The notes below the pieces were generated by a model that saw only the letters and a list, made by a program, of their open reading frames with translations, searched no databases and was not told the origin of the DNA. 64,000 nucleotides of DNA, from NCBI GenBank assembly GCA_028277105.1, contig JANQHO010000008.1:1-64000 (forward strand). The letters are read 5' to 3'. Source of the DNA: Owenweeksia sp. Its GTDB lineage: Bacteria > Bacteroidota > Bacteroidia > Flavobacteriales > Schleiferiaceae. Position numbers and translations under genes: made by a program. Positions 1 to 64,000 of the stretch are shown here, one piece after another. Positions within the stretch are counted from its first letter, which is position 1, and the number at the start of each line of letters is the position of its first letter.

Positions 1-1
1 C

Positions 2-298
2 GGCTGTACTGATACTTCAGACTGTTTTACCATTACCGGCATTGGACTGGCTGATAAAACGGAGTTGAAGGTGGATGTTTACCCCGTGCCTTTCCATTCT
101 GAGCTCACCATTGACTGGAAAAAAAGCTATCCTCAAATCGAGATCTCCCTTACTGATCTTTCAGGCCGGGAAGTTTTTTATCATCAGACAGAGGCTAAAA
201 CCAGAGAGACCATTCCCCTGGAAGGTTTATCAAAAGGAATGTATTTGTTGAATTTAACTGCAAATGGGCAACAGCAAACCATCAAAATCATGAAATAG
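2..298 (+). CDS. C-terminal end of a T9SS-secreted protein (5' truncated)
   Basis: The reading frame is open from the left edge of the window, so this is only the last 98 residues of a longer protein. The final 75 or so residues have the form of a T9SS type A sorting domain: a VYPVPF motif in place of the usual VYPNP, a central SLTDLSGREV strand, a GMYLL strand and a terminal IKIMK. Such domains direct proteins through the type IX system (SprA is encoded at 15.8-23.2 kb) to the cell surface or medium. The cargo part lies outside the window, so its function is unknown. An internal TTG at 65 could be read as a start but is not one, because the frame continues upstream without a stop. Confidence 0.85.
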   Translation, partial: GCTDTSDCFTITGIGLADKTELKVDVYPVPFHSELTIDWKKSYPQIEISLTDLSGREVFYHQTEAKTRETIPLEGLSKGMYLLNLTANGQQQTIKIMK

Positions 299-386
299 CG
301 CTTTAACTATTTGATATTGTGCTTTAATCTCCCGGATTTAAGCTTATGCTTACCCCTGGATTAAATTTCAGCTAGGGTTTGCTTAC

Positions 387-410
387 AACCAAATATTGGT
401 TTTAATTTTG
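387..410 (+). terminator. weak AT-rich hairpin after the T9SS protein
   Basis: AACCAA (387-392) pairs with TTGGTT (396-401) across a 3-base loop, and TTAATTTTG follows. The stem is short and AT-rich, so this is a weak candidate for the end of the first gene's transcript. Confidence 0.3.
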
Positions 411-434
411 CTGCCATCATGAATAGATAAGAAT

Positions 435-442
435 TATGTTTA
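435..442 (+). promoter_or_regulatory. -7 element ahead of the structured leader
   Basis: TATGTTTA matches the Bacteroidota -7 consensus TAnnTTTG at all but the last base. The nearest TTTG is at 407-410, 24 bp upstream, which is longer than the usual 19-21. Transcription from this box would begin at about 447-450, exactly where the structured element starts. Confidence 0.45.
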
Positions 443-446
443 CCAC

Positions 447-535
447 GAGCGCCACCTTTGTTCTAGTAGTCCCCCGACCAAGGGTATAGCATTGGGCTAT
501 ACCTAGTCATTAGCGCTCTATTTTTTCTTTTTTCA
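447..535 (+). ncRNA. putative structured leader RNA or small RNA upstream of the MATE gene
   Basis: GAGCGC (447-452) pairs perfectly with GCGCTC (513-518) and closes a roughly 70-nt domain. Inside it, GGTATAGC (483-490) pairs with GCTATACC (496-503) around a 5-base loop. The 30 nt between the two 5' strands include an unpaired C-rich stretch (471-475). The closing stem is followed by a T-rich run (519-535), so the element could end in a terminator. It lies 20-110 bp before a MATE exporter start. It could be a riboswitch-like leader, an independent small RNA, or chance pairing. I could not match it to a known riboswitch class by eye, and it lacks tRNA features. Confidence 0.4.
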
Positions 536-556
536 ATTACATAATTCTTTTTTCAA

Positions 557-1963
557 ATGCAATCTCAAAAATCTGGTTTTAATAAATTTTGGATCAACCT
601 CAAGGAAGCCATCGCTGGTAAGGAGCAAGACTATACTTCCGGTAGTTTGCGCAGAGCTATCTTTTTGCTCTCCATTCCCATGATCCTGGAAATGCTGATG
701 GAATCACTCTTTGCAGTGGTTGATATTTTCTTTGTTTCACAGGTGAGTATTAACGCTATTGCAACCATTGGGCTCACGGAGTCAGTTATAACTTTAATAT
801 ATGCTATAGCCATTGGTCTTAGTATGGCAGCAACCGCTATGGTAGCGCGCAGGGTGGGTGAGAAAGATTACCCCAAAGCTTCGCAGGCAGCTGTTCAGGC
901 TATAATACTGGGAACCAGTGTGGCCATTATAGCCAGTATTATTGGGATCATATTCCCCGGTGAAATTCTGGCCCTTATGGGGGCAGAAAGCGACCTGATA
1001 GCTGAAGGTAAGGGTTATACCCAGGTTTTGATTGGAGGCAACCTCAGCATTATGTTGCTCTTCCTGATCAATGCCATCTTTCGCGGAGCCGGAGATGCTT
1101 CCATCGCCATGCGTTCTCTGTGGCTGGCCAATATCCTGAATATACTTCTGGATCCGGTTTTCATTTTTGGTTTAGGTCCCATTCCGGCTCTGGGCGTAAA
1201 GGGCGCAGCCGTTGCTACTACTATAGGCAGGGGCACCGCAGTTCTTTATCAGATCTATATGCTTCAGTCCAGTAAAAGCAGGGTGCAAATCCGCTGGAAC
1301 GACATAAAAGTTAGATTGGATATGATGAGAAATCTGATAAAGATCTCAGCTGGAGGCATTGCCCAGTTTCTCATCGGTACCTCGAGTTGGGTTTTCCTCA
1401 TGCGCATTATGTCGGAATTTGGCAGTGAAGTACTGGCCGGCTACACTATTTCCATCCGGGTAATCATGTTTACCATTTTACCGGCCTGGGGAATGAGTAA
1501 TGCAGCTGCAACACTGGTTGGGCAAAACCTGGGGGCTCAAAAACCCGACCGGGCTGAAAAGTCGGTCTGGAAAACAGCACGCTATAATATGTATTTTATG
1601 GTTACCGTATCCTTGCTGTACATCATACTGGCACCTTATATCATCAGCTTCTTTACCAATGAAGCGGAAGTAATACGATACGGAGCTCTAAGCCTGAGGG
1701 TAATTGCCTGTGGCTATTTGTTTTATGCCTATGGCATGGTGGTTAACCAGGCATTTAACGGAGCCGGAGATACCAAAACCCCAACAGTGATCAATTTGAT
1801 CTGTTTTTGGTGTTTCCAGATACCTTTTGCCTATCTCACCTCCATTTACTTTGATGCAGGGCCTGTTGGGGTTTTTATAGCCATTTCTTTATCTGAATCT
1901 CTCCTAGCAGTGATATCGATGGCTATTTTCCGCAAGGGAAAATGGAAAACCGTACAGGTATAA
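557..1963 (+). CDS. MATE family multidrug/cation antiporter
   Basis: This 468-residue protein has the length and hydrophobic pattern of a 12-helix MATE transporter, with two homologous MatE halves (about residues 31-190 and 250-420). The N-terminal half begins with the family-like stretch SIPMILEMLMESLFAVVDIF, and both halves contain an RGAGD or NGAGDT turn (around 177 and 402), which mark the repeated fold. MATE proteins export cationic drugs or metabolites across the inner membrane using H+ or Na+ gradients; the substrate here cannot be read from sequence. The gene stands alone on the plus strand behind the structured leader at 447-535 and ends at a bidirectional terminator. The ATG start at 557 sits directly before the hydrophilic N-terminus normal for the family. 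Confidence 0.92.
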   Translation: MQSQKSGFNKFWINLKEAIAGKEQDYTSGSLRRAIFLLSIPMILEMLMESLFAVVDIFFVSQVSINAIATIGLTESVITLIYAIAIGLSMAATAMVARRVGEKDYPKASQAAVQAIILGTSVAIIASIIGIIFPGEILALMGAESDLIAEGKGYTQVLIGGNLSIMLLFLINAIFRGAGDASIAMRSLWLANILNILLDPVFIFGLGPIPALGVKGAAVATTIGRGTAVLYQIYMLQSSKSRVQIRWNDIKVRLDMMRNLIKISAGGIAQFLIGTSSWVFLMRIMSEFGSEVLAGYTISIRVIMFTILPAWGMSNAAATLVGQNLGAQKPDRAEKSVWKTARYNMYFMVTVSLLYIILAPYIISFFTNEAEVIRYGALSLRVIACGYLFYAYGMVVNQAFNGAGDTKTPTVINLICFWCFQIPFAYLTSIYFDAGPVGVFIAISLSESLLAVISMAIFRKGKWKTVQV

Positions 1964-1972
1964 TAAAAGCCA

Positions 1973-2003
1973 AAGGCCCTCCAGCATTAGTTTGGAGGGC
2001 CTT
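1973..2003. terminator. bidirectional terminator between convergent MATE and LruC genes
   Basis: AAGGCCCTCCA (1973-1983) pairs perfectly with TGGAGGGCCTT (1993-2003) around a 9-base loop. CTTTC follows on the plus strand and TTTTATTA on the minus strand. The hairpin lies between the MATE stop (1963) and the stop of the convergent lipoprotein gene (2031), so it can end both transcripts. Confidence 0.85.
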
Positions 2004-2030
2004 CTTTCAGACTCCACATTACCCCTGACT

Positions 2031-3968
2031 CTAATTTTGTATTTTGGAATTGTTCCTGTATCCTGTAGAAGTATTGGAATACCAGTCTTTGTAATTCTCT
2101 CCCCCTGAACTTACCCAGTCTGCAAAGCGAAGGTATGCCTGCTCGATCGGCACTTTTTCTAACGGTGGCTTATAGCTGTTATTTATTTCCACTGCCCAAG
2201 GTTTACCGCCTGTTGTTTTGTAATAATTCACTTCTGCTCCATCAGAGGCATCAGAAAGTTGTCCGAAAAAGGCCTCATTTGCCAAACTCGTAGGCCGCTT
2301 ACCCGGTAAGTGAACCTCTTTACTTCTATCCCCATTGACAAAAATGAAGGGATTAAGCCCGTATTCATTCAAGGCACTGAAGTTATAGGGTGTATTCATG
2401 TCCATATTTAGGATCAAAGTGGCATCTTCATTGTCAAAAGCATCATCAAAAACAATGATTACGGCATTGTCCTGGCTGTTTTCCAGTCCGTTTCCTCCCA
2501 AGCTCACCAGATTATCAGTGATATTGTAGCCACTTACCAGAGCCACATCAGAGGGTGCGAATGGGAATTGCATACCGAACCCATTGTGAAAAGCAGCTCC
2601 AATGTGCTGAATTTTAACAGTATAAACAGCAGCTACTACATAATTGGCTGAATTAGTTACATGTTTACAATTCATATCCACTACCAGGTCATTAAAATCG
2701 TAATCGCCTTCTGCCGGCCACAGATCCTCAAAGGCTATACTGGAGAAGCCTCCCTGATAAGGATAATAATTATCGAATGCTTTATCGGGATCATTGGGAT
2801 AGTCATCTGAGTTATCATCCACCCCGTCATTATCGCTGTCGTTTTGCGTATTGCCGCTTATAACCGGCAGGTTCCCATTATCTATAGCCGTTATTGGATT
2901 AGACGAAACATAGAAAACCGCATCGTTAAAATCGTTATCACAAGCTCCCAGGTTGCGTTCAATATCTTCAAACCCAATCAATACCAAACCTCTCTGCTGA
3001 TGATACAACTGCACATTGTGCTGGCGCTGATTAGCATTGGGTTCAGGATTAAAATCAGGGTTGGAATACAGCTTTGTCCTGTTGAAATCCACGTTGTTTC
3101 CGTTCCAGGCATTCTGTAAGAGAACCCATCCTATACTGGTGCCGGCCGGAAAGGCTCCCAGGTGTACTTTGTTCCCTGAACGCAAACCACCTCCGGAACC
3201 GGCATAAGAAACATTGGGGAAGATCACTTTTACACTGTCTATCTCACTTGTAGTTTGAGGAGGATTATTGGTTGGATAGGTATAATAGGCCAAGACATTT
3301 CTGTAGCCAGCACCTTCGTGTACATAAGTTATCCACACATCACATAATTCATCTAGGTGTACATCCACATCGTTATTAGTAGCCAGGTAATGAGGATTTT
3401 TATTCGGAACTGTAAAACCTTCCGGCAAAGCCGCATTAATATCATTGAGCAGGCTTTGATCTACCATATCAGAAGTGGTGAGATAATCGGGAACACCATC
3501 CGATGAATAATTTCCCATATAGCTGTATACCGTACCGTTTACAACTATTGAATTAGACTTGAATTTTCCTGAACTCTTTTTACTGGCAGTGCTTTGCTTT
3601 TCAAAGTCATAGAATACTTTACCGTTGTTGATATCCATTGATATATCACCGGGCAAACCTATGTACTTTGATTTCAGGTATATACTCTTTTGTGAAGTGG
3701 AAAGCCGGTAAGTACCTTCAAAAGAAGCTGTAGCATTCAAAGCTCCTTTGGCCAAAAGTTTACCTCCCTGTTCGGGATCTTCAGTATAAAGTTCAAATAC
3801 GGCACCTTTCAGGTGTATTCCTGCCGAAAGAATAACTCTTACGGGTACGGAAGTTTCGTAATTAAATCTGCTAATAGCAGTTGATCCAACTGTTACGTGT
3901 TCATAGTCCTTTTCACAAGAGGCAAAAAAGATAGAGAAAACAGCTGATAAAATGATTAAAGCTCTCAT
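2031..3968 (-). CDS. LruC domain-containing surface lipoprotein
   Basis: The 645-residue product starts with a lipoprotein signal peptide whose lipobox FASC puts the acylated cysteine at residue 18. The middle contains a DUF4114-like stretch (about 335-360, with GACDNDFNDAVFYV). A calcium-binding, thrombospondin-3-like segment follows (about 375-395, DNDGVDDNSDDYPNDPDKAF). The C-terminal part (about 400-625, from AFEDLWPAEGDYDFNDLVVD) has the LruC/DUF4842 signature. LruC proteins are known as surface-associated proteins of Leptospira and many Bacteroidota; no enzymatic activity is established. It probably sits on the outer membrane and binds Ca2+ through its many Asp and Asn residues. It is monocistronic, with its own -7 box at 4013-4020 and a shared terminator downstream. 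Confidence 0.85.
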   Translation of the reverse strand: MRALIILSAVFSIFFASCEKDYEHVTVGSTAISRFNYETSVPVRVILSAGIHLKGAVFELYTEDPEQGGKLLAKGALNATASFEGTYRLSTSQKSIYLKSKYIGLPGDISMDINNGKVFYDFEKQSTASKKSSGKFKSNSIVVNGTVYSYMGNYSSDGVPDYLTTSDMVDQSLLNDINAALPEGFTVPNKNPHYLATNNDVDVHLDELCDVWITYVHEGAGYRNVLAYYTYPTNNPPQTTSEIDSVKVIFPNVSYAGSGGGLRSGNKVHLGAFPAGTSIGWVLLQNAWNGNNVDFNRTKLYSNPDFNPEPNANQRQHNVQLYHQQRGLVLIGFEDIERNLGACDNDFNDAVFYVSSNPITAIDNGNLPVISGNTQNDSDNDGVDDNSDDYPNDPDKAFDNYYPYQGGFSSIAFEDLWPAEGDYDFNDLVVDMNCKHVTNSANYVVAAVYTVKIQHIGAAFHNGFGMQFPFAPSDVALVSGYNITDNLVSLGGNGLENSQDNAVIIVFDDAFDNEDATLILNMDMNTPYNFSALNEYGLNPFIFVNGDRSKEVHLPGKRPTSLANEAFFGQLSDASDGAEVNYYKTTGGKPWAVEINNSYKPPLEKVPIEQAYLRFADWVSSGGENYKDWYSNTSTGYRNNSKIQN

Positions 3969-4012
3969 GGGTATAATTTTAAAGTCCTACACTTACACCT
4001 ATCATTACGGGA

Positions 4013-4020
4013 CAAATGTA
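4013..4020 (-). promoter_or_regulatory. -7 element of the LruC lipoprotein gene
   Basis: Read on the minus strand this is TACATTTG, an exact match to TAnnTTTG, about 45 bp before the ATG at 3968. I find no correctly spaced TTTG upstream; the region is very AT-rich. Confidence 0.5.
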
Positions 4021-4079
4021 CAAATATTTCTCAAATATGGAAATATTCCAATAAATATTTTATTTCTAAATAAGAGATA

Positions 4080-4111
4080 TTTGTGGTTATGGCTTCTAAT
4101 GTGTACATTTA
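4080..4111 (+). promoter_or_regulatory. promoter of tag
   Basis: TTTG (4080-4083) is followed after exactly 20 bp by TACATTTA (4104-4111). Both boxes and the spacing fit the Bacteroidota housekeeping promoter. Transcription would start near 4117, about 17 nt before the GTG start codon of tag. Confidence 0.65.
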
Positions 4112-4133
4112 CAAATAGTTAAAAAGGATAACT

Positions 4134-4703
4134 GTGCCCAAAAAAATTCGCTGCCAATGGGTCAATGATGACCCTTTATACATAAATTACCACGATAAAG
4201 AGTGGGGTGTACCGGTAAAGGACGATCGCAAAATGTTTGAATTCCTGATACTGGAAACTTTCCAGGCCGGTCTAAGTTGGTATACTATTCTCAAAAAAAG
4301 GGAAAACTTCCGGGAGGCATTTGACAGCTTCAATTACAATAAGATAGCCCGGTATGGAGAAAGCAAAAAGCAGGAGCTACTGCAAAATACTAGTATTATT
4401 CGCAATCGCCTCAAAATTGAAGCAGCTATAAATAACGCCCAAAGGTTTATGGAGGTACAGAAAGAATGTGGCTCTTTTTGTAATTACTTATGGGAATTCG
4501 TAAACCACAAACCCGTCCGGAATCAATGGAAAAGAATGAAAGACGTTCCCTCAAAGACAGAACTATCGGACAAGATCAGCAAAGACTTGAAAAAAAGAGG
4601 GTTTAAATTTGTTGGGTCAACCACCATCTATGCCCATATGCAGGCATGTGGTATGGTAAACGACCATACTACCGATTGCTTCCGCTACTCAGAATTGGCT
4701 TAG
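4134..4703 (+). CDS. tag: DNA-3-methyladenine glycosylase I
   Basis: The 189-residue protein is full length for Tag, a base-excision repair enzyme that removes 3-methyladenine from alkylated DNA. The zinc-binding residues of the family are present: Cys7 and His20 near the N-terminus and the His and Cys of NDHTTDCFRY near the C-terminus. Glu41 in ILETFQAGLSW matches the residue that recognises the base. The start is GTG at 4134, set by the conserved N-terminus KKIRCQWVNDDPLYINYHD and by the promoter just upstream. The stop overlaps the stop of the convergent tsaB by 4 bp, so the two transcripts must run into each other or end within the neighbouring gene. Confidence 0.95.
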   Translation: MPKKIRCQWVNDDPLYINYHDKEWGVPVKDDRKMFEFLILETFQAGLSWYTILKKRENFREAFDSFNYNKIARYGESKKQELLQNTSIIRNRLKIEAAINNAQRFMEVQKECGSFCNYLWEFVNHKPVRNQWKRMKDVPSKTELSDKISKDLKKRGFKFVGSTTIYAHMQACGMVNDHTTDCFRYSELA

Positions 4704-5392
4704 AGGTGCTTTTTGGGCTTACCTGCTATAAAATCTTTTAGGTAATAAGGCTCAAAATAGGCCAGGTCTTCAAATTTTTGCTGCTGAAAAGCATAATAAG
4801 CCAGGTGAATCATATCAACCGCTGAGGGCATTAATAATCCTCCATTTATAAAACGGGAATCAGCAGAAAGCATCTCCAGGCTTTTAGCAGCACCATCACC
4901 TATCAAATGAATTTTTTTGGCATTGATCTCAGAAAACGAACCTTCCTCAATCACTTCAGCTTGTACTTCTGTTATTGCTTTCCCCGTATTACTGTACAAG
5001 GCACAATAAACTTCCATTCTACGGGCATCCAGCATAGGAATAATAAATTCCCCATTGTTTAGAGTTCTTTTACTGAGGTAGCCTTGTACCAAAACATCAA
5101 GGGTATTTATGGCTATTAAGGGCAGTTGTAAGGCGTAACAAAAACCCTTGGCGGCAGAAACACCTATCCTCAATCCCGTGTAAGATCCCGGCCCCTTGCT
5201 TACCGCTACAGCTGATAGTTCTTCCTTCTTCTTACCGGAATCAATAAAAACTTGCTGAATAAAAACGTGGAGTTTTTCTGAATGCAGGTATTGATCGCTA
5301 CTCAGCTCTTTAATAGCTAAAAGCTCATTTTTCCAACTAAGACTGACCGAACAATTTTTGGTAGAAGTTTCAAGGCACAGGATCAGGGCCAT
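4700..5392 (-). CDS. tsaB: tRNA threonylcarbamoyladenosine biosynthesis protein TsaB
   Basis: The 230-residue protein matches TsaB (YeaZ), the scaffold partner of TsaD in the t6A modification of ANN-decoding tRNAs. It starts with the ASKHA-type first strand (ILCLETSTKNCSVSL) and contains the family motif SKGPGSYTGLRIGVSAAKG (around 65-83). The C-terminal half is more divergent, as usual. The start codon overlaps the stop of the upstream adaptor gene in TGATG, so translation is probably coupled. It is the last gene of the tolC-macA-tsaB string and ends against tag on the other strand. Its link to an efflux pump has no obvious functional meaning. Confidence 0.93.
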   Translation of the reverse strand: MALILCLETSTKNCSVSLSWKNELLAIKELSSDQYLHSEKLHVFIQQVFIDSGKKKEELSAVAVSKGPGSYTGLRIGVSAAKGFCYALQLPLIAINTLDVLVQGYLSKRTLNNGEFIIPMLDARRMEVYCALYSNTGKAITEVQAEVIEEGSFSEINAKKIHLIGDGAAKSLEMLSADSRFINGGLLMPSAVDMIHLAYYAFQQQKFEDLAYFEPYYLKDFIAGKPKKHL

Positions 5393-6660
5393 CAGTCTTT
5401 CTTTTCCTCACTTACATGATTTATCCGGTCTCCGTTTTTAAGCTGCTTGCTTACGGTATTGTATGGCCCGGTAATAACTTTTTGTCCTTCGTCCAGTCCC
5501 TCTTTTATTTCTATGCGCTCATCATCTTGAATACCTGTTTTTACTACGCGCAAGCCAGCCTTACCTCCTTGTGAAATAAATACCACTTCGTATTCTTTTT
5601 CGTCCTCCGAATCCTTGGAGGTCATCCTATAGGACTTAGCTTCCTTGCTGGTATCGGTTCTGATGGTTACTGCTTCAATAGGTACCGAAAGCACTCCTGT
5701 TCTCCGGTTAGTCCTGATTTCCACCGAAGCCGTCATACCGGGACGAAAAGGTGTTTCATCATCACCTCCTATCAGGTGGTCATACGAATCTTTCAATACC
5801 CTGATCTTTACCTCAAAATTGGTTACCTGATCTATACTTACACCCTGCAAGTTGGCCGAATTGGCAATTTCAGTCACCAAGCCTTTAAACTCCTCGTCCA
5901 GATAAGCATCCACTTCAATAATTGCGGTATCATTAAGATTAACCCTGATGATGTCATTTTCATTGACCTCTACCAGAACTTCCATATTCTCAAGATTGGC
6001 CAGCCTCATAATCTCGGTACCGGTCATCTGAGCAGTTCCTACTACTCTTTCGCCCACCTCAACATTAAGCATACTGATAGTTCCATCCTGGGGGGCGTAA
6101 ATAGTGGTTCTCGCCAGATTATCCCTGGCTTCGCTATAAGTAGCCTCTGCACTTTCCAGCTGATATTCAGCACTTTTAACATTTAACCGGGCTACATCAA
6201 AAGCTCTTTGTGAAGCATCGAACTCCAGGTCGCTGATTACATTTTGTCCGTGTAGTTTTTTATTGCGCTGATAGTTTTTTTCAGCCTCCAACAGCTGTGC
6301 TTTTGCAGTAGAAAGAGCTGCCTTGGAGCTGTTCACTGTAGCTTTTGTCCTGTTAACCGCAGCAATATATATGTCTGGATTGATACTTACGAGCAGGTCG
6401 CCTTTGGCAACTTTTTGTCCTTCTTCTACCGGTAATTCAATGATCTCTCCCGAAACTTCGGAACTGATCTTCACTTCCACTTCAGGCTGAATTTTTCCAC
6501 TGGCCAATACCGTTTCTACTATAGTTTCCTTTTTTACTTCGCCCAACTCTACCTCATAGCCTTTGTCCTCACCTATCCAGCCTTGCTTTTTGGCGATCAC
6601 CAAAAAAACTATCAGCAATGGAATACCGATGTAAAGCGAATATCTGAGAGGTTTACTCAT
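5392..6660 (-). CDS. efflux periplasmic adaptor subunit (HlyD/MacA family)
   Basis: This 422-residue membrane-fusion protein has one N-terminal transmembrane anchor (about 8-24). A biotinyl-lipoyl half-domain follows (IELPVEEGQKVAKGDLLVSI, about 75-95), then a long alpha-hairpin (about 97-187, rich in Ala, Lys, Glu and Asn). The second lipoyl half (TIYAPQDGTISMLNVEVGER) and beta-barrel regions complete it. Such adaptors connect an inner-membrane pump to a TolC-like channel. The TolC partner lies 4 bp upstream. No MacB, RND or MFS pump is encoded next to it, so the inner-membrane partner must be elsewhere or was lost. MacA-like rather than AcrA-like is suggested by the anchor but is not certain. 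Confidence 0.88.
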   Translation of the reverse strand: MSKPLRYSLYIGIPLLIVFLVIAKKQGWIGEDKGYEVELGEVKKETIVETVLASGKIQPEVEVKISSEVSGEIIELPVEEGQKVAKGDLLVSINPDIYIAAVNRTKATVNSSKAALSTAKAQLLEAEKNYQRNKKLHGQNVISDLEFDASQRAFDVARLNVKSAEYQLESAEATYSEARDNLARTTIYAPQDGTISMLNVEVGERVVGTAQMTGTEIMRLANLENMEVLVEVNENDIIRVNLNDTAIIEVDAYLDEEFKGLVTEIANSANLQGVSIDQVTNFEVKIRVLKDSYDHLIGGDDETPFRPGMTASVEIRTNRRTGVLSVPIEAVTIRTDTSKEAKSYRMTSKDSEDEKEYEVVFISQGGKAGLRVVKTGIQDDERIEIKEGLDEGQKVITGPYNTVSKQLKNGDRINHVSEEKKD

Positions 6661-6664
6661 CTTA

Positions 6665-8098
6665 CTAGAGATTTATCTGGTTGGTTAAATAGAATTCCAG
6701 CACTTTAATTTTAAAGATGTAATCGTATTTGGCACGTATCATTTCGGATTGTGCTACAGCCAGGCTATTTTTAGCGTTCTCAAAATCAAACTGATTTATA
6801 GCGCCAACTTCGTAACGCTCCTCGGCATACTTAAAAGACTCCCGGCTTGATTCTACTGTCTTTTCTGCCGCCAGATAGGAGTTATAAGAGGCTTTGGCAT
6901 CTGCATGAGCCTGATAGATAGTTTGACGGAGATTATTTTTCTCCTGCTCCAACTGTAAACGGGACTGTTCCAAAGCCAGTTTAGAGTTCTGATAGTTATT
7001 GCGCACCTGAAAACGGCTGAAAATGGGAATGGAGAGGTTTACACCTACAAATTCATTGAGGTTGTCATTGACCTGATCGCCAAAAGGTTTTTCTTCAAAA
7101 CCCGTAGGAATAACAACTTCACTAGGGCTAAGCACAGGTTGGCTTTGATCCCCGTTGACAAAACCAACTACTGATTGGGTCTGTACAGTACCGGTAGCCT
7201 GAAATATCTGATCCGAATAACTGGTGGATACCTGCCCAATGACGCTCAAAGTAGGTAAATAACCTGCAAAGCTTGATTTAACCCCATATTCACTACTTAT
7301 GACCCTGCTTTCAGCTCCTTTTATAGAGGGTTGATTTTCTACGGCTGTGGTGTAAATACTGCCCGGTTGCCTCGCTACCAAAGCCGCATCTGGCACCGAT
7401 ATGTCAGGGTCATTAACCCTGAAATTATCCGGATCTTCCAACTGAAGAAAATTAGCCAGTTGTAGCCTGCTGATATTGAGCTGATTTTCTGAAGCAATAC
7501 GATTTTGGTTATCCCTGGCCAGCTGAGCTTCGAGCTGAAGCTGATCTCCTAAGGGAGATGAACCTGCCTCTACCAGTTTCTCGGTACGGTTTAACTGTAA
7601 TTGGGTAATTCGCTCCTGTTCTATGGCCACAGCTAAGATCTCACGATTCAGGAGGATCTGAAGAAAAGCGCTGGCTACATTTAAACTGATATCATTTTTG
7701 GCATCCTCCAGGTCGTAAAGGGATGCCAGATAATCCTGGTTTGCCTGATAAATGTTGTTATATTTTCTTCCCCCGCTATACAGTACCCAGTTAGAGGTAA
7801 GAGCAAGAGATGCTGTTTGCCTGGTATTCTGGCTGATCTGGTTGGTTACCGGGTCAATATTGAGACCAAAATTCCAATTGTAACCGCTACTTGCATTCAG
7901 GTTAGGGGCATAATCCCAATGGGCTGTTTGCCTGTTGTTCCTGTTTATTTGTACCTGCAGAAGGCTCTGTTGAACCTGAATATTATTTTCGATAGCGTAA
8001 CTGACACATTCGTTTATCGACCATACTTTTTCTTCAAATTGTGCCAGGGCACTAAAAGACAAAAAAGCAATTAGCGAAACAAATAGGGATAACCTCAT
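6665..8098 (-). CDS. TolC family outer membrane efflux protein
   Basis: The protein of 477 residues has a clear signal peptide (MRLSLFVSLIAFLSFSALAQ) and two outer membrane efflux protein repeats (about 40-230 and 270-470). These contain the long Gln-, Asn- and Ala-rich helices that form the periplasmic tunnel. It would act as the outer membrane exit duct for the adaptor encoded 4 bp downstream. I chose the ATG at 8098 rather than the upstream TTG at 8134, because only the ATG gives a normal signal peptide start. The gene follows the oxidase assembly genes on the same strand after 64 bp, so it may be co-transcribed with them. Confidence 0.9.
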   Translation of the reverse strand: MRLSLFVSLIAFLSFSALAQFEEKVWSINECVSYAIENNIQVQQSLLQVQINRNNRQTAHWDYAPNLNASSGYNWNFGLNIDPVTNQISQNTRQTASLALTSNWVLYSGGRKYNNIYQANQDYLASLYDLEDAKNDISLNVASAFLQILLNREILAVAIEQERITQLQLNRTEKLVEAGSSPLGDQLQLEAQLARDNQNRIASENQLNISRLQLANFLQLEDPDNFRVNDPDISVPDAALVARQPGSIYTTAVENQPSIKGAESRVISSEYGVKSSFAGYLPTLSVIGQVSTSYSDQIFQATGTVQTQSVVGFVNGDQSQPVLSPSEVVIPTGFEEKPFGDQVNDNLNEFVGVNLSIPIFSRFQVRNNYQNSKLALEQSRLQLEQEKNNLRQTIYQAHADAKASYNSYLAAEKTVESSRESFKYAEERYEVGAINQFDFENAKNSLAVAQSEMIRAKYDYIFKIKVLEFYLTNQINL

Positions 8099-8162
8099 AA
8101 GTTGTAGTTTACTCAAGCCAAGTAGCCAGAGCAAATATAAAAGAATAGAAAAAGACTAAGGG

Positions 8163-8387
8163 CTATGCTTTGTGTTGTTTTTTATTGCGGTATATCGCAT
8201 AACCAACAGCTCCCATCAACAAGTAGGGAAAAATCATAAGATAGAGTATGCCATTATTGAGGCCTACGGCAATGGAACTACCTCCCTGCTGGCTGCTTTC
8301 TGCCACTGCTTTACACATGGCACATTGCGCTTCGCCTACCAGAGGTAGCAATACTAATATCATCAAAATCCAACTCCACTTTTTCAT
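8163..8387 (-). CDS. small CxxC membrane protein of the oxidase assembly cluster
   Basis: A 74-residue protein with a signal peptide (cut near residue 20), a CAMC cysteine pair (Cys22 and Cys25) just after it, and one transmembrane helix (about 47-67, LYLMIFPYLLMGAVGYAIY) followed by a basic tail. I do not recognise a named family, though similar small proteins beside DUF420 and SCO genes are familiar from Flavobacteriia. The mature Cys pair would face the periplasm at the membrane surface, where copper is delivered to oxidase subunit II. It lies 12 bp after DUF420 and 570 bp after SCO on the same strand. A copper or thiol role in oxidase assembly is inference from position and motif. Confidence 0.75.
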   Translation of the reverse strand: MKKWSWILMILVLLPLVGEAQCAMCKAVAESSQQGGSSIAVGLNNGILYLMIFPYLLMGAVGYAIYRNKKQHKA

Positions 8388-8399
8388 CTTGTAAAGATA

Positions 8400-8960
8400 T
8401 TAATAATAAGGGGCCATAAAAAGATAAACCAATACCCCGGTAATAGCCACATAGAGCCAGATGGGGAAAGTCCAGCGTACTATTTTTTTGTGTTTTAGGT
8501 ATTCGTTGGTCAAACCCCGGTAAATGGCCAGCATAGCCAGGGGTAATACAGGTATACTCAATAATATATGGGAGATCAATACGAAGAAATACAAGCCTTT
8601 CATCCAACCCTCACCACCGTAGGGAACAGGATCGGCATTGAGTTTACTGATAACATAGGAAACCAGGAATATAGCCGAAAAGGCAAAGGCAGTGATCATC
8701 ACAGTACGGTGGGCGGTAATCTTTCTCTGGCGTATAAGCAATAAACCTACTATGAGCATTAGTGCAGTAGAACCATTGAGAATGGCATGGAAAAACGGCA
8801 ATGTTCCGCGATTGATGCCAAAATCAACTTTAAAAAAATCGGGAAAGAGCAATAAAGCTGCCACTGCCAGTGGCACAGCTATGGAAAGACCGATTATTAA
8901 AGGGATTACTTTCCTGTCGGTTTTATTTACGTGCTTGTCACTAACGGTATTCAGTTCCAT
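8400..8960 (-). CDS. DUF420 membrane protein (CtaM-like oxidase factor)
   Basis: The 186-residue protein has about five transmembrane helices and the DUF420 pattern: His residues at helix ends (residues around 58, 83, 129 and 155) and FPIWLYVAITGVLVYLFM at the C-terminus. The family includes CtaM of Staphylococcus aureus, which is needed for function of the heme A oxidase. Its start codon overlaps the stop of the SCO gene upstream, so the two are translationally coupled. The ATG at 8960 precedes a soluble segment of about 17 residues and then the first helix. The role in oxidase maturation is known for relatives and well supported by the neighbours. Confidence 0.87.
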   Translation of the reverse strand: MELNTVSDKHVNKTDRKVIPLIIGLSIAVPLAVAALLLFPDFFKVDFGINRGTLPFFHAILNGSTALMLIVGLLLIRQRKITAHRTVMITAFAFSAIFLVSYVISKLNADPVPYGGEGWMKGLYFFVLISHILLSIPVLPLAMLAIYRGLTNEYLKHKKIVRWTFPIWLYVAITGVLVYLFMAPYY

Positions 8961-9691
8961 TATTTATCTTTCTTTCTCTTTGCTGCCTTTTCAGCCTTGT
9001 ATTCATCCACTGACCTTTTCTTCTCATACTCGGCTATCAGAACTTTAATATCATCTTTTAACGTATTAATTTCATCTGGGTTCAAGCCGTTGTATACTCC
9101 TTTCAGATTTCCAAAATCATCTTTCCCACTTCTGATCCTGCCTTCCCAATCGACCAAAACCAAATTCTCAGAATGAAGGAATCCTCCGTCAGCAGTTGAA
9201 TCTTCCATGGCACTGAGAAAATGATCACGGGCGGTTTGGTATATTTCATCCCGGTTTCCGGTAAGGAAATACCAAATACCGGGAATAGCTCCTATTTTGT
9301 TTTCGTATTTTTTGAGTACTTCTACTGTATCGTGCTCTGGGTTTACGGTAAAAGATGCGATCCTGAAATTTTCATATCCCTTGAAGCGATCCTGAACTTG
9401 TTTTACATTGTAATTCATAGCCGGGCATATACTGGGGCAGGTTGTGAAAAAGAAATTCACTAGTGTAATGCGGCCCTGCAGTTCCTCACTGGATAAAAGG
9501 GTATCATCCTGGGTAGTGAATTCCCATTCGGGTACCTGATAATATATGGTATCAGCCTCTGTGGGGCCTACATAATCAAGGGTTACAAAAAAATTTTCTT
9601 CAGATCCGTAAACGAAGAAAAAGTATATTAAAAAGGGTAATATTAACAAACTGATTAATATTACCCCTTTACCAATTTTATTGCCGTTCAT
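8960..9691 (-). CDS. SCO family copper chaperone for cytochrome oxidase
   Basis: The 243-residue SCO1/SenC protein is anchored by one N-terminal transmembrane helix (about 9-28) and carries a thioredoxin fold outside. The copper site is complete: Cys85 and Cys89 in TTCPSICP and His173 in FLHSENLVLVD. SCO proteins load or reduce the CuA centre of oxidase subunit II, here encoded at 41.0-42.1 kb. The C-terminus is a Lys-rich tail (KAEKAAKRKKDK). It starts 1 bp after the coxIV stop and overlaps DUF420, consistent with one transcript for oxidase subunits and assembly factors. Confidence 0.94.
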   Translation of the reverse strand: MNGNKIGKGVILISLLILPFLIYFFFVYGSEENFFVTLDYVGPTEADTIYYQVPEWEFTTQDDTLLSSEELQGRITLVNFFFTTCPSICPAMNYNVKQVQDRFKGYENFRIASFTVNPEHDTVEVLKKYENKIGAIPGIWYFLTGNRDEIYQTARDHFLSAMEDSTADGGFLHSENLVLVDWEGRIRSGKDDFGNLKGVYNGLNPDEINTLKDDIKVLIAEYEKKRSVDEYKAEKAAKRKKDK

Positions 9692-9692
9692 T

Positions 9693-10046
9693 CTACTGCA
9701 TTAGCTTCATCATATAACCTCCTTCGGTCAATAATATAAACGTCAGATAAGGAATAAGGATCAAAACCGGGAGAGAAATAGTCCAGATAAGGTTCTTTCT
9801 CTCGAATTTAAGGTGCATGAACTCCGCTACAATATAAAATGCCTTAACCAGTGTAAGCACAATAAATATTACGTTGAGCAATGACGTACCCATAAAAGAA
9901 ACCAGGAGTATCTCGGGTTTAATGATACCGAGGACAACCTCTACTGTTGTAACTACTAAAAGAATAATAAATACTTTCCATATCCACCAGATCCCTTCGG
10001 GACTCTCGTGATGTTCGCTTGGTAAGTTAGGGTTATGATGAGCCAT
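9693..10046 (-). CDS. cytochrome c oxidase subunit IV family protein
   Basis: The 117-residue protein has three predicted transmembrane helices and belongs to the COX4 prokaryotic-type small subunits (His-rich N-terminus MAHHNPNLPSEHHESPEG, then WWIWKVFIILLVVTTVEVVLGI). I placed the start at ATG 10046; the frame is open back to 10100, but that extension overlaps coxIII and has no sense as a leader. It lies 17 bp after the coxIII stop and directly before sco. Its likely role is stabilising the oxidase core in the inner membrane. Confidence 0.87.
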   Translation of the reverse strand: MAHHNPNLPSEHHESPEGIWWIWKVFIILLVVTTVEVVLGIIKPEILLVSFMGTSLLNVIFIVLTLVKAFYIVAEFMHLKFERKNLIWTISLPVLILIPYLTFILLTEGGYMMKLMQ

Positions 10047-10063
10047 AATACTGTTATTTACAA

Positions 10064-10981
10064 TTAAACGAGATAAAAGAAGGTAAATACAAATACCCAA
10101 ACCAGGTCTACAAAGTGCCAGTAAAGGCCTACTTTTTCTACCATTTCATAGTGGCCTCTTCTTTCGTAAGTACCTATTATTACATTGATAAGAATAACAA
10201 TATTGATCACTACTCCCGAAAAAACGTGTGTTCCGTGGAAGCCGGTTACAAAAAAGAAAAAATCGCCAAAAAGCACATTGCCATATTCATTTTCCTTAAG
10301 ATTGGCACCGTGTATTACGGTGGCTTTGTCGATCATCTTCAAGGCTTCCGCCCGGGGGATCATTTCCCTTGTTTTACCGGGATACAGCAAGGTATACTCT
10401 TCTTTGGTTTTAAAAGCTTTCCGCATCGCTTCCGTTTTGAAGTGGGCATGGCTCCCATGCTCTTTAGGTTCGCCCAGTATCAGTTCGTTAAGAGATACTA
10501 TCTTTCCTTCTGTATTACTTACATACACTACTGTATTGTTTTCCAGCTTAACAGAACCTTTATCACCCATGATGAAGTGATACCACTCCCAGGCTTGAGA
10601 ACCAACAAAGAAAAATCCACCTACAATAGTAAGAGCCAACCACAGTATAACTCCCTTTTTATTCATATTATGTCCAGCTGAAACGGCCATTACCATGGTA
10701 ACGGAGCTGAGAATGAGGATAAAGGTCATTAAAGCCACGTAAAGCAAAGGTGCTTCTCCATGTACAAAGGGAAAGTGAGTAAATACATTTTCTGCTATGG
10801 GCCAGGTATCTTCGTATTTATAGCGATACATACCCATAGCAGTGAGAAAACCAGAGAAGGTAAGGGCATCCGATAAAAGGAAAAACCACATCATCAGTTT
10901 TCCGTAGTCGGCTCCGAAAGGCTGGCGACCACCGCCCCAAACACTTCCTTCACTTTGTTGTATAGTAGCTCCTTCAGCCAT
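10064..10981 (-). CDS. cytochrome c oxidase subunit III with long soluble loop
   Basis: The 305-residue heme-copper oxidase subunit III has the usual later helices, including the conserved FHGTHVFSGVVINI stretch. Between the helix ending near QAWEWYHF (about 135) and that stretch (about 240) it holds a charged soluble insertion of roughly 90 residues (VKLENNTVVYVSN onward). Subunit III keeps the oxygen site stable and has no metal. The start at ATG 10981 is preferred to the track's longer frame to 11041, which would run into the upstream coxIII. It is the second of two tandem subunit III genes, an arrangement common in Bacteroidota. Confidence 0.9.
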   Translation of the reverse strand: MAEGATIQQSEGSVWGGGRQPFGADYGKLMMWFFLLSDALTFSGFLTAMGMYRYKYEDTWPIAENVFTHFPFVHGEAPLLYVALMTFILILSSVTMVMAVSAGHNMNKKGVILWLALTIVGGFFFVGSQAWEWYHFIMGDKGSVKLENNTVVYVSNTEGKIVSLNELILGEPKEHGSHAHFKTEAMRKAFKTKEEYTLLYPGKTREMIPRAEALKMIDKATVIHGANLKENEYGNVLFGDFFFFVTGFHGTHVFSGVVINIVILINVIIGTYERRGHYEMVEKVGLYWHFVDLVWVFVFTFFYLV

Positions 10982-11001
10982 CTTTAATTTTTTTTGCAAG
11001 T

Positions 11002-11592
11002 TTAACGAATAAATGCCATAAACAGTAACAAATAGACCCACAGGCCATCTAGAAAATGCCAGAATATAGCTGCCAGGTCAAGACCCTGGTGGTCATCCTT
11101 TTTATAAGCCCCTATTCTAGCCTGGTGCAAACTCACCATTAATACTATTAATCCGGCTATTACGTGAAGCCAGTGTAAAACGGTTATTACATAAACCCAT
11201 GATACGGAAGTACTACTTTCTACTCCGGTAAAAAAAAGCCCTTTATCTATCATACTTTTCCAGCCAAAAAATTGCAGGAAAGCAAAGGCAAATCCCAATA
11301 AGAGAGTTATCGTTAAGCCCGTTTTTAATTGCGACAGATCATTTCTCTTTACCGCTCCCTTTGCCCAAATCATAGTAAGGCTGCTCAATACGATCACTGC
11401 AGTGGCAACATAAAACTCATAAGGAAGGGCAAACTGGAGCCAACGATTTTCCGCCATTAAAGCGGAGCGGCTGACAATGTAACCACTGGTAAGACCTACA
11501 AAGGCCATTAAAATACTTGCCATGCCAATCCAAAGCATGGGTTTGCGTACTTTTTTCTTTTCCTCGGGTAATAATCCAGTCACTGTGATCAC
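11002..11592 (-). CDS. cytochrome c oxidase subunit III (short paralogue)
   Basis: This 196-residue protein has five predicted helices and the subunit III landmarks GYIVSRSALMAENRWLQF in the first outer loop, TVLHWLHVIAGLIVLMVSL and FWHFLDGLWVYLLLF at the end. It is shorter than the downstream paralogue and lacks its soluble insertion. The start codon is separated by only a few bases from the ctaB stop at 11593. The two subunit III proteins probably both enter the oxidase, or serve as two parts of one subunit; which applies cannot be told from the sequence. Confidence 0.9.
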   Translation of the reverse strand: MITVTGLLPEEKKKVRKPMLWIGMASILMAFVGLTSGYIVSRSALMAENRWLQFALPYEFYVATAVIVLSSLTMIWAKGAVKRNDLSQLKTGLTITLLLGFAFAFLQFFGWKSMIDKGLFFTGVESSTSVSWVYVITVLHWLHVIAGLIVLMVSLHQARIGAYKKDDHQGLDLAAIFWHFLDGLWVYLLLFMAFIR

Positions 11593-12495
11593 TTATATCA
11601 GTTTATCCAACACCATTATCAATTGTACCAGGGGGAGGTAAATAATACTGTAAATCATTAAACCGCGGGCATCCTTTACGCTAAGGCTTTTATTCAACTT
11701 TACAGCCTTGTAAACAAATAGAAGCCCGAGCATTAATATTAACAGGCACGGCCATAGAGTAATGGTTAAACTTCCAGTAATCCCGCTAAAGGGGAGAATA
11801 GAAACCAAAACTGTAAATACCGTATAAATAATGATTTGTATTGAGGTCTTGCGGTCGCGCTTTCCGGAAGGCAATAAGGAATAACCGGCTTTCTTGTAAT
11901 CTGTATCCGCTATCCAGGCAATGGCCCAAAAATGGGAAAACTGCCATAGAAACTGTAGGGCAAACAAAGTACCTGGTTCAATATCGAAATCATTAGTGGC
12001 TGCTACCCAGCCCAAAAGAGCTGGTATCGCACCGGGAAAAGCGCCTACAAAAACAGCAATTGCCCCTTTCGCCTTCAAAGGGGTGTAAACTAATACATAT
12101 ACAAATAGTGAAAAAGCACCAAAGCCCAGAGTAAGAGGATTGATCAAGTAAAGTATCCAAAGACCCACAAAGGCCATGAGTGTAGAGGCGATCATAGCTT
12201 CCAAAAGACTTAGTCTTCCGGTGGGCAAGGGTCTGTTTTTAGTTCTGTCCATTAAAGCATCGCGCTCTCTTTCCAACACCTGGTTGAAGCCATTAGCAGC
12301 TCCCACTACCAGGTATCCGCCCAGCGCCAAAAGAAGGATCGTATAGAATGATATCTCAGAAGCGCCCAGGAAATATCCGGCTAATGCAGAATAAACCACA
12401 CTCAGGTTGAGCCTGGCTTTGGTCAACGCGAAGTATGCTTTAGCCTTGATGGCTAAAGTCAATTTTCTTACTTCTAAATCCTGAATTTTATCCAA
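11593..12495 (-). CDS. ctaB: protoheme IX farnesyltransferase (heme O synthase)
   Basis: The 300-residue integral membrane prenyltransferase converts heme B to heme O, the precursor of heme A. The Asp-rich substrate motif is present: NGFNQVLERERDALMDRTKNRP (about 68-89), with the N-x-x-x-D-x-x-x-D type spacing, plus the second loop WIADTDYKKAGYSLLP (about 193-208). About eight or nine helices are visible. No ctaA (heme A synthase) lies in the window. It is the first gene of the oxidase assembly transcript, with a well-formed promoter at 12515-12546 and a 5' leader of only about 13 nt. Confidence 0.95.
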   Translation of the reverse strand: MDKIQDLEVRKLTLAIKAKAYFALTKARLNLSVVYSALAGYFLGASEISFYTILLLALGGYLVVGAANGFNQVLERERDALMDRTKNRPLPTGRLSLLEAMIASTLMAFVGLWILYLINPLTLGFGAFSLFVYVLVYTPLKAKGAIAVFVGAFPGAIPALLGWVAATNDFDIEPGTLFALQFLWQFSHFWAIAWIADTDYKKAGYSLLPSGKRDRKTSIQIIIYTVFTVLVSILPFSGITGSLTITLWPCLLILMLGLLFVYKAVKLNKSLSVKDARGLMIYSIIYLPLVQLIMVLDKLI

Positions 12496-12514
12496 ATTGC
12501 TTTTTTTGGCGCTG

Positions 12515-12546
12515 CAAATTTACTGTGCAAAGCATCTGCCACCAAA
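12515..12546 (-). promoter_or_regulatory. promoter of the ctaB-cox-sco cluster
   Basis: On the minus strand TTTG (12546-12543) is followed after exactly 20 bp by TAAATTTG (12522-12515), a perfect match to the Bacteroidota consensus in both boxes. The predicted start is near 12508, about 13 nt before the ctaB ATG. Confidence 0.75.
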
Positions 12547-12571
12547 ATAGAATGATTCTAATCTAGAAATT

Positions 12572-13390
12572 TTATCCTTCCATTTTCTTTACGATAAACC
12601 AGGGGTTTAAAAGCTCTTCTTTATTGTATTCCAATGGCTTACTATCATCAGGGCGTACAATATCAAAGCCGCTTTCCTTTACTATGGCGTGGCCAGCAGC
12701 CGTATCCCACTCCATAGTAGGAGCAAAACGGGGATAAACATCAGCTGTTCCCTCTGCTACCATGCATATCTTAAGACTGCTACCCCGGCTGATGATTTCT
12801 GCTTCGGGGTGTTCTTCCCTTATCCCTTCAAAATACCCTGCTGTCTCGTCACTCATATGCGATCGGCTGCCTACCATAGTAAAAGGGCGTTGTTGTTGCT
12901 CGGGAAGTATAACGGAATTGCCGGTTAACTCTTCAAAACTTTCCATTCCTTTCTTGTGCAAGGCCTTGTCCATGCGCCATGCACCTAAACCCTTTGCACC
13001 ATAATAAAGCGTTTCCTCAACCGGCACATATATAACACCTAAAACCGGAATACCTCTTTCTATCAGGGCTATATTTACTGTGAATTCCCCGTTTTGTTTA
13101 ACAAATTCCTTTGTCCCATCCAGAGGGTCTACTACCCAAAGGGTACTCCAAAGTTCCCTTTGCGAAAATGGGACATCCCTGCCCTCTTCACTCAATATTG
13201 GAATTCCGGCAGGTGTAAGGTGTTGAACAATAGTATTATGGGCTTTTTTGTCAGCTATGGTCAGGGGAGAATTATCTGCCTTGTACTCTACCTCAAAGGT
13301 GTTTTCGTAGATCTCCATTATCTCTTCCCCTGCCTTTAGCGAAGCTTCTACGGCATCCATCAGTAGTACTCTGAGTTCGGTTTTATCCAT
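12572..13390 (-). CDS. cysQ: 3'(2'),5'-bisphosphate nucleotidase
   Basis: The 272-residue inositol-phosphatase-fold enzyme hydrolyses 3'-phosphoadenosine 5'-phosphate (PAP), a by-product of sulfate assimilation, to AMP. The metal site motifs are present: the Glu of ILSEEG (about 70), DPLDGTKEF (about 89-97) and MEWDTAAGHAIV (about 225). I use the ATG at 13390; the open frame to 13453 runs through the terminator of the upstream tonB gene and is not credible. Sulfate assimilation genes themselves are absent from the window. A 3'-nucleotidase role on other phosphoesters is possible but CysQ is the best fit. Confidence 0.92.
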   Translation of the reverse strand: MDKTELRVLLMDAVEASLKAGEEIMEIYENTFEVEYKADNSPLTIADKKAHNTIVQHLTPAGIPILSEEGRDVPFSQRELWSTLWVVDPLDGTKEFVKQNGEFTVNIALIERGIPVLGVIYVPVEETLYYGAKGLGAWRMDKALHKKGMESFEELTGNSVILPEQQQRPFTMVGSRSHMSDETAGYFEGIREEHPEAEIISRGSSLKICMVAEGTADVYPRFAPTMEWDTAAGHAIVKESGFDIVRPDDSKPLEYNKEELLNPWFIVKKMEG

Positions 13391-13410
13391 ATTTGGTGTA
13401 TTTGTAAATA

Positions 13411-13438
13411 AAAAAGTCCCGCTTGCTTGAGCGGGACT
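13411..13438 (-). terminator. terminator after tonB, before cysQ
   Basis: AGTCCCGCT (13415-13423) pairs perfectly with AGCGGGACT (13430-13438) around 6 bases. On the minus strand it is followed by TTTTTTATTTAC, a good U-tract. It lies between the tonB stop (13460) and cysQ. Confidence 0.88.
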
Positions 13439-13459
13439 GTAAAAATATTGCATTTCCGT

Positions 13460-14167
13460 TTACTGTATTCTTGCATTGATGGGCAAGGTAAAGCTCATCC
13501 TCACCGGCTTGCCCCTTTGCTTAGCGGGTTCAACTTTGGGTAGTTTTTTTACCACCCTTACCGCTTCGTCATCCAGCAATTGATCTACTGACCTTACAAC
13601 CTCTACGTTGGATACTGAGCCGTTTTTCTCAATTACAAAATTGACGTATACTCTCCCTGATATTCCCATTTGGCGGGCCATTTCGGGAAATTGGAAATTA
13701 TCGCGTACAAAGAGGAGTATCTTTTGCTGAAAGCATTGTTTTTTCTCTTCATTGGTCTTGGCACTTTCGCAGCCGGGAAAGATCGGTACTGATTCAACCA
13801 CGGCAAAGCTCAACACTTCGTCTGACTCTTCCTCCTCGAGTTCAATCACTTCTATTTCTTCGGTTTCATCTGTTTCTGTAGTCTGGATCTCTAACTCTTC
13901 TTCCAGTTCTACATCGTCTTCCACTACCTCAATGATTTCCGGTGGAGGGGGTGGAGGAGGTGGAGGGGGTGCCAATTCTCTTTGCGTGATGGGAATAATT
14001 TCATCTTCAATGGTAACGTCCAGTTCCCCGAGATCGGCTAACTCTCTTTCATAGGTTTTCCATTGGATGAGGGTTATCACCAGGATAAGGGAAAGAACCA
14101 GGCCCGTTATAAAAAAAGTAAACCTATAGGTTTCTAGATCAGCTTTAGGATTTTTTTTGACTTCCAT
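13460..14167 (-). CDS. TonB family energy transducer (polyproline linker)
   Basis: The 235-residue protein has one N-terminal transmembrane helix (about 14-36), a run of ten prolines (about 68-77), a strongly acidic Glu/Thr-rich stretch and a TonB C-terminal domain (about 155-235, with SGRVYVNFVIEKNGSVSNVEVVR). TonB proteins pass energy from ExbB-ExbD in the inner membrane to outer membrane receptors. The acidic linker is unlike the Pro-Lys linkers of proteobacterial TonB. A second tonB paralogue lies 69 bp upstream, and no exbB, exbD or receptor gene is nearby. Which receptors it serves is unknown. Confidence 0.9.
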   Translation of the reverse strand: MEVKKNPKADLETYRFTFFITGLVLSLILVITLIQWKTYERELADLGELDVTIEDEIIPITQRELAPPPPPPPPPPEIIEVVEDDVELEEELEIQTTETDETEEIEVIELEEEESDEVLSFAVVESVPIFPGCESAKTNEEKKQCFQQKILLFVRDNFQFPEMARQMGISGRVYVNFVIEKNGSVSNVEVVRSVDQLLDDEAVRVVKKLPKVEPAKQRGKPVRMSFTLPINARIQ

Positions 14168-14236
14168 TGGGTCAGGCTTTAATTGGGGCTAAATATACAT
14201 AAATTCAAAAGTGCCTTACAATAAATAATGCTCAAA

Positions 14237-14974
14237 TCAATACATTTTAAAGTTTACCGGAACAGTCATTCTCATCTTTACTTTTTTGCCATTTTGGCTG
14301 GCCGCTCTGAATGTCGGTATGCTTTCAACAACCTTTACGGCTTCATCATTGAGTATATCATATTCACCTTTTACCACTTTTACCGACTCTATCTTTCCCT
14401 TTTCTGAAATCACAAAAGAAATGTAAACTTTATCCTGGAGCTTTAATCTTTCTGCCACCTCGGGATAATCGGCATTTTCCTTAATATATCTGATCATCCA
14501 TTGATTAAGGCACTCTTTCTGTTCTTCCTTACCTGATAAACCAGCACATTCAAAAGGTACAGCCAGTCTTTTCAGATCAAATATCTCTAAGGGTTTAGCA
14601 TCATCCAGGTCATCCGGTGCATCAACTATTTTTAATCCTGGATCATCAATTGCCGGATCTTCAGGGAGGTCGTCCGGTTTTTCATCCGGTTCATCATCGT
14701 CTTTAGGTTCAAAGTAGTCTTCAATATTAATGTCTACTTTCTCTGCTGGCTTTTCTTTGGTACGCTCCCTTTTCTCAGGCTCATCCCTAACAGTGATGGG
14801 TATATTATCTTCCGCGTAAACCTCTACAGGTGAGTCAGGTACTATAGGCCTGAAGATTTCCTGCCTGTACTGTAGCACTGTAATGGCGGCTATAATAGAA
14901 AGTGATAATCCGATTAAGAAAAAGAGTGGGCGCCTGTTTTCAAGGTCGGCCCGGGGGCTTTTTTTGGGTTGCAT
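14237..14974 (-). CDS. TonB family energy transducer (acidic linker paralogue)
   Basis: The 245-residue paralogue of the next gene has the same plan: an N-terminal helix (about 14-34) after KSPRADLENRRPLFF, a charged linker rich in Asp, Glu and Pro (about 60-130), and a TonB C-terminal domain (about 170-245, DKVYISFVISEKGKIESVKV). The linker has no long proline run. The two share the N-terminal pattern K(N/S)PxADLExxRxxFF, which shows that they arose by duplication. It lies 43 bp after vanZ on the same strand. Confidence 0.9.
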   Translation of the reverse strand: MQPKKSPRADLENRRPLFFLIGLSLSIIAAITVLQYRQEIFRPIVPDSPVEVYAEDNIPITVRDEPEKRERTKEKPAEKVDINIEDYFEPKDDDEPDEKPDDLPEDPAIDDPGLKIVDAPDDLDDAKPLEIFDLKRLAVPFECAGLSGKEEQKECLNQWMIRYIKENADYPEVAERLKLQDKVYISFVISEKGKIESVKVVKGEYDILNDEAVKVVESIPTFRAASQNGKKVKMRMTVPVNFKMY

Positions 14975-15017
14975 AATTGAGGGGAATTTGCTTTTGCTTG
15001 TTTGGCCATAAGGCTAA

Positions 15018-15416
15018 TCAGGCTTTCTTTTGCTTTATTCTTTTCAAAAGAAGCACACTAGCGATCGCACCGATGGTATTGGCTAAAAAATCCCATTCAT
15101 CACCTTTGCGATTGGGAACCAGGTAGTGCTGTGCCAGTTCAATTATTCCCCCGTAAAAAACACAAAGCGCTACAATAATCCAAAGCTGCCAGTTGTAAAT
15201 AGCAGTTTGAAAATTATAACGCAGTAATCCAAAAAATATTAAGGCTGCCAGTGTAAAATAAATTAGACCGTGCAGAATCTTGTCGTTTAAATCAGCCAGA
15301 AGATGTGGAACTTCCTGAGCGGGCAAAAGGCTCATATAAGCAACAAAAATGCCCCAGATCAAAGCCGGGGCAAGGTATTTTATTCTACTGACTGGATTGC
15401 GTGTTTCAGGCTCCAA
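15018..15416 (-). CDS. VanZ family membrane protein
   Basis: The 132-residue protein has four predicted transmembrane helices and the VanZ-like landmarks DLNDKILHGLIYFTLA (about 42-57) and GGIIELAQHYLVPNRKGDEWDFLANTIGA (about 88-117). VanZ itself gives low-level teicoplanin resistance in enterococci, but most VanZ-like proteins of Bacteroidota have no known function. The ATG at 15416 overlaps the gcvH stop by 11 bp, so the pair is probably translationally coupled. Confidence 0.85.
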   Translation of the reverse strand: MEPETRNPVSRIKYLAPALIWGIFVAYMSLLPAQEVPHLLADLNDKILHGLIYFTLAALIFFGLLRYNFQTAIYNWQLWIIVALCVFYGGIIELAQHYLVPNRKGDEWDFLANTIGAIASVLLLKRIKQKKA

Positions 15417-15786
15417 TGATCTCCTCGTATTTATCTGAGGATAAGAGTGTTTCGACTTCTGATTCGTCTTTGATCCTGACCTTAATCATCCATCCGTCCC
15501 CGTAAGGATCGGAGTTCACCAATTCGGGCTCTCCTTCAATTTTAGGGTTCAGTTCTATTATTTCTCCGCTAAGGGGCATAAAAAGATCGGATACTGTTTT
15601 AACGGCTTCTACTGAACCAAACACTTCTTCATAAGCCAGTTCTTCTCCTTCAGTATCAATATCTACAAAAACTATATCTCCCAGTTCACTCTGAGCAAAA
15701 TCGGTAATCCCTATGGTGGCGGTATCTCCTTCTATACGTACCCATTCATGGTCTTTGGTATACTTAAGGTCTGATGGAAAATTCAT
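15406..15786 (-). CDS. gcvH: glycine cleavage system H protein
   Basis: The 126-residue H protein is full length. The lipoyl-lysine lies in FGSVEAVKTVSDLFMPLSGE (the Lys at about 64), and the N-terminus YTKDHEWVRIEGDTATIGITDFAQ is highly conserved. It carries the aminomethyl group between the P, T and L proteins; none of those are in the window. The location between sprA and vanZ is a gene order often seen in Bacteroidota rather than a metabolic cluster. A -7 box (15804-15811) directly after the sprA stop suggests its own transcript. Confidence 0.96.
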   Translation of the reverse strand: MNFPSDLKYTKDHEWVRIEGDTATIGITDFAQSELGDIVFVDIDTEGEELAYEEVFGSVEAVKTVSDLFMPLSGEIIELNPKIEGEPELVNSDPYGDGWMIKVRIKDESEVETLLSSDKYEEIIGA

Positions 15787-15803
15787 TCTTTATAAATTTT
15801 AGA

Positions 15804-15811
15804 CAAATGTA
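15804..15811 (-). promoter_or_regulatory. -7 element of gcvH
   Basis: On the minus strand this is TACATTTG, an exact TAnnTTTG, in the 50-bp gap between the sprA stop and the gcvH ATG. No convincing TTTG is found 19-21 bp upstream, where the sprA 3' end lies. Confidence 0.5.
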
Positions 15812-15836
15812 ATTATCCTGAGAAATAATCAGATTA

Positions 15837-18800
15837 CTACTGCCCTAAATTTAACCTGACACTTATACCGAATTGATGAGTGGTGAGTGGAAAGGCATTG
15901 GTGGTTTTAAAACGCGAAAGGTTGAGATCGTAAAACAATTGCGCATTAACCCTGGTATTAATTTGATAGTCACCTGATAATTTGACATTTACAATTCTCT
16001 GCCCGGCTGTAACATTATCAATTCCCTCTACTATTCTCCTTATTACGGTTATATTATCCCTTATGGCGAGGTCTGCTCTTATTTCCAGGTTGGATACAGG
16101 ATTGGTTCTGCGCGGTCCCAAGCGGACAAATTTCAATTTCAGATCTTTTATGATATAACCTGTTCCAACAACCCATTCTGTTCCTTTGGTTTCAGTAACC
16201 TGAGCATTGGTAAGTCCAAGCGTAACATTGCGATCTTTTTTGTATTCCACCCTAATGGTCATATTATTCTTTAACTTCATGTTTATTCCCAGTAAAGGAG
16301 CAAACTGCTCGCTGAGGGTAACGTTGGTTATCTGGAATTCGGGCAGCAGATCGCCATTGTTATTGAGCCCTACAGTATCCTGCCCGGCAAAATCCTGTTG
16401 AAATTGCTGATATAACAGGTTAGTAGACATATTGCCTACAGAGTAGGTTGACCGGTAAGAGTGATTGATAGTTATATTGTTAAGATATTCTTTAACCCAT
16501 TTTATCTTGCTCAGGCCATCGTAGGTCAATTGCCAGTTGGGAATGGGTATATCGCGGGTAACACTGGTAGTATAACCTTCAATATCCCTTCCCGAATAAG
16601 CCGCCAAAAAGGCGGGTATCAGAACGTCCTGTGAGGTATAACTGAAATAGCGGTAGCCGTAGTCGGAACTATCCGGGTTGCCTATAGGGCCCTCCAAGAC
16701 GTAATTGGGGTTTTCAAGGGCATACTGCTCTGCCAGGGTACGGGAAACAACTTCCCTGTTTTTAAGGAATTGTTCATAGGTAGCCGATGAATATTCCGGC
16801 CCTTCCAGGCTCTCAAAAGCCGTAGGCAGGGTATACCAGCTGATATTGAAAGTCCTGGTTTCAAAAGTATTCTGACTTTCGTAAACCGGGGGCTGGGTTT
16901 GATCTTCATTGATATTCCTGTAAAATTCCGTAAGGTTTTCATTGTAGGTACGATTGGCTGTCAGAATGATCCTCAGGTCATCAATGGGCTCAATGGTAGT
17001 TGTGGCGTTGATAGTGTTGCTAAAAGTTTTGGTATACTGCTGGTTCTGCAGATTAGTGGTTACCAACCAGTTATTTTCCCTGGCCAGATCTCTTATATCA
17101 GCCTGACTACCAACGGTAAACCAAAAACCGGGAGCATAGCTATTGCCCGCTGAACTCATCCCCATTAATTCCGGCACCGGCCTGAAGCCGGGCAGTAAGG
17201 TTCCTTCGCTTTCAGAAATAGTGAGCGAGGCATTTTTAACCATCATCAGAGTACGCGCGGTGGCTGCAAGTAACTTGTCAAAAAAGCTTTCTTCCTCCTC
17301 CTCCTCTTCCTTTTCATCTTCTCCTTCTTTCCTGGACTGACCGGGTCTTCTGAGTGATCTTTCCCTTCTTCTGCCTCTTTGATTCTGCCCTCCTGAATTT
17401 ACCTTTTTGAGATAGGGTACCTTATTGTAAAGCGCTACAAGGTTAAAGTTGTTATTGAGCTGAAGGTTTCGATTGTTTTGAATAGTATTACCAAAATTAA
17501 GGCTATCAGGTCCCTCCAAAACTTGCAGGGAGTTAGACGACCAATCGTAATCGCCTGTATAACGGGCAGAAACATTGGCAAAATCAAGATAAGGAAGTTT
17601 ATTTACCGGTACCTGCCAGTTAATATTCACTGTTTGATGGTATTGGGTAGGCCGGCCAAAGTCTTCCAGATTATCCCTGATCTCCGCTACATTAGAGTCA
17701 GCTGAAGCCGGGCCGTCCAATTCGTCTATCCAGGTATTCATACGGGCATTATAGTCGAGCTTCAGCGACTTGGTAATATCGTATAGTAAACTATACTGCC
17801 GGTTGAAGGTAAAAGTCTTGTTATAAGTAGTGGGCAGTTCTATAGAAGGATCATCCGTATTACGCATCCGCATCTCGTTGTAGGAGCGGTTTATGGTTCC
17901 TATAACTGTGAAGTTTCTCGGGTAATAATAAAAGTTAAAATCCCTGATAAGGGCCAGATTCTTATTTCTGGTCCAACTGGCATTCTTAAAAGGTTCTACG
18001 GCCTTTGGCCTGGCCTGGTAAGAATAATTCAGGCTACCCATATGATCCACTCTTCGGTCGAAAACTGTGCTGATATTCCTCCTGAAGATCTCACTAAAGG
18101 AATAAGTTGCACTGAAGTTCTCAATGTCGTATACCTGGGGGGTTCTTCTATTGTTCTTCCCTTCTTTAGCCACCCGCTCCTTGCGTACATTGGTAAAATT
18201 TATGGAACGCCTGCGGGTATAATCCTGGGCTATCTCCCTGAGTTCCTGTTTTTCCTCGTCTGTTTCAAGGTTATTCAGGGCGTCCTGAAATTCAATATCA
18301 GGATCAAGGGGATTGAACTGAGGGTTACGCCATTCTTCACTGGTACCAAAAAACATAGGGATCCTCAAACCGTAATCTTTTGGGAAAAACTTACCTAATT
18401 CAAAGCTAGACTGTAAATCATAAGCATATATCTGTTCTTGTTGTCTCTCCGTTACACTCTGGTCGAGGCTTCCAAAGCCAACAGTGCTCATCCTACCGCT
18501 TACAGATACGTTGGCAAAATCGGCCAGTTTGGCCGCTACCCTGGCATTGGCAGCCCAACCTCCCCTTTGATCAAATTCGGTAAGACGCAGTTCATTGACC
18601 CAAACTTCAACACTTTTACTGAGACCATCATCACCCTGGTCACTAATCCTCCGTTTTTTAGGGTTGCGTACACCTATCATCACAGTACGCACATTACTGA
18701 GGTTTGGCGCACCAACTACGGTAATATTTGCCCTTCCTTTATTCACTGTATAAGGTTCGGTTATGCTATTGCCACCACCTCTGTAAACCCTGTCCCGTTC

Positions 18801-21800
18801 AAGCTTTACATCTTTTAATTCAGCCAGGGCAAAGTCCATTTCATTAGCGGAAGGCCAAATCAGGTTTGGTTCGTCAGTATTCCAAGGGGTCGCCTGAAGG
18901 GGGATCTCGTATTCGTAATAGTTTTGGTTATAATCACTTCCCATCCTTATGAAAAGATTTACATCTCCATTGTTAAGTACTGATGTCTCAAGAGCGGCCT
19001 CTGCATGCGCAAACATTCTGAGGCGCTTATACATCCGCATATCGAAGTTGATATTGCGAAATACCGCCCGGGCACTACCGTCCTGCAAGTCAATGATCCG
19101 CAAAGACAAAGCTTGCTCATTCTGTTGCTGGGCATTGGTACTGCCAAATAATATCTGGCGGTCAATCCCCGGGGGAAGTACATAGGGTATGGGAACCCGG
19201 TTTCCGTTCTGCTCAATATTTACAGCATTTACCTCAAAAATGGTTTGATCTTCATTATCACTGTCAAAATCGTCACGTGTTGCATCCAGGTTAAACTGGT
19301 ACCTTCTCCATTCCCCTCTTATTAGTTCTAAACGGGCAAAACGTACTACTACCGGCCTGGAAAATCCTTTTAAGAACATTCTGATGAAACGGATAGACCT
19401 GAAATCGGTGATTGGTCCTATGCGGCTGTCAGGAGTAAAAACGGGTATTTTAAATTGTATCCAGCGGGCGGACGGGCGGGTGTTATTGGGCAAGGGCTCA
19501 GGAAGTTCATCAATATTATAGATATCGGTAATATAATTCTGACCCACTTCCCCCAGGTCTCTTTGCCTTAGACTTATGCGATATTGGTAATAAGCTTCTG
19601 TTTTACTGAGGGTCTGATCCTGGTTAATGTCTTCTATATCGGGAAGGTTGGTGGCAAAAGCAGAAACCCCATCAATTTGTTCAGGGTTACTGTTATTCTC
19701 GGGGTTGTTAAAGTCTTTGTAACGTTGGAGTATGTCTGCATTAGCCTGATCCAGGGAATTTCCGCGGTAATATTGAAAGTTATCAGAACTGGGATCACTA
19801 TTGGCAGCCTGATAAGCTCCCGAAGCCGTACCGAACTGCCCCTCTATTCTTTCCAGATAAGACTGACCCGAGGGATCCTCCTTCCAGTTTCTCTCTTCAC
19901 TATCGTTTAACAGATCGTAACCTACATCCTGCCTGGCCCGCGCTGCTGCATCATTATCGAAGGCTATAACTGGAGGCCTTACCTTGGGCACATAGCCCCA
20001 AAAAGTAGTGTCGAGTTCCGTCAGGTCCCCGTCAACCGGAAAACCATTTTCTATGGCCTGTTTACCATCTTTGAGAATATCTTCGGATATGCTACCCAGG
20101 TTAAAATAGAGGTCCCCGCCCTCGTGACCCTCCTCTTCATGGTAAGGAAACAAAATCCAAAACTGGATAAATTCGATGTTCTGCTCTTCAAAATTGGTAG
20201 TGGTTAAGTTACGCATGACCCCACCCCAGCGAGACTCGGGCTGAAGGAGCTCCCCTTCTTCATTTATACCGGCAGAAACTCCGGGTATTCCCTCTACATC
20301 ATAATTATAGGGGCCTCTTTCATCGGGGTAAAAGGCAAGGTCTAACGTAGGTATGTTCTGGACGCTGGCATTGTCTAAACTGAGATTGGGAAAGACTTCT
20401 CTTACCAGTACCTGTCGCACATATTGCCCTGACTGTAAATCATTATTTTCCCTGATATTGTCAGGGGTATTGGAACCGCTCTGGTGAAACAGGGGGTCAA
20501 TACTATACCAGGCCAGTTTTGCCCGGTTAAAACCCGATTCTATTCCATTTATTGAGGCTTCCGGAAATTCATCGGGTTGTTTTTCAGGAGTACTGGCCAA
20601 GCGCCAGGCGTTGGGATTTCTTATGTCAATGCTGGTTTGACTGCTTTCAAAATCGTCTAGATAGGTAGTTTCATCTCCTCCTATTTTTATTCCCCGGGGT
20701 GAGCCGGGAATTAACTGGGCAAACTCTCCCTGTACTGTTAAATTGGATTTCTCTTTGGTTTCAATCAAGGGAATGGCATCTACCATCCGGGTCAGGTAAG
20801 GTGCCTCTTTGGTGTATGTTCCATTTAGCCCCAGTATCATATTGGAAATAGGCTCATCTCCTATGTTAACCTTTTGGGTTAAAGGCCTTTCCGATAAGTG
20901 TAACATGGTAGCACCAATATTTAAGTGCTCATTGAAAGTGTATTCAGCATTTAAACCGGTAAAGGTTTTGGTTTGCACACTGAAAAGAGCATTATTCTCA
21001 AAATCTACCCGGATAGGGGTACCGGAATTGAGGATGCCCTCATCAATAATTTTTACCCTTCCCAAATTGTAGTCCACTGTATACTGAACATTTTCCTGTA
21101 GTTGTACACCTCCTGCAGTTACCGTAACAGAACCTTCAGGAATATTAAAGGCATTCAATTGTATTTCGCTGCTGGATGATGACTTAAACTGCCCCCTTAA
21201 AAGAAATTTGTTGAGCTGCGTTTCATTTTGGGCAACAAAGCGGGTTGAGTCATAGAGCTCCTGAAAAACATATTTTTCCCTGGAGGTTTCATCGTTGAGT
21301 TTATCCCGCAGATTCTCACCAAAAGGTTCGAGTACCGGAAAAATAATACGCCCATTCTGCGAATTAATGGTTATACCGGGAATAAAATCAAAAAAGCCAT
21401 CGGGTTGAGGGTCGTTATTATTATTAAGGCGATCGAGATCCATCACCCTGAGTAAAAGTTCATCTTTGAGGTTACCGTCCGGTAAGAAGGGAATAGGTGT
21501 ACCGGTTTCATCGTTCTGGTAAAGTATCTGCAATCTGAAGTCTTCACTGTTTACCTGAAAGGCGTTAAGAGAATAAACGTTTTTCATCATCAGGTCCCAC
21601 ATAGGAGCTTTTACATTCAGAATAGTGCTCTTCAGCATTTTCACAATAAGTGTTTTAGGGGGGGCTACACCGTCTGTAGAAAATTCACCTACCTGAAAAG
21701 TTCTTCCACCTGCTGTAAACTGGAAAGCAACTGCCAAAACCTCATCCTGATTTAAAGCAGTGCTAAGTGAAATATATCCCAATTGTGGATGAAAGGTAAA

Positions 21801-23156
21801 TTCTGATGGTCTTAGTTTACGGGCATTAGCCAGTTCTGTATATTCTATGGCTTCTTCAAAGCCTGCATTATTAAGTTCAGAATTCACCAATGATATATCC
21901 CTAGCTCCGGGGTATGTCCCTTCTAAATCATTGGGGTTCAATTCATTATTCCTATTGTCGGGAAAACGCTGTGGAGTGGCATTGTCGTAAATATTAGGTC
22001 CAGGTAAACCAGCTGAATTATTGCGGTAAGCATTGTTTTCCCTTTCTCCAAGATCCATAAACGCAACAATATTTCTAATGTCCTCTGTTATCTGGCGGGT
22101 GTTGGTTACCCACACTTCCACTTTCGTGATCTGTACCGGGGAAATGATATTGGGAGGGGTCGAAAGGTATTGCTCATAATTATCGCGAAAGAACTGGGAA
22201 AGAAAAAAGTGGCGGTTAGCTTCATACTGATCGCCCCAAATAGTAAAATCGGTGGTGGTGGCTCCCCCTTGGATATTGATAGAAGATGACTGGCTTCGCT
22301 GTTCTGAAAAAACTCCGGTCAACATAAGCTTACCAAACTGAAACTGCCCCTTTACCCCGAAAAGGCTTTGTGCCCCACTAATTAAACTTGAATTGAGGGG
22401 AAGGCTTACATTACCTAGTTCTATCTTTTTAACAATGTCATCCTCATCACCGGTATATTCTGTTTTCATTTGATTCTCAAAGCTGAAAGTAGCTTCAGTA
22501 TCATAATTGGTAGATAGCTCCAGCTTCTCTCCTATTTTTCCGGTCACATTCATTTGAATACGCTGGTCGAAATCAAAAGTGAAGGTACTCCGGTTGCGCT
22601 CTGGAATGGCAGGATTATCTATTCTTTGCAGCCTGCCTCCAAAACGCAATTCTGCGTAGCCCTGTGGCCGTATATCAATGGTATTACTACCGAATATACG
22701 GCTGAACAATTCGCTGTTTACCTGTATCTGGGGAATGAGGGAACTATTGGGATCTCTACCTTCAGCCTCAGCCACTTCATCACTTTGTGTTTTATTACTC
22801 CAGTAATCCTGTATTTGCTTACGGGCAACATAATCTTCGTATTCATTAGGTTCCATAAACATAGGCGGGCCGTAAACCAGCCCTCCTACTTTTTTAGTAA
22901 CTATATATTGACCTGTTTCAGGATCGTATTCTACCTCTTCAGTATAGTTTGACGGATTATCTAAATACAACCCTCCTGATTCATCATCAAAAGGATAAGG
23001 AAGTGTATCTTTATCGGAGGTGTCTGCAGGAGCTGAAAAAATATCATCAGTATCTGAAAAACTATAATATTTCTTTCCTGAAAAAGCTGAGAGCGTAAAT
23101 ATCAACAAGCCCAGCATTATTACAGCTAATATCCTTTTTTCACTTCTTAACATCAC
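15837..23156 (-). CDS. sprA: T9SS outer membrane translocon protein SprA (Sov)
   Basis: At 2439 residues this is the normal size for SprA, the very large barrel that forms the protein-conducting channel of the type IX secretion system. It starts with a signal peptide (about 1-29), followed by the conserved GGLVYGPPMFMEPNEYEDY segment (about 91-109) and the RPQGYAELRFGG region, and ends in the barrel strand FGISVRLNLGQ. SprA exports proteins carrying C-terminal sorting domains, several of which are encoded in this window, and gliding adhesins where present. A highly charged segment (about 1925-1955, Arg-rich then a run of Glu) interrupts the barrel part. The ATG overlaps the ruvA stop by 4 bp. 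Confidence 0.96.
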   Translation of the reverse strand: MMLRSEKRILAVIMLGLLIFTLSAFSGKKYYSFSDTDDIFSAPADTSDKDTLPYPFDDESGGLYLDNPSNYTEEVEYDPETGQYIVTKKVGGLVYGPPMFMEPNEYEDYVARKQIQDYWSNKTQSDEVAEAEGRDPNSSLIPQIQVNSELFSRIFGSNTIDIRPQGYAELRFGGRLQRIDNPAIPERNRSTFTFDFDQRIQMNVTGKIGEKLELSTNYDTEATFSFENQMKTEYTGDEDDIVKKIELGNVSLPLNSSLISGAQSLFGVKGQFQFGKLMLTGVFSEQRSQSSSINIQGGATTTDFTIWGDQYEANRHFFLSQFFRDNYEQYLSTPPNIISPVQITKVEVWVTNTRQITEDIRNIVAFMDLGERENNAYRNNSAGLPGPNIYDNATPQRFPDNRNNELNPNDLEGTYPGARDISLVNSELNNAGFEEAIEYTELANARKLRPSEFTFHPQLGYISLSTALNQDEVLAVAFQFTAGGRTFQVGEFSTDGVAPPKTLIVKMLKSTILNVKAPMWDLMMKNVYSLNAFQVNSEDFRLQILYQNDETGTPIPFLPDGNLKDELLLRVMDLDRLNNNNDPQPDGFFDFIPGITINSQNGRIIFPVLEPFGENLRDKLNDETSREKYVFQELYDSTRFVAQNETQLNKFLLRGQFKSSSSSEIQLNAFNIPEGSVTVTAGGVQLQENVQYTVDYNLGRVKIIDEGILNSGTPIRVDFENNALFSVQTKTFTGLNAEYTFNEHLNIGATMLHLSERPLTQKVNIGDEPISNMILGLNGTYTKEAPYLTRMVDAIPLIETKEKSNLTVQGEFAQLIPGSPRGIKIGGDETTYLDDFESSQTSIDIRNPNAWRLASTPEKQPDEFPEASINGIESGFNRAKLAWYSIDPLFHQSGSNTPDNIRENNDLQSGQYVRQVLVREVFPNLSLDNASVQNIPTLDLAFYPDERGPYNYDVEGIPGVSAGINEEGELLQPESRWGGVMRNLTTTNFEEQNIEFIQFWILFPYHEEEGHEGGDLYFNLGSISEDILKDGKQAIENGFPVDGDLTELDTTFWGYVPKVRPPVIAFDNDAAARARQDVGYDLLNDSEERNWKEDPSGQSYLERIEGQFGTASGAYQAANSDPSSDNFQYYRGNSLDQANADILQRYKDFNNPENNSNPEQIDGVSAFATNLPDIEDINQDQTLSKTEAYYQYRISLRQRDLGEVGQNYITDIYNIDELPEPLPNNTRPSARWIQFKIPVFTPDSRIGPITDFRSIRFIRMFLKGFSRPVVVRFARLELIRGEWRRYQFNLDATRDDFDSDNEDQTIFEVNAVNIEQNGNRVPIPYVLPPGIDRQILFGSTNAQQQNEQALSLRIIDLQDGSARAVFRNINFDMRMYKRLRMFAHAEAALETSVLNNGDVNLFIRMGSDYNQNYYEYEIPLQATPWNTDEPNLIWPSANEMDFALAELKDVKLERDRVYRGGGNSITEPYTVNKGRANITVVGAPNLSNVRTVMIGVRNPKKRRISDQGDDGLSKSVEVWVNELRLTEFDQRGGWAANARVAAKLADFANVSVSGRMSTVGFGSLDQSVTERQQEQIYAYDLQSSFELGKFFPKDYGLRIPMFFGTSEEWRNPQFNPLDPDIEFQDALNNLETDEEKQELREIAQDYTRRRSINFTNVRKERVAKEGKNNRRTPQVYDIENFSATYSFSEIFRRNISTVFDRRVDHMGSLNYSYQARPKAVEPFKNASWTRNKNLALIRDFNFYYYPRNFTVIGTINRSYNEMRMRNTDDPSIELPTTYNKTFTFNRQYSLLYDITKSLKLDYNARMNTWIDELDGPASADSNVAEIRDNLEDFGRPTQYHQTVNINWQVPVNKLPYLDFANVSARYTGDYDWSSNSLQVLEGPDSLNFGNTIQNNRNLQLNNNFNLVALYNKVPYLKKVNSGGQNQRGRRRERSLRRPGQSRKEGEDEKEEEEEEESFFDKLLAATARTLMMVKNASLTISESEGTLLPGFRPVPELMGMSSAGNSYAPGFWFTVGSQADIRDLARENNWLVTTNLQNQQYTKTFSNTINATTTIEPIDDLRIILTANRTYNENLTEFYRNINEDQTQPPVYESQNTFETRTFNISWYTLPTAFESLEGPEYSSATYEQFLKNREVVSRTLAEQYALENPNYVLEGPIGNPDSSDYGYRYFSYTSQDVLIPAFLAAYSGRDIEGYTTSVTRDIPIPNWQLTYDGLSKIKWVKEYLNNITINHSYRSTYSVGNMSTNLLYQQFQQDFAGQDTVGLNNNGDLLPEFQITNVTLSEQFAPLLGINMKLKNNMTIRVEYKKDRNVTLGLTNAQVTETKGTEWVVGTGYIIKDLKLKFVRLGPRRTNPVSNLEIRADLAIRDNITVIRRIVEGIDNVTAGQRIVNVKLSGDYQINTRVNAQLFYDLNLSRFKTTNAFPLTTHQFGISVRLNLGQ

Positions 23157-23734
23157 AATCTTTTCAGAGTGCTCTTTATCAATTCTTCCAATGATATAGC
23201 AGGCTCTTCCTTAAGAATATTATTTAGTAACTTATTAGTCATTTTTGAAGAATATCCCAACACTTCAAGGGCAGTAGTGGCTTCGCTTACCAGTGATGAG
23301 CTGTTAGCGTTTATAATGCTGCCTGAGCCAGCCTTGATATCAATTTTATTCTTCAGGTCTACAATAATCCGTTCAGCAGTTTTAGCACCGATCCCTTTAA
23401 CAGATTTTAAAGTATCTACATCTTCAGCTTTTATACAGGCAGATACTTCTTCGGGGCTAAGGCTACTGAGAATTACCCTGGCTGTATTGGCTCCCACTCC
23501 GGATACTGATATCAAAAGACCAAACACTTCCCTTTCATTTTTGTCGTAAAAACCAAACAGTGTTTGTGAATCTTCTTTAAATATGGGATAGGTGAGTAAA
23601 CAAATATCATCTGCCCCTGTTATTTTGGAGTAGGTATTAAGGCTTATATGTACACTATACCCTATTCCGCCACAATCAATTACAGCATAGGTTGGGTTGA
23701 GTTCTGTTAGTTTGCCTCTAAGATGGTGAATCAT
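23153..23734 (-). CDS. ruvA: Holliday junction branch migration protein RuvA
   Basis: The 193-residue protein has the three RuvA parts: an N-terminal OB domain (MIHHLRGKLTELNPTYAVIDCGGIGYSVHIS), a pair of helix-hairpin-helix motifs (GVGANTARVILS and GIGAKTAERIIVDL, about 78-125) and a C-terminal RuvB-contacting domain (from about 145). It binds four-way junctions as a tetramer and guides the RuvB motor, encoded here at 32.0-33.0 kb rather than next to it. It overlaps sprA by 4 bp and is the first gene of that transcript. Confidence 0.96.
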   Translation of the reverse strand: MIHHLRGKLTELNPTYAVIDCGGIGYSVHISLNTYSKITGADDICLLTYPIFKEDSQTLFGFYDKNEREVFGLLISVSGVGANTARVILSSLSPEEVSACIKAEDVDTLKSVKGIGAKTAERIIVDLKNKIDIKAGSGSIINANSSSLVSEATTALEVLGYSSKMTNKLLNNILKEEPAISLEELIKSTLKRL

Positions 23735-23823
23735 AGGCGCAGCTTGGTTTTTAAGCTTATATAGTTAGCAGGTCAGCTTAAAGAACGCCAAAAATAGAAA
23801 TTTCATATATGGTAGAAATAAAA

Positions 23824-23850
23824 AAAGCCGTGTTATTAGAACACGGCTTT
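23824..23850 (-). terminator. terminator after the 239-residue T9SS protein
   Basis: AAAGCCGTGTT (23824-23834) pairs perfectly with AACACGGCTTT (23840-23850) around a 5-base loop. On the minus strand the stem runs into a T-rich tail. It is 24 bp beyond the stop at 23874. Confidence 0.9.
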
Positions 23851-23873
23851 GTATTTGTAATAGGTTGAATTAT

Positions 23874-24593
23874 TTAACGGACTACCAGCTTTTTGGTCTC
23901 GATAGTTTTACCGTCTTCCTTAAGCTCATAGAAGTATACCCCAGGAACTAATGAAGACATATCAATCCGGTACTCTTTAAAATCATTGGAGAGTTGTTTA
24001 TTAACCACTGTTTTACCTACGATGTTTTTAATGGAAAAAGAGCGGTTTTTAGCATTTCCTTCATACTCTACGGTAAGCCAGTCATCAACAGGATTGGGGT
24101 AAACTGAAACAATACTGTTTTTTTTAGCCTCGCCTATACTGAAGTTTGGAGTAACGGAATAAGTAATTGTATATGTAATGCTATCGTTAGGATCGTTGGC
24201 ATCAAAAAAGACATATGTTATAGGCCCGGATAAAGCATTACCATCTCCGTCAGGATAAACGTGACCGCTAAAGCCGCTGTATATCTCGCCTGCTTTAATC
24301 ATTATTTTAGATGGTGATACCGAAACCACAGGATCAAAACAGATATCCCAGCAGATAGCATTGCTGTCTGTTAGGGCATTGTAATTTGCGTCTATCCTTT
24401 TAACCCTGTATTCTTTATCAGTAGAACCTACATTCATTACCTCAACGTATCCCGGTATATCAGTAGAGGTATAAGCATTACCGTAAACAATAGAATCACC
24501 ACTGACAATTGCCAATGATTGAGCTACAATAGCTAAAGGAGCTCCTAATATAATAGTTAGTAAACCTATTCTCATAACAAATCTTTTCATCAA
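23874..24593 (-). CDS. T9SS type A sorting domain-containing protein, unknown cargo
   Basis: The 239-residue protein has a signal peptide ending near AIVAQS (residue 26), a middle domain (about 27-150) with one beta-sandwich-like stretch and two cysteines (CWDICFDPVV, about 77-86), and a T9SS type A sorting domain (about 165-239, VYPNPVDDWLTVEY to KKLVVR). I do not recognise the middle domain. It is probably secreted through SprA. A perfect -7 box (24598-24605) lies so close to the ATG at 24593 that the mRNA would be almost leaderless; a start at Met7 (24575) gives a cleaner signal peptide and is a real alternative. Confidence 0.82.
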   Translation of the reverse strand: MMKRFVMRIGLLTIILGAPLAIVAQSLAIVSGDSIVYGNAYTSTDIPGYVEVMNVGSTDKEYRVKRIDANYNALTDSNAICWDICFDPVVSVSPSKIMIKAGEIYSGFSGHVYPDGDGNALSGPITYVFFDANDPNDSITYTITYSVTPNFSIGEAKKNSIVSVYPNPVDDWLTVEYEGNAKNRSFSIKNIVGKTVVNKQLSNDFKEYRIDMSSLVPGVYFYELKEDGKTIETKKLVVR

Positions 24594-24597
24594 TTAA

Positions 24598-24605
24598 CAA
24601 AGTTA
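24598..24605 (-). promoter_or_regulatory. -7 element of the 239-residue T9SS gene
   Basis: The minus strand reads TAACTTTG, an exact TAnnTTTG. Predicted initiation falls near 24592, at the annotated ATG, which argues for a leaderless mRNA or for the start at 24575. Confidence 0.4.
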
Positions 24606-24731
24606 ATAAAATGTATCACAGCTTATGAGTCGTTCTGAAAATAATTTTCTATTCAGGTTTTTCTTGGCCCTATTACCCGCTATATCAATTCTTTGATTCT
24701 ACTGAACAGCCCCCCTTATCTTTTGCAAAAA

Positions 24732-24763
24732 AAAGAAGGTATTCCGTGTGGAATACCTTCTTT
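24732..24763 (-). terminator. terminator after the Omp28/T9SS protein
   Basis: AAAGAAGGTATTCC (24732-24745) pairs perfectly with GGAATACCTTCTTT (24750-24763) around GTGT. On the minus strand a run of T residues extends the stem. It lies 45 bp past the stop at 24808. Confidence 0.9.
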
Positions 24764-24807
24764 AGCGATAGTAATGTTTAAACTATCTTAACGATAGCAG
24801 TAAGGTT

Positions 24808-26838
24808 TTAATTTACAACTAACCTTTCAACTTTTTTGTTGTTTCCGATAGTGATCTCAGCCATGTAAACACCGGCTTCCAGATTCGATAAATCAACGGG
24901 AAGTCTGTGTTTTCCCATTTCCAGGTTACCCTCGAATGGAGACGCCACCAGTTTACCGCTTAAGTCAGTTAAGCTAACAGATACGTACTCTTCATTTGTC
25001 AACTCAAGCTCTACATTAGTATAACCTTTAGAAGAAGGGTTGGGGAATACCTTTACAGTAGATAACATTTTATCTTCGTTTACAGAGATATAGACACTGT
25101 TCTCAACTTTGATATCATCGATGTATACATTATTACCAAAATCACTAGTACCGTGAAAACGAACCAGTAGTTCAGGGCTGTAGTTATAAGCATTCAGATC
25201 AATATAGGCATCGGCCCATTGCGAAGGTATTGGATAGAAGTCTCCTGTACTGAGTGGTGGAGCAGTGGCTAAGTCAGCTCCGGCTTTACTCCAAACTGAA
25301 GTCCAGTTTTCTCCGCAATCCTGTGATACTAACACTTCAAGAGCATCATTTTCATCAACCCATTGAGCATAAGCGTATGAAAACTTGAGGGAATTACCGT
25401 ATGACGTGCTCAGATCAAGCTTTTCAAATACCAGGTCTATCTCTGTTCCTGCAGAAATTTGAGAAAATCTGAACCTGTATGATTTAACAGAATTTCCATG
25501 ACCTCCAAGTTCCCAATTAACAGAGGAATTGATGTTCTTATCTACGACAAAAGCAGGAGCTAATTCTGGGTTGATTTGAATAGCATTATTAGGCGCTGGA
25601 GCCCCTAAGTTGTAGAATTCAAAACTTTCAAAATGATAAGTAGAGAAAGGATTAGGATTAATTGTAACTATATCATCTGCTCTATCGGAATTGTTATTTG
25701 ATACAACATCGATGTACTGGGCTACATTATTCATGGAAACCTCAAAACTGATAGTATTGGATCCTGCTACTAATGTTTGAGGGGCAAAAGTAACTACCTG
25801 AGTGCTGTTAGCCGCAATATTGGTAATCCATTGAGTAGTTGGAGTACCGTTAAAATACAGAACAGCTTCACAGCTATCGATGGCAAAACTTTCATTATTT
25901 TGAATAGTAAACTCAGGAGTTATTGAGGTCTCGCAAAGGCTTGTCGTAGCAGTAGACATACTGTTAACCGCTTGAACATCGGCAGTTGACATTCCAGCCG
26001 GCAAGTCTAATGTAATGGGGCCTTTGGCGCCTGTAACAACTTCTTGTTGGGTCTCTGTAATAAAAGCAACAACTTCTAACTCACCAACAGAAACAGGTAT
26101 ACCGTTTATTTCATCAGGTATATTCCATGTATATTGGTAACTACCAACCACACTGGTAGCAGTAGGTATGTCAACCCCCCACTGTCCGGTCAACAATTCG
26201 CGTAACATATGGTTGTGGTTGTAATTTCCGTTGGGCAGAACCTGATCAGGATTGCCATTCATACCGGTTTGGGGTCCCTGAACATTATTTTGCAGTACTG
26301 CTACGTTTAATTTAACAGTAGCACCAGGTGCAGCAGCTGTAAAATAAGTTTCTACATCTACTGTAAGCACTTTATTAGCATAATCGATCACACCTTCAAG
26401 AGCTATATTAGCATAAGAAGCTTCTGATATTACCGTTCCACCGGTTGTTGACCAGCTACCCCTGCTTTGAGCAGTTGCACCTGCTGGTGATCCTTGCTGC
26501 TCAAAACCAGGAAAATTTCTTCGGTTAATGGTACCTGCAGGATAACCAAATAAACCAGATTGACCGGCTATAGCTGCGCCCCACTGGGTGCGAAAATCGG
26601 GATCACTACCATTTGGATCAGCGTATCCTCCGGTATGTATATTGATCAATACTACGTCACCGGGATTGGCGTCTGCAAACTGTTGAGCCAGGCGGTGACC
26701 ATCGGGACAAAAAGTACAATAAATACCGGTGAATTCTTCTAGAACGGCATTTTTGTTTTCAGCAGAAGTGCTGACTGGCAATTGTGCCATAGCTAAGGTT
26801 GTACACCCTGTAAACAATAGGAGTAAAAGTTTTTTCAT
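24808..26838 (-). CDS. Omp28-related protein with T9SS type A sorting domain
   Basis: The 676-residue protein has a signal peptide (about 1-19), an Omp28 region (about 25-265) that starts like a thioredoxin fold with AVLEEFTGIYCTFCPDGH and a CxxC pair (Cys41 and Cys44), two beta-rich regions (about 290-400 and 400-590), and a sorting domain (about 600-676, VFPNPSSKGYTNVEL to VERLVVN). The CTFC site is where a thioredoxin-type redox pair would sit. It is divergently transcribed from the TlpA-DUF6029-Omp28-porin genes, which hold a second Omp28 protein. Surface thiol-redox or metal handling is inference; Omp28 itself has no proven activity. Confidence 0.88.
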   Translation of the reverse strand: MKKLLLLLFTGCTTLAMAQLPVSTSAENKNAVLEEFTGIYCTFCPDGHRLAQQFADANPGDVVLINIHTGGYADPNGSDPDFRTQWGAAIAGQSGLFGYPAGTINRRNFPGFEQQGSPAGATAQSRGSWSTTGGTVISEASYANIALEGVIDYANKVLTVDVETYFTAAAPGATVKLNVAVLQNNVQGPQTGMNGNPDQVLPNGNYNHNHMLRELLTGQWGVDIPTATSVVGSYQYTWNIPDEINGIPVSVGELEVVAFITETQQEVVTGAKGPITLDLPAGMSTADVQAVNSMSTATTSLCETSITPEFTIQNNESFAIDSCEAVLYFNGTPTTQWITNIAANSTQVVTFAPQTLVAGSNTISFEVSMNNVAQYIDVVSNNNSDRADDIVTINPNPFSTYHFESFEFYNLGAPAPNNAIQINPELAPAFVVDKNINSSVNWELGGHGNSVKSYRFRFSQISAGTEIDLVFEKLDLSTSYGNSLKFSYAYAQWVDENDALEVLVSQDCGENWTSVWSKAGADLATAPPLSTGDFYPIPSQWADAYIDLNAYNYSPELLVRFHGTSDFGNNVYIDDIKVENSVYISVNEDKMLSTVKVFPNPSSKGYTNVELELTNEEYVSVSLTDLSGKLVASPFEGNLEMGKHRLPVDLSNLEAGVYMAEITIGNNKKVERLVVN

Positions 26839-26873
26839 CGTAATTGTATATTAATTCAAAAAACAGTGAATAT

Positions 26874-26881
26874 CAAAATTA
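26874..26881 (-). promoter_or_regulatory. -7 element of the Omp28/T9SS gene
   Basis: The minus strand reads TAATTTTG, an exact TAnnTTTG, 36 bp before the ATG at 26838. I found no correctly spaced TTTG. Confidence 0.45.
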
Positions 26882-27349
26882 TGTAAAATTTTTAATCCTG
26901 GGTATTTTCTTACATCAAAAATGCCTATCACTGCCCTATTACCTAGTAAAAGATGATATTAGGTCTCTAAACCGCAGTATTATCCTTATTTACCGGTAGA
27001 TCAAGACTAAAGCTGGTAAAAAAAGTAAATGAGCCTCGTTATTTGCAATATGGATTATTCACTACTTTCATCTCGGATCAAAATTCTTACAAAACACTGA
27101 ATTACAATTATTTAAAAACATTATTCACATAGTTTAAAATGAATTGGAAGTAGTTCAGTGAACAAAATCATTGTATCTGTTATATTTGTCAGTTTATGAG
27201 CAATCCAGAACCTATCCTAACATCTCAACCCTTCTTCAGGAAGTATAAATTCTTAACATTTAACTAAAATATAAATGATACTATAAGTGTGGCTATTCCT
27301 TACCAACTCCAATCAAGGAGACTCAAATCCACTTTGGATATTTAGGCTT

Positions 27350-27357
27350 TATATTTG
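27350..27357 (+). promoter_or_regulatory. -7 element of the TlpA gene
   Basis: TATATTTG is an exact TAnnTTTG, 52 bp before the ATG at 27410. A TTTG at 27333-27336 is only 13 bp upstream, too near for a standard pair. TATCTTTC at 27384-27391 is a second, weaker candidate. Confidence 0.45.
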
Positions 27358-27409
27358 TGATATCTCAGTGTTAAACTGACCGTTATCTTTCATTTAATTC
27401 AAAACAACA

Positions 27410-27922
27410 ATGGAAAAAAAATTATTTCTTTCAGCTTTCATAGTTTTTCTGGCCTTTTGTTCGTTTGCCCAGGATAAGATACCATCTATAAAAATTAAAG
27501 ATCTGGACGGCAACATGATTGACGCTTCTACTCTGGACAATGGAGATAAGCCGGTAATAGTCAGCTTCTGGGCCATCTGGTGTAAACCTTGCGTACGTGA
27601 ACTCAACGCCATAAACGATCAGTATGTCGACTGGATTGAGGAAACGGGAGTTAAACTGGTGGCTATTTCCATAGATGATACCCGTAATTCAGGCAAGGTA
27701 CGGCCTTTCATTATCAGTCAGGGCTGGAGGGATTACGAGGTTTATCTGGATGAAAACTCCGAATTGAGAAGAGCCTTAAATGTTAATAACATCCCTCATA
27801 CCTTCCTTTTAGACAAAGACGGAAAAATAGTCTGGCAGCACAATGGCTACAAGCCAGGTGATGAGGATCACCTCTACGAACTGGTAGAAAAATTAACCAG
27901 CGGTCAAAGCATTAGTGAATAA
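27410..27922 (+). CDS. TlpA family thiol-disulfide oxidoreductase
   Basis: The 170-residue protein has a signal peptide (about 1-21) and one thioredoxin-like domain with the active site WAIWCKPC (Cys58 and Cys61) and the cis-proline segment NNIPHTFLLD (about 124-133). It would work in the periplasm or on the outer side of the envelope as a disulfide reductase or resolving oxidoreductase. The DUF6029 gene starts 11 bp later, then an Omp28 lipoprotein and a porin, so the four genes look like one transcript. The usual Bacteroidota cytochrome c maturation or thioredoxin partner genes are not adjacent. Confidence 0.92.
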   Translation: MEKKLFLSAFIVFLAFCSFAQDKIPSIKIKDLDGNMIDASTLDNGDKPVIVSFWAIWCKPCVRELNAINDQYVDWIEETGVKLVAISIDDTRNSGKVRPFIISQGWRDYEVYLDENSELRRALNVNNIPHTFLLDKDGKIVWQHNGYKPGDEDHLYELVEKLTSGQSISE

Positions 27923-27933
27923 AACCTCTTACT

Positions 27934-29646
27934 GTGATCAAAAAACTATTAACCCTTTGCCTACCATTAACCTTACTTATAATTACCGCAAAAGCACAGG
28001 AAAAGAGTATTAACTTAGGTCAGATAAGTGGTAATTTCCAATCTAACTTTCAATACTACTTCCAGGATACACTGATAGATCCTACCGGTGAAGCTTATCC
28101 GGACGAACGTCTTTTAGGTGCCGGTTTCCTGAACCTTACATATAATCGGGACAATTTCATTGCCGGCATACGTTATGAGAATTACCAGAACAATCTGGTT
28201 GGTTTACCGGAAGGTTATCGCGGTGAAGGGATCACTTACCGCTACGCCCGTTTTATTCGAAAAAAGGTAGACATTACAGCGGGTAATTTTTATGAACAAT
28301 TTGGCAGTGGATTGACCCTCAGAACTTATGAAGAAAGGGGACTGGGTCTGGATAATAATCTTGACGGTGTACGGGTGATCTTCACTCCTGCAGAAGGAGT
28401 GGTACTCAAGGCTGTTATTGGAAGGCAGAGAAATTTCTTTGTAAAAAGTCTCGGAATAGTAAGAGGTTTTGATGCCGAATGGAGTCTTGGTAAATCTATA
28501 ATGGGAGAAAAAACCAACCTGATTATAGGAGCTAGTTTCGTCAGCAAATACCAAAGGGATGAAAATCCTTTTTACAACCTTCCCGAAAACGTTGGTACCG
28601 GGGGGTTCAGGGCTAATCTGATCTCAGGGAACTTCAATTTCTACGGGGAATACGCCTACAAAAGCAGTGATCCCAGCACTGACAACGAATTTATTTTTAG
28701 GCCAGGGTCAGCTTTATTTATCAACGCCACTTATGCCGTGGGCAATTTGGGGACATCACTGGGCTTTAAACGCTGGGACAACTTCTCCTTCCGTTCCGAA
28801 AGAACTACTGACCCTCAGCAGCTGCTTATCAACTACCTCCCCCCTTTAACTACTTTGCACACTTATGCCCTGCCCGCCCTGTATTCCTTCAATACCGTTC
28901 TCACCGGGGAGATAGGTTTACAAGCTGAAGTATCCTATAATTTTGAGAGGGGATCTTCTTTTGGTGGTAAATACGGAACCCTGGTAACGCTGAGCTTTGC
29001 CAATAGCTACAGCATAGATAAAGATTTCACACCACGTCCTGTATTCAGCCCGGTTGACACCAGCGTGGTAGATGTAGCCATTGACGGTTCAGATGGCTAT
29101 ACCTCTTCATTTTTTGAAACAGGCCCACACAAGTATTTTCAGGATTTTCACGTTGAGATCAAGAAAAAGCTCAGCAAAGACTGGAAAGCGACCTTCACTT
29201 ATTACAACTTTGACTTTAACAATAGTGTTCAACGAGGCGGGGTAAGCGACTGGAGCCTGGAAGAATCTGGCACATCACCTGAAATGTTCACAGTCAATGC
29301 CGGGGTGCTGGAATTACTTTACAAAATTAAGCCCAAACATTCTTTACGCTCAGAATGGCAATGGCTGGTAACAGAAGGCGACCGGGGCGACTGGGCTCTG
29401 GTATTACTGGAATACTCCATTGCCCCGGAGTGGTTTTTTGCCATTCAGGATGCCTATAATTACGGTAATCCAGTAGAAGATCTCAGAATTCACTATCTTA
29501 ACATCAGTATGGGTTATACTATTGGTACTACCAGCTTCCAATTAGGTTACGGAAGGCAACAGGAAGGCGTTTTTTGCGTTGGTGGTATATGCCGGATTGT
29601 TCCTGCTTCCAATGGGTTTTCCCTTAATATGACCAGTAACTTTTAG
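27934..29646 (+). CDS. DUF6029 family outer membrane beta-barrel protein
   Basis: The 570-residue protein starts at a GTG (27934) and has a signal peptide (about 1-21), then a long series of amphipathic strands with Tyr, Phe and Gly (for example YARFIRKKVDITAGNFYEQF, about 105-124) ending in a terminal Phe (NMTSNF), as outer membrane barrels do. It matches the DUF6029 pattern known from Bacteroidota. Two cysteines close to the C-terminus form a CVGGIC pair (Cys548 and Cys553) near the outer end of the last strands. Its function is unknown; the setting between TlpA and Omp28 suggests a shared redox-linked role. Confidence 0.88.
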   Translation: MIKKLLTLCLPLTLLIITAKAQEKSINLGQISGNFQSNFQYYFQDTLIDPTGEAYPDERLLGAGFLNLTYNRDNFIAGIRYENYQNNLVGLPEGYRGEGITYRYARFIRKKVDITAGNFYEQFGSGLTLRTYEERGLGLDNNLDGVRVIFTPAEGVVLKAVIGRQRNFFVKSLGIVRGFDAEWSLGKSIMGEKTNLIIGASFVSKYQRDENPFYNLPENVGTGGFRANLISGNFNFYGEYAYKSSDPSTDNEFIFRPGSALFINATYAVGNLGTSLGFKRWDNFSFRSERTTDPQQLLINYLPPLTTLHTYALPALYSFNTVLTGEIGLQAEVSYNFERGSSFGGKYGTLVTLSFANSYSIDKDFTPRPVFSPVDTSVVDVAIDGSDGYTSSFFETGPHKYFQDFHVEIKKKLSKDWKATFTYYNFDFNNSVQRGGVSDWSLEESGTSPEMFTVNAGVLELLYKIKPKHSLRSEWQWLVTEGDRGDWALVLLEYSIAPEWFFAIQDAYNYGNPVEDLRIHYLNISMGYTIGTTSFQLGYGRQQEGVFCVGGICRIVPASNGFSLNMTSNF

Positions 29647-29651
29647 TGATT

Positions 29652-30467
29652 ATGAAAAAAATATTCTTACTCTCTGCTATCGCATTAACTTTTGCTGCTT
29701 GTGATGAGGTAGATCAGCCACTTGAAAATGAATTTGGCTTTTTGCCTTTCCCGGATAGCAGCAGCAAAGTGGTTTTGATAGAGGAATTTACCGGGGTTAA
29801 ATGTAACAACTGCCCTAGGGCCGCAGAAAAAGCCAAATCTTATGAAGAACAGGCACCCGGGCAAGTAGTAGTGCTGGCGATACACTCCAGTAACTTTTCA
29901 GTACCGGATGAAAAGCATCCCAATGACTTCCGCACCGTTGAAGGTACCGAATTATATGATTTCTTTAGTCCTATAGGGGTTCCCTCCGGTATGTTTGACA
30001 GGGTCGGCCACCCTGATAATCACAGTGTTCTTTTAGGCGACTGGGATGCTTCTTTACAAGAAAGGTTAAACGCACCTACCCCTTGTGAAATTACTTCCAC
30101 CCTGACTTATAACGAGGGTTTGCAGGAGTTTTCCCTTAAGGTGAGTACCGCTTTTATAGAAGGTGTAGAAGCAGACGTTTTTCTTTGTGCTTACCTGACA
30201 GAAAATGGCATAGTTGGTCCACAAACCATGCCTGATTACAGTATTAATAACGAATACGTACACAACCACGTCTTGCGAAGGAGTTTTAACGGAATTTACG
30301 GACAAATGCTGGTGACCAACCCTTCGCAGGGGGATGTTGCTCAAAAAACTTTGAGCCTGGAGCGCGAGCCGGAATGGGTAGCCGAGAACTGTTCTGCAGT
30401 TGTTTTTGTTTACGACCGGAGCAATTACCAAGTTCTACAGGCCCACTATGCCAAACTCGGTTCTTAA
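29652..30467 (+). CDS. Omp28-related outer membrane lipoprotein with CxxC
   Basis: The 271-residue protein starts at ATG 29652, two codons after a possible GTG at 29646, because MKKIFLLSAIALTFAAC forms a lipoprotein signal (lipid-bearing Cys17). The Omp28 region follows with VLIEEFTGVKCNNCPRAAEK: the CNNC pair is Cys51 and Cys54, in the same place as CTFC in the large Omp28 protein at 24.8-26.8 kb. It contains further Omp28 landmarks such as NNEYVHNHVLRR (about 200-211). It lacks a sorting domain. It probably sits at the outer membrane beside the DUF6029 barrel. Confidence 0.88.
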   Translation: MKKIFLLSAIALTFAACDEVDQPLENEFGFLPFPDSSSKVVLIEEFTGVKCNNCPRAAEKAKSYEEQAPGQVVVLAIHSSNFSVPDEKHPNDFRTVEGTELYDFFSPIGVPSGMFDRVGHPDNHSVLLGDWDASLQERLNAPTPCEITSTLTYNEGLQEFSLKVSTAFIEGVEADVFLCAYLTENGIVGPQTMPDYSINNEYVHNHVLRRSFNGIYGQMLVTNPSQGDVAQKTLSLEREPEWVAENCSAVVFVYDRSNYQVLQAHYAKLGS

Positions 30468-31068
30468 ATATCTTATTGGTTTACTGCTGATAGTAGCCTT
30501 GCCCCGTTTAAAGGCACAGAACTTTGGGGGTGGCATTTACGCTGGAATGACTACAGCTCAGATAGACGGTGACGGGCTGGCCGGTTTCGACCTGCCGGGT
30601 TTTCACGCGGGGGTATACACCGATCTTAAGCTTACTTCAAAAAGTAAATTGCAGATGGAACTGGCTTTTATCCAGAAAGGAGCCAGAGAACCTATCAGTG
30701 ATTCCAGTAATTTTTACAGAGCACGGCTCAACTATATAGAAATACCTTTTTTATACGTACTCCGTCTTAAAGATCTTTCATTAGAATTAGGCCCGGCTCT
30801 GGACATTCTGGTTTTAGCCAGTGAAGAAGATCAGGCTGGTGAGCGGATCATAGATCCGGAATTTTACAACTTTAACCTGACGGGTATTTTTGGTATTAAC
30901 TGGCATTTTGCCCGACAATGGCATCTAAACCTTCGTTCTAATATATCCATAACTCCCATCAGGCCGGGTTTTGCCCCTACCGGAAGGCCCTTTGCCCTGC
31001 AACTGGGCGGTCGCGGGCAAAGAAATATTGTGTTGAGCTTTGCTATTGTTTATGATTTCCGCTCCTGA
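30448..31068 (+). CDS. porin family outer membrane beta-barrel protein
   Basis: The 206-residue protein has a signal peptide ([24 protein letters not shown]) and a small outer membrane barrel (PorT-like/OmpA-type pattern) from [18 protein letters not shown] to a terminal strand [13 protein letters not shown] chose ATG 30448; an open frame to 30400 has no leader. Its start overlaps the Omp28 lipoprotein end by 20 bp, so the genes are translationally linked. The 3' end overlaps the convergent queG by 19 bp. The substrate or partner is unknown. Confidence 0.85.
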
Positions 31069-31997
31069 TGATCTCTCAGAAAATAGAGATTTTGCTTTAA
31101 GCCTTTATAACCTGCCCTTTTAACTGCTGATTTTTTGAATATCTTTTGAAAAACTTCTTCGGTTATTTCCTGCCATTCGCTGGCTTTCATTCCCAGCATG
31201 TCCGGATGTGGTTCAAATACAGTTTCTTCTGTTGGTTTAGAGAAACGATTCCAGGGGCAAACATCCTGGCAAATATCACAGCCAAAGGCCCAGTTTTCCA
31301 TTTGATCACTATACCTGGCTGGAATTTGGTCTTTCAGCTCAATGGTAAGATAAGAGATACATTTATTACTGTCCAGTAAATACGGTTGAACAATGGCATC
31401 AGTAGGACAGGCCTCTATACATTTAGTACAGTTACCGCAGTGGTCGGCTACAGGATTATCGGGTTCTAACTCTAAATCCAATATCAACTCTGCGATAAAA
31501 TAAAAAGACCCAGCCCCTTTGGTCAATAAGAGGGTATGTTTACCTATCCAGCCCAGGCCAGCTCTCCTGGCCCATTCACGGTCCATTACAGGTGCTGAAT
31601 CTACAAAGGCCCTTCCGTTTACCTCACCTATTTCTTCCTTTATGCGATTAAGCAATTCTTTTAGCTTGCGCTTGATCACAAAATGATAATCCTCTCCGTA
31701 AGCGTATTTGGCTATTTTGGGGGCTTCAGGGTCTCGCTGGATCTTTTCCGGATGATAATTCAGGAGAACTGAAACCACAGAGCGGGCTCCTTCTACAAGT
31801 TTGCGAGGATCTAATCTTTTATCAAAGTGATTTTCCATCCAGCGCATTTCACCCTGGTAATTGCGGTTCAGCCACTCCTCCAGCAAGGGAGCCTGTTCTT
31901 CGAGAAATTCTGCCCGGGATATACCGCAAGACATAAAACCCAACCGCAAAGCTTCTGCCTTTATAAAATCAGTGTATTTCTGCTTAGGGTTGATCAA
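31050..31997 (-). CDS. queG: epoxyqueuosine reductase
   Basis: The 315-residue enzyme carries out the last step of queuosine synthesis in tRNA, reducing epoxyqueuosine with cobalamin and two [4Fe-4S] clusters. The cluster ligands are visible as [15 protein letters not shown] (about 186-200) and [12 protein letters not shown] (about 238-249). The catalytic Asp is in [15 protein letters not shown]. The start overlaps the ruvB stop by 14 bp, so both come from one transcript. The C-terminus is shorter than versions with HEAT repeats; that is normal for the Bacteroidota type. Confidence 0.94.
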
Positions 31998-33015
31998 AGA
32001 GGCCTCCTTCCTGGCGAGGGATTTTGATATTGAGATGTTTATAGGCTTTATCGGTAACTATGCGTCCTCTTTGGGTACGTATCATAAAGCCTTCCTGTAT
32101 TAAAAAAGGTTCATAAACCTCCTCTATAGTTCCGGCCTGCTCACCTACTGCGGTGGCAATAGTATTGACTCCCACCGGCCCTCCTTTGAATTTATCGATA
32201 ATGGTGGTGAGTATTTTGTTATCCATCTCATCCAGGCCATATTCATCCACATTAAGAGCCTCCAGGCCGTAAACAGCTATTTCTTTGGTAATAATTCCTT
32301 CCCCTTTCACCTGGGCAAAATCGCGCATTCTACGCAGCAAAGCATTGGCAATACGGGGAGTTCCCCTGCTCCTGCGGGCAATTTCTATGGAAGCATCTTC
32401 TTTGATCGGCACATTTAAAATACCGGCTGAACGCTCTACTATGGTAGTAAGCAATTCTGTAGAATAATATTGTAAACGACTGTTAATACCAAAACGCGCT
32501 CTTAGTGGTGAAGTCAGTAAACCCGAACGGGTGGTTGCCCCTATCAAAGTAAAAGGATGGAGGTTGATCTGCACACTGCGGGCACTGGGACCGGACTCGA
32601 TCATAATGTCGATGCGATAATCTTCCATAGCGGAATACAGATACTCCTCCACTATGGGGCTAAGGCGGTGGATCTCATCTATAAAAAGTACATCGCGTTC
32701 CTCCAGGTTGGTGAGCAAGCCAGCCAGATCACCCGGCTTGTCGATTACCGGCCCGGAAGTGATCTTAATGTTAGAGCCTAATTCGTGCGATAAAATATGA
32801 GCCAGAGTAGTTTTCCCCAAGCCGGGAGGGCCATGCAATAAAACGTGATCGAGTGCTTCACCACGGAGGTTTGCCGCCTTGACAAAGATCTGCAGGTTTT
32901 CCAGTACTTTTTCCTGCCCGGCAAACTCATTAAAACTCAAGGGCCTGAGTTTTTTTTCAAGTTCTAACTCTTCTGGTGAAAAATTATCCGAATCAGCATC
33001 TACCAAACGATCCAT
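31984..33015 (-). CDS. ruvB: Holliday junction branch migration ATPase RuvB
   Basis: The 343-residue AAA+ motor contains the N-terminal [18 protein letters not shown], Walker [12 protein letters not shown] (about 65-75), Walker [10 protein letters not shown], sensor 1 GATTRSGLL and the arginine finger region PLRARFGI. It drives branch migration with RuvA (23.2-23.7 kb). A -7 box at 33031-33038 fits an own promoter. The next gene queG overlaps, a coupling with no clear functional logic. Confidence 0.97.
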
Positions 33016-33030
33016 AAACTGGCTTTACAG

Positions 33031-33038
33031 CAAAGGTA
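33031..33038 (-). promoter_or_regulatory. -7 element of ruvB
   Basis: The minus strand reads TACCTTTG, an exact TAnnTTTG, 16 bp before the ruvB ATG. A CAAA at 33066-33069 (TTTG on the minus strand) is 27 bp away, longer than usual. Confidence 0.5.
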
Positions 33039-33184
33039 AAGATTAGATAAGTACGAGTTGAAACCCAAACGGCATAGGCTGGTTTATGATCTATATTACT
33101 ATCTAAACATTTTAAAAAAATTTGCGCTATGCAAAGCAACCCTCGTATAGCTAACTTGCATCATTTACTGGTAGCCCTATATAT

Positions 33185-34219
33185 ATGAGAACCTACTATC
33201 GCTTTCTTCACTTCAGGATAGGCCTGCTTATTAGCTGTGTTCTTTTTATTCATGTAACCTATGCCCAGTCTAATTACAACGTCTTGTTCATTGGCAATAG
33301 CCTTACCTATGTCAATGACCTTCCCGGGATGATCAACAATATTGCAACTTCAGATGGTAATTCTCTTAATCATAGCTCGCATACTCCAGGCGGTTCATCC
33401 TTAAGCAGCCTTCATTACTACCCCAATGCTATAGCTAAAATTACGCAGCAGCCCTGGGATTATGTGATCCTGCAAGGACAAAGTACAGAAGCTATAGTAA
33501 GCCAGAACCACAATCATTTTTTTATGCAATCGGTGGCCAACCTGGTACACAGGATCACCCAAAATGGCTCAAAAGCTGTTTTTTACATGACTTTTGCCAA
33601 TAATGATATCAACAACGATTACAATAAAATACAAACCATTATTGCCAACGCTTACATTTATGCGGGGAATATGACCCATTCCGTTATATCACCTGTGGGT
33701 TTAGCATGGCAACAATCTCTTAAAATAAGGCCAGACCTGGTTTTGCACCAAGCTGATGGCGTTCACCCAACGGTAATGGGCACTTACCTTACTGCCTGTG
33801 TCTTTTACACTTCTCTTTATTGTGATTCCCCTTTGGGTCTATGGCATCCGGCAAGTATTTCGCAGCAAGAAGCAGCTCACTTTCAGCAGATTGCCCATGA
33901 TCTGATTTTTGATAGCCTGCTTTACTGGAATATGGATGCCTGTGCTGCTTTGACACTTAACCCTCCACTTACTTCTGATCATATTCGTTTGTTCCCTAAT
34001 CCAGCTTCAACTGAATTTAGAGTATCGGTTCCCGGAAAAGACTCTTCTGCTCTTAAGATCGATATCTTCAGTCAGGATGGCCGCCTGGTAAAGAGTGAGA
34101 TATTCCCCGAGCATGAACACGCCCGGATTGATGTAACCGATCTACCCTCCGGTCTTTTTACGGTAGCACTGGAAACAGCAAAGCAAACGGTACGAACCAA
34201 ATTGATCATCACCAAATGA
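33185..34219 (+). CDS. SGNH/GDSL hydrolase-like protein with T9SS sorting domain
   Basis: The 344-residue protein has a signal peptide (cut near residue 28), an SGNH hydrolase domain with block I NVLFIGNSLTY (catalytic Ser about 38), a block III-like GQSTE and block V GVHPTVMGTY (catalytic His about 199), followed by a sorting domain (about 265-344, LFPNPASTEF to TKLIITK). The pattern is closest to the DUF4886-type SGNH proteins. It should be a surface or secreted esterase or sugar deacetylase; the substrate is not evident. The stop overlaps the start of the Kelch protein by 4 bp (ATGA). Confidence 0.87.
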   Translation: MRTYYRFLHFRIGLLISCVLFIHVTYAQSNYNVLFIGNSLTYVNDLPGMINNIATSDGNSLNHSSHTPGGSSLSSLHYYPNAIAKITQQPWDYVILQGQSTEAIVSQNHNHFFMQSVANLVHRITQNGSKAVFYMTFANNDINNDYNKIQTIIANAYIYAGNMTHSVISPVGLAWQQSLKIRPDLVLHQADGVHPTVMGTYLTACVFYTSLYCDSPLGLWHPASISQQEAAHFQQIAHDLIFDSLLYWNMDACAALTLNPPLTSDHIRLFPNPASTEFRVSVPGKDSSALKIDIFSQDGRLVKSEIFPEHEHARIDVTDLPSGLFTVALETAKQTVRTKLIITK

Positions 34220-35283
34220 AAAAGGGCTGCGCTTTGGTTATAGCATTGTGCTTTATTTCTCTCAAGGGTAGAGCACAACAATGGACGGTTTACGATACCG
34301 CTACGCATTATATACCGGCCAACCTGGTAGTTCAGCTGGATAGTAATCGTTTTCTTTCGTTAATATCAGTCAGAGCCTATTCTTACGATCCCGATTCTGG
34401 TTCTAAAGAGTTGACTTCTTTTAACATACCTATCAGGTATAGTATTGATCAACATGGTTCACAGGGCACGCTACTCAGTAATGGGCAGGTTCTTTTTACA
34501 GGTGATAGTGCGGCATTATACGATCCCCAGCTGGATGTGCTGACCAAAGTAAATGGCCTGGGGCAGGGCAGGCTTTTTCACAGTGCTGTTCGCTTGCAAA
34601 ATGGACAGGTATTAATAGCCGGGGGAAAAGGTAACAGAGGACCTGATTTTACCTGGGAAGTTTTTAACTCCTGTGAATTATACGATCCTTCTTCCCAAAG
34701 CTGGCAGCAGGCTGCATCTTTACCTGTAGGCAGAGCTTTTAGTGCTTCTATCCTGCTTAATGGTGGAAAAGTGCTGCTGACGGGAGGTTACGATTCCATC
34801 GGCAATCCCGTAAAAGAGGCTATGCTCTACGATCCGCTGAACAATAGCTGGACCTCTGCTAACGACCTGCATACTCCTTCTTGCTTTCATAGCCTGGTGA
34901 AGCTGAACACTGGGGAGGTGCTTCTTTTTGGCGGCCTGGGGCCTGGTGGTGCGCTTAACCGGGTTGAGAAATATGACCCTATAAACAATACCTGGTCCCT
35001 GGCAGGAAATATGCTGGAGCACCGCTTTGGCCATACCGCTACCCAAATGCCGGATGGTTCTATCATTGTAGTTGCGGGGGCCAATGCGGTACCCTTAAAA
35101 AGTGTGGAACGCTTTGACCCGCAAACCAATTCTTCTGCCCTTATTGCCCCTTTACATGAAGCACGAAGTGAACACCAGGCTTTTTTAATAAAGAACGGTG
35201 GGCTCATAGTAATCGGAGGTAAAAATGAAACGATCTTTAACTTTAGTTCTATCAGGGCTAATTATACGGAGGTTTTCCGGTAA
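34216..35283 (+). CDS. secreted Kelch-repeat beta-propeller protein
   Basis: The 355-residue protein has a signal peptide (about 1-20) and about five or six Kelch-type repeats of 45-50 residues, each with a Gly pair and a YDP turn (for example ELYDPSSQSWQQAASLPVGR and KYDPINNTWSLAGNMLEHR). These form a propeller. It has no sorting domain, so it stays in the periplasm or reaches the surface by another route. It follows the SGNH hydrolase with a 4-bp overlap and may bind the same glycan or protein target. The call as Kelch is firm; the function is unknown. Confidence 0.85.
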   Translation: MKKGCALVIALCFISLKGRAQQWTVYDTATHYIPANLVVQLDSNRFLSLISVRAYSYDPDSGSKELTSFNIPIRYSIDQHGSQGTLLSNGQVLFTGDSAALYDPQLDVLTKVNGLGQGRLFHSAVRLQNGQVLIAGGKGNRGPDFTWEVFNSCELYDPSSQSWQQAASLPVGRAFSASILLNGGKVLLTGGYDSIGNPVKEAMLYDPLNNSWTSANDLHTPSCFHSLVKLNTGEVLLFGGLGPGGALNRVEKYDPINNTWSLAGNMLEHRFGHTATQMPDGSIIVVAGANAVPLKSVERFDPQTNSSALIAPLHEARSEHQAFLIKNGGLIVIGGKNETIFNFSSIRANYTEVFR

Positions 35284-35314
35284 CTGTTTAAAGGTGGCAG
35301 GTGTTATCGACTAT

Positions 35315-35337
35315 ACCCTGACTATCAGGTTCTTTTA
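35315..35337 (+). terminator. weak terminator after the Kelch gene
   Basis: CCTGA (35317-35321) pairs with TCAGG (35325-35329) around CTA, followed by TTCTTTTAT. The stem is only 5 bp, so it is a weak candidate. The gap up to 35373 separates convergent genes. Confidence 0.35.
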
Positions 35338-35373
35338 TAAACCAGGAGTAATATTTTTGTTTTTTGAGAACAT

Positions 35374-36129
35374 TCAAATAAAACCGAAATCTGCCTTAAG
35401 GCGTTCCACGAATTCATCTTTTCGCCTGTAAGAAAGGTCCACATGAGAATCATCCCGCATAATGACGTAACCTGCTTTTCCCTTAACATACTTCTTCACA
35501 TGAGTAAGGTTGATCAGATGTTTTTTATGCACCCTGAAAAAGAAAGCCTGAGGTAATATCTTTTCGAAGTTTGAGAGGCCTTTGGAAACTACTATTTCTT
35601 TGTGATCGACAGTGTGGAAGGAGGTATAGCTACCCATTGCTTCGCATCTTATGATATCTGAAATCCCGACAAACTCAAAAGAGGAACCCACCGGAAGGGC
35701 TATTTTTTTAAATTCATTCTTGTTTTCACCAACAAGCTTTAGCTTTTGCTCAATAAAAGGATCGCGATGCCTTTGTTTATAGCGATCCACCACTTTTTCG
35801 AGATCTTCTACTTTAATGGGTTTCAACAGATAAAAAAGAGCGGCATAATCAAAAGCTTTTATAGCGTATTGATCATAAGCGCTGATAAAAACGAGGGAAA
35901 AGTCAATAGAATCAAGTCTTTCCAGCAGATCAAAGCCACTGCCGTCTGGCATGTTTATGTCCAGAAAAACCAGTTCAGGTTCTTTTTCTGTGATAAGTTT
36001 TAAACCCGAAGCTACATTTTGAGCTTCTCCTCTTATTTCTAATTCCGGAATGAACTCTTCAATGTATGTCCGGATAAGATCCCTGCTTTTAGCTTCATCG
36101 TCTATAATTACACTCTTTATCTTATCCAT
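35374..36129 (-). CDS. LytTR family response regulator
   Basis: The 251-residue regulator has a receiver domain (about 1-120) with acidic residues Asp10 and Asp11, the phosphoacceptor Asp57 in LVFLDINMPDGSG and the conserved Lys near 103, followed by a LytTR DNA-binding domain (about 145-250, with FFRVHKKHLINLTHVKKY). It starts 3 bp after its sensor kinase gene, so the two form a two-component pair. Targets cannot be read from the window; LytTR proteins bind paired direct repeats that I did not find at a nearby promoter. Confidence 0.94.
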   Translation of the reverse strand: MDKIKSVIIDDEAKSRDLIRTYIEEFIPELEIRGEAQNVASGLKLITEKEPELVFLDINMPDGSGFDLLERLDSIDFSLVFISAYDQYAIKAFDYAALFYLLKPIKVEDLEKVVDRYKQRHRDPFIEQKLKLVGENKNEFKKIALPVGSSFEFVGISDIIRCEAMGSYTSFHTVDHKEIVVSKGLSNFEKILPQAFFFRVHKKHLINLTHVKKYVKGKAGYVIMRDDSHVDLSYRRKDEFVERLKADFGFI

Positions 36130-36132
36130 TGT

Positions 36133-39120
36133 TCAACGGTAATTTTTTGTCATGTGAATACTAAATTCTACTCTGGTACCGCCCGGTTGCTGTGCTTCGT
36201 CAAACAGATCTATAATAGTTAATCTGAATACATTGCTATAATAGCTGTTTAAAAGACTTATCCTGTCCTGAATGTTTTTTAGACCTATAGATTTGTGTAC
36301 GTCTTTTGATTTGCCTTCATTTATATGACTCGATCTACCTACTCCGTTGTCTTGTACAACGCACAGCAGGCTTTCTTTACTTGGCAACCAGCTAAATTGC
36401 AATTTCAGCATCAGGCAATTTCCTTTTTTTGGTGATAAGCCATGCCAGATGGCATTTTCAATGATTGGCTGAAGTATCATTGGTGGTATTTTCAACTCTT
36501 CGATATTGAGTTCAGGATCAATTTGCAGTTGAAACTCTATGGAATTCTCCATTCGCATATTTTCCAGTTCAACGTAAAGCCTTAAAACCTCAATTTCTTC
36601 TTCTAAACTAATACGGGAGGAAGCAGAGTTATATAAAGATTTGCGGATCAGGCTTGAAAAATCACTCAAATATCGGGCGGCTTTTTTTTTTTCATTTTTC
36701 GCATTAAAAGATTGGATGGAGTTGAGCGCATTAAACATAAAATGCGGGTTCATTTGAGCCTGCAGGGCCATTTGTTCTGAACGGATGATCCTGAGCTTGA
36801 GCCTTGACCTTCTTTTTTGTGCCAGGATAATCCAGTAGGAAACCGACATCACTACACCCAGGGTAAATAATACAAAAAGGCTGATAAACCACCAACTGAG
36901 CCATACAGGAGGCTTTATGGCAAAGGAGAAGCTCGCTGTCTTATTACTCCATACCCCGTCTTTGTTTTGAGCCAGCACTTCAAAAGTGTAATGCCCGTGG
37001 GGCAGATAGTTATATTCTGCATTTAATGAACGGGTATAATGCCATTTATCATCCAGGTTTTTAAGACGATACTTATAATTGATGCTTCCAAGGCTAGGGT
37101 AGGATAAGCCCAAAAAAGAAACGGAGATATCATTTTGAGAATAGTTGAGGTGTATGAACTCCTGCTTAATAACTGAATCTGCTGTTCTAATTCCAGTAAT
37201 ATATATGTCGGGAGGGGTTATCAAAGGTTGCAAGCTGCCCGAGCGGATAACAGAAAGTCCTTTTTCGGTCCCTACGTAAACCAGGGAATCTATCACTAAA
37301 ATCTTATTGATGCTATTTGAAATAAGGCCATCATCTTTGTTGTAGTTCTCAATGGTATATTGTGGAGGAGAAAATGAAGAGAACACTATTTTGGATAAAC
37401 CGTTAGATGTTCCGCACCAAAGTGTGTTTTGATGAAAATCTATAGAGTTGACCTTATTGGAAGCCAGGCCGTTTTTTTCTGAGATATTCCAAATTGCCTC
37501 ATCTGCCTTGAATACTATACCTTGTTCATTAGACGCCATAAATAAATTTTGACCTTGCACTTCGAGACTATTGAACCTGATATTCAAAAGCGGTTCGTCA
37601 GGGTCGTATTGAGCAATAAGGGAATCCTTAAACTGCCATAACCCTTCATTAGCGACTATCCATACATTATTGTTTATATCGGAGCGGGCATCGTTTACTC
37701 TCAATCTCTGTTTATTGCTTATGTTGCGTTCTTCAGGAGGGCTAATCAATAACACCGAAGAAAAAAGCTTTGAAAAAAAGATGTAACCTGATCCTTTTTT
37801 CCAGGGAAAAATAAAACCATTCCGCATACGCCCTAAATAACGGCCATTATCCAATTTCTGGAGAGAAAGAAAAATAGGGTCTTTTAAATCATCAGGATCA
37901 GAGTCAGTGTTGTTTTTAATAAATATGGTATCTCCTATTTTAGTAAGCCCTGTTATTGTCTGGTAGGTAGCCAGCTCTAATTTATGTCTGTTTAAATCTC
38001 CGTTGTTTTGCAAAACATCGTAAGCCGCTTTTACGTCCCTGTAAACGATATAAATATTTCCTTCATTATCGGCTTCCATATCCAATATGGATGATCCACT
38101 CAGCCCTTTCTCTTCATTGGTGTAATTGTAAACAGCCTCTTTTGGCAAATAATAAAGGCCGTTTAAAAGCGAGGAAAACCACAGACCCCCATCTTTATCC
38201 TGATAAATATCGGCAATGGATTCACCTCTTAACCATACTTTTTCAGGCTTATTTTCATTAGAGAATGATCGGTAAAGTTTTACTCCTTTCAACCCTTCGC
38301 CAACAAAAAAGTATTTATCTGTTTTGAGCATCGACAACGCTGCATCAGCTATATCCATACTCCTAATTGTATTTGTTGGGGTTGTAGAATCCGGCAGCTC
38401 CAGTATGACCCGGCCTAAGTTGACATAAGTATTTGTTTGCCATCTATGATAACTGTGTAACATCTTGAGTGTAGATAAAAATGTCATTTGATCTTTCTTT
38501 AGCTTAAAATCAACTGCCGGTTTATCTATATGCAAATACGGTGTCTGCTTCTGGTCACCCGATTGGGTTCCAATATAAAATTCGTATACAAAACCATTTT
38601 CTACGCTGTGAAGGTATATCCAGGAGCTATCCGTATAGGCTTCTTTAAAGGGATTCTCTTCTGCCTTACCTGTAGAATCGATCTTTACTATTCCTCCGTG
38701 TTTAGTGATAAAGACTTCATCAAAAATACTCACATGGAATGAATGAACCACATTACTAGATCCTAATTTATTGATTAACATATCATTATAAACATACTGA
38801 TGTATAGCCCCATTCTGCCAATAGCAAATACCTTTACTCAGGGTTACAAACCATATCCTGCCTTTGGAATCTTTGAAAAGATCGATCACTACATTTTCAG
38901 GCAGGCCTTCATCAATGGTAAATTTTTCGAAATTGTAACCGTTGAAACGCGCTACACCGCCATCGGTGGCAATCCAAAGATAGCCCTGTTCATCCTGTAC
39001 GGTTTCATAAACCTCATTGGAAGGCAAACCTTCTTCAGCCGTATAATGAACAAAACGAGGCTGTTGAGATGCAGCAGAAATGCAAAACAAACAGCTCAAA
39101 AACAGAGCAATTATTTTCAT
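36133..39120 (-). CDS. LytS-like sensor histidine kinase with ligand-binding propellers
   Basis: The 995-residue protein has a signal peptide (about 1-18), two-component regulator propeller repeats (about 25-640, for example DEQGYLWIATDGGVARFNG), a Y_Y_Y domain (about 645-740), one transmembrane helix (about 745-768) and a kinase of the LytS/YehU type. The phosphoacceptor His is in QMNPHFMFNALNSIQ (about 790). An ATPase domain follows (VVQDNGVGRSS, GLKNIQDRI). The sensor part is periplasmic. Such sensors in Bacteroidota often detect breakdown products of polysaccharides, but no utilisation locus is beside it. An unbroken run of 11 A codes for the Lys residues after the His (36682-36692). Confidence 0.9.
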   Translation of the reverse strand: MKIIALFLSCLFCISAASQQPRFVHYTAEEGLPSNEVYETVQDEQGYLWIATDGGVARFNGYNFEKFTIDEGLPENVVIDLFKDSKGRIWFVTLSKGICYWQNGAIHQYVYNDMLINKLGSSNVVHSFHVSIFDEVFITKHGGIVKIDSTGKAEENPFKEAYTDSSWIYLHSVENGFVYEFYIGTQSGDQKQTPYLHIDKPAVDFKLKKDQMTFLSTLKMLHSYHRWQTNTYVNLGRVILELPDSTTPTNTIRSMDIADAALSMLKTDKYFFVGEGLKGVKLYRSFSNENKPEKVWLRGESIADIYQDKDGGLWFSSLLNGLYYLPKEAVYNYTNEEKGLSGSSILDMEADNEGNIYIVYRDVKAAYDVLQNNGDLNRHKLELATYQTITGLTKIGDTIFIKNNTDSDPDDLKDPIFLSLQKLDNGRYLGRMRNGFIFPWKKGSGYIFFSKLFSSVLLISPPEERNISNKQRLRVNDARSDINNNVWIVANEGLWQFKDSLIAQYDPDEPLLNIRFNSLEVQGQNLFMASNEQGIVFKADEAIWNISEKNGLASNKVNSIDFHQNTLWCGTSNGLSKIVFSSFSPPQYTIENYNKDDGLISNSINKILVIDSLVYVGTEKGLSVIRSGSLQPLITPPDIYITGIRTADSVIKQEFIHLNYSQNDISVSFLGLSYPSLGSINYKYRLKNLDDKWHYTRSLNAEYNYLPHGHYTFEVLAQNKDGVWSNKTASFSFAIKPPVWLSWWFISLFVLFTLGVVMSVSYWIILAQKRRSRLKLRIIRSEQMALQAQMNPHFMFNALNSIQSFNAKNEKKKAARYLSDFSSLIRKSLYNSASSRISLEEEIEVLRLYVELENMRMENSIEFQLQIDPELNIEELKIPPMILQPIIENAIWHGLSPKKGNCLMLKLQFSWLPSKESLLCVVQDNGVGRSSHINEGKSKDVHKSIGLKNIQDRISLLNSYYSNVFRLTIIDLFDEAQQPGGTRVEFSIHMTKNYR
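36682..36692 (-). repeat. 11-base homopolymer in the histidine kinase gene
   Basis: Eleven T on the plus strand (11 A in the coding strand) encode part of NEKKKAA, about 20 residues after the phosphoacceptor His. It is the longest single-base run I noticed in coding sequence here. Gain or loss of a base would cut the ATPase domain off the protein. Confidence 0.7.
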
Positions 39121-39168
39121 GACTTGAAATAAGGCTTAAGCTAATATATGTATAAGCTGCTGATACGA

Positions 39169-39198
39169 AAAAAGCCCACTCAAATGAGCAGGCTTTTT
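39169..39198 (-). terminator. terminator after coxA
   Basis: AAAAAGCC (39169-39176) pairs with GGCTTTTT (39191-39198), and CTCA (39179-39182) pairs with TGAG (39185-39188) inside. It ends the act-cox operon on the minus strand, 25 bp after the coxA stop. Confidence 0.82.
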
Positions 39199-39222
39199 AT
39201 AGCTTTTTAAATACCAGAAAAA

Positions 39223-41001
39223 TCAGTGTCCTGTTTCCATTTCATTCTCTTTTATCGGAATGTTTTGAGGTACAAAATCGTCTTCTGCACCGGGCTTGCT
39301 GTAATCATACGCCCAGCGGTGTACCTCGGGAATCTCACCGTACCAATTACCATGAATGTGTTCGATGGGAGCAGTCCATTCCAGGGTATTGGATTTCCAT
39401 GGATTTTGTTCGGTCTTTTTCCCTCTGAACATACTGTAGAAAAAGTTGAACAGAAATACTAACTGGGCAATTCCTCCGGTAATGGCAAATATGCTGATCA
39501 GCACATTGATATCCGCCAGGTCATCGAACATAGGAAAAGCGGTGTTGGTATAATACCTGCGCGGAAGACCTGCCATTCCCATGAAGTGCATGGGGAAAAA
39601 CACTCCGTAAGCAGATACAAAGGTTATCCAAAAGTGAACGTAGCCCAGTGTTTTGCTCATTCTACGCCTGTACATTTTGGGGAACCAGTGGTAAACTCCG
39701 GCAAACAATCCAAAAATAGCTGAGAGTCCCATTACAATATGGAAGTGAGCCACTACAAAGTAAGTATCGTGAACATTTATATCGAGAGCACTGTCTCCCA
39801 GAATCAGGCCGGTAAGTCCTCCCGTAATAAAGGTAGATACCAGGCCAATGGAAAACAACATAGCCGGGGTAAGTCTTAAATTTCCTTTCCAAAGAGTAGT
39901 AATGTAGTTAAATGCCTTGACCGCAGATGGTATGGCAATTAAAAGCGTAGTAAAGGTAAATACCGATCCGAGGAAGGGGTTCATTCCCGTAATGAACATA
40001 TGGTGTCCCCAAACTATGAACGAAAGGAAAGCAATAGCCAAGATAGAGCCCACCATGGCACGATACCCAAAGATCGGTTTGCGGGCATTGGTAGAAATAA
40101 CTTCGGAAGTTATACCCAAAGCGGGTAACAAAATAATATATACTTCTGGGTGCCCGAGGAACCAGAATAAGTGCTGGAACAGGATAGGGCTACCACCCTG
40201 GTTGGATAAGAGTTCTCCGGCTACCAAAATATCAGAGAGGTAAAAGCTGGTGCCCAAACTGCGATCGAAGATCAATAACAAAGCGGCTGAAAATAATACC
40301 GGAAAGGACAATACTCCCAGGATAGCGGTAACAAAGAAAGCCCAAATGGTTAGGGGCAACCTGGTCATAGTCATACCCTTGGTGCGCAGGTTCAATACCG
40401 TTACAATGTAATTAAGCGCTCCCAAAAGAGAGGATACAATGAAAAGTGACATACTCACTAACCAGAGGGTCATACCCATACCAGAACCTGGAATAGCCTG
40501 CGGTAAAGCGCTAAGAGGAGGATATACCGTCCAACCGGCTGAAGCAGGACCGCTTTCTACAAAAAGAGAGATGACCATTACTATACTGGAAGAGAAAAAG
40601 AACCAGTAAGACAACATATTGATAAATCCCGAAGCCATATCCCTGGCACCAATCTGCAATGGAATTAAAAGGTTGGAGAAGGTGCCACTCAATCCGGCTG
40701 TTAATACAAAAAAGACCATTATGGTACCGTGAATAGTAACCAGTGCCAGGTAAATATTGGGATCCATAACTCCATCTGCCCCCCATTTGCCAAGCAAGGT
40801 CTCCAGTATAGGCCACTGCTTATCGGGCCAGGCCAATTGCAGACGGAAAAGCAAAGACATTCCCACACCAATAATTCCCATTACCATACCGGTAAGCAGG
40901 AATTGTTTGGCGATCATTTTATGATCCTGGCTAAAAACATAAGTGTTCCAAAAGGTTGCTTTGTGATGGTGATCGTGTGCATGTTCGTCATGTGTCGCCA
41001 T
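39223..41001 (-). CDS. coxA: cytochrome c oxidase subunit I
   Basis: The 592-residue catalytic subunit has 12 or so transmembrane helices. The GHPEVYI motif (about 283-289) holds the CuB His, the cross-linked Tyr and the proton-channel Glu; this marks an A1-type oxidase. The two further CuB His are in WGHHMFITG and the heme ligands in HDTYFVVAHFHIVMG. The N-terminus is His-rich (MATHDEHAHDHHHKATF). It takes electrons from ACIII via a bound or soluble cytochrome c and reduces oxygen. It is the last gene of actA-F-coxB-coxA. Confidence 0.96.
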   Translation of the reverse strand: MATHDEHAHDHHHKATFWNTYVFSQDHKMIAKQFLLTGMVMGIIGVGMSLLFRLQLAWPDKQWPILETLLGKWGADGVMDPNIYLALVTIHGTIMVFFVLTAGLSGTFSNLLIPLQIGARDMASGFINMLSYWFFFSSSIVMVISLFVESGPASAGWTVYPPLSALPQAIPGSGMGMTLWLVSMSLFIVSSLLGALNYIVTVLNLRTKGMTMTRLPLTIWAFFVTAILGVLSFPVLFSAALLLIFDRSLGTSFYLSDILVAGELLSNQGGSPILFQHLFWFLGHPEVYIILLPALGITSEVISTNARKPIFGYRAMVGSILAIAFLSFIVWGHHMFITGMNPFLGSVFTFTTLLIAIPSAVKAFNYITTLWKGNLRLTPAMLFSIGLVSTFITGGLTGLILGDSALDINVHDTYFVVAHFHIVMGLSAIFGLFAGVYHWFPKMYRRRMSKTLGYVHFWITFVSAYGVFFPMHFMGMAGLPRRYYTNTAFPMFDDLADINVLISIFAITGGIAQLVFLFNFFYSMFRGKKTEQNPWKSNTLEWTAPIEHIHGNWYGEIPEVHRWAYDYSKPGAEDDFVPQNIPIKENEMETGH

Positions 41002-41039
41002 ATCCTCTTCTCTCTTAATTCGGTTTAATGCTGTTTAAT

Positions 41040-42065
41040 TTATAATAATTCAGCGAAGCTTTTTTGTTCACTGAGCCACTTATTAAATTCTTCTTCAGTC
41101 TCCACTACAACTTTCATTTGCATATTGTAATGAGCCGATCCGCAAATCTTATTGCACAATAAAACGTAATCAAACTCCCAGTTGTCGTCACCGCGGGCAG
41201 AACGGATCTCATTGACATTAGAGACTTTCTCTATCATATCAGGGTTGTTACGCATCTCAGCCGTAGTAATACTGGGAACAAATTGAAACTGAGTACTGGT
41301 ACCGGGAACACAATTCATCTGAACCCTAAAGTGGGGTAAATAAGCAGAATGGATCACGTCCTGGCTTCGAAACTTAAAAATGACCGGTTTGTTTACCGGC
41401 AAGTGAAGTTCAGAAGTAATAATATCATCCAGAGAAGTTACATCATTTACATCGAGGCCAAGATTGTTGGTTCCTTCGATCATTCTCACGTTAGCGTAAC
41501 CTAGCGAATTATCGGAACCCGAGTAACGGGCCTGCCAACCAAATTGCTTGGCATAGATTTCCACTACCATAGGGTCTTCTTCAGAGCTGGGGTTCATCAC
41601 GTCACTCCAGGTGGCTAAACCGTAAAGAATAAGACCTGCCAATACTACAGCCGGTACCCCAGTCCAAAAAAGCTCCAGCCTGTTGTTGTGCTCCATGTAA
41701 ACCGCCTTGCGTTTTGAGCTTCCCCTGAATAAGTAGGCAAAGACAAATAGCAAAGGTTGAGTGATAAAGAACACCACTACTATGAGTCCCATAGAAATAT
41801 CCCAGAGATTGTCAATCTCAATCCCATGCAAAGAAGCCGATATGGGCAACAAGATGGAATCGTATTCAACAACCATCCAGATGAAACTGCCTAACATAAA
41901 GATCAGGAAAACCAGCATCAATATCCCCTGGGTGCGATTGTCTTTATCGGTGATGGAAGCATCATCGCTTCCCTTTATTTCGGCTGATAATTCAAAAACT
42001 CTCACGGCCTGACCTATAGCAATCAGGCCAAGTAATCCAACAACAATGATCAGTAAAGTTTCCAT
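41040..42065 (-). CDS. coxB: cytochrome c oxidase subunit II (CuA)
   Basis: The 341-residue subunit has several N-terminal helices (about 4-20, 48-66, 88-112 and 135-153), more than the usual two, and a C-terminal cupredoxin domain with the CuA site CNKICGSAHYNM (Cys304, Cys308, His312, Met315) and the earlier His in DVIHSAYLPHF. No CxxCH motif is present, so it is not a caa3-type fused subunit; electrons must come from another cytochrome, most simply that of ActE or ActA. SCO (9.0-9.7 kb) would load the CuA centre. It begins 14 bp after actF. Confidence 0.94.
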   Translation of the reverse strand: METLLIIVVGLLGLIAIGQAVRVFELSAEIKGSDDASITDKDNRTQGILMLVFLIFMLGSFIWMVVEYDSILLPISASLHGIEIDNLWDISMGLIVVVFFITQPLLFVFAYLFRGSSKRKAVYMEHNNRLELFWTGVPAVVLAGLILYGLATWSDVMNPSSEEDPMVVEIYAKQFGWQARYSGSDNSLGYANVRMIEGTNNLGLDVNDVTSLDDIITSELHLPVNKPVIFKFRSQDVIHSAYLPHFRVQMNCVPGTSTQFQFVPSITTAEMRNNPDMIEKVSNVNEIRSARGDDNWEFDYVLLCNKICGSAHYNMQMKVVVETEEEFNKWLSEQKSFAELL

Positions 42066-42079
42066 TCTCTAATACTATT

Positions 42080-43570
42080 TTATATGTGATGGTATTTACT
42101 TTCTAACAACATAGGGTGGTTTTTAGAAACCAGCGGGGCTTTGGCCAAAGACCTGAACACCACTAAGATGAAGAGCCCGGCAAATCCCAGGAAGGTACCA
42201 ATGCTCACTAAACCTATACTCCATAAGCTTCCCACTGTTCCAGGCATAACCATAATGTAAACATCTAACCAGTGACCTATAATAATGAAGATTCCTGCTG
42301 TTACTAAGAAGCCGTAATTTCTCTTGGTATTACGACTCATCAATACTAACACGGGGAATACAAAATTGATCGCCAGCATAAGGAAAAACAACCCTTTATA
42401 TTCGCCAAAGCGAGCCATATAATACGTTACTTCTTCCGGTATGTTGGAATACCAGATGAGCATAAACTGGGAGAACCACAAATAAGTCCAGAAAATGGAG
42501 AAGGCAAACATAAACTTACCCAGATCGTGGATATGGTTTTCGTTGACGTCTTCCAGGTAACCTTTACTCTTCAGATAAATAATAATAAGCGTAAGAACCG
42601 TTAAGGAACTCACAAAAATCCCGGCAAAAGTGTACCAACCAAACAGGGTGCTGAACCAGTGCGTATCAATGCTCATGATCCAATCCCAGGCGCTGGTAGA
42701 AGAGGTTACCGCAAAAAATACGAGGAAACCAGCGGAAAGATTGCGCATTTTTTTCCATTGAGCAGCTACATCACCTCCTCTATCCATTTTTAAGGACATT
42801 CTGCGTAATAACATGGCGGCTCCAACCCAACCAATAAGGTAAATTAAAGTCCTGAGAAGATAAAAAGGGCCGTTCAAATAGCCTTCTTTACCAGCTATGA
42901 TCTCGTCATAATGAGGGGATTCGGGATCCATAATACCTTCCTGCATCCAGTGCCAAAGGTGATTATCGCCTATATGATAAACACCGGTTACCACCAATAA
43001 GAGCATTATCATCACTGGAATTACCAAAAACTGCGACATGGCTTCCATCACCCTTAAGATCAGGGTAGCCCAGCCTGCCTGGGCAGCATATTGTATAGCC
43101 AGGAAAAATAAGGCGCCTAACGCAATAGCTAAAAAGAAAAAGTTATTGACCAGTAAATTCGCCCAGGGCTTATTAGCCATTTGATGATGCAGGTGTTCTT
43201 TATCAACGTGAGCTTCAGCCATAGTCCGATGATAGTGATTATTATCAGGGGTAGCACGGGAAGCGCTTTTGTGATAATTGAAATTGTCTTTGTGTTCCTC
43301 AAAATATTCTGAGTTGTGATGATCATCGTGATGGGATCCTCCGTGATCAGCTTTGTGCTGGTCTTCTGCGTGATGCTCATCTTTTCCGTGGTGAGCATCA
43401 CCGTGGCCTTCTGTATGGTGACCATCTGCTTCGTGGTGTTCAGTGCCTTCATGTCCGTGATGAGCTTCATCGTGACCCCTACCTGTAAAAAAGCTCGCTC
43501 CTACTGATATAATACCAATTAAGATCAGTATGTATGACAATGTTTTTAATCTGCCGGTAAATTCAAACAT
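42080..43570 (-). CDS. actF: alternative complex III membrane subunit ActF
   Basis: The 496-residue integral membrane subunit of the quinol:cytochrome c oxidoreductase has about ten helices and shares the fold of ActC. After the first helix (about 12-29) it carries a His-rich loop: residues 33-129 contain 27 histidines among Asp, Glu and Lys. After that, conserved helices such as TLIYLIGWVGAAMLLRRMS and VTSSTSAWDWIMSIDTHWFS are clear. It is encoded between ActE and CoxB, which suggests that ACIII and the oxidase assemble as a supercomplex, as shown for Flavobacterium johnsoniae. Confidence 0.93.
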   Translation of the reverse strand: MFEFTGRLKTLSYILILIGIISVGASFFTGRGHDEAHHGHEGTEHHEADGHHTEGHGDAHHGKDEHHAEDQHKADHGGSHHDDHHNSEYFEEHKDNFNYHKSASRATPDNNHYHRTMAEAHVDKEHLHHQMANKPWANLLVNNFFFLAIALGALFFLAIQYAAQAGWATLILRVMEAMSQFLVIPVMIMLLLVVTGVYHIGDNHLWHWMQEGIMDPESPHYDEIIAGKEGYLNGPFYLLRTLIYLIGWVGAAMLLRRMSLKMDRGGDVAAQWKKMRNLSAGFLVFFAVTSSTSAWDWIMSIDTHWFSTLFGWYTFAGIFVSSLTVLTLIIIYLKSKGYLEDVNENHIHDLGKFMFAFSIFWTYLWFSQFMLIWYSNIPEEVTYYMARFGEYKGLFFLMLAINFVFPVLVLMSRNTKRNYGFLVTAGIFIIIGHWLDVYIMVMPGTVGSLWSIGLVSIGTFLGFAGLFILVVFRSLAKAPLVSKNHPMLLESKYHHI

Positions 43571-43590
43571 TTCCTGGTTTATTAAAGAAT

Positions 43591-44265
43591 TTATCCTTGA
43601 TTCTGTTCTTCGTTCACTCCTTCTGTTTCAGCGGTAGCATTGCTATCGCTTACTTCTGTAGCTTCTGTTGCAATATCTTCACCTGTTAGTTCTGCCTTGA
43701 GTTTTAACACGTGATAAGCTATTTTCCACCTTTCTTCAGGTGTAACCTGTGCAGCATGTGAACCCATAATGCCCTTGCCATAGGTAACTACGTGAAAAAC
43801 AGTTCCCATATTGATGTCGCGATCGGCATAAGAAGGAATACCTGCTATCTTGTCGCGTTTCATCAAAATACCCTGGCCGTCACCTTTATCACCGTGACAG
43901 TGCCCACAATAAATTTTATAAAGGCCGGCTCCTTCTGCTAAAGTCAAAGAATCAGGTTTAATAGTAGCCGGAGCCTTGAGATTGGCTTTAGCTGCCTCAT
44001 AACCAGAAGCGTCAGAAGCGTAGCTCTGGTAAACCATAAAGCCGCGGGGTACAGTTCCTTCAACAGGCTTACGGGCGGAGAGGCTGTCTTCAAAATTATC
44101 ATAAGGCTGATAAGCTTCCAAAGCAGGACCACGGTACATATCAGGCATGTATTCCCATCCTGTAGAACGTTCGTCACCGCAGGAGCTCAGGAAGAAAATA
44201 CCTGCTCCCAATGAAAACAACACAGCGAAAAAATTCTTTCTAAGCATTCTGATCAGTTTTTTCAC
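43591..44265 (-). CDS. actE: alternative complex III monoheme cytochrome c subunit ActE
   Basis: The 224-residue protein has a lipoprotein-type signal (FFLSSCGDERS, lipid-bearing Cys29) and one cytochrome c domain with the heme motif CGHCHG (about 120-125) and a distal Met candidate in GIMGSHAAQV. It transfers electrons from ActA/ActB towards the oxidase. The start may be ATG 44265 (26 bp overlap with actD) or ATG 44247 (8 bp overlap); both give a workable signal peptide. The C-terminal tail is rich in Glu, Thr and Ala. Confidence 0.92.
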   Translation of the reverse strand: MKKLIRMLRKNFFAVLFSLGAGIFFLSSCGDERSTGWEYMPDMYRGPALEAYQPYDNFEDSLSARKPVEGTVPRGFMVYQSYASDASGYEAAKANLKAPATIKPDSLTLAEGAGLYKIYCGHCHGDKGDGQGILMKRDKIAGIPSYADRDINMGTVFHVVTYGKGIMGSHAAQVTPEERWKIAYHVLKLKAELTGEDIATEATEVSDSNATAETEGVNEEQNQG

Positions 44266-44785
44266 TTATTTCTATAGCTCCGGTCTCTTTGAGCAAAGTC
44301 ATCAGTTCTTCTCTATCACCGGTTAATTCCACTTCCATAAGAAATTTATCATCGGTAGTTCTGGGATCTGGATTAAGGCGCTTTCTTCCGGGATAAATAC
44401 CATTGCGGAAGAAAAAGGTCCAAACCATAAGGTGAGCGGCAAAGAATACTGTCAATTCAAACATGATAGGTACGAAAGCCGGCATGTTGTACCCCCAGGT
44501 AAAACTGGGCTTACCTCCTATATTCATAGGCCAGTCAACGATCATCATCCAATAAGTGATGGCAATGGCGGTGGATAGACCTAATAGGCCATAGAAGAAT
44601 GCGGCTGTACCAATGCGGGTTGGCGCCAGACCCATGGCATGATCCAAACCGTGGACAGGAAAAGGTGAATACACCTCTTCAACATGATACCCTTTGGCCC
44701 TGACGTCCTTTACGCCTTTCAGCAAAACGTCATCATCGTCATAAAGGGCATTGATGATTACTTTATGATCAGTGGTGCTGCTCAT
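44240..44785 (-). CDS. actD: alternative complex III subunit ActD (DUF3341)
   Basis: The 181-residue DUF3341 protein has two transmembrane helices (about 60-80 and 100-122) and the family pattern VYSPFPVHGLDHAMGLAPTR (about 39-58) at its N-terminal soluble domain. It is an ACIII structural subunit without cofactors. The gene starts 1 bp after actC and overlaps actE, so translation is tightly linked. Confidence 0.94.
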   Translation of the reverse strand: MSSTTDHKVIINALYDDDDVLLKGVKDVRAKGYHVEEVYSPFPVHGLDHAMGLAPTRIGTAAFFYGLLGLSTAIAITYWMMIVDWPMNIGGKPSFTWGYNMPAFVPIMFELTVFFAAHLMVWTFFFRNGIYPGRKRLNPDPRTTDDKFLMEVELTGDREELMTLLKETGAIEISEKTDQNA

Positions 44786-44786
44786 G

Positions 44787-46160
44787 TTACTCGTGTAATT
44801 TTTTATAATTCTCGCCTGATGACTTCAAGATTGTTTTCAATTCTGCCTGGGCAATTACCGGGAAGGAGCGCGCATATAAAAGGAAAAGTACGAAGAAGAA
44901 ACCAATAGTTCCAATAAAGATTCCTATATCCACAAAGGTAGGAGAGAACATACTCCAGGATGATGGCAGATAATCGCGATGTAAAGAAGTAACAATGATC
45001 ACAAAGCGTTCAAACCACATACCTATGTTTACTACTATGGAAATGATGAAGGTAAACATCAGGCTGGTTCTCAATTTTTTGAACCACATAAACTGAGGAC
45101 TGAATACGTTGCAGGTCATCATGCTCCAATAAGCCCACCAATATGGTCCGGTGGCACGGTTAAGGAAGGCGTATTGCTCGTATTCCACTCCGCTGTACCA
45201 GGCTATAAATAACTCTGTAATATAGGCCACCCCAACAATAGAACCGGTAAGCATAATAATGATGTTCATCATTTCTATATGTTGGATAGTAATATAATGT
45301 TCCATTCTGAAAAGCTTGCGCACAATAATTAATAGAGTTTGTACCATGGCAAAGCCCGAGAAGATCGCCCCGGCCACGAAGTAAGGCGGGAAAATAGTGG
45401 TGTGCCAGCCCGGTATAACGGAAGTGGCAAAGTCCATCGATACAATAGTGTGTACAGACAGTACCAAAGGAGTTGCCAAGCCTGCCAGCACGAGGGATAC
45501 TTCCTCAAAACGCTGCCAGTGTTTGGCTTTACCGCCCCAACCGAAGCTCAATATTTTATAAATGTGTTTTTGGATAGGTTTTACTGCACGGTCGCGGATC
45601 ATGGCAAAATCGGGAATAAGCCCTACATACCAGAATACCAGTGAAACCGAAAAATACGTTGAGATGGCAAATACGTCCCAAAGCAGAGGCGAGTTAAAGT
45701 TTACCCATAATGATCCAAATTGGTTGGGTATAGGAAATACAAAATAAGCCATCCAGATACGTCCCATGTGGATGCCGGGGAACAAAGCTGCCTGTATTAC
45801 AGAGAAAATGGTCATGGCTTCCGCAGAACGGTTAATCGACATTCTCCACTTCTGACGAAACAGCAAAAGGATAGCGGAAATGAGGGTTCCTGCGTGACCG
45901 ATACCCACCCACCATACAAAGTTGGTGATATCCCAGGCCCAACCTACGGTCTTATTCAAACCCCAGGTACCAATACCCACACCTATAGTGTATAGGATAC
46001 ATCCTACACCCCAGAGAAAGGCAATAAGTGAAAGGCTAAAAACCAGCCACCAGGAACGGGGTGCTTTGGTTTCTATAGGACGGGCTACTTCAACGGTAAT
46101 ATCGTGATAGCTTTTATCACCTTTAATGAGGGGTTCTCTTATGGGAGCTTCGTAGTGCAT
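44787..46160 (-). CDS. actC: alternative complex III quinol-oxidising membrane subunit ActC (NrfD-like)
   Basis: The 457-residue NrfD/PsrC-like protein has about ten helices and contains WDITNFVWWVGIGHAGTLIS (about 79-98), which corresponds to the quinol-site region. It works with ActB to take electrons from menaquinol. It lies 17 bp after actB. Length and motifs match ActC of other Bacteroidota. Confidence 0.95.
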   Translation of the reverse strand: MHYEAPIREPLIKGDKSYHDITVEVARPIETKAPRSWWLVFSLSLIAFLWGVGCILYTIGVGIGTWGLNKTVGWAWDITNFVWWVGIGHAGTLISAILLLFRQKWRMSINRSAEAMTIFSVIQAALFPGIHMGRIWMAYFVFPIPNQFGSLWVNFNSPLLWDVFAISTYFSVSLVFWYVGLIPDFAMIRDRAVKPIQKHIYKILSFGWGGKAKHWQRFEEVSLVLAGLATPLVLSVHTIVSMDFATSVIPGWHTTIFPPYFVAGAIFSGFAMVQTLLIIVRKLFRMEHYITIQHIEMMNIIIMLTGSIVGVAYITELFIAWYSGVEYEQYAFLNRATGPYWWAYWSMMTCNVFSPQFMWFKKLRTSLMFTFIISIVVNIGMWFERFVIIVTSLHRDYLPSSWSMFSPTFVDIGIFIGTIGFFFVLFLLYARSFPVIAQAELKTILKSSGENYKKLHE

Positions 46161-46177
46161 CTTAACTCTTTATATTT

Positions 46178-49100
46178 TTAAGCTCTGTTTTTAACCTTAG
46201 TTTGATAAAATACGGAGGGCTGTGTTCCTACTTCTTCCAGCAGGTGATACATGCGTTTATCCTGCTTCATTTTAAATACCCGGCTATCTTTATCATTTAC
46301 ATCTCCAAAGACTATGGCACCGGTATCACAAGCTGACTCACAGGCACAATTTATATCTCCGTCTTTTAGCTTTCTTCCTGCCTTTTTAGCTTCCAGCTTG
46401 GCATACTGTATATTTTGTATACACATCGAGCATTTTTCCATTACTCCCCGGCTGCGCACGGTAACATCTGGATTAAGTACCATACGACCGAGATCATCGT
46501 TCATGGCGTAATTAACTCCAAAATTCTTTTCATTGTCGTGGTACAGGAACCAGTTGAACCTACGTACTTTATAAGGACAGTTATTAGCGCAATAACGGGT
46601 ACCGATACAACGGTTATAGGCCATATGATTTAATCCCTCGGCACTGTGAGTGGTTGCCGCTACCGGGCAAACTGTTTCACAGGGAGCGTGATTACAATGC
46701 TGGCACATTATTGGCTGGAAGAATACGTCCGGACTTTCGGCAGGGTGCTCCATTTCGGCAAACTTCTCTATTGCACCTATCCCTTCTTCCTCCGCTTTTT
46801 CTTCTGTCATATCACTGCTGTAGTAGCGGTCAATACGCAACCAGTGCATGTCGCGGTGCTTGCGCATTTCTTCTTTACCTACTACCGGTACATTATTCTC
46901 CGAATGGCAGGCAATAACACAGGCACCGCAGCCATTACAAAGGTTCAGGTCTATGGACATATTCCACATATGCCCGGTTTCGTGATCAAAGTCATCCCAT
47001 AAATTGGTCTCCTCAGCACCTAATGGACCCTTATAGGTTTCGAAAACTATTTGCTGATTCCAACCGTCACCTCTTTCAGTAGAAGGTGGTTCATGAAGAT
47101 ATCTATCTAAACTCGTTTCATTTACAATTTTACGGCCCATCATGGTGTGTGCCAACTGTACACAGGCAAACTCGTGTTCACCTTCAGCCTTTTCTATGCT
47201 TAATCCGCTAGCGTTGTGCTGACCATTCATCAGGGCAAAAGCATTTACGCCAACTCCATCGGCCGCTTTACCAGCCCCGCTTCTACCATAGCCAACTGCT
47301 AAACCAATAGTGCCATGAGCCTGGCCGGGTTGAATGAAAACCGGAACATTCTCTATGGTCTTACCATTTACAGTGATATTTACTACATCACCATTAAGGG
47401 CTCCGTTGGATTCATTCCAGTTGTTCAGTCCTTTTTCCAGGGCATCTGCTGCGGAAATAGTGATATAATTATCCCAGCTGACACGACTGATCGGATCGGG
47501 CAATTCGAGAAGCCAGGGATTATTGGCCAAGTCGCCTATACCCATACCAGATTTTTGATAAAACTGGATCTCAAAACCTTGATTTGATGCTTTAGCCAAT
47601 CGTTGGGCTGAAAAATTAAGGCTAGGTGAGGTCTCTGATGCTTCCTCCGTATTTTCTTCGGCTACTCCCGTTTCTGTCACTTCAGATTCCGTTGTTGTAG
47701 CAACAGTATCTGACTTAAATACCCCATCGTGAAGTACCTGTTGCCAATCTTTTCCATTTAATATGCCTTGCCAGTTGGCCGCTAAATAATTGTGGTAAGT
47801 TCCGGTTTTCCCGCTCCAGGCCATCAGGCAGTCTTCCATCTGGCGGGTGTTAAAAAGCGGTCTGATCAATGGTTGCTGTAGACTGTAATGTCCATCGGCA
47901 GGCATAGCATCGCCCCAACTCTCCAGATAATTGTGTCGGGCACAAACGTATTTTACTTTTTGAGCGGTCTCATCATTCTTTTCAGAAAAATATACACTGG
48001 CACTCACTTTTTCCAGCCCTTTGGCAAAGCTATCTTCATTAGCCAAACGGTATACAGGGTTGAGGTTGTGAATGAAGAGAGCACCTACATTTCCACTATT
48101 CATATCGGCAATTAACTGCTTCATAGCAGCATCATCTCCCTGGCGGAAATAAGTGCGTTTGCTGTAATCTACAGTCATTCCCGAATTGCCTAAAAGATCG
48201 TTTATTCCAATAGTGATTGCTTCAATATCTGCATTATTGCTACCGGAAACGACCAAACCTTTACTACCTGCTTTTAACAGTTCTTTAGCAACTTGCTTTA
48301 TTTGGGAAGTCAATGCTGTTTTTCCACCGGGAAGGGAAGCTACACCTTTAGCTTTGGCAACTTCGTTGTACAATGCTACCAGGGCACTACCCAATTCTGA
48401 GGGTTTGAGCTTGTAGCGTTTGTCGGCATTACTTCCGGTAAGGCTTAAGTTAGTCTCAAATTGCAGGTGACGCGACATATTCTTGCCGGGCACCCTGCGC
48501 TTGGCATAATCGGCACTTACACCCTGACCGATCCAGTCGCCTAAGAAATCTGCTCCAAAACTTACGATAACATCGGCATTTTGGAAGTTATATATCGGCA
48601 AAGCCCTTTTTCCGGTAGCAGCTTTTAAAGCGTCTAATTTGCCGGAATAGGAATATGCATCGTAAGTAACGTGCTTGAAATTAGCATACTGAGAGCCAAA
48701 TTCTTTAATGAGTTTTTTAGTGGTAGGACTCAATATAGAAGAGGTAAGGAACACTACCTGTTTGCCGCTGGCAGCTACACTGTCTAAATCTTTTTTCAGT
48801 TGGCTATCCACGTCACTCCAAGTCGCTTTTTTCCCGCTGATAAGAGGACTTTGCAAACGTGTAGCATCATAGAGGTTGAGCACGGAAGCATGAACACGGG
48901 CATTAGCACTGCCGTTAATGCCTGCCATTGTATTGTGCTCTATTTTGATCGGCCTTCCCTCGCGGGTTTTAACCAGTATAGAAGCGTAATCATACCCGTT
49001 GGAAAATGTAGTGGCGTAATAATTAGGAATACCCGGGATAATTTCTTCGGGGGCTACTACATAGGGAATTGATTCTACTATAGGTGCTTCACAGGCTGCA

Positions 49101-49300
49101 AGGGTAGCTGCTGCCGTAGAAAAGCCCATCATTTTTAAAAAGTCTCTCCTGCTGGTAGATGAATCTTCCAGCTTAGCTTTATCTCCCAGGAATTCGTCTA
49201 CGGGAAGTTTTTCTGCAAACTCGTTATCGCGCATTTTCTGCACTACTTCAGAGTCTACCAGTTCTTCTATTCCTTTCCAGTATTTTTTATTTTCTGCCAT
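46178..49300 (-). CDS. actB: alternative complex III iron-sulfur subunit ActB
   Basis: The 1040-residue protein has a TAT-type motif SRRDFLKMMGFSTAAATLAAC (about 51-71, with a following Cys that may be lipidated). It is followed by a molybdopterin-oxidoreductase-like domain that lacks cofactor binding in known ACIII (about 80-730). The C-terminal ferredoxin domain (about 755-1030) holds the clusters: CNGCGACVIACH, CQHCNHAPCETVCP, CIGTRYCANNCPY and CSMC...CACESACD. It sits on the periplasmic side, linking menaquinol oxidation in ActC to ActA and ActE. A low-complexity Glu/Thr/Ser stretch (about 535-555) lies between its halves. Confidence 0.95.
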   Translation of the reverse strand: MAENKKYWKGIEELVDSEVVQKMRDNEFAEKLPVDEFLGDKAKLEDSSTSRRDFLKMMGFSTAAATLAACEAPIVESIPYVVAPEEIIPGIPNYYATTFSNGYDYASILVKTREGRPIKIEHNTMAGINGSANARVHASVLNLYDATRLQSPLISGKKATWSDVDSQLKKDLDSVAASGKQVVFLTSSILSPTTKKLIKEFGSQYANFKHVTYDAYSYSGKLDALKAATGKRALPIYNFQNADVIVSFGADFLGDWIGQGVSADYAKRRVPGKNMSRHLQFETNLSLTGSNADKRYKLKPSELGSALVALYNEVAKAKGVASLPGGKTALTSQIKQVAKELLKAGSKGLVVSGSNNADIEAITIGINDLLGNSGMTVDYSKRTYFRQGDDAAMKQLIADMNSGNVGALFIHNLNPVYRLANEDSFAKGLEKVSASVYFSEKNDETAQKVKYVCARHNYLESWGDAMPADGHYSLQQPLIRPLFNTRQMEDCLMAWSGKTGTYHNYLAANWQGILNGKDWQQVLHDGVFKSDTVATTTESEVTETGVAEENTEEASETSPSLNFSAQRLAKASNQGFEIQFYQKSGMGIGDLANNPWLLELPDPISRVSWDNYITISAADALEKGLNNWNESNGALNGDVVNITVNGKTIENVPVFIQPGQAHGTIGLAVGYGRSGAGKAADGVGVNAFALMNGQHNASGLSIEKAEGEHEFACVQLAHTMMGRKIVNETSLDRYLHEPPSTERGDGWNQQIVFETYKGPLGAEETNLWDDFDHETGHMWNMSIDLNLCNGCGACVIACHSENNVPVVGKEEMRKHRDMHWLRIDRYYSSDMTEEKAEEEGIGAIEKFAEMEHPAESPDVFFQPIMCQHCNHAPCETVCPVAATTHSAEGLNHMAYNRCIGTRYCANNCPYKVRRFNWFLYHDNEKNFGVNYAMNDDLGRMVLNPDVTVRSRGVMEKCSMCIQNIQYAKLEAKKAGRKLKDGDINCACESACDTGAIVFGDVNDKDSRVFKMKQDKRMYHLLEEVGTQPSVFYQTKVKNRA

Positions 49301-49323
49301 TATTCTTTAGGAAAGATTTCTGA

Positions 49324-50568
49324 TTAATAGTGACACTTACCACACTCCAGGCCTCCGATCATTTCAACGGTGATCTTGGCATCAGCACCATACTTCTCTT
49401 TAAGCTTCTCGTGCATCTCTGTGTAATAGTCGTTGGATTCTACCTTAACCTGGGTTTCGCGGTGGCAATTGATACACCAGCCCATTGTTAAAGGCGAATA
49501 CTGGTAAACTTCTTCCATTTCTTCTATAGGGCCGTGACACTCCTGGCAGGCTATCTGCCCGGCTGTAACATGTTGTGAGTGGTTGAAATAGGCCAGATCC
49601 GGCAAGTTGTGAATGCGCACCCACTTGATAGGTTTTTGCTCGTAGCCTTCTATGTATTGGCTGTTTTCGGCATCCCAGCCTACAGCTGCGTAGATCTTGG
49701 CAATTTCTTCTTTTCCGTATTTAGGTCCTTCCTGGACATACATATGGCAGTTCATACAAACCCCGGCAGAAGGAATATTGGAGTGTTTGCCTTTGCGGGC
49801 TCCATAGTGACAGTAATTACAGTCGATCTGATTTTCCCCAGCATGTAATTTGTGCGAGAATTTTATAGGTTGTTCGGGTTGATATTCATCATTAATACCC
49901 ACACTCATTAAACCATAGTACAACTGCTGCAGGAATACTATTGATATGACAATAGTGATTAAGGTGAGTACCCTGGAATTTTTGAGGGCTGCCCTGGTTA
50001 TTCTGTCCGTGTCTTCTATTATGGTAGAGGTTGGTTCTCCTTTTACCTGCTTGAGAGTGTTTTTAACCCTGGCCAGCAGAATGACGAGGAAGAGTAAAAT
50101 TCCACCAAGTATCAGCAGAAGTACTGTGTTATCACCTTTTTCATCACTGGCGGCTATTTCTCCGCCTCCTGTTTCATCTGCTGGAGCTGCCTTTTTATCC
50201 CCTTCAATGGTATAGGCCAGTATATCCATTACATCGCTTTCCGACAGATTGGGGAAAGCGGTCATTACAGAGCCGTTGTATTCTTCAAAAATGGCAATAG
50301 CATCAGCATCACCGCTCTCGCGCAACTCCTGATTATTGATGATCCACCTAACTAGCCATTCGGTACTTCTCCTTTCGGTAACATCGGATAGAGCAGGGCC
50401 AATCAGTTTGCGGTCCAGAGCGTGGCAAGCAGCACAATTTGTCTTGAATATTTTTTTCCCGTTTGCAGCATCACCACTAATTTCCTGAGCCGTGGCAAAA
50501 AGCGAGGAAAGAACTAATAATAATGATAGTAATAGTTTGGGGAATCCCTTAGTTAAGTGGTGTTTCAT
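49324..50568 (-). CDS. actA: alternative complex III multiheme cytochrome ActA
   Basis: With the ATG at 50568 the protein has 414 residues and a signal peptide (about 1-28). An N-terminal monoheme domain comes next (CAACH at 45-49, distal Met candidate in SVMTAFPNLSESDV). A transmembrane helix (about 145-160) and a five-CxxCH domain follow (CNYCH, CMNCH, CQECH, CINCH and the terminal CGKCHY). That is six heme motifs in all. An alternative ATG at 50580 adds four residues. It starts the act-cox transcript and passes electrons from ActB to ActE or the oxidase. Confidence 0.93.
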   Translation of the reverse strand: MKHHLTKGFPKLLLSLLLVLSSLFATAQEISGDAANGKKIFKTNCAACHALDRKLIGPALSDVTERRSTEWLVRWIINNQELRESGDADAIAIFEEYNGSVMTAFPNLSESDVMDILAYTIEGDKKAAPADETGGGEIAASDEKGDNTVLLLILGGILLFLVILLARVKNTLKQVKGEPTSTIIEDTDRITRAALKNSRVLTLITIVISIVFLQQLYYGLMSVGINDEYQPEQPIKFSHKLHAGENQIDCNYCHYGARKGKHSNIPSAGVCMNCHMYVQEGPKYGKEEIAKIYAAVGWDAENSQYIEGYEQKPIKWVRIHNLPDLAYFNHSQHVTAGQIACQECHGPIEEMEEVYQYSPLTMGWCINCHRETQVKVESNDYYTEMHEKLKEKYGADAKITVEMIGGLECGKCHY

Positions 50569-50608
50569 CGTCAATACCATATAAGAGTAGCCTATCGTAC
50601 TTCGGGCG

Positions 50609-50616
50609 CAAATTTA
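50609..50616 (-). promoter_or_regulatory. -7 element of the act-cox operon
   Basis: The minus strand reads TAAATTTG, an exact TAnnTTTG, about 40 bp before the actA ATG. No TTTG stands at the right distance upstream, so the -33 part would be weak or replaced by an activator. Confidence 0.55.
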
Positions 50617-50716
50617 TAACATAAAGCCATTTGAAGCGTTTGAGCTTATCGCTTGATTCAATTTATAATTGTTCTAAATAATTAGCGGCAAACTTATTGA
50701 TCACTGTTAAGGCACT

Positions 50717-50724
50717 TATCTTTG
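50717..50724 (+). promoter_or_regulatory. -7 element of the SPOR-domain gene
   Basis: TATCTTTG is an exact match to TAnnTTTG, placing the start of transcription near 50731, about 9 nt before the ATG at 50740. ATTG at 50696-50699 may serve as a weak upstream box. Confidence 0.55.
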
Positions 50725-50739
50725 CTTCAAATTCAGCGC

Positions 50740-51171
50740 ATGAAATTAGCTTTTTGGATGACAACTGTCTTATATTTTTTTCTGCAAAATCCTATTTGGT
50801 CTCAAGATGAAGCAATTACAAAAGGAGGTTTACAACTAATTGCCGAACCTGCCATTACTGAATTACACGATAAATACATTGATGAGAATAAAGCCCGTCT
50901 TGAAACCGATGGTTATCGGATACAGATCTACAATGGCCGAAAGACAGAATGCATGAGCATACGTGCACGCTTCATTTCTACTTTTCCCGGTACAGCTATT
51001 TACTGGTTATACGAGGCTCCTGAATACAAAGTCCAGGTGGGTGATTTCAGAACACGCCTGGAAGCTGAAAAATTTCTGGAAGAAGTATTTACCGAGTTTT
51101 CGGGCAGCTTTGTACTGGAAACCAAGATCAAATTCCCCGAACTGTTTCAAACAGAAAAACACGAGCAATAA
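50740..51171 (+). CDS. SPOR domain-containing secreted protein
   Basis: The 143-residue protein has a signal peptide (about 1-21, ending near IWSQD) and one SPOR domain (about 58-125: DGYRIQIYNGRKTECMSIRARF to YKVQVGDFRTRLEAEKFLEE). SPOR domains bind denuded peptidoglycan glycan strands, often at division sites. I start at ATG 50740, not the TTG at 50722 that lies inside the promoter. It faces away from the act operon and ends at the shared terminator with the large T9SS gene. Confidence 0.88.
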   Translation: MKLAFWMTTVLYFFLQNPIWSQDEAITKGGLQLIAEPAITELHDKYIDENKARLETDGYRIQIYNGRKTECMSIRARFISTFPGTAIYWLYEAPEYKVQVGDFRTRLEAEKFLEEVFTEFSGSFVLETKIKFPELFQTEKHEQ

Positions 51172-51174
51172 AAA

Positions 51175-51217
51175 AGCTGTCCCAAAAGTTCAAATAAACT
51201 CAGCTTTTGAGACAGCT
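51175..51217. terminator. bidirectional terminator between SPOR and SprB-repeat genes
   Basis: AGCTGTC (51175-51181) pairs with GACAGCT (51211-51217), and CAAAAG (51183-51188) with CTTTTG (51204-51209), with one mismatch. On the minus strand the hairpin runs into a T tract, so it mainly serves the gene ending at 51239. Confidence 0.85.
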
Positions 51218-51238
51218 ATTTATGTTTGCTCTTTCTGT

Positions 51239-53830
51239 TTATTGTATGATCAACCTCCTTGTTTCGGGTTGTCCATCAGCTATTATTTTAAGGATATAGA
51301 TCCCGGCCTTCAGTTGACTTACGTCAATACTGGTATTGTTTGTATTGTGCAATTGTTCCTGGTATACCAATTGCCCCGTAGCAGTGAATAATGTTAAGTC
51401 TGTATTTTTACTGCCATTTACAATAGAGATAAAAACCTCATCATCAGCCGGATTGGGATATACCTCTACCAGAGTTATATTGATTTCACTTTGTCTGTTG
51501 TCAGCTGGCTTTTCACTTATCCCTTCTAACAAAACAACAGAAGGTTGATTATCATCTCCACTACCATTTTCAGAGCTTTGTGTTATTCTTGCTCCCGGTG
51601 GCACCACGGTAATATTGAAGCTGTCGGAGACGGCATTACCATTTACATCAGTAGCAGTATAGATAACTGCAGTAGTTCCATAAGGAAATGAGTCACCTGG
51701 ATGATTGGTCTTGGTAAGACTTTGTACTCCACAGGCATCGCTGGGAGTGGGAGGGGTCCAGTAAACCACCGTACTGCTGTCACTGGACGTCACCGTTTTA
51801 TCATTTGGCATATTATTCAGTACCGGAGCAACATTATCTTCAACCACTACCAGGGCCTCGGCAGTAGAAATATTATTGCTGCTGTCTTTAACCGTAAGTG
51901 TTACCGGTACACCGGGATCGCCAATACCCACATCCATTCTGAAAGTAAAACCTCCCCTATCATTATTAATGGTATTGCGGATAGCGAGGATCACTTCATT
52001 AGTTCCTGTCTGAAAGATATTGGCCAGTGTATCAGAGGTTACAAAGTCAAATTGATCCCCACCATTGTTGCCATTAACGATATTTCCGCCTTGCTCAAAC
52101 TTAAGGTCGTGAGCCGCTCCGCCAAAATTATCGGTACTGAAGCTATACTCACCTGCTAAAAGGTTGCCATTGATATAGATCTCCATATCATCATCCACCC
52201 GCATACGAACTCTGGCGCTAAGATCAGCTATACTGCTAAGGTTGAATATCTTACGGTAAAAGGTGACGTCATTTAATGCTCTTATAGTTTCTGAGCCTGG
52301 AATGGGAACAATGCTTACCCAGGAATAAGGTTGACCTACTTCTACACTATCGGTAAAAGTGGAATCAGCCGGTATGGTTTGAGCACCCGTCCAGGGAAAA
52401 GTAAGGGAATTGTTGGTATTCACTACGGTGCTCTTGTTCCAGCTACTATCAGAAACAACGGTAACTCCCTGTACAAAACCTACATCATTACAGTCAAAAG
52501 AAGATACATCTATTGAAAGCTCAGCTATACCACAATTATCTGAACTTCCGTTGTCTACATCATTAGCTGTGATTGAGGCTTGTCCATTGGCATTCAGTTG
52601 AACGGTAATATTCTTTGCTAAAGCAAGCGGAGCCTCATTATCACTGGCAATAATGCCAGATGAAGAAGTAGCAGTACAACCATTCGCATCGGTGACCGTT
52701 ACACTGTAAGTTCCGGCACTTACCCCAGTTATGGCGGATGTAGTAGCTCCATTATTCCACAAATAGGTGTAAGGGGTTACCCCACCTGTTGCAGCCGCTG
52801 TAGCTCCACCGTCAGCTGAGCCATTGCAGGTAGCATTGCTGTCTACTGCTGTATTTGCAGTTAAGGCTACAGGCTCAGTAATGGTAGCGCTAGCTGTAGA
52901 GGTATTGGAGTTGGCATCGGTAATAGTAACGGTGTAGGTTCCCGCTGCCAAACCTGAAATAGTATTGGTAGTAGAGGAAGTGTTAGTAGTTGTAGATCCG
53001 TTGGACCAGGTATAAGAAAAGTTAGGTGTGCCATCGGTAGCAGTAGCGGTAAGTGAACCTGTACTTTCACCATTACAGGCTACATTGACCTGGCTGCTAA
53101 TGGATGCTATCACATTGGAAACAGGTGGATTAATCGTAAAGGGAGTGGTTGTACAAGGCGAAGCATAAGGAGTGCTATTATCACTAACCCAGTTAGCCGG
53201 GTTGTTTATAGCGGCCAATAATTCTACTCTAGTACCGGTGGTCAACGTACAATTATAGCGGGCATTATCCTGCTCTGTAACGCCTGGAAAAAATGATATG
53301 GCATGAACACTATCGGTTAAACCTGAGGGTAAGGCAGAAGAAGTAGTATTGTCACTAGCTCCGGTATTCCAGCCCGAAATACTGTCATAGTCGGAAATAT
53401 TGAAGTCCCCGCTAATGCCCGCTATGAAAGTAGGGTTAGTTGATGATCCCTGATAGCATAATATCTGGTCTCCGGCAAAAAGGCTCAATTTTGTGAGATT
53501 AGCTCCTGTTATAGATACTGTACCTATATTGGGAGTAAAAGTAGTTCCGCTTACTGTTACTACTGTACCTGCAGTTATAGTTGAAGTAATGGTTACTGTA
53601 ATTTCAGATTCGCTGGCAAGGCTGTAAAAAGTTGAATCATTCCAGCCCAGGTCAGTGAACTTAATGGTTGTTCCGGAGCTGATATCGGTGAGAGTAATAA
53701 AGGCCCAATCATCGTTGCCATCGGTATTGTACATTACAAAGGCAATATCCCCTGGTGAAAGACTTTGAGCGCTCAAAATTGAAGGCAAAAATGCCAGAGT
53801 GGTTAACAGTAAAAAAGTCATTCTTTTCAT
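51239..53830 (-). CDS. large T9SS cargo protein with SprB repeats and an HYR domain
   Basis: The 863-residue protein has a signal peptide (about 1-21) and an N-terminal beta-sandwich (about 25-225, DIAFVMYNTDGNDDWAFITL). Two SprB repeats follow (about 240-395, each with VxCNGxxxGxxTATATDGTPxxYxW). Next come a region around 400-650, an HYR-type repeat (about 675-755, VLNNMPNDKTVTS) and a sorting domain (about 785-863, VYPNPADDEVFI to RRLIIQ). SprB-type repeats are known from the gliding adhesin SprB; with only two repeats this is a smaller surface adhesin or structural protein. Confidence 0.88.
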   Translation of the reverse strand: MKRMTFLLLTTLAFLPSILSAQSLSPGDIAFVMYNTDGNDDWAFITLTDISSGTTIKFTDLGWNDSTFYSLASESEITVTITSTITAGTVVTVSGTTFTPNIGTVSITGANLTKLSLFAGDQILCYQGSSTNPTFIAGISGDFNISDYDSISGWNTGASDNTTSSALPSGLTDSVHAISFFPGVTEQDNARYNCTLTTGTRVELLAAINNPANWVSDNSTPYASPCTTTPFTINPPVSNVIASISSQVNVACNGESTGSLTATATDGTPNFSYTWSNGSTTTNTSSTTNTISGLAAGTYTVTITDANSNTSTASATITEPVALTANTAVDSNATCNGSADGGATAAATGGVTPYTYLWNNGATTSAITGVSAGTYSVTVTDANGCTATSSSGIIASDNEAPLALAKNITVQLNANGQASITANDVDNGSSDNCGIAELSIDVSSFDCNDVGFVQGVTVVSDSSWNKSTVVNTNNSLTFPWTGAQTIPADSTFTDSVEVGQPYSWVSIVPIPGSETIRALNDVTFYRKIFNLSSIADLSARVRMRVDDDMEIYINGNLLAGEYSFSTDNFGGAAHDLKFEQGGNIVNGNNGGDQFDFVTSDTLANIFQTGTNEVILAIRNTINNDRGGFTFRMDVGIGDPGVPVTLTVKDSSNNISTAEALVVVEDNVAPVLNNMPNDKTVTSSDSSTVVYWTPPTPSDACGVQSLTKTNHPGDSFPYGTTAVIYTATDVNGNAVSDSFNITVVPPGARITQSSENGSGDDNQPSVVLLEGISEKPADNRQSEINITLVEVYPNPADDEVFISIVNGSKNTDLTLFTATGQLVYQEQLHNTNNTSIDVSQLKAGIYILKIIADGQPETRRLIIQ

Positions 53831-53873
53831 AGTGAATTCTTTTAGTTGATTATTGGTTTAGATTTAATGCTAA

Positions 53874-53881
53874 CAAATTTA
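53874..53881 (-). promoter_or_regulatory. -7 element of the SprB-repeat protein gene
   Basis: The minus strand reads TAAATTTG, an exact TAnnTTTG, 44 bp before the ATG at 53830. I see no correctly spaced TTTG. Confidence 0.5.
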
Positions 53882-53951
53882 ATCTGGTATGATGGCTAAG
53901 GCTCTAAGTATTTATTCCTGTTTTAATGGGTATAATTACCTGATTTAAAAT

Positions 53952-53982
53952 AAAAAGCCCGGTGCGATACACCGGGCTTTTT
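53952..53982 (-). terminator. terminator after infB
   Basis: AAAAAGCCCGGTG (53952-53964) pairs perfectly with CACCGGGCTTTTT (53970-53982) around a 5-base loop. It lies 25 bp beyond the infB stop and closes the rimP-nusA-infB transcript. Confidence 0.93.
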
Positions 53983-54006
53983 AAAATTTTAATATTCTAT
54001 CTATAT

Positions 54007-56772
54007 CTAACTCAAAGTCTTCTTCACTTCAACCTGTTCAAAACCCTCTATAATGTCACCTACTTTAATATCATTAAAGTTTTGAATATTTAAACCACAT
54101 TCATAATCTTTTTGTACTTCCTTAACATCATCTTTAAAGCGCTTGAGCGAGCCTAGTTCTCCCGTATAAACCACCACTCCGTCACGTATAAGACGAATCT
54201 TGGTATTGCGGGTTATGGTACCGTCCAAAACATAACAACCGGCAATAGTTCCTACTTTAGAAATCTTAAAGGTCTCGCGCACTTCAAGATTACAGGTAAC
54301 TTTTTCCTTTACATCAGGAGAAAGCATTCCTTCCATGGCATCTTTGATCTCATTGATAGCATCGTAAATGATGGAGTAAAGACGGATATCTACCTGCTCT
54401 TTTTCTGCCAGCTTGCGGGCATTGGCCGATGGCCTTACCTGGAAACCTACAATAATAGCATCTGAAGCGGTGGCTAAAAGAATATCAGACTCACTGATCT
54501 GCCCTACTGCTTTGTGAATGATATTCACCTGTATTTCAGCTGTACTGAGTTTTTGAAGGGAATCGGAAAGTGCTTCAATGGAACCATCCACATCACCTTT
54601 AACAATGATATTGAGTTCCTGGAAATCACCGATGGCCAAACGTCTGCCGATCTCTTCGAGGGTGAGGTTCTTCTGGCTCCTGGCGCTTTGTTCCCGCTGT
54701 AACTGGGTACGCTTGGTAGCTATGGCTTTAGCCTCGCGCTCATCATCCATTATTACAAAATTATCCCCTGCCTGAGGGGCACCGTCTAAACCTAAAATAG
54801 TAACAGGCTTGGCCGGACCAGCTTCTTTTACTTTATGTCCTCTTTCATCCAGCATAGCTCTTACTTTACCACTATACTGACCAGCCAGGACGTAATCACC
54901 TATACTAAGCGTTCCATTCTGTACCAGGATGGTAGAAACATAGCCTCTTCCTTTGTCTAAGGATGCTTCCACTACCGTTCCGGTAGCATTGCGATCAGGG
55001 TTAGCCTTAAGCTCCAGTAATTCAGCTTCAAGCAGTACCTTCTCCAATAATTCATTTACTCCCTGTCCTGTTTTCGCAGAAATATCGTGAGATTGTATTT
55101 TTCCTCCCCAATCTTCTACTAAAAGATTCATCTGAGCCAAAGATTCTTTGATCTTATCGGGATTTGCCGTTGGGCGGTCTACTTTGTTAATGGCGAATAC
55201 AATAGGAACCCCTGCTGCCTGGGCATGGCTGATGGCCTCTTTGGTCTGAGGCATCACATCATCATCTGCCGCGATAACAATAATAGCTACATCTGTTACT
55301 TTGGCCCCCCTGGCCCGCATAGCGGTAAAGGCCTCATGACCGGGGGTATCGAGGAAAGTGATGTGTTGTCCATCTTCCAGTTCAACCGAATAGGCACCAA
55401 TGTGCTGGGTAATACCCCCTGATTCTCCGGCAATAACGTTGGCCTTGCGAATGTAGTCGAGCAATGAGGTTTTTCCATGATCCACGTGCCCCATCACCGT
55501 TACGATAGGAGCCCTGGCTTCCAGATCCTCATCCTTGTCTTCTTCTATTTCGATGGCCTCAGTAACATCGGCACTTACAAACTCTACGCTGTAACCGAAT
55601 TCTTCCGCCACTATATTGAGTGTTTCACCATCCAGACGCTGGTTCATGGTTACCATTAAACCGAGTGACATACAGGCGGAGATCACATCATTAACGGATA
55701 CATTCATCATGTTGGCCAGCTCACTGGCCGTTACAAATTCAGTAACCTTAATGGTCTTGCTTTCTTCCTCCTGGCGCATTTCGTCCAGGGCTTCCTGTTC
55801 CCTCCGTTCCTGGCGTTTTTCTCTTCGTATTTTAGAAGCTTTGGATTTCTTGCTGCCTCCGGTGAGTTTTTCAAGGGTTTCCTTAACCTGTTTTTGAATT
55901 TCCTCTTCCGTGAGTTCCCGCTTGGGCTCCGCCTTGCGTCCCCTGCCCCGACCATTTTTGTTATCTGAAGGGCGACCAGATCTAGCTTGGGTTTGGGGTT
56001 CTTTACTAATGCGTTTGCGCTTGGGTTTTCTCTTAAGGTCTTCTTTTTTATCTGTGCTACTGGCTACTTTCTTTTTAGGCCTTTCAAATTTTGAAAGGTC
56101 TACTTTTTCACCGGTAAATTTTGGGCCGCTGAGCTTCTCATAGCGGGTAGTTATTTTGCTTTTGTCTTCTTCTACCTTTGGTTCAGCCTCGGCTGGCTTT
56201 TCCTTTTCTACAGTTTCTTTTTTCTTATCCGGAGTCTGAGGTTGTTTTTCAACAGGTTCTGGCGCTATTTCAGCAGTCTCTGTCTTCTTTTCCGGTACCT
56301 TCTCTTCTTTAGCTTTAGCAGGAGGGGCATCAGGCTTTTCCGCTTTTTCACTTTTGACTTCAGGTAGCTTTTCTTCGGGCTTGACCTCTTTTTCAGAAGG
56401 AACAGAAGCTTTTTTATCCAGGTCTATCTTACCCACCATTTTGGGGCCTTGCAGATTGGTACGTGCCTTTACAACATTGTCCTCTTCTTTGGGTTCGGAT
56501 ATCGGCTCCGGTAATTGTTCTTCCTTCTCCCGCTCAGCTCTGAGTTTTTCTTTTTCCTCTTTCTTTTGCTGGCTTACTTTCTCAGAGGCTTCTTTCTTGG
56601 CTTTATCGGGTGCAAATTTTTCGAGAGCTATCTGAATATACTCTTCCCCGATCTTAGTGTTAGGGCGTAGTTTTTCCTCCAATCCCTTCTCCTGAAGGAA
56701 TTCAGCCAGGGTAGCAACCCCGGTATTGCACTCTTTTGCCAGTTGACTAAGTCTTAAAGACTTTTCTGCCAT
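54007..56772 (-). CDS. infB: translation initiation factor IF-2
   Basis: The 921-residue factor brings fMet-tRNA to the 30S subunit. It has an N-terminal IF2N domain (about 4-55), a long charged Lys/Glu linker (about 60-340), a second IF2N-type domain (about 345-400), and the G domain with [14 protein letters not shown] (about 429-442), DTPGHEAF and NKVDRP. Domains II-IV end with [20 protein letters not shown]. It is the third gene of the rimP-nusA-infB group, 14 bp after nusA. The long linker is typical of Bacteroidota. Confidence 0.97.
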
Positions 56773-56786
56773 GTAACTATTTTAAT

Positions 56787-58022
56787 TTATTCTTCAAATT
56801 CGGAACGCAATATATTGCGAACCTCTTCAATGGTTTCGATCTCAAGATCGGTTCTGGACGCCAGTTCATCTACTGAAAGATCGAGCACACTTTTAGCTGT
56901 GTCACAACCTATTGCTTTAAGCTCATCTATAATCCAGGATTCTATTTCGTCTGTAAATTCGGTTAACTCAACATCTTCGTCTTCATCCACATCGCGGTAT
57001 ACATCTATCTCATAGCCAGTAAGTTGGCCAGCCAATTTAATATTTAGTCCCCTTTTGCCGATAGCCAGGGATACCTGGTCGGGTTTCAAAAACACTTCGG
57101 CCTTTTTGGTCTCTTCACTAAAAGTGATGCTGGTAATTCTTGCAGGGCTTAATGCCCGTTGTATAAAGAGCTGGGTGTTGTTGGTATAATTGATCACATC
57201 TATATTTTCATTCCCCAACTCTCTTACAATGCTGTGTATACGACTTCCCTTCATACCTACACAAGCTCCTACAGGATCTATGCGATCATCAAAAGACTCA
57301 ACAGCCACCTTGGCTTTTTCGCCTGGCTCACGCACTACCTTTTTTACTATGATCAAACCGTCAAAAACTTCAGGTATTTCCTGCTCAAAGAGTTTTTCCA
57401 AAAATTTAGGGCTGGTACGCGACAAGGTGATAAAAGGTTTGTTTCCCCTCAAGTCTACACTCTTCACTACTGCTCTTACGGTGTCACCTTTGCGGAAAAA
57501 GTCACTGTTTATCTGCTGATCTTTGGGCAATACCAGTTCATTCTGATCATCGTCATAGATGATTACCGCCCGGGGACGGACGTGATGTACTTCCCCTGTC
57601 ATAATTTCCCCTTCGAGATCCTTGTATTTCTTATAGATTATACTGTTGTCGTGTTCCTGTATTTTTTGTACCAGGTTCTGACGAAAAGCCAATATAAATC
57701 TCCTTCCCAGATCGATCAACCGCAATTCTTCCGAAACTTCCTCGCCCACTTCAAAATCAGGTTCGATTTTCAGGGCTTCCGAAAGCTCTATTTCGAGGTT
57801 GTCATCCTCTACTTCTCCATCAGCAACAATAGTCCGGTTCCTCCATATCTCCAGGTCTCCCTTATCGGGGTTTACAATAATGTCAAAGTTGTCATCATCA
57901 CCATACTTCTTTTTAAGCTGGTTGCGGAAGGCTTCTTCAATAATGGCCATAAGAGTAACCCTATCGATGTTTTTCTCATCTTTAAATTCGGAGAAACTCT
58001 CAATTATAGCCTGATTTTCCAT
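56787..58022 (-). CDS. nusA: transcription termination/antitermination factor NusA
   Basis: The 411-residue protein contains the N-terminal RNA polymerase-binding domain (about 1-125), an S1 domain (about 135-200), two KH domains (about 225-340, with VGACVGMKGSRIHSI and SLAIGKRGLNIKLA) and a short C-terminal helical domain (about 355-411). It lacks the two acidic repeats of E. coli NusA, as usual outside Gammaproteobacteria. It affects pausing and termination, including, potentially, at the hairpin in its own operon leader (58513-58535). It starts 11 bp after rimP. Confidence 0.96.
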   Translation of the reverse strand: MENQAIIESFSEFKDEKNIDRVTLMAIIEEAFRNQLKKKYGDDDNFDIIVNPDKGDLEIWRNRTIVADGEVEDDNLEIELSEALKIEPDFEVGEEVSEELRLIDLGRRFILAFRQNLVQKIQEHDNSIIYKKYKDLEGEIMTGEVHHVRPRAVIIYDDDQNELVLPKDQQINSDFFRKGDTVRAVVKSVDLRGNKPFITLSRTSPKFLEKLFEQEIPEVFDGLIIVKKVVREPGEKAKVAVESFDDRIDPVGACVGMKGSRIHSIVRELGNENIDVINYTNNTQLFIQRALSPARITSITFSEETKKAEVFLKPDQVSLAIGKRGLNIKLAGQLTGYEIDVYRDVDEDEDVELTEFTDEIESWIIDELKAIGCDTAKSVLDLSVDELASRTDLEIETIEEVRNILRSEFEE

Positions 58023-58033
58023 ACTCTAAACTG

Positions 58034-58498
58034 TTAAAACCTAATTTCTACTCTTGTTTCTTTTATGTCTTTTACAGGGACAGTTTTTTCCCTTTTTACT
58101 TTCATTTTACCCTTGCCCTTTTCTTTGGGTATTTTTTCCTCCCATTCCAGTTTTATCTCACCATTCTCAAAAGCCATAAGCTCAGCTTTTATCACTTCGC
58201 CATTATTTAGGGTAACTTTTACCAGGTGCCCCGTATTCTTTTGATACTGCTGCTCTACTTTAAAGGGCAGGCCTACTCCAGGTGACGTTACCTCCATCTC
58301 GAAATCCTCTTCCTCCCGATCGAGATTGTGCTCAATATGTCGGCTTATCCTGGTAAGCCGCTCGAGCGACATTCCTTCCATGTGATCTGCTTCTACCTTG
58401 ATAACATTGCCGGTAGTAATCTCATAATCTACTAGAAAAGCTCCTTCTTCAGCTATTGCTTCGTGAATTAATTGCTTTACTTTATCGCTGTCGATCAT
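58034..58498 (-). CDS. rimP: ribosome maturation factor RimP
   Basis: The 154-residue protein has the RimP N-terminal domain with the DREEEDFEMEVTSPGVGLPF pattern (about 54-73) and a C-terminal SH3-like domain (about 80-153) that starts GHLVKVTLNNGEVIKAELM. RimP acts in 30S subunit maturation. It is the first gene of rimP-nusA-infB. The ATG at 58498 follows a short leader containing an intrinsic-terminator-like hairpin. Confidence 0.95.
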   Translation of the reverse strand: MIDSDKVKQLIHEAIAEEGAFLVDYEITTGNVIKVEADHMEGMSLERLTRISRHIEHNLDREEEDFEMEVTSPGVGLPFKVEQQYQKNTGHLVKVTLNNGEVIKAELMAFENGEIKLEWEEKIPKEKGKGKMKVKREKTVPVKDIKETRVEIRF

Positions 58499-58512
58499 AT
58501 ATTCCTAATAAA

Positions 58513-58535
58513 AGAGGGGACTTACGGTCCCCTCT
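58513..58535 (-). terminator. hairpin between the sirtuin gene and rimP (terminator or leader attenuator)
   Basis: AGAGGGGAC (58513-58521) pairs perfectly with GTCCCCTCT (58527-58535) around a 5-base loop. On the minus strand it is followed by TTTATTAGG. It lies 50 bp beyond the sirtuin stop but downstream of the rimP promoter (58547-58579), so it may end sirtuin transcripts, attenuate rimP transcripts, or both. Confidence 0.8.
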
Positions 58536-58546
58536 CTTAGAGCATG

Positions 58547-58579
58547 CAAATATATAACCTTTTAGTCGGTTGAGCCAAA
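58547..58579 (-). promoter_or_regulatory. promoter of rimP-nusA-infB
   Basis: On the minus strand TTTG (58579-58576) is followed after 21 bp by TATATTTG (58554-58547), an exact -7 box. The predicted start is near 58540, which puts the hairpin at 58513-58535 within the first 30 nt of the transcript. Confidence 0.72.
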
Positions 58580-58584
58580 ATACC

Positions 58585-59268
58585 TTATTCCAATATCTCT
58601 GATATCAGTTTTTTCACTCCATTTGTCGCTACATCTTTAATGTGAACTGCGCTTGGAAAATGACCCAGTTCCATTTCCGAGGGATCTACTACATAGAGGG
58701 GTACTCCTCTACCGGTATAATGCAGTAAACCTGCAGCAGGATATATATTGAGAGAAGTACCTACGACTAATACTACATCTGCCTCGCTCACAATTTCCTG
58801 GGCAGGAAGTATCATGGGCACCATTTCCCCAAACCATACTACGTGAGGTCTTAGCTGGGAGCCTTTTTCACACAGATCACCCATTTTCAGTTCCCAGCCT
58901 TCAATATCATAAACCAGGTTTTCATCTATCGAACTGCGGGATTTTAACAATTCTCCGTGTAAATGAAGTACCTGTGTGCTGCCAGCCCTTTCGTGCAGAT
59001 CATCTATGTTTTGAGTAATGATATCAACCCGGTATTTGCTTTGGAGTTCAGCGAGTGAATAATGAGCTTCATTGGGCTTACTCTCCAGAAGCTGTTTTCT
59101 TCTGGCATTGTAAAACTCTTGCACCAGAGCAGGGTTTTTAACCCAGGCTTCCGGGGTAGCTACTTCGTAAATGCTGTATTCTTCCCAAAGACCACCGCTA
59201 TCACGAAAGGTTTTAAGGCCACTTTCTGCACTGATCCCCGCTCCACTTAAAACGACTATTCTTTTCAT
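58585..59268 (-). CDS. cobB: NAD-dependent protein deacylase (sirtuin), degenerate zinc site
   Basis: The 227-residue Sir2 protein has the NAD-binding residues GAGISAESGLKTFRDSGGLW (about 9-28), the class III Tyr-x-x-Arg (YNARR, about 53-57), TQNIDDLHERAG (about 85-96) and the catalytic His in LHLHGELLKSRSS (about 104). Only one Cys remains where class III sirtuins normally have four zinc ligands: the first pair is replaced by Ser/Arg residues, and the second reads GDLCEKGSQLRP. Related Bacteroidota enzymes show the same loss. It likely removes acyl groups such as succinyl or acetyl from lysines. Confidence 0.9.
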   Translation of the reverse strand: MKRIVVLSGAGISAESGLKTFRDSGGLWEEYSIYEVATPEAWVKNPALVQEFYNARRKQLLESKPNEAHYSLAELQSKYRVDIITQNIDDLHERAGSTQVLHLHGELLKSRSSIDENLVYDIEGWELKMGDLCEKGSQLRPHVVWFGEMVPMILPAQEIVSEADVVLVVGTSLNIYPAAGLLHYTGRGVPLYVVDPSEMELGHFPSAVHIKDVATNGVKKLISEILE

Positions 59269-59352
59269 TTTAAAACTATTTCCCGATTATGGAATTATTT
59301 GGTTTTTTATATTTTTACAAGACATTTTTGATAATAAACTATTTTTCAGTAT

Positions 59353-59384
59353 TTTGAAATAATGCTTTATTGACGATACTTTTT
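59353..59384 (+). promoter_or_regulatory. promoter of the lone response regulator
   Basis: TTTG (59353-59356) is followed after exactly 20 bp by TACTTTTT (59377-59384), which differs from TAnnTTTG only at the last base. Start of transcription would be near 59390, about 34 nt before the ATG. Confidence 0.6.
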
Positions 59385-59423
59385 AGGTTCAGCTTTTGCG
59401 ATATAAATATAAATGTCAAGTAA

Positions 59424-59795
59424 ATGAAAGAAAAAGTAAAAATTTTAATCGTAGACGATGAGCCTATAATCAGGGATGCCTTATCTTTTAAGCTTACCAG
59501 AGAAGGCTACGAGGTAGCAGCGGCAGAAGATGGCGAAAAGGCGATTGAAATTATGGAGAATACTGAATTTGATATGATCATTTCCGATGTGATGATGCCT
59601 TACATAAACGGATTTGAGCTAATAAAAATACTGAAAGAAAAGGGTAGTGAGGCGCCTATACTGATGCTTACATCCCTGAATTCAGATAAAGCACTTATAA
59701 AGGCCAAAACACTGGGAGCAGATGACTTCATGACCAAACCTTTTAAACCCAGTGAACTTTCACTGCGGATCAAGAAATTATTAAAAGGCAAATAA
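59424..59795 (+). CDS. single-domain response regulator
   Basis: The 123-residue protein is only a receiver domain. The acidic pocket (Asp11 and Asp12), phosphoacceptor Asp55 in IISDVMMP, Thr83 and Lys105 are all present. The GYEVAAAEDGEKAIEIM and LGADDFMTKPFKPSELSLRIKKLL segments resemble those of OmpR-type receivers, but no output domain follows. It therefore acts by protein contact or as a phosphate relay. No kinase gene is adjacent. Confidence 0.93.
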   Translation: MKEKVKILIVDDEPIIRDALSFKLTREGYEVAAAEDGEKAIEIMENTEFDMIISDVMMPYINGFELIKILKEKGSEAPILMLTSLNSDKALIKAKTLGADDFMTKPFKPSELSLRIKKLLKGK

Positions 59796-59809
59796 TGGAT
59801 GATTGCCAC

Positions 59810-59825
59810 TTTGTTAGCTAACAAA
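59810..59825. repeat. 16-bp perfect palindrome
   Basis: TTTGTTAGCTAACAAA is a perfect inverted repeat of 16 bp, located in the 54-bp gap between the response regulator and the convergent TfoX-like gene. It can fold as a 6-bp hairpin with loop AGCT, or be a protein-binding site. A related 10-bp palindrome TTGTTAACAA lies at 61921-61930. Confidence 0.6.
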
Positions 59826-59849
59826 TTTCATGGTGTTATTTAAGAAGTT

Positions 59850-60185
59850 TTATTTTTTCTTTTTTACTTTTTGATTCCAATCCAGGGCTGTACTTACCCA
59901 AAAGTCCATATCCTCTTTACTGCTTGTTCCGTTTTGGTCAATAAGTAGCCAGCCTTTCATATTGGTTTTGCCCTTCATCACATAACGCCTCGCGCCTTCC
60001 CTCTGCAACAAGTCTTCCGTTAAAGCAGGGTCACAACTCAGCATTAAATCATCTTTGTCAACCCTAAGGCACATTTTACCATTGACCATAAAGGAAAGTC
60101 CCCCCATTTTTTCCTTCTCCTCAACATTTGGAATACTTTGAAGAGCTTCCCTGATTTTATCGGCTAGTAGAGGATTGTATGGCAT
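59850..60185 (-). CDS. TfoX/Sxy N-terminal domain protein
   Basis: The 111-residue protein has the TfoX N-terminal domain pattern: KIREALQSIPNVEEKEKMGGLSFMVNGKM (about 10-38) and the strand-turn EGARRYVMKGKTNMKGWLLID. It lacks the C-terminal domain of the Haemophilus competence regulator. Similar short proteins are frequent in Bacteroidota, with no proven role in competence. It lies 38 bp downstream of the SPOR-anchored membrane protein on the same strand. Confidence 0.85.
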   Translation of the reverse strand: MPYNPLLADKIREALQSIPNVEEKEKMGGLSFMVNGKMCLRVDKDDLMLSCDPALTEDLLQREGARRYVMKGKTNMKGWLLIDQNGTSSKEDMDFWVSTALDWNQKVKKKK

Positions 60186-60223
60186 TGCTATTTTCTTTTC
60201 AATTAACCGGGATTAGCCTCAAT

Positions 60224-61843
60224 TTAAAAATAAACAATCCAGGCATCGGGATGACGGTTTACAATTAACTGATAAGATTCCTGGGCTTCTCTCAAATTCT
60301 GATGAGAACTGAAAACTACCCGGTGGGTATCCAACTCAGAAATGTAATGAATGCTAACATCTGGCTTATTAAATGAGTTAGCGTATTTTTCAGCTCTGGA
60401 GCGGGATTTTAAACTCGATACTACTATACGCCATTGCTTTGACTCTACACTTGGCTCGGTATAATCCATGGAAGAAGTGCGGGAAGCCTTTCTTAACTCG
60501 GCAAGGTCAACATTGAAAATAATATTCAGGCGGGGTTTGCTATTCTCATCATAAGGTTGCCTGCCTGTAATACCTTGCCCGACAAAAGCCGGCAATTCAC
60601 CACTTTTACTTTTTACCATCTCCTCTTCCATTACTTCAGCCAGGGGCTCTGTCTGTTGATCCGTTTCAGTTGTTTCTTTTTGCTCTTCCAGCACCACCCT
60701 GCTAACTTCTTCATCCAGATCGCCACCAACAGAGCCAGCATCATAAGAGGTATTATATAGTATAGCCTGAGCTGGCAACTGTCTCTCTTGAAGAGAATCA
60801 GAAGCGGGTTGATAGGCTAATAAAACATCTGATATGAGAGGAGCATAATATTCCCAGAAAAATTTACGGTTAGTTTTAAAATCCCTGTTGTTATAAAAAA
60901 GTTTATCCAGAAAGTGTATCCCCATAAGGGGTGCCGTATACATAGGGACCTCATTGCAGGAAAAGTCTCCACAAAAATAAAATCTCAATCCTTCCGCGGA
61001 ATCTCCAATTATAGCCGGGAACTCAGCAGGAAGATTATGATGTTTGAAAACCGAATCGCCCTTCTCGCTTGTATTGATATTAAAGGAAGCAAAAACGTTT
61101 TTATCTGATAAAGATGTAGTAACCTCAAACCAGCCCGTATAATGTATAAACTCTGGCACTGCAAAACCATCAGACGACAGGGACGGGGTGTTTATTACCG
61201 GAAGCTCTTGTTCTAGCTCTTTTCCTAAACTCAATACCACTACCTCAGTTGAATCTCTAACTAATATAATTCCGGGTATATCGCTGAAGTCATAGGGGGA
61301 AGCATGTTGCTGGTTATAAATTTTTATCAGCCACAATGGGATATTACCCAACGTACTGTCTAGACTGGCAAAAAATTTTCCTCTCCAACCACTGTATTCT
61401 ACTTCCATCAAACCCTCCAAACTTTTTCTTAGCAGGTGTTCGGGCTGTTCGCTTAACAGGTATTCACCAATCAAAAGTTTACGCTTGGTAAAAGCCTGTT
61501 TCATCAATTTCATATCTTCATTAAACAGTACTGGCTCTGAGCTGGCACCGGAATAGAACACAATATCCATTTTGTTCCAGATGCTGTCTTCTTGGCTCAT
61601 TATGCCATTTTTGTTTTTAAAATAATAATCCTGGGGATCCGTATAGCTGTGGCCATCCGATCGACTGATCTTATTGTGCAACAGAACCCAATTGAGACTA
61701 TTAACACAATTGACACTGTCCAGGCGATTGAAATTGGAAAACAGATCGAGATTAGTTGAAGGCCAGAAAAACCAAACAAGATAGCTCCAAAGCGGAGTTA
61801 AGATGATAATAAAGAAGAGAATAATCCAGGCGGTTTTTTTCAA
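60224..61843 (-). CDS. membrane-anchored protein with C-terminal SPOR-like domain, unrecognised
   Basis: The 539-residue protein has one N-terminal transmembrane helix (about 7-27) and a large soluble region (about 40-350) that I cannot assign. Parts of it (IVFYSGASSEPVLFNED, about 94-110; GLRFYFCGDFSCNEVP, about 284-299) have the look of an alpha/beta glutamine-amidotransferase-like fold. A low-complexity Glu/Thr/Gln linker follows (about 375-420). The last 75 residues (WRIVVSSLKSRSRAEKYANS to YQLIVNRHPDAWIVYF) resemble a SPOR domain. Envelope localisation at peptidoglycan is inference. The neighbouring ftsX is divergent and about 270 bp away. Confidence 0.7.
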   Translation of the reverse strand: MKKTAWIILFFIIILTPLWSYLVWFFWPSTNLDLFSNFNRLDSVNCVNSLNWVLLHNKISRSDGHSYTDPQDYYFKNKNGIMSQEDSIWNKMDIVFYSGASSEPVLFNEDMKLMKQAFTKRKLLIGEYLLSEQPEHLLRKSLEGLMEVEYSGWRGKFFASLDSTLGNIPLWLIKIYNQQHASPYDFSDIPGIILVRDSTEVVVLSLGKELEQELPVINTPSLSSDGFAVPEFIHYTGWFEVTTSLSDKNVFASFNINTSEKGDSVFKHHNLPAEFPAIIGDSAEGLRFYFCGDFSCNEVPMYTAPLMGIHFLDKLFYNNRDFKTNRKFFWEYYAPLISDVLLAYQPASDSLQERQLPAQAILYNTSYDAGSVGGDLDEEVSRVVLEEQKETTETDQQTEPLAEVMEEEMVKSKSGELPAFVGQGITGRQPYDENSKPRLNIIFNVDLAELRKASRTSSMDYTEPSVESKQWRIVVSSLKSRSRAEKYANSFNKPDVSIHYISELDTHRVVFSSHQNLREAQESYQLIVNRHPDAWIVYF

Positions 61844-61920
61844 AAAAGTATGTTTATGGTCTTAAGGCTTTTGCAAAATAAAGGATTAAGGTCAATTATT
61901 GAGGCTAGCAGGAACCGCTT

Positions 61921-61930
61921 TTGTTAACAA
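61921..61930. repeat. 10-bp palindrome in the ftsX upstream region
   Basis: TTGTTAACAA is perfectly self-complementary and shares its half-sequence TTGTTA with the 16-bp palindrome at 59810-59825. It lies in the 268-bp gap between the divergent SPOR-anchored gene and ftsX. No clear -33/-7 promoter pair was found in that gap. Confidence 0.4.
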
Positions 61931-62111
61931 GCTCAATAACAAGGGCTGGGATATGATATTTAATTCAGCACATATATAAATCTTTCTTCCATTAAAATCT
62001 TAACCCCTTATTATACAGATATAAGTGCTATTATTTTATTTCATTACCATTAACCAGGCTTTAACACGCTGAGGGGTCAAATTTTATTATTTTAGCCCGC
62101 AATTTAGTCTT

Positions 62112-62990
62112 ATGAGTTCCAATATAGATAAATATACCCGCAGAAGGCTCCGCTCTTCTTATCTATCGGTCATCGTCAGCATTGCCCTGGTGTTATTTGT
62201 TTTAGGGGTTTTCGGAATACTGGTGCTGAATGCCGGAACCATTGCCAGACAGGTTAAAGAGAATTACGCTATAACCGTACTTTTAAAAAATGATTCCCCG
62301 GAAGTAGAAGTACGACAATTCCAGAAAAGCCTGGAGCTTTCCCCTTATGTTAAAACCACCGAATACATTTCAAAAGAGGAGGCTGCTGAAGATCTCCAAC
62401 AAGAACTGGATGAAGACTTCATGGATTTCCTGGGATATAATCCTCTGCTGAATGCTATTGAGATAAAACTCAAAGCGGAATATGTAAATCCTGCACAACT
62501 GGCTTATCTGGAAAAAGAGTATTCCAAAAATAGTTTTGTAAAAGAAGTGGTATACGATAAGCCCCTGATACAGATGATGAATGAAAATATCGAAAGGATT
62601 GGCCTTGTCCTCATAGGAGGCTGTATATTGTTAGCTCTTATTGCCATTGGTTTGATCAACAGCTCTATCCGTCTTTCTATCTATTCGCGCAGATTCTTAA
62701 TTAAAACCATGCAGCTGGTTGGCGCAACCAAAGGCTTTATCAGAAAACCCTTTATCTGGCTCAGTTTCCGTCACGGAGTATTAGGCGCCCTCATAGCTCT
62801 TATATTACTAGCGGGGCTTTCCTATTATATCAATCAAAAAGTTCCTGATCTCGGATCGTTAAACGATATTATAGATCTGGCATTATTAGCAGCCATAATC
62901 ATTGCAGGAGGCATTGTTATATCAATGTCATGTACTTTTTTTGCAATCAAGAAATATCTCAAGTTGAGAACCGATCAATTATATTTTTAA
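62112..62990 (+). CDS. ftsX: cell division protein FtsX
   Basis: The 292-residue permease-like protein has a cytoplasmic N-terminus, helix 1 (about 17-39), an outer domain (about 45-160) and three C-terminal helices (about 165-190, 215-237 and 255-280). This is the FtsX topology. With the ATPase FtsE it controls peptidoglycan hydrolases at division. ftsE is not in the window, as common in Bacteroidota. DUF3098 and uppP follow closely; this gene order is familiar in the phylum. Confidence 0.94.
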   Translation: MSSNIDKYTRRRLRSSYLSVIVSIALVLFVLGVFGILVLNAGTIARQVKENYAITVLLKNDSPEVEVRQFQKSLELSPYVKTTEYISKEEAAEDLQQELDEDFMDFLGYNPLLNAIEIKLKAEYVNPAQLAYLEKEYSKNSFVKEVVYDKPLIQMMNENIERIGLVLIGGCILLALIAIGLINSSIRLSIYSRRFLIKTMQLVGATKGFIRKPFIWLSFRHGVLGALIALILLAGLSYYINQKVPDLGSLNDIIDLALLAAIIIAGGIVISMSCTFFAIKKYLKLRTDQLYF

Positions 62991-62996
62991 AGAACG

Positions 62997-63227
62997 ATGG
63001 AAAAACAAACATTTGTTTTCAACCGCAAGAATTACCTATTGATGATAGCAGGTATCGTCCTTATGGTCATTGGCTATATATTAATGGCAGGAGGAGGGAG
63101 TGATGACCCGGAAGTCTTTAACCCTGATATTTTTTCAGCGCGCAGGATTACCTGGGCTCCTATTATCATACTCTTGGGTTTGGTAATAGAAGTGTTTGCT
63201 ATTATGAAGAAATTCGAGGATGGGTAA
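62997..63227 (+). CDS. DUF3098 membrane protein
   Basis: The 76-residue protein has two transmembrane helices (about 13-31 and 51-69) separated by a conserved loop DDPEVFNPDIFSARRITWAP. This is the DUF3098 signature. No function is known. It starts 6 bp after ftsX and overlaps the uppP start by 8 bp, which ties it to cell envelope genes. Confidence 0.93.
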   Translation: MEKQTFVFNRKNYLLMIAGIVLMVIGYILMAGGGSDDPEVFNPDIFSARRITWAPIIILLGLVIEVFAIMKKFEDG

Positions 63228-64000
63228 ACTGGAAGCCTTTTTCCTGGGCATTATTCAGGGACTTACAGAATTTTTACCGGTTAGTAGCAGTGGCCACCTC
63301 GAGCTGGCCAAAGCCATTGTAGGCGACAACAGCCTTCCCAAAGAGAGTTTACTATTTACCGTAGTGGTGCATTTCGCTACTGCTATGGCTACTATAGTTG
63401 TTTACCGGAAAGAAGTTGTGCAGATTTTTTCCGGACTCTTCCAGTTCAGGAATAACGAACAATTCCGTTTTAGCCTGATGATACTGATCTCAATGTTACC
63501 AGCTGCTCTCGCAGGAGTACTGCTGGAGGAACAAATTGAATCACTTTTCAGCAGCCAGATATTATTGGTAGGTATCATGTTATTGTTAACCGGTTTACTA
63601 TTGCTGTTTGCCAACAATGCCAGTAAAGGAGACAAGGACCTCAACTATGGCAAAGCCGTTATGGTGGGTATTGCCCAGGCAATAGCTATTCTGCCGGGTA
63701 TCAGTCGCAGTGGCGCTACCATATCTACTTCTATTTTGCTGGGAATTGAACGGGAAAAAGCAGCCCGTTTTTCTTTTCTTATGGTAGTACCACTCATTTT
63801 TGGAAAAATGGCCAAGGATCTGATCGGTGGCGATATATCTTCCTCTACCGCTGAACTCGATAATCTGCTGATCGGGTTCATAGCTGCCTTTTTAACAGGC
63901 TTATGGGCTTGTCATTGGATGATCAATATTGTAAAGCACTCAAACCTCAATTATTTTGCCCTCTATTGTTTCGTAATTGGAGGGGGAGCTATAATTTCTA
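63220..64000 (+). CDS. uppP: undecaprenyl-diphosphatase UppP (BacA), 3' truncated
   Basis: The frame starts at ATG 63220 and continues to the window end, giving 260 residues of an expected 265 or so. The two catalytic motifs are visible: EFLPVSSSGHL (17-27) and LPGISRSGATIS (about 151-162), which include the Glu, Ser and Arg residues of the active site. It is an inner membrane enzyme that recycles undecaprenyl pyrophosphate for peptidoglycan synthesis. Its start lies inside the end of DUF3098 (ATGGGTAA), so translation is coupled. Only the extreme C-terminus is missing. Confidence 0.96.
   Translation, partial: MGKLEAFFLGIIQGLTEFLPVSSSGHLELAKAIVGDNSLPKESLLFTVVVHFATAMATIVVYRKEVVQIFSGLFQFRNNEQFRFSLMILISMLPAALAGVLLEEQIESLFSSQILLVGIMLLLTGLLLLFANNASKGDKDLNYGKAVMVGIAQAIAILPGISRSGATISTSILLGIEREKAARFSFLMVVPLIFGKMAKDLIGGDISSSTAELDNLLIGFIAAFLTGLWACHWMINIVKHSNLNYFALYCFVIGGGAIIS

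Follow-up and report, generated by a model that had tools for sequence, protein, structure and literature searches.

A probable tetQ-type translational attenuator with a three-codon leader ORF upstream of a chromosomal MATE exporter gene in Bacteroidota

Drug-inducible leaders are, to our knowledge, well described in Firmicutes, while the chief case described in Bacteroidota is that of tetQ. A three-residue leader peptide is reportedly essential in the tetQ leader, which is said to contain the hairpins Hp1, Hp2, and Hp8 and to allow its 5' arm to pair alternatively (Hp1 with Hp2). MATE-type exporters are known to be controlled by riboswitches. The tetQ leader of Bacteroides CTnDOT has been reviewed as a translation attenuator (PMC5418344). 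In the toiL-topAI system of E. coli, tetracycline and retapamulin stall ribosomes at the start codon of the uORF, unmasking the downstream start, and the inducers of vmlR and vga(A) probably stall ribosomes at start codons (PMC12121999).

Here, we report a putative regulatory element that spans approximately positions 378–557 upstream of a MATE gene in the window, i.e., the whole 64,000-nt stretch of Owenweeksia sp. DNA that was analyzed. Judging from its layout, from modeled folding, and from analogy, this element is likely to be a cis-acting translational attenuator of the tetQ type, in which translation of a mini-ORF probably determines if the exporter start site is accessible or sequestered in the fold. 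In a search of the open literature, no previous account of this leader came up. The product of the downstream gene matches TIGR00797 with 273.5 bits (cut-off 147.4) and PF01554 with 216.9 bits (cut-off 24.9). The features of the locus are as follows.

378–381, + strand: −33 promoter element TTTG (sequence; 21 nt upstream of the −7 box; fits the consensus of PMC6847099)
403–410, + strand: −7 promoter element TAATTTTG (sequence; spacing rule of PMC6847099)
419–430, + strand: nearly leaderless mini-ORF ATG AAT AGA TAA (MNR*; three-codon ORF enrichment in orthologues)
429–439, + strand: P1 5' arm, AAGAATTATGT, overlapping the mini-ORF stop codon (minimum-energy fold; covariation; RNAalifold)
436–489, + strand: second short ORF (ORF2), MFTTSATFVLVVPRPRV*, with its stop codon within the hairpin 5' arm (ORF2 in 51/59 KL-type leaders)
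447–452, + strand: P2 5' arm, GAGCGC, previously noted as a closing stem (sequence; two-sided changes)
482–504, + strand: hairpin, previously noted as an 8-bp stem (sequence; fold)
513–518, + strand: P2 3' arm, GCGCTC (sequence; two-sided changes)
519–538, + strand: pyrimidine-rich linker (matching linker in 47 leaders)
539–549, + strand: P1 3' arm, ACATAATTCTT, inside the MATE translation-initiation region (fold; covariation; RNAalifold)
557–1963, + strand: MATE family efflux transporter, 468 aa, the gene proposed to be regulated (TIGR00797 and PF01554 above cut-off)

The neighboring genes were characterized by sequence. At 2–298 lies the C-terminal end of a protein, terminating in GMYLLNLTANGQQQTIKIMK, that resembles a type IX secretion sorting domain. 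The MATE gene is followed downstream by a probable DNA-3-methyladenine glycosylase I (4134–4703), a probable TsaB-like protein (4700–5392), and a probable periplasmic adaptor of an efflux system (5392–6660).

The promoter consensus of Bacteroidota is TTTG/TANNTTTG, with 4–5 nt between the −7 element and the transcription start (PMC6847099). When this spacing rule is applied to the −7 box at 403–410, the transcription start is expected at about 415–416, that is, 3–4 bases before the mini-ORF. The initial annotation had placed a −7 box at approximately 436–443 (TATGTTTA); that candidate lacks the G that is nearly invariant in TANNTTTG, is not kept among orthologues, and was dropped in favor of 378–410, which has the full TAATTTTG with TTTG 21 nt upstream.

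As in tetQ, a three-codon leader ORF (MNR*, 419–430) lies near the inferred transcription start, beginning 8 nt past the −7 box. Orthologues of the MATE protein were gathered from the own family, order, and class and from Flavobacteriaceae, and 279 non-redundant upstream regions were read. The entries L004 and L003 are the counterparts of L032 and L033, which come from Owenweeksia sp. and Cryomorphaceae MAGs. TTTG is followed by an ORF of precisely three codons in 87 of 134 orthologues with at least 62% identity (65%), in 10 of 45 at 55–62% identity, and in 3 of 99 (3%) below 55%, compared with 5 of 174 (3%) upstream regions of other genes that served as a control. The encoded peptides are mostly MKL, MIV, and MIA, with MK, MKY, MNR, and MNL also observed, and the distance between TTTG and ATG is 7–8 nt in all 50 KL-type leaders measured, the type to which the window belongs. 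Similar mini-ORFs occur in Saprospiraceae, Chitinophagaceae, and even some contigs titled Acidobacteria; they are absent from Chryseobacterium-like genomes and several others among the relatives read. Five leaders (L003, L239, L243, L244, and L277) have a good P1 and no mini-ORF ATG, which counts against the attenuator reading.

The initial annotation had described both inner stems, which form the core of the element, and had overlooked the two short ORFs (419–430 and 436–489) as well as the outer 11-bp stem. The inner stems are as claimed: GAGCGC at 447–452 pairs with GCGCTC at 513–518, GGTATAGC at 483–490 forms a perfect 8-bp hairpin with GCTATACC at 496–503, and a T-rich tract directly follows the closing stem. 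Both are nested inside P1, a perfect stem of 11 bp (429–439 with 539–549) that is present in the minimum-energy fold of the window and whose 3' arm stops 7 nt short of the MATE start codon (557). Thus, as in tetQ, a stem joins the end of the mini-ORF to the start region of the gene. The fold of 447–530 has z = −2.6 and that of the whole leader (415–560) z = −3.2, with 2 of 200 shuffles folding as well in each case.

Comparison of 47 KL-type leaders revealed two-sided changes at 6 of 12 pairs of P1 (e.g., GC in 22 and AU in 13 leaders at one pair, GC in 22 and AU in 21 at another) and at all 8 pairs of P2. None of 500 shuffles attains the observed value on any of five whole-structure measures, and in slid controls the paired fraction drops from 79.5% to at most 46.6%. 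RNAalifold predicts P1 without structure input, and the KL-type P1 arms pair better with their own partner than with most swapped partners. Hence the proposal that the MATE gene has a structured 5' leader is supported, and it also withstands the refutation test suggested with it, since the element is present at orthologous loci and its stems carry compensatory changes. On the other side, the IV-type leaders have a covarying downstream hairpin, while their P1 is weak and variable, and this counts against the attenuator reading.

The same data bear on the suggestion that the locus encodes a free-standing small RNA of 75–90 nt ending near 530. A GC-rich block followed by a T-rich tract would fit such an RNA; however, the covarying P1 bridges the proposed 3' end and reaches the MATE start, to which the element is always fused, and a simple terminator scan of 300–700 called no intrinsic terminator. 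We consider this reading extremely unlikely.

The T-rich tract also raises transcription attenuation, in which P2, the hairpins, and the tract would form a terminator blocked by a ribosome on the mini-ORF or ORF2. Leader-peptide versions of this mechanism are known for other resistance genes (PMC5418344); the tract directly follows P2 in most leaders, and a run of at least five T is found within 14 nt in 23 of 47. The pyrimidine-rich linker, in turn, consists of 58% T, 24% C, and 2% G across the 47 leaders. Nevertheless, the scan that called no site between 300 and 700 argues against a terminator, P2 has just 6–8 bp and encloses about 60 nt, and the conserved P1 extends beyond the T tract and takes in the MATE start region, for which a terminator would have no use. 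Attenuation of transcription is unlikely in our judgment.

A DNA search with 430–545 found no copy in 40 relatives, because the leader interior diverges fast; instead of by DNA similarity, leaders were traced through the orthologous MATE genes. In its own genome the element is single-copy, and this ruled out a repeat or mobile element as its identity. A covariance model of the leader was run against 88 genomes from the own family and 150 from Flavobacteriaceae. Matches at E < 1e-3 were located solely directly upstream of the MATE gene, including in one genome not used before; many of them are the training sequences of the model, and the result thus speaks for the absence of other targets and not as independent confirmation. 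No wider regulon emerged: the covariance model pointed to no gene other than MATE in these 88 and 150 genomes, and within the own genome a promoter followed by a three-codon ORF occurs at 20 places, compared with 32 in a backward control. Among these places, a good P1 and an intergenic position are combined in the MATE leader only.

The initial annotation could match the element to no RNA class, and an Rfam search bears this out: the window has no gathering-level match, and even at E = 10 one chance match only (E = 7). This weighs against the view that a metabolite- or drug-binding riboswitch senses the substrate of the exporter. Such RNAs do occur upstream of MATE-type exporters, the P2-P3-P4 region is junction-like, and P2 is partly conserved in Flavobacteriaceae. 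However, the alignment shows no conserved unpaired core, the interior being almost unconstrained in sequence, and the strongest conservation is that of P1 and of the promoter-proximal three-codon ORF at fixed spacing. A riboswitch is thus very improbable.

We return to the translational attenuator of the tetQ type, whose function we infer from the layout of the MATE leader: the promoter would let the mRNA begin just a few bases ahead of the three-codon ORF, and P1, with P2 and the hairpins between its arms, joins the end of this ORF to the bases immediately preceding the MATE start codon. Without drug, ribosomes would read the mini-ORF and leave, allowing P1 to form and close the exporter start site. 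A tetracycline, a pleuromutilin, or some other compound that inhibits initiation or early elongation would hold a ribosome at the start codon or the first codons of the mini-ORF, where its footprint of about 16–18 nt would cover the P1 5' arm. P1 could then not form, the MATE start region would be single-stranded, and the exporter would be made. In F. johnsoniae, mRNA structure near the start is known to tune initiation (PMC6847099).

Folding predictions for the window are consistent with this scheme. Removal of 415–438 is predicted to abolish P1, and 439–560 folded alone leaves 519–560 unpaired. A ribosome block on the mini-ORF raises the predicted unpaired probability of positions −20 to +3 at the MATE start from 0.32 to 0.76; across 68 KL-type leaders, the mean predicted value for this region goes up from 0.38 to 0.68, and the same block modeled on the tetQ leader raises it from 0.24 to 0.48. 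Two further considerations count against the attenuator reading. Firstly, a normally translating ribosome would also cover P1 briefly. Secondly, in Flavobacterium leaders the block changes the predicted openness from 0.68 to 0.61 or 0.51, i.e., the start region is not opened, and hence these leaders would have to follow another pairing logic. Since the block is predicted not to open the start in them, a ribosome that stalls at the start codon may have the opposite effect to one that reaches the stop codon.

Twelve Flavobacterium leaders share a mini-ORF MIVSA* and three mutually pairing segments, namely AATCCTA at the mini-ORF stop, TTAGGATA, and TATCCTAA before the MATE ATG. Other variants were also observed. 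In four leaders the mini-ORF is lengthened to 6–7 codons through the P1 5' arm (MKFVELY*, MELTEL*, MKLTELY*, and MSTPRLS*), and ORF2 is gone. Leader L338 (G326:C14), which belongs to the same gene as L073, has an extra 100–150 nt or so between a KL-type leader, with an MKL*-like 5' part, and the MATE start, and the P1 arms appear to be kept at both ends. In three contigs titled Acidobacteria, the leader of a related MATE gene has the short ORFs MKLLVC*, MKISVR*, and MKFIVR* in its 5' part, possibly representing the same design outside Bacteroidota.

ORF2, whose first codon in the window lies within P1 and whose last lies within the hairpin, may act as an additional sensor or be a by-product. 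Of 59 KL-type leaders, 51 carry this ORF; its length is 13 codons in 30 of them, and its consensus is M[FLY]xIDV[IT]GxxP[KN][KN]. It might be supposed that this ORF of about 13 codons is the real drug-sensing arrest peptide and that the mini-ORF merely delivers ribosomes to it. The frequency of its ATG, the recurring length, and the shared consensus favor this, as do several indels that are multiples of three and two leaders that are without the ATG, yet preserve the frame by an overlapping ATGA start. On the other hand, conservation of the three codon positions (0.54, 0.55, and 0.42) leaves the third just slightly less conserved, and synonymous changes (20 of 72, against 23% by chance) are in no clear excess in a frame whose overlap with P2 may account for the conservation. 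Moreover, ORF2 is missing in the IV-type and some KL-type leaders. In tetQ, the longer leader ORFs are reportedly dispensable. We regard this explanation as improbable.

For the attenuator as a whole we offer a broader proposal, tentative and less likely than not: the MATE leaders might represent a widespread chromosomal class in Bacteroidota, in which a nearly leaderless ORF of 2–7 codons needs no stalling peptide and senses any start-codon inhibitor, the 13-codon ORF2 of the KL type acting in series as a second, peptide-specific sensor, such that one exporter answers several drug classes. A conserved chromosomal leader of the tetQ design on a multidrug exporter in many genera would make such sensing native to the phylum and not a peculiarity of one mobile element. 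For bacteria that initiate translation without Shine-Dalgarno sequences, the leader would also provide a natural reporter of translation-start inhibitors, and substrates of the exporter could be found by asking which drugs induce it.

The MATE leader can be compared with several known systems. Guanidine and other riboswitches before MATE-type exporters are likewise leader RNAs ahead of a MATE gene, whereas the present leader is ORF-based and has neither an Rfam match nor a conserved aptamer core. In translational attenuators of the ermC/cat type and in the uORF leaders of vmlR and vga(A), an antibiotic-stalled ribosome on a short ORF refolds the mRNA and turns on a resistance gene; these systems differ in their longer leader peptides and Firmicutes signals, vmlR acts by transcription attenuation, and none controls a MATE exporter. 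As in toiL-topAI, the uORF pairs with the downstream start region, but toiL is a longer ORF with a Shine-Dalgarno sequence and controls a toxin-antitoxin operon, whereas the nearly leaderless MATE mini-ORF mostly has three codons.

The closest likeness in layout is to the leader of tetQ-rteA-rteB from CTnDOT, which reads, in two genomes, TAATTTTG TAATCGTT ATG CGG CAG TAA TAATATAC ... GTATATTATT GCTTAATCCAA ATG. Both have the −7 box TAATTTTG, 8 nt, and a three-codon ORF (MRQ* in tetQ), followed by a P1 (10 bp in tetQ, 11 bp in the window) that runs from the mini-ORF end to just before the gene start codon, with hairpins between; the distance from ATG to ATG is 126 nt in tetQ and 138 nt in the window. 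The two leaders show no visible sequence similarity, and tetQ is a tetracycline ribosomal-protection gene on a mobile element, in contrast to the chromosomal MATE exporter. As the gene downstream is a MATE exporter and not tetQ on a conjugative element, the leader would work like that of tetQ and is not the tetQ leader itself.
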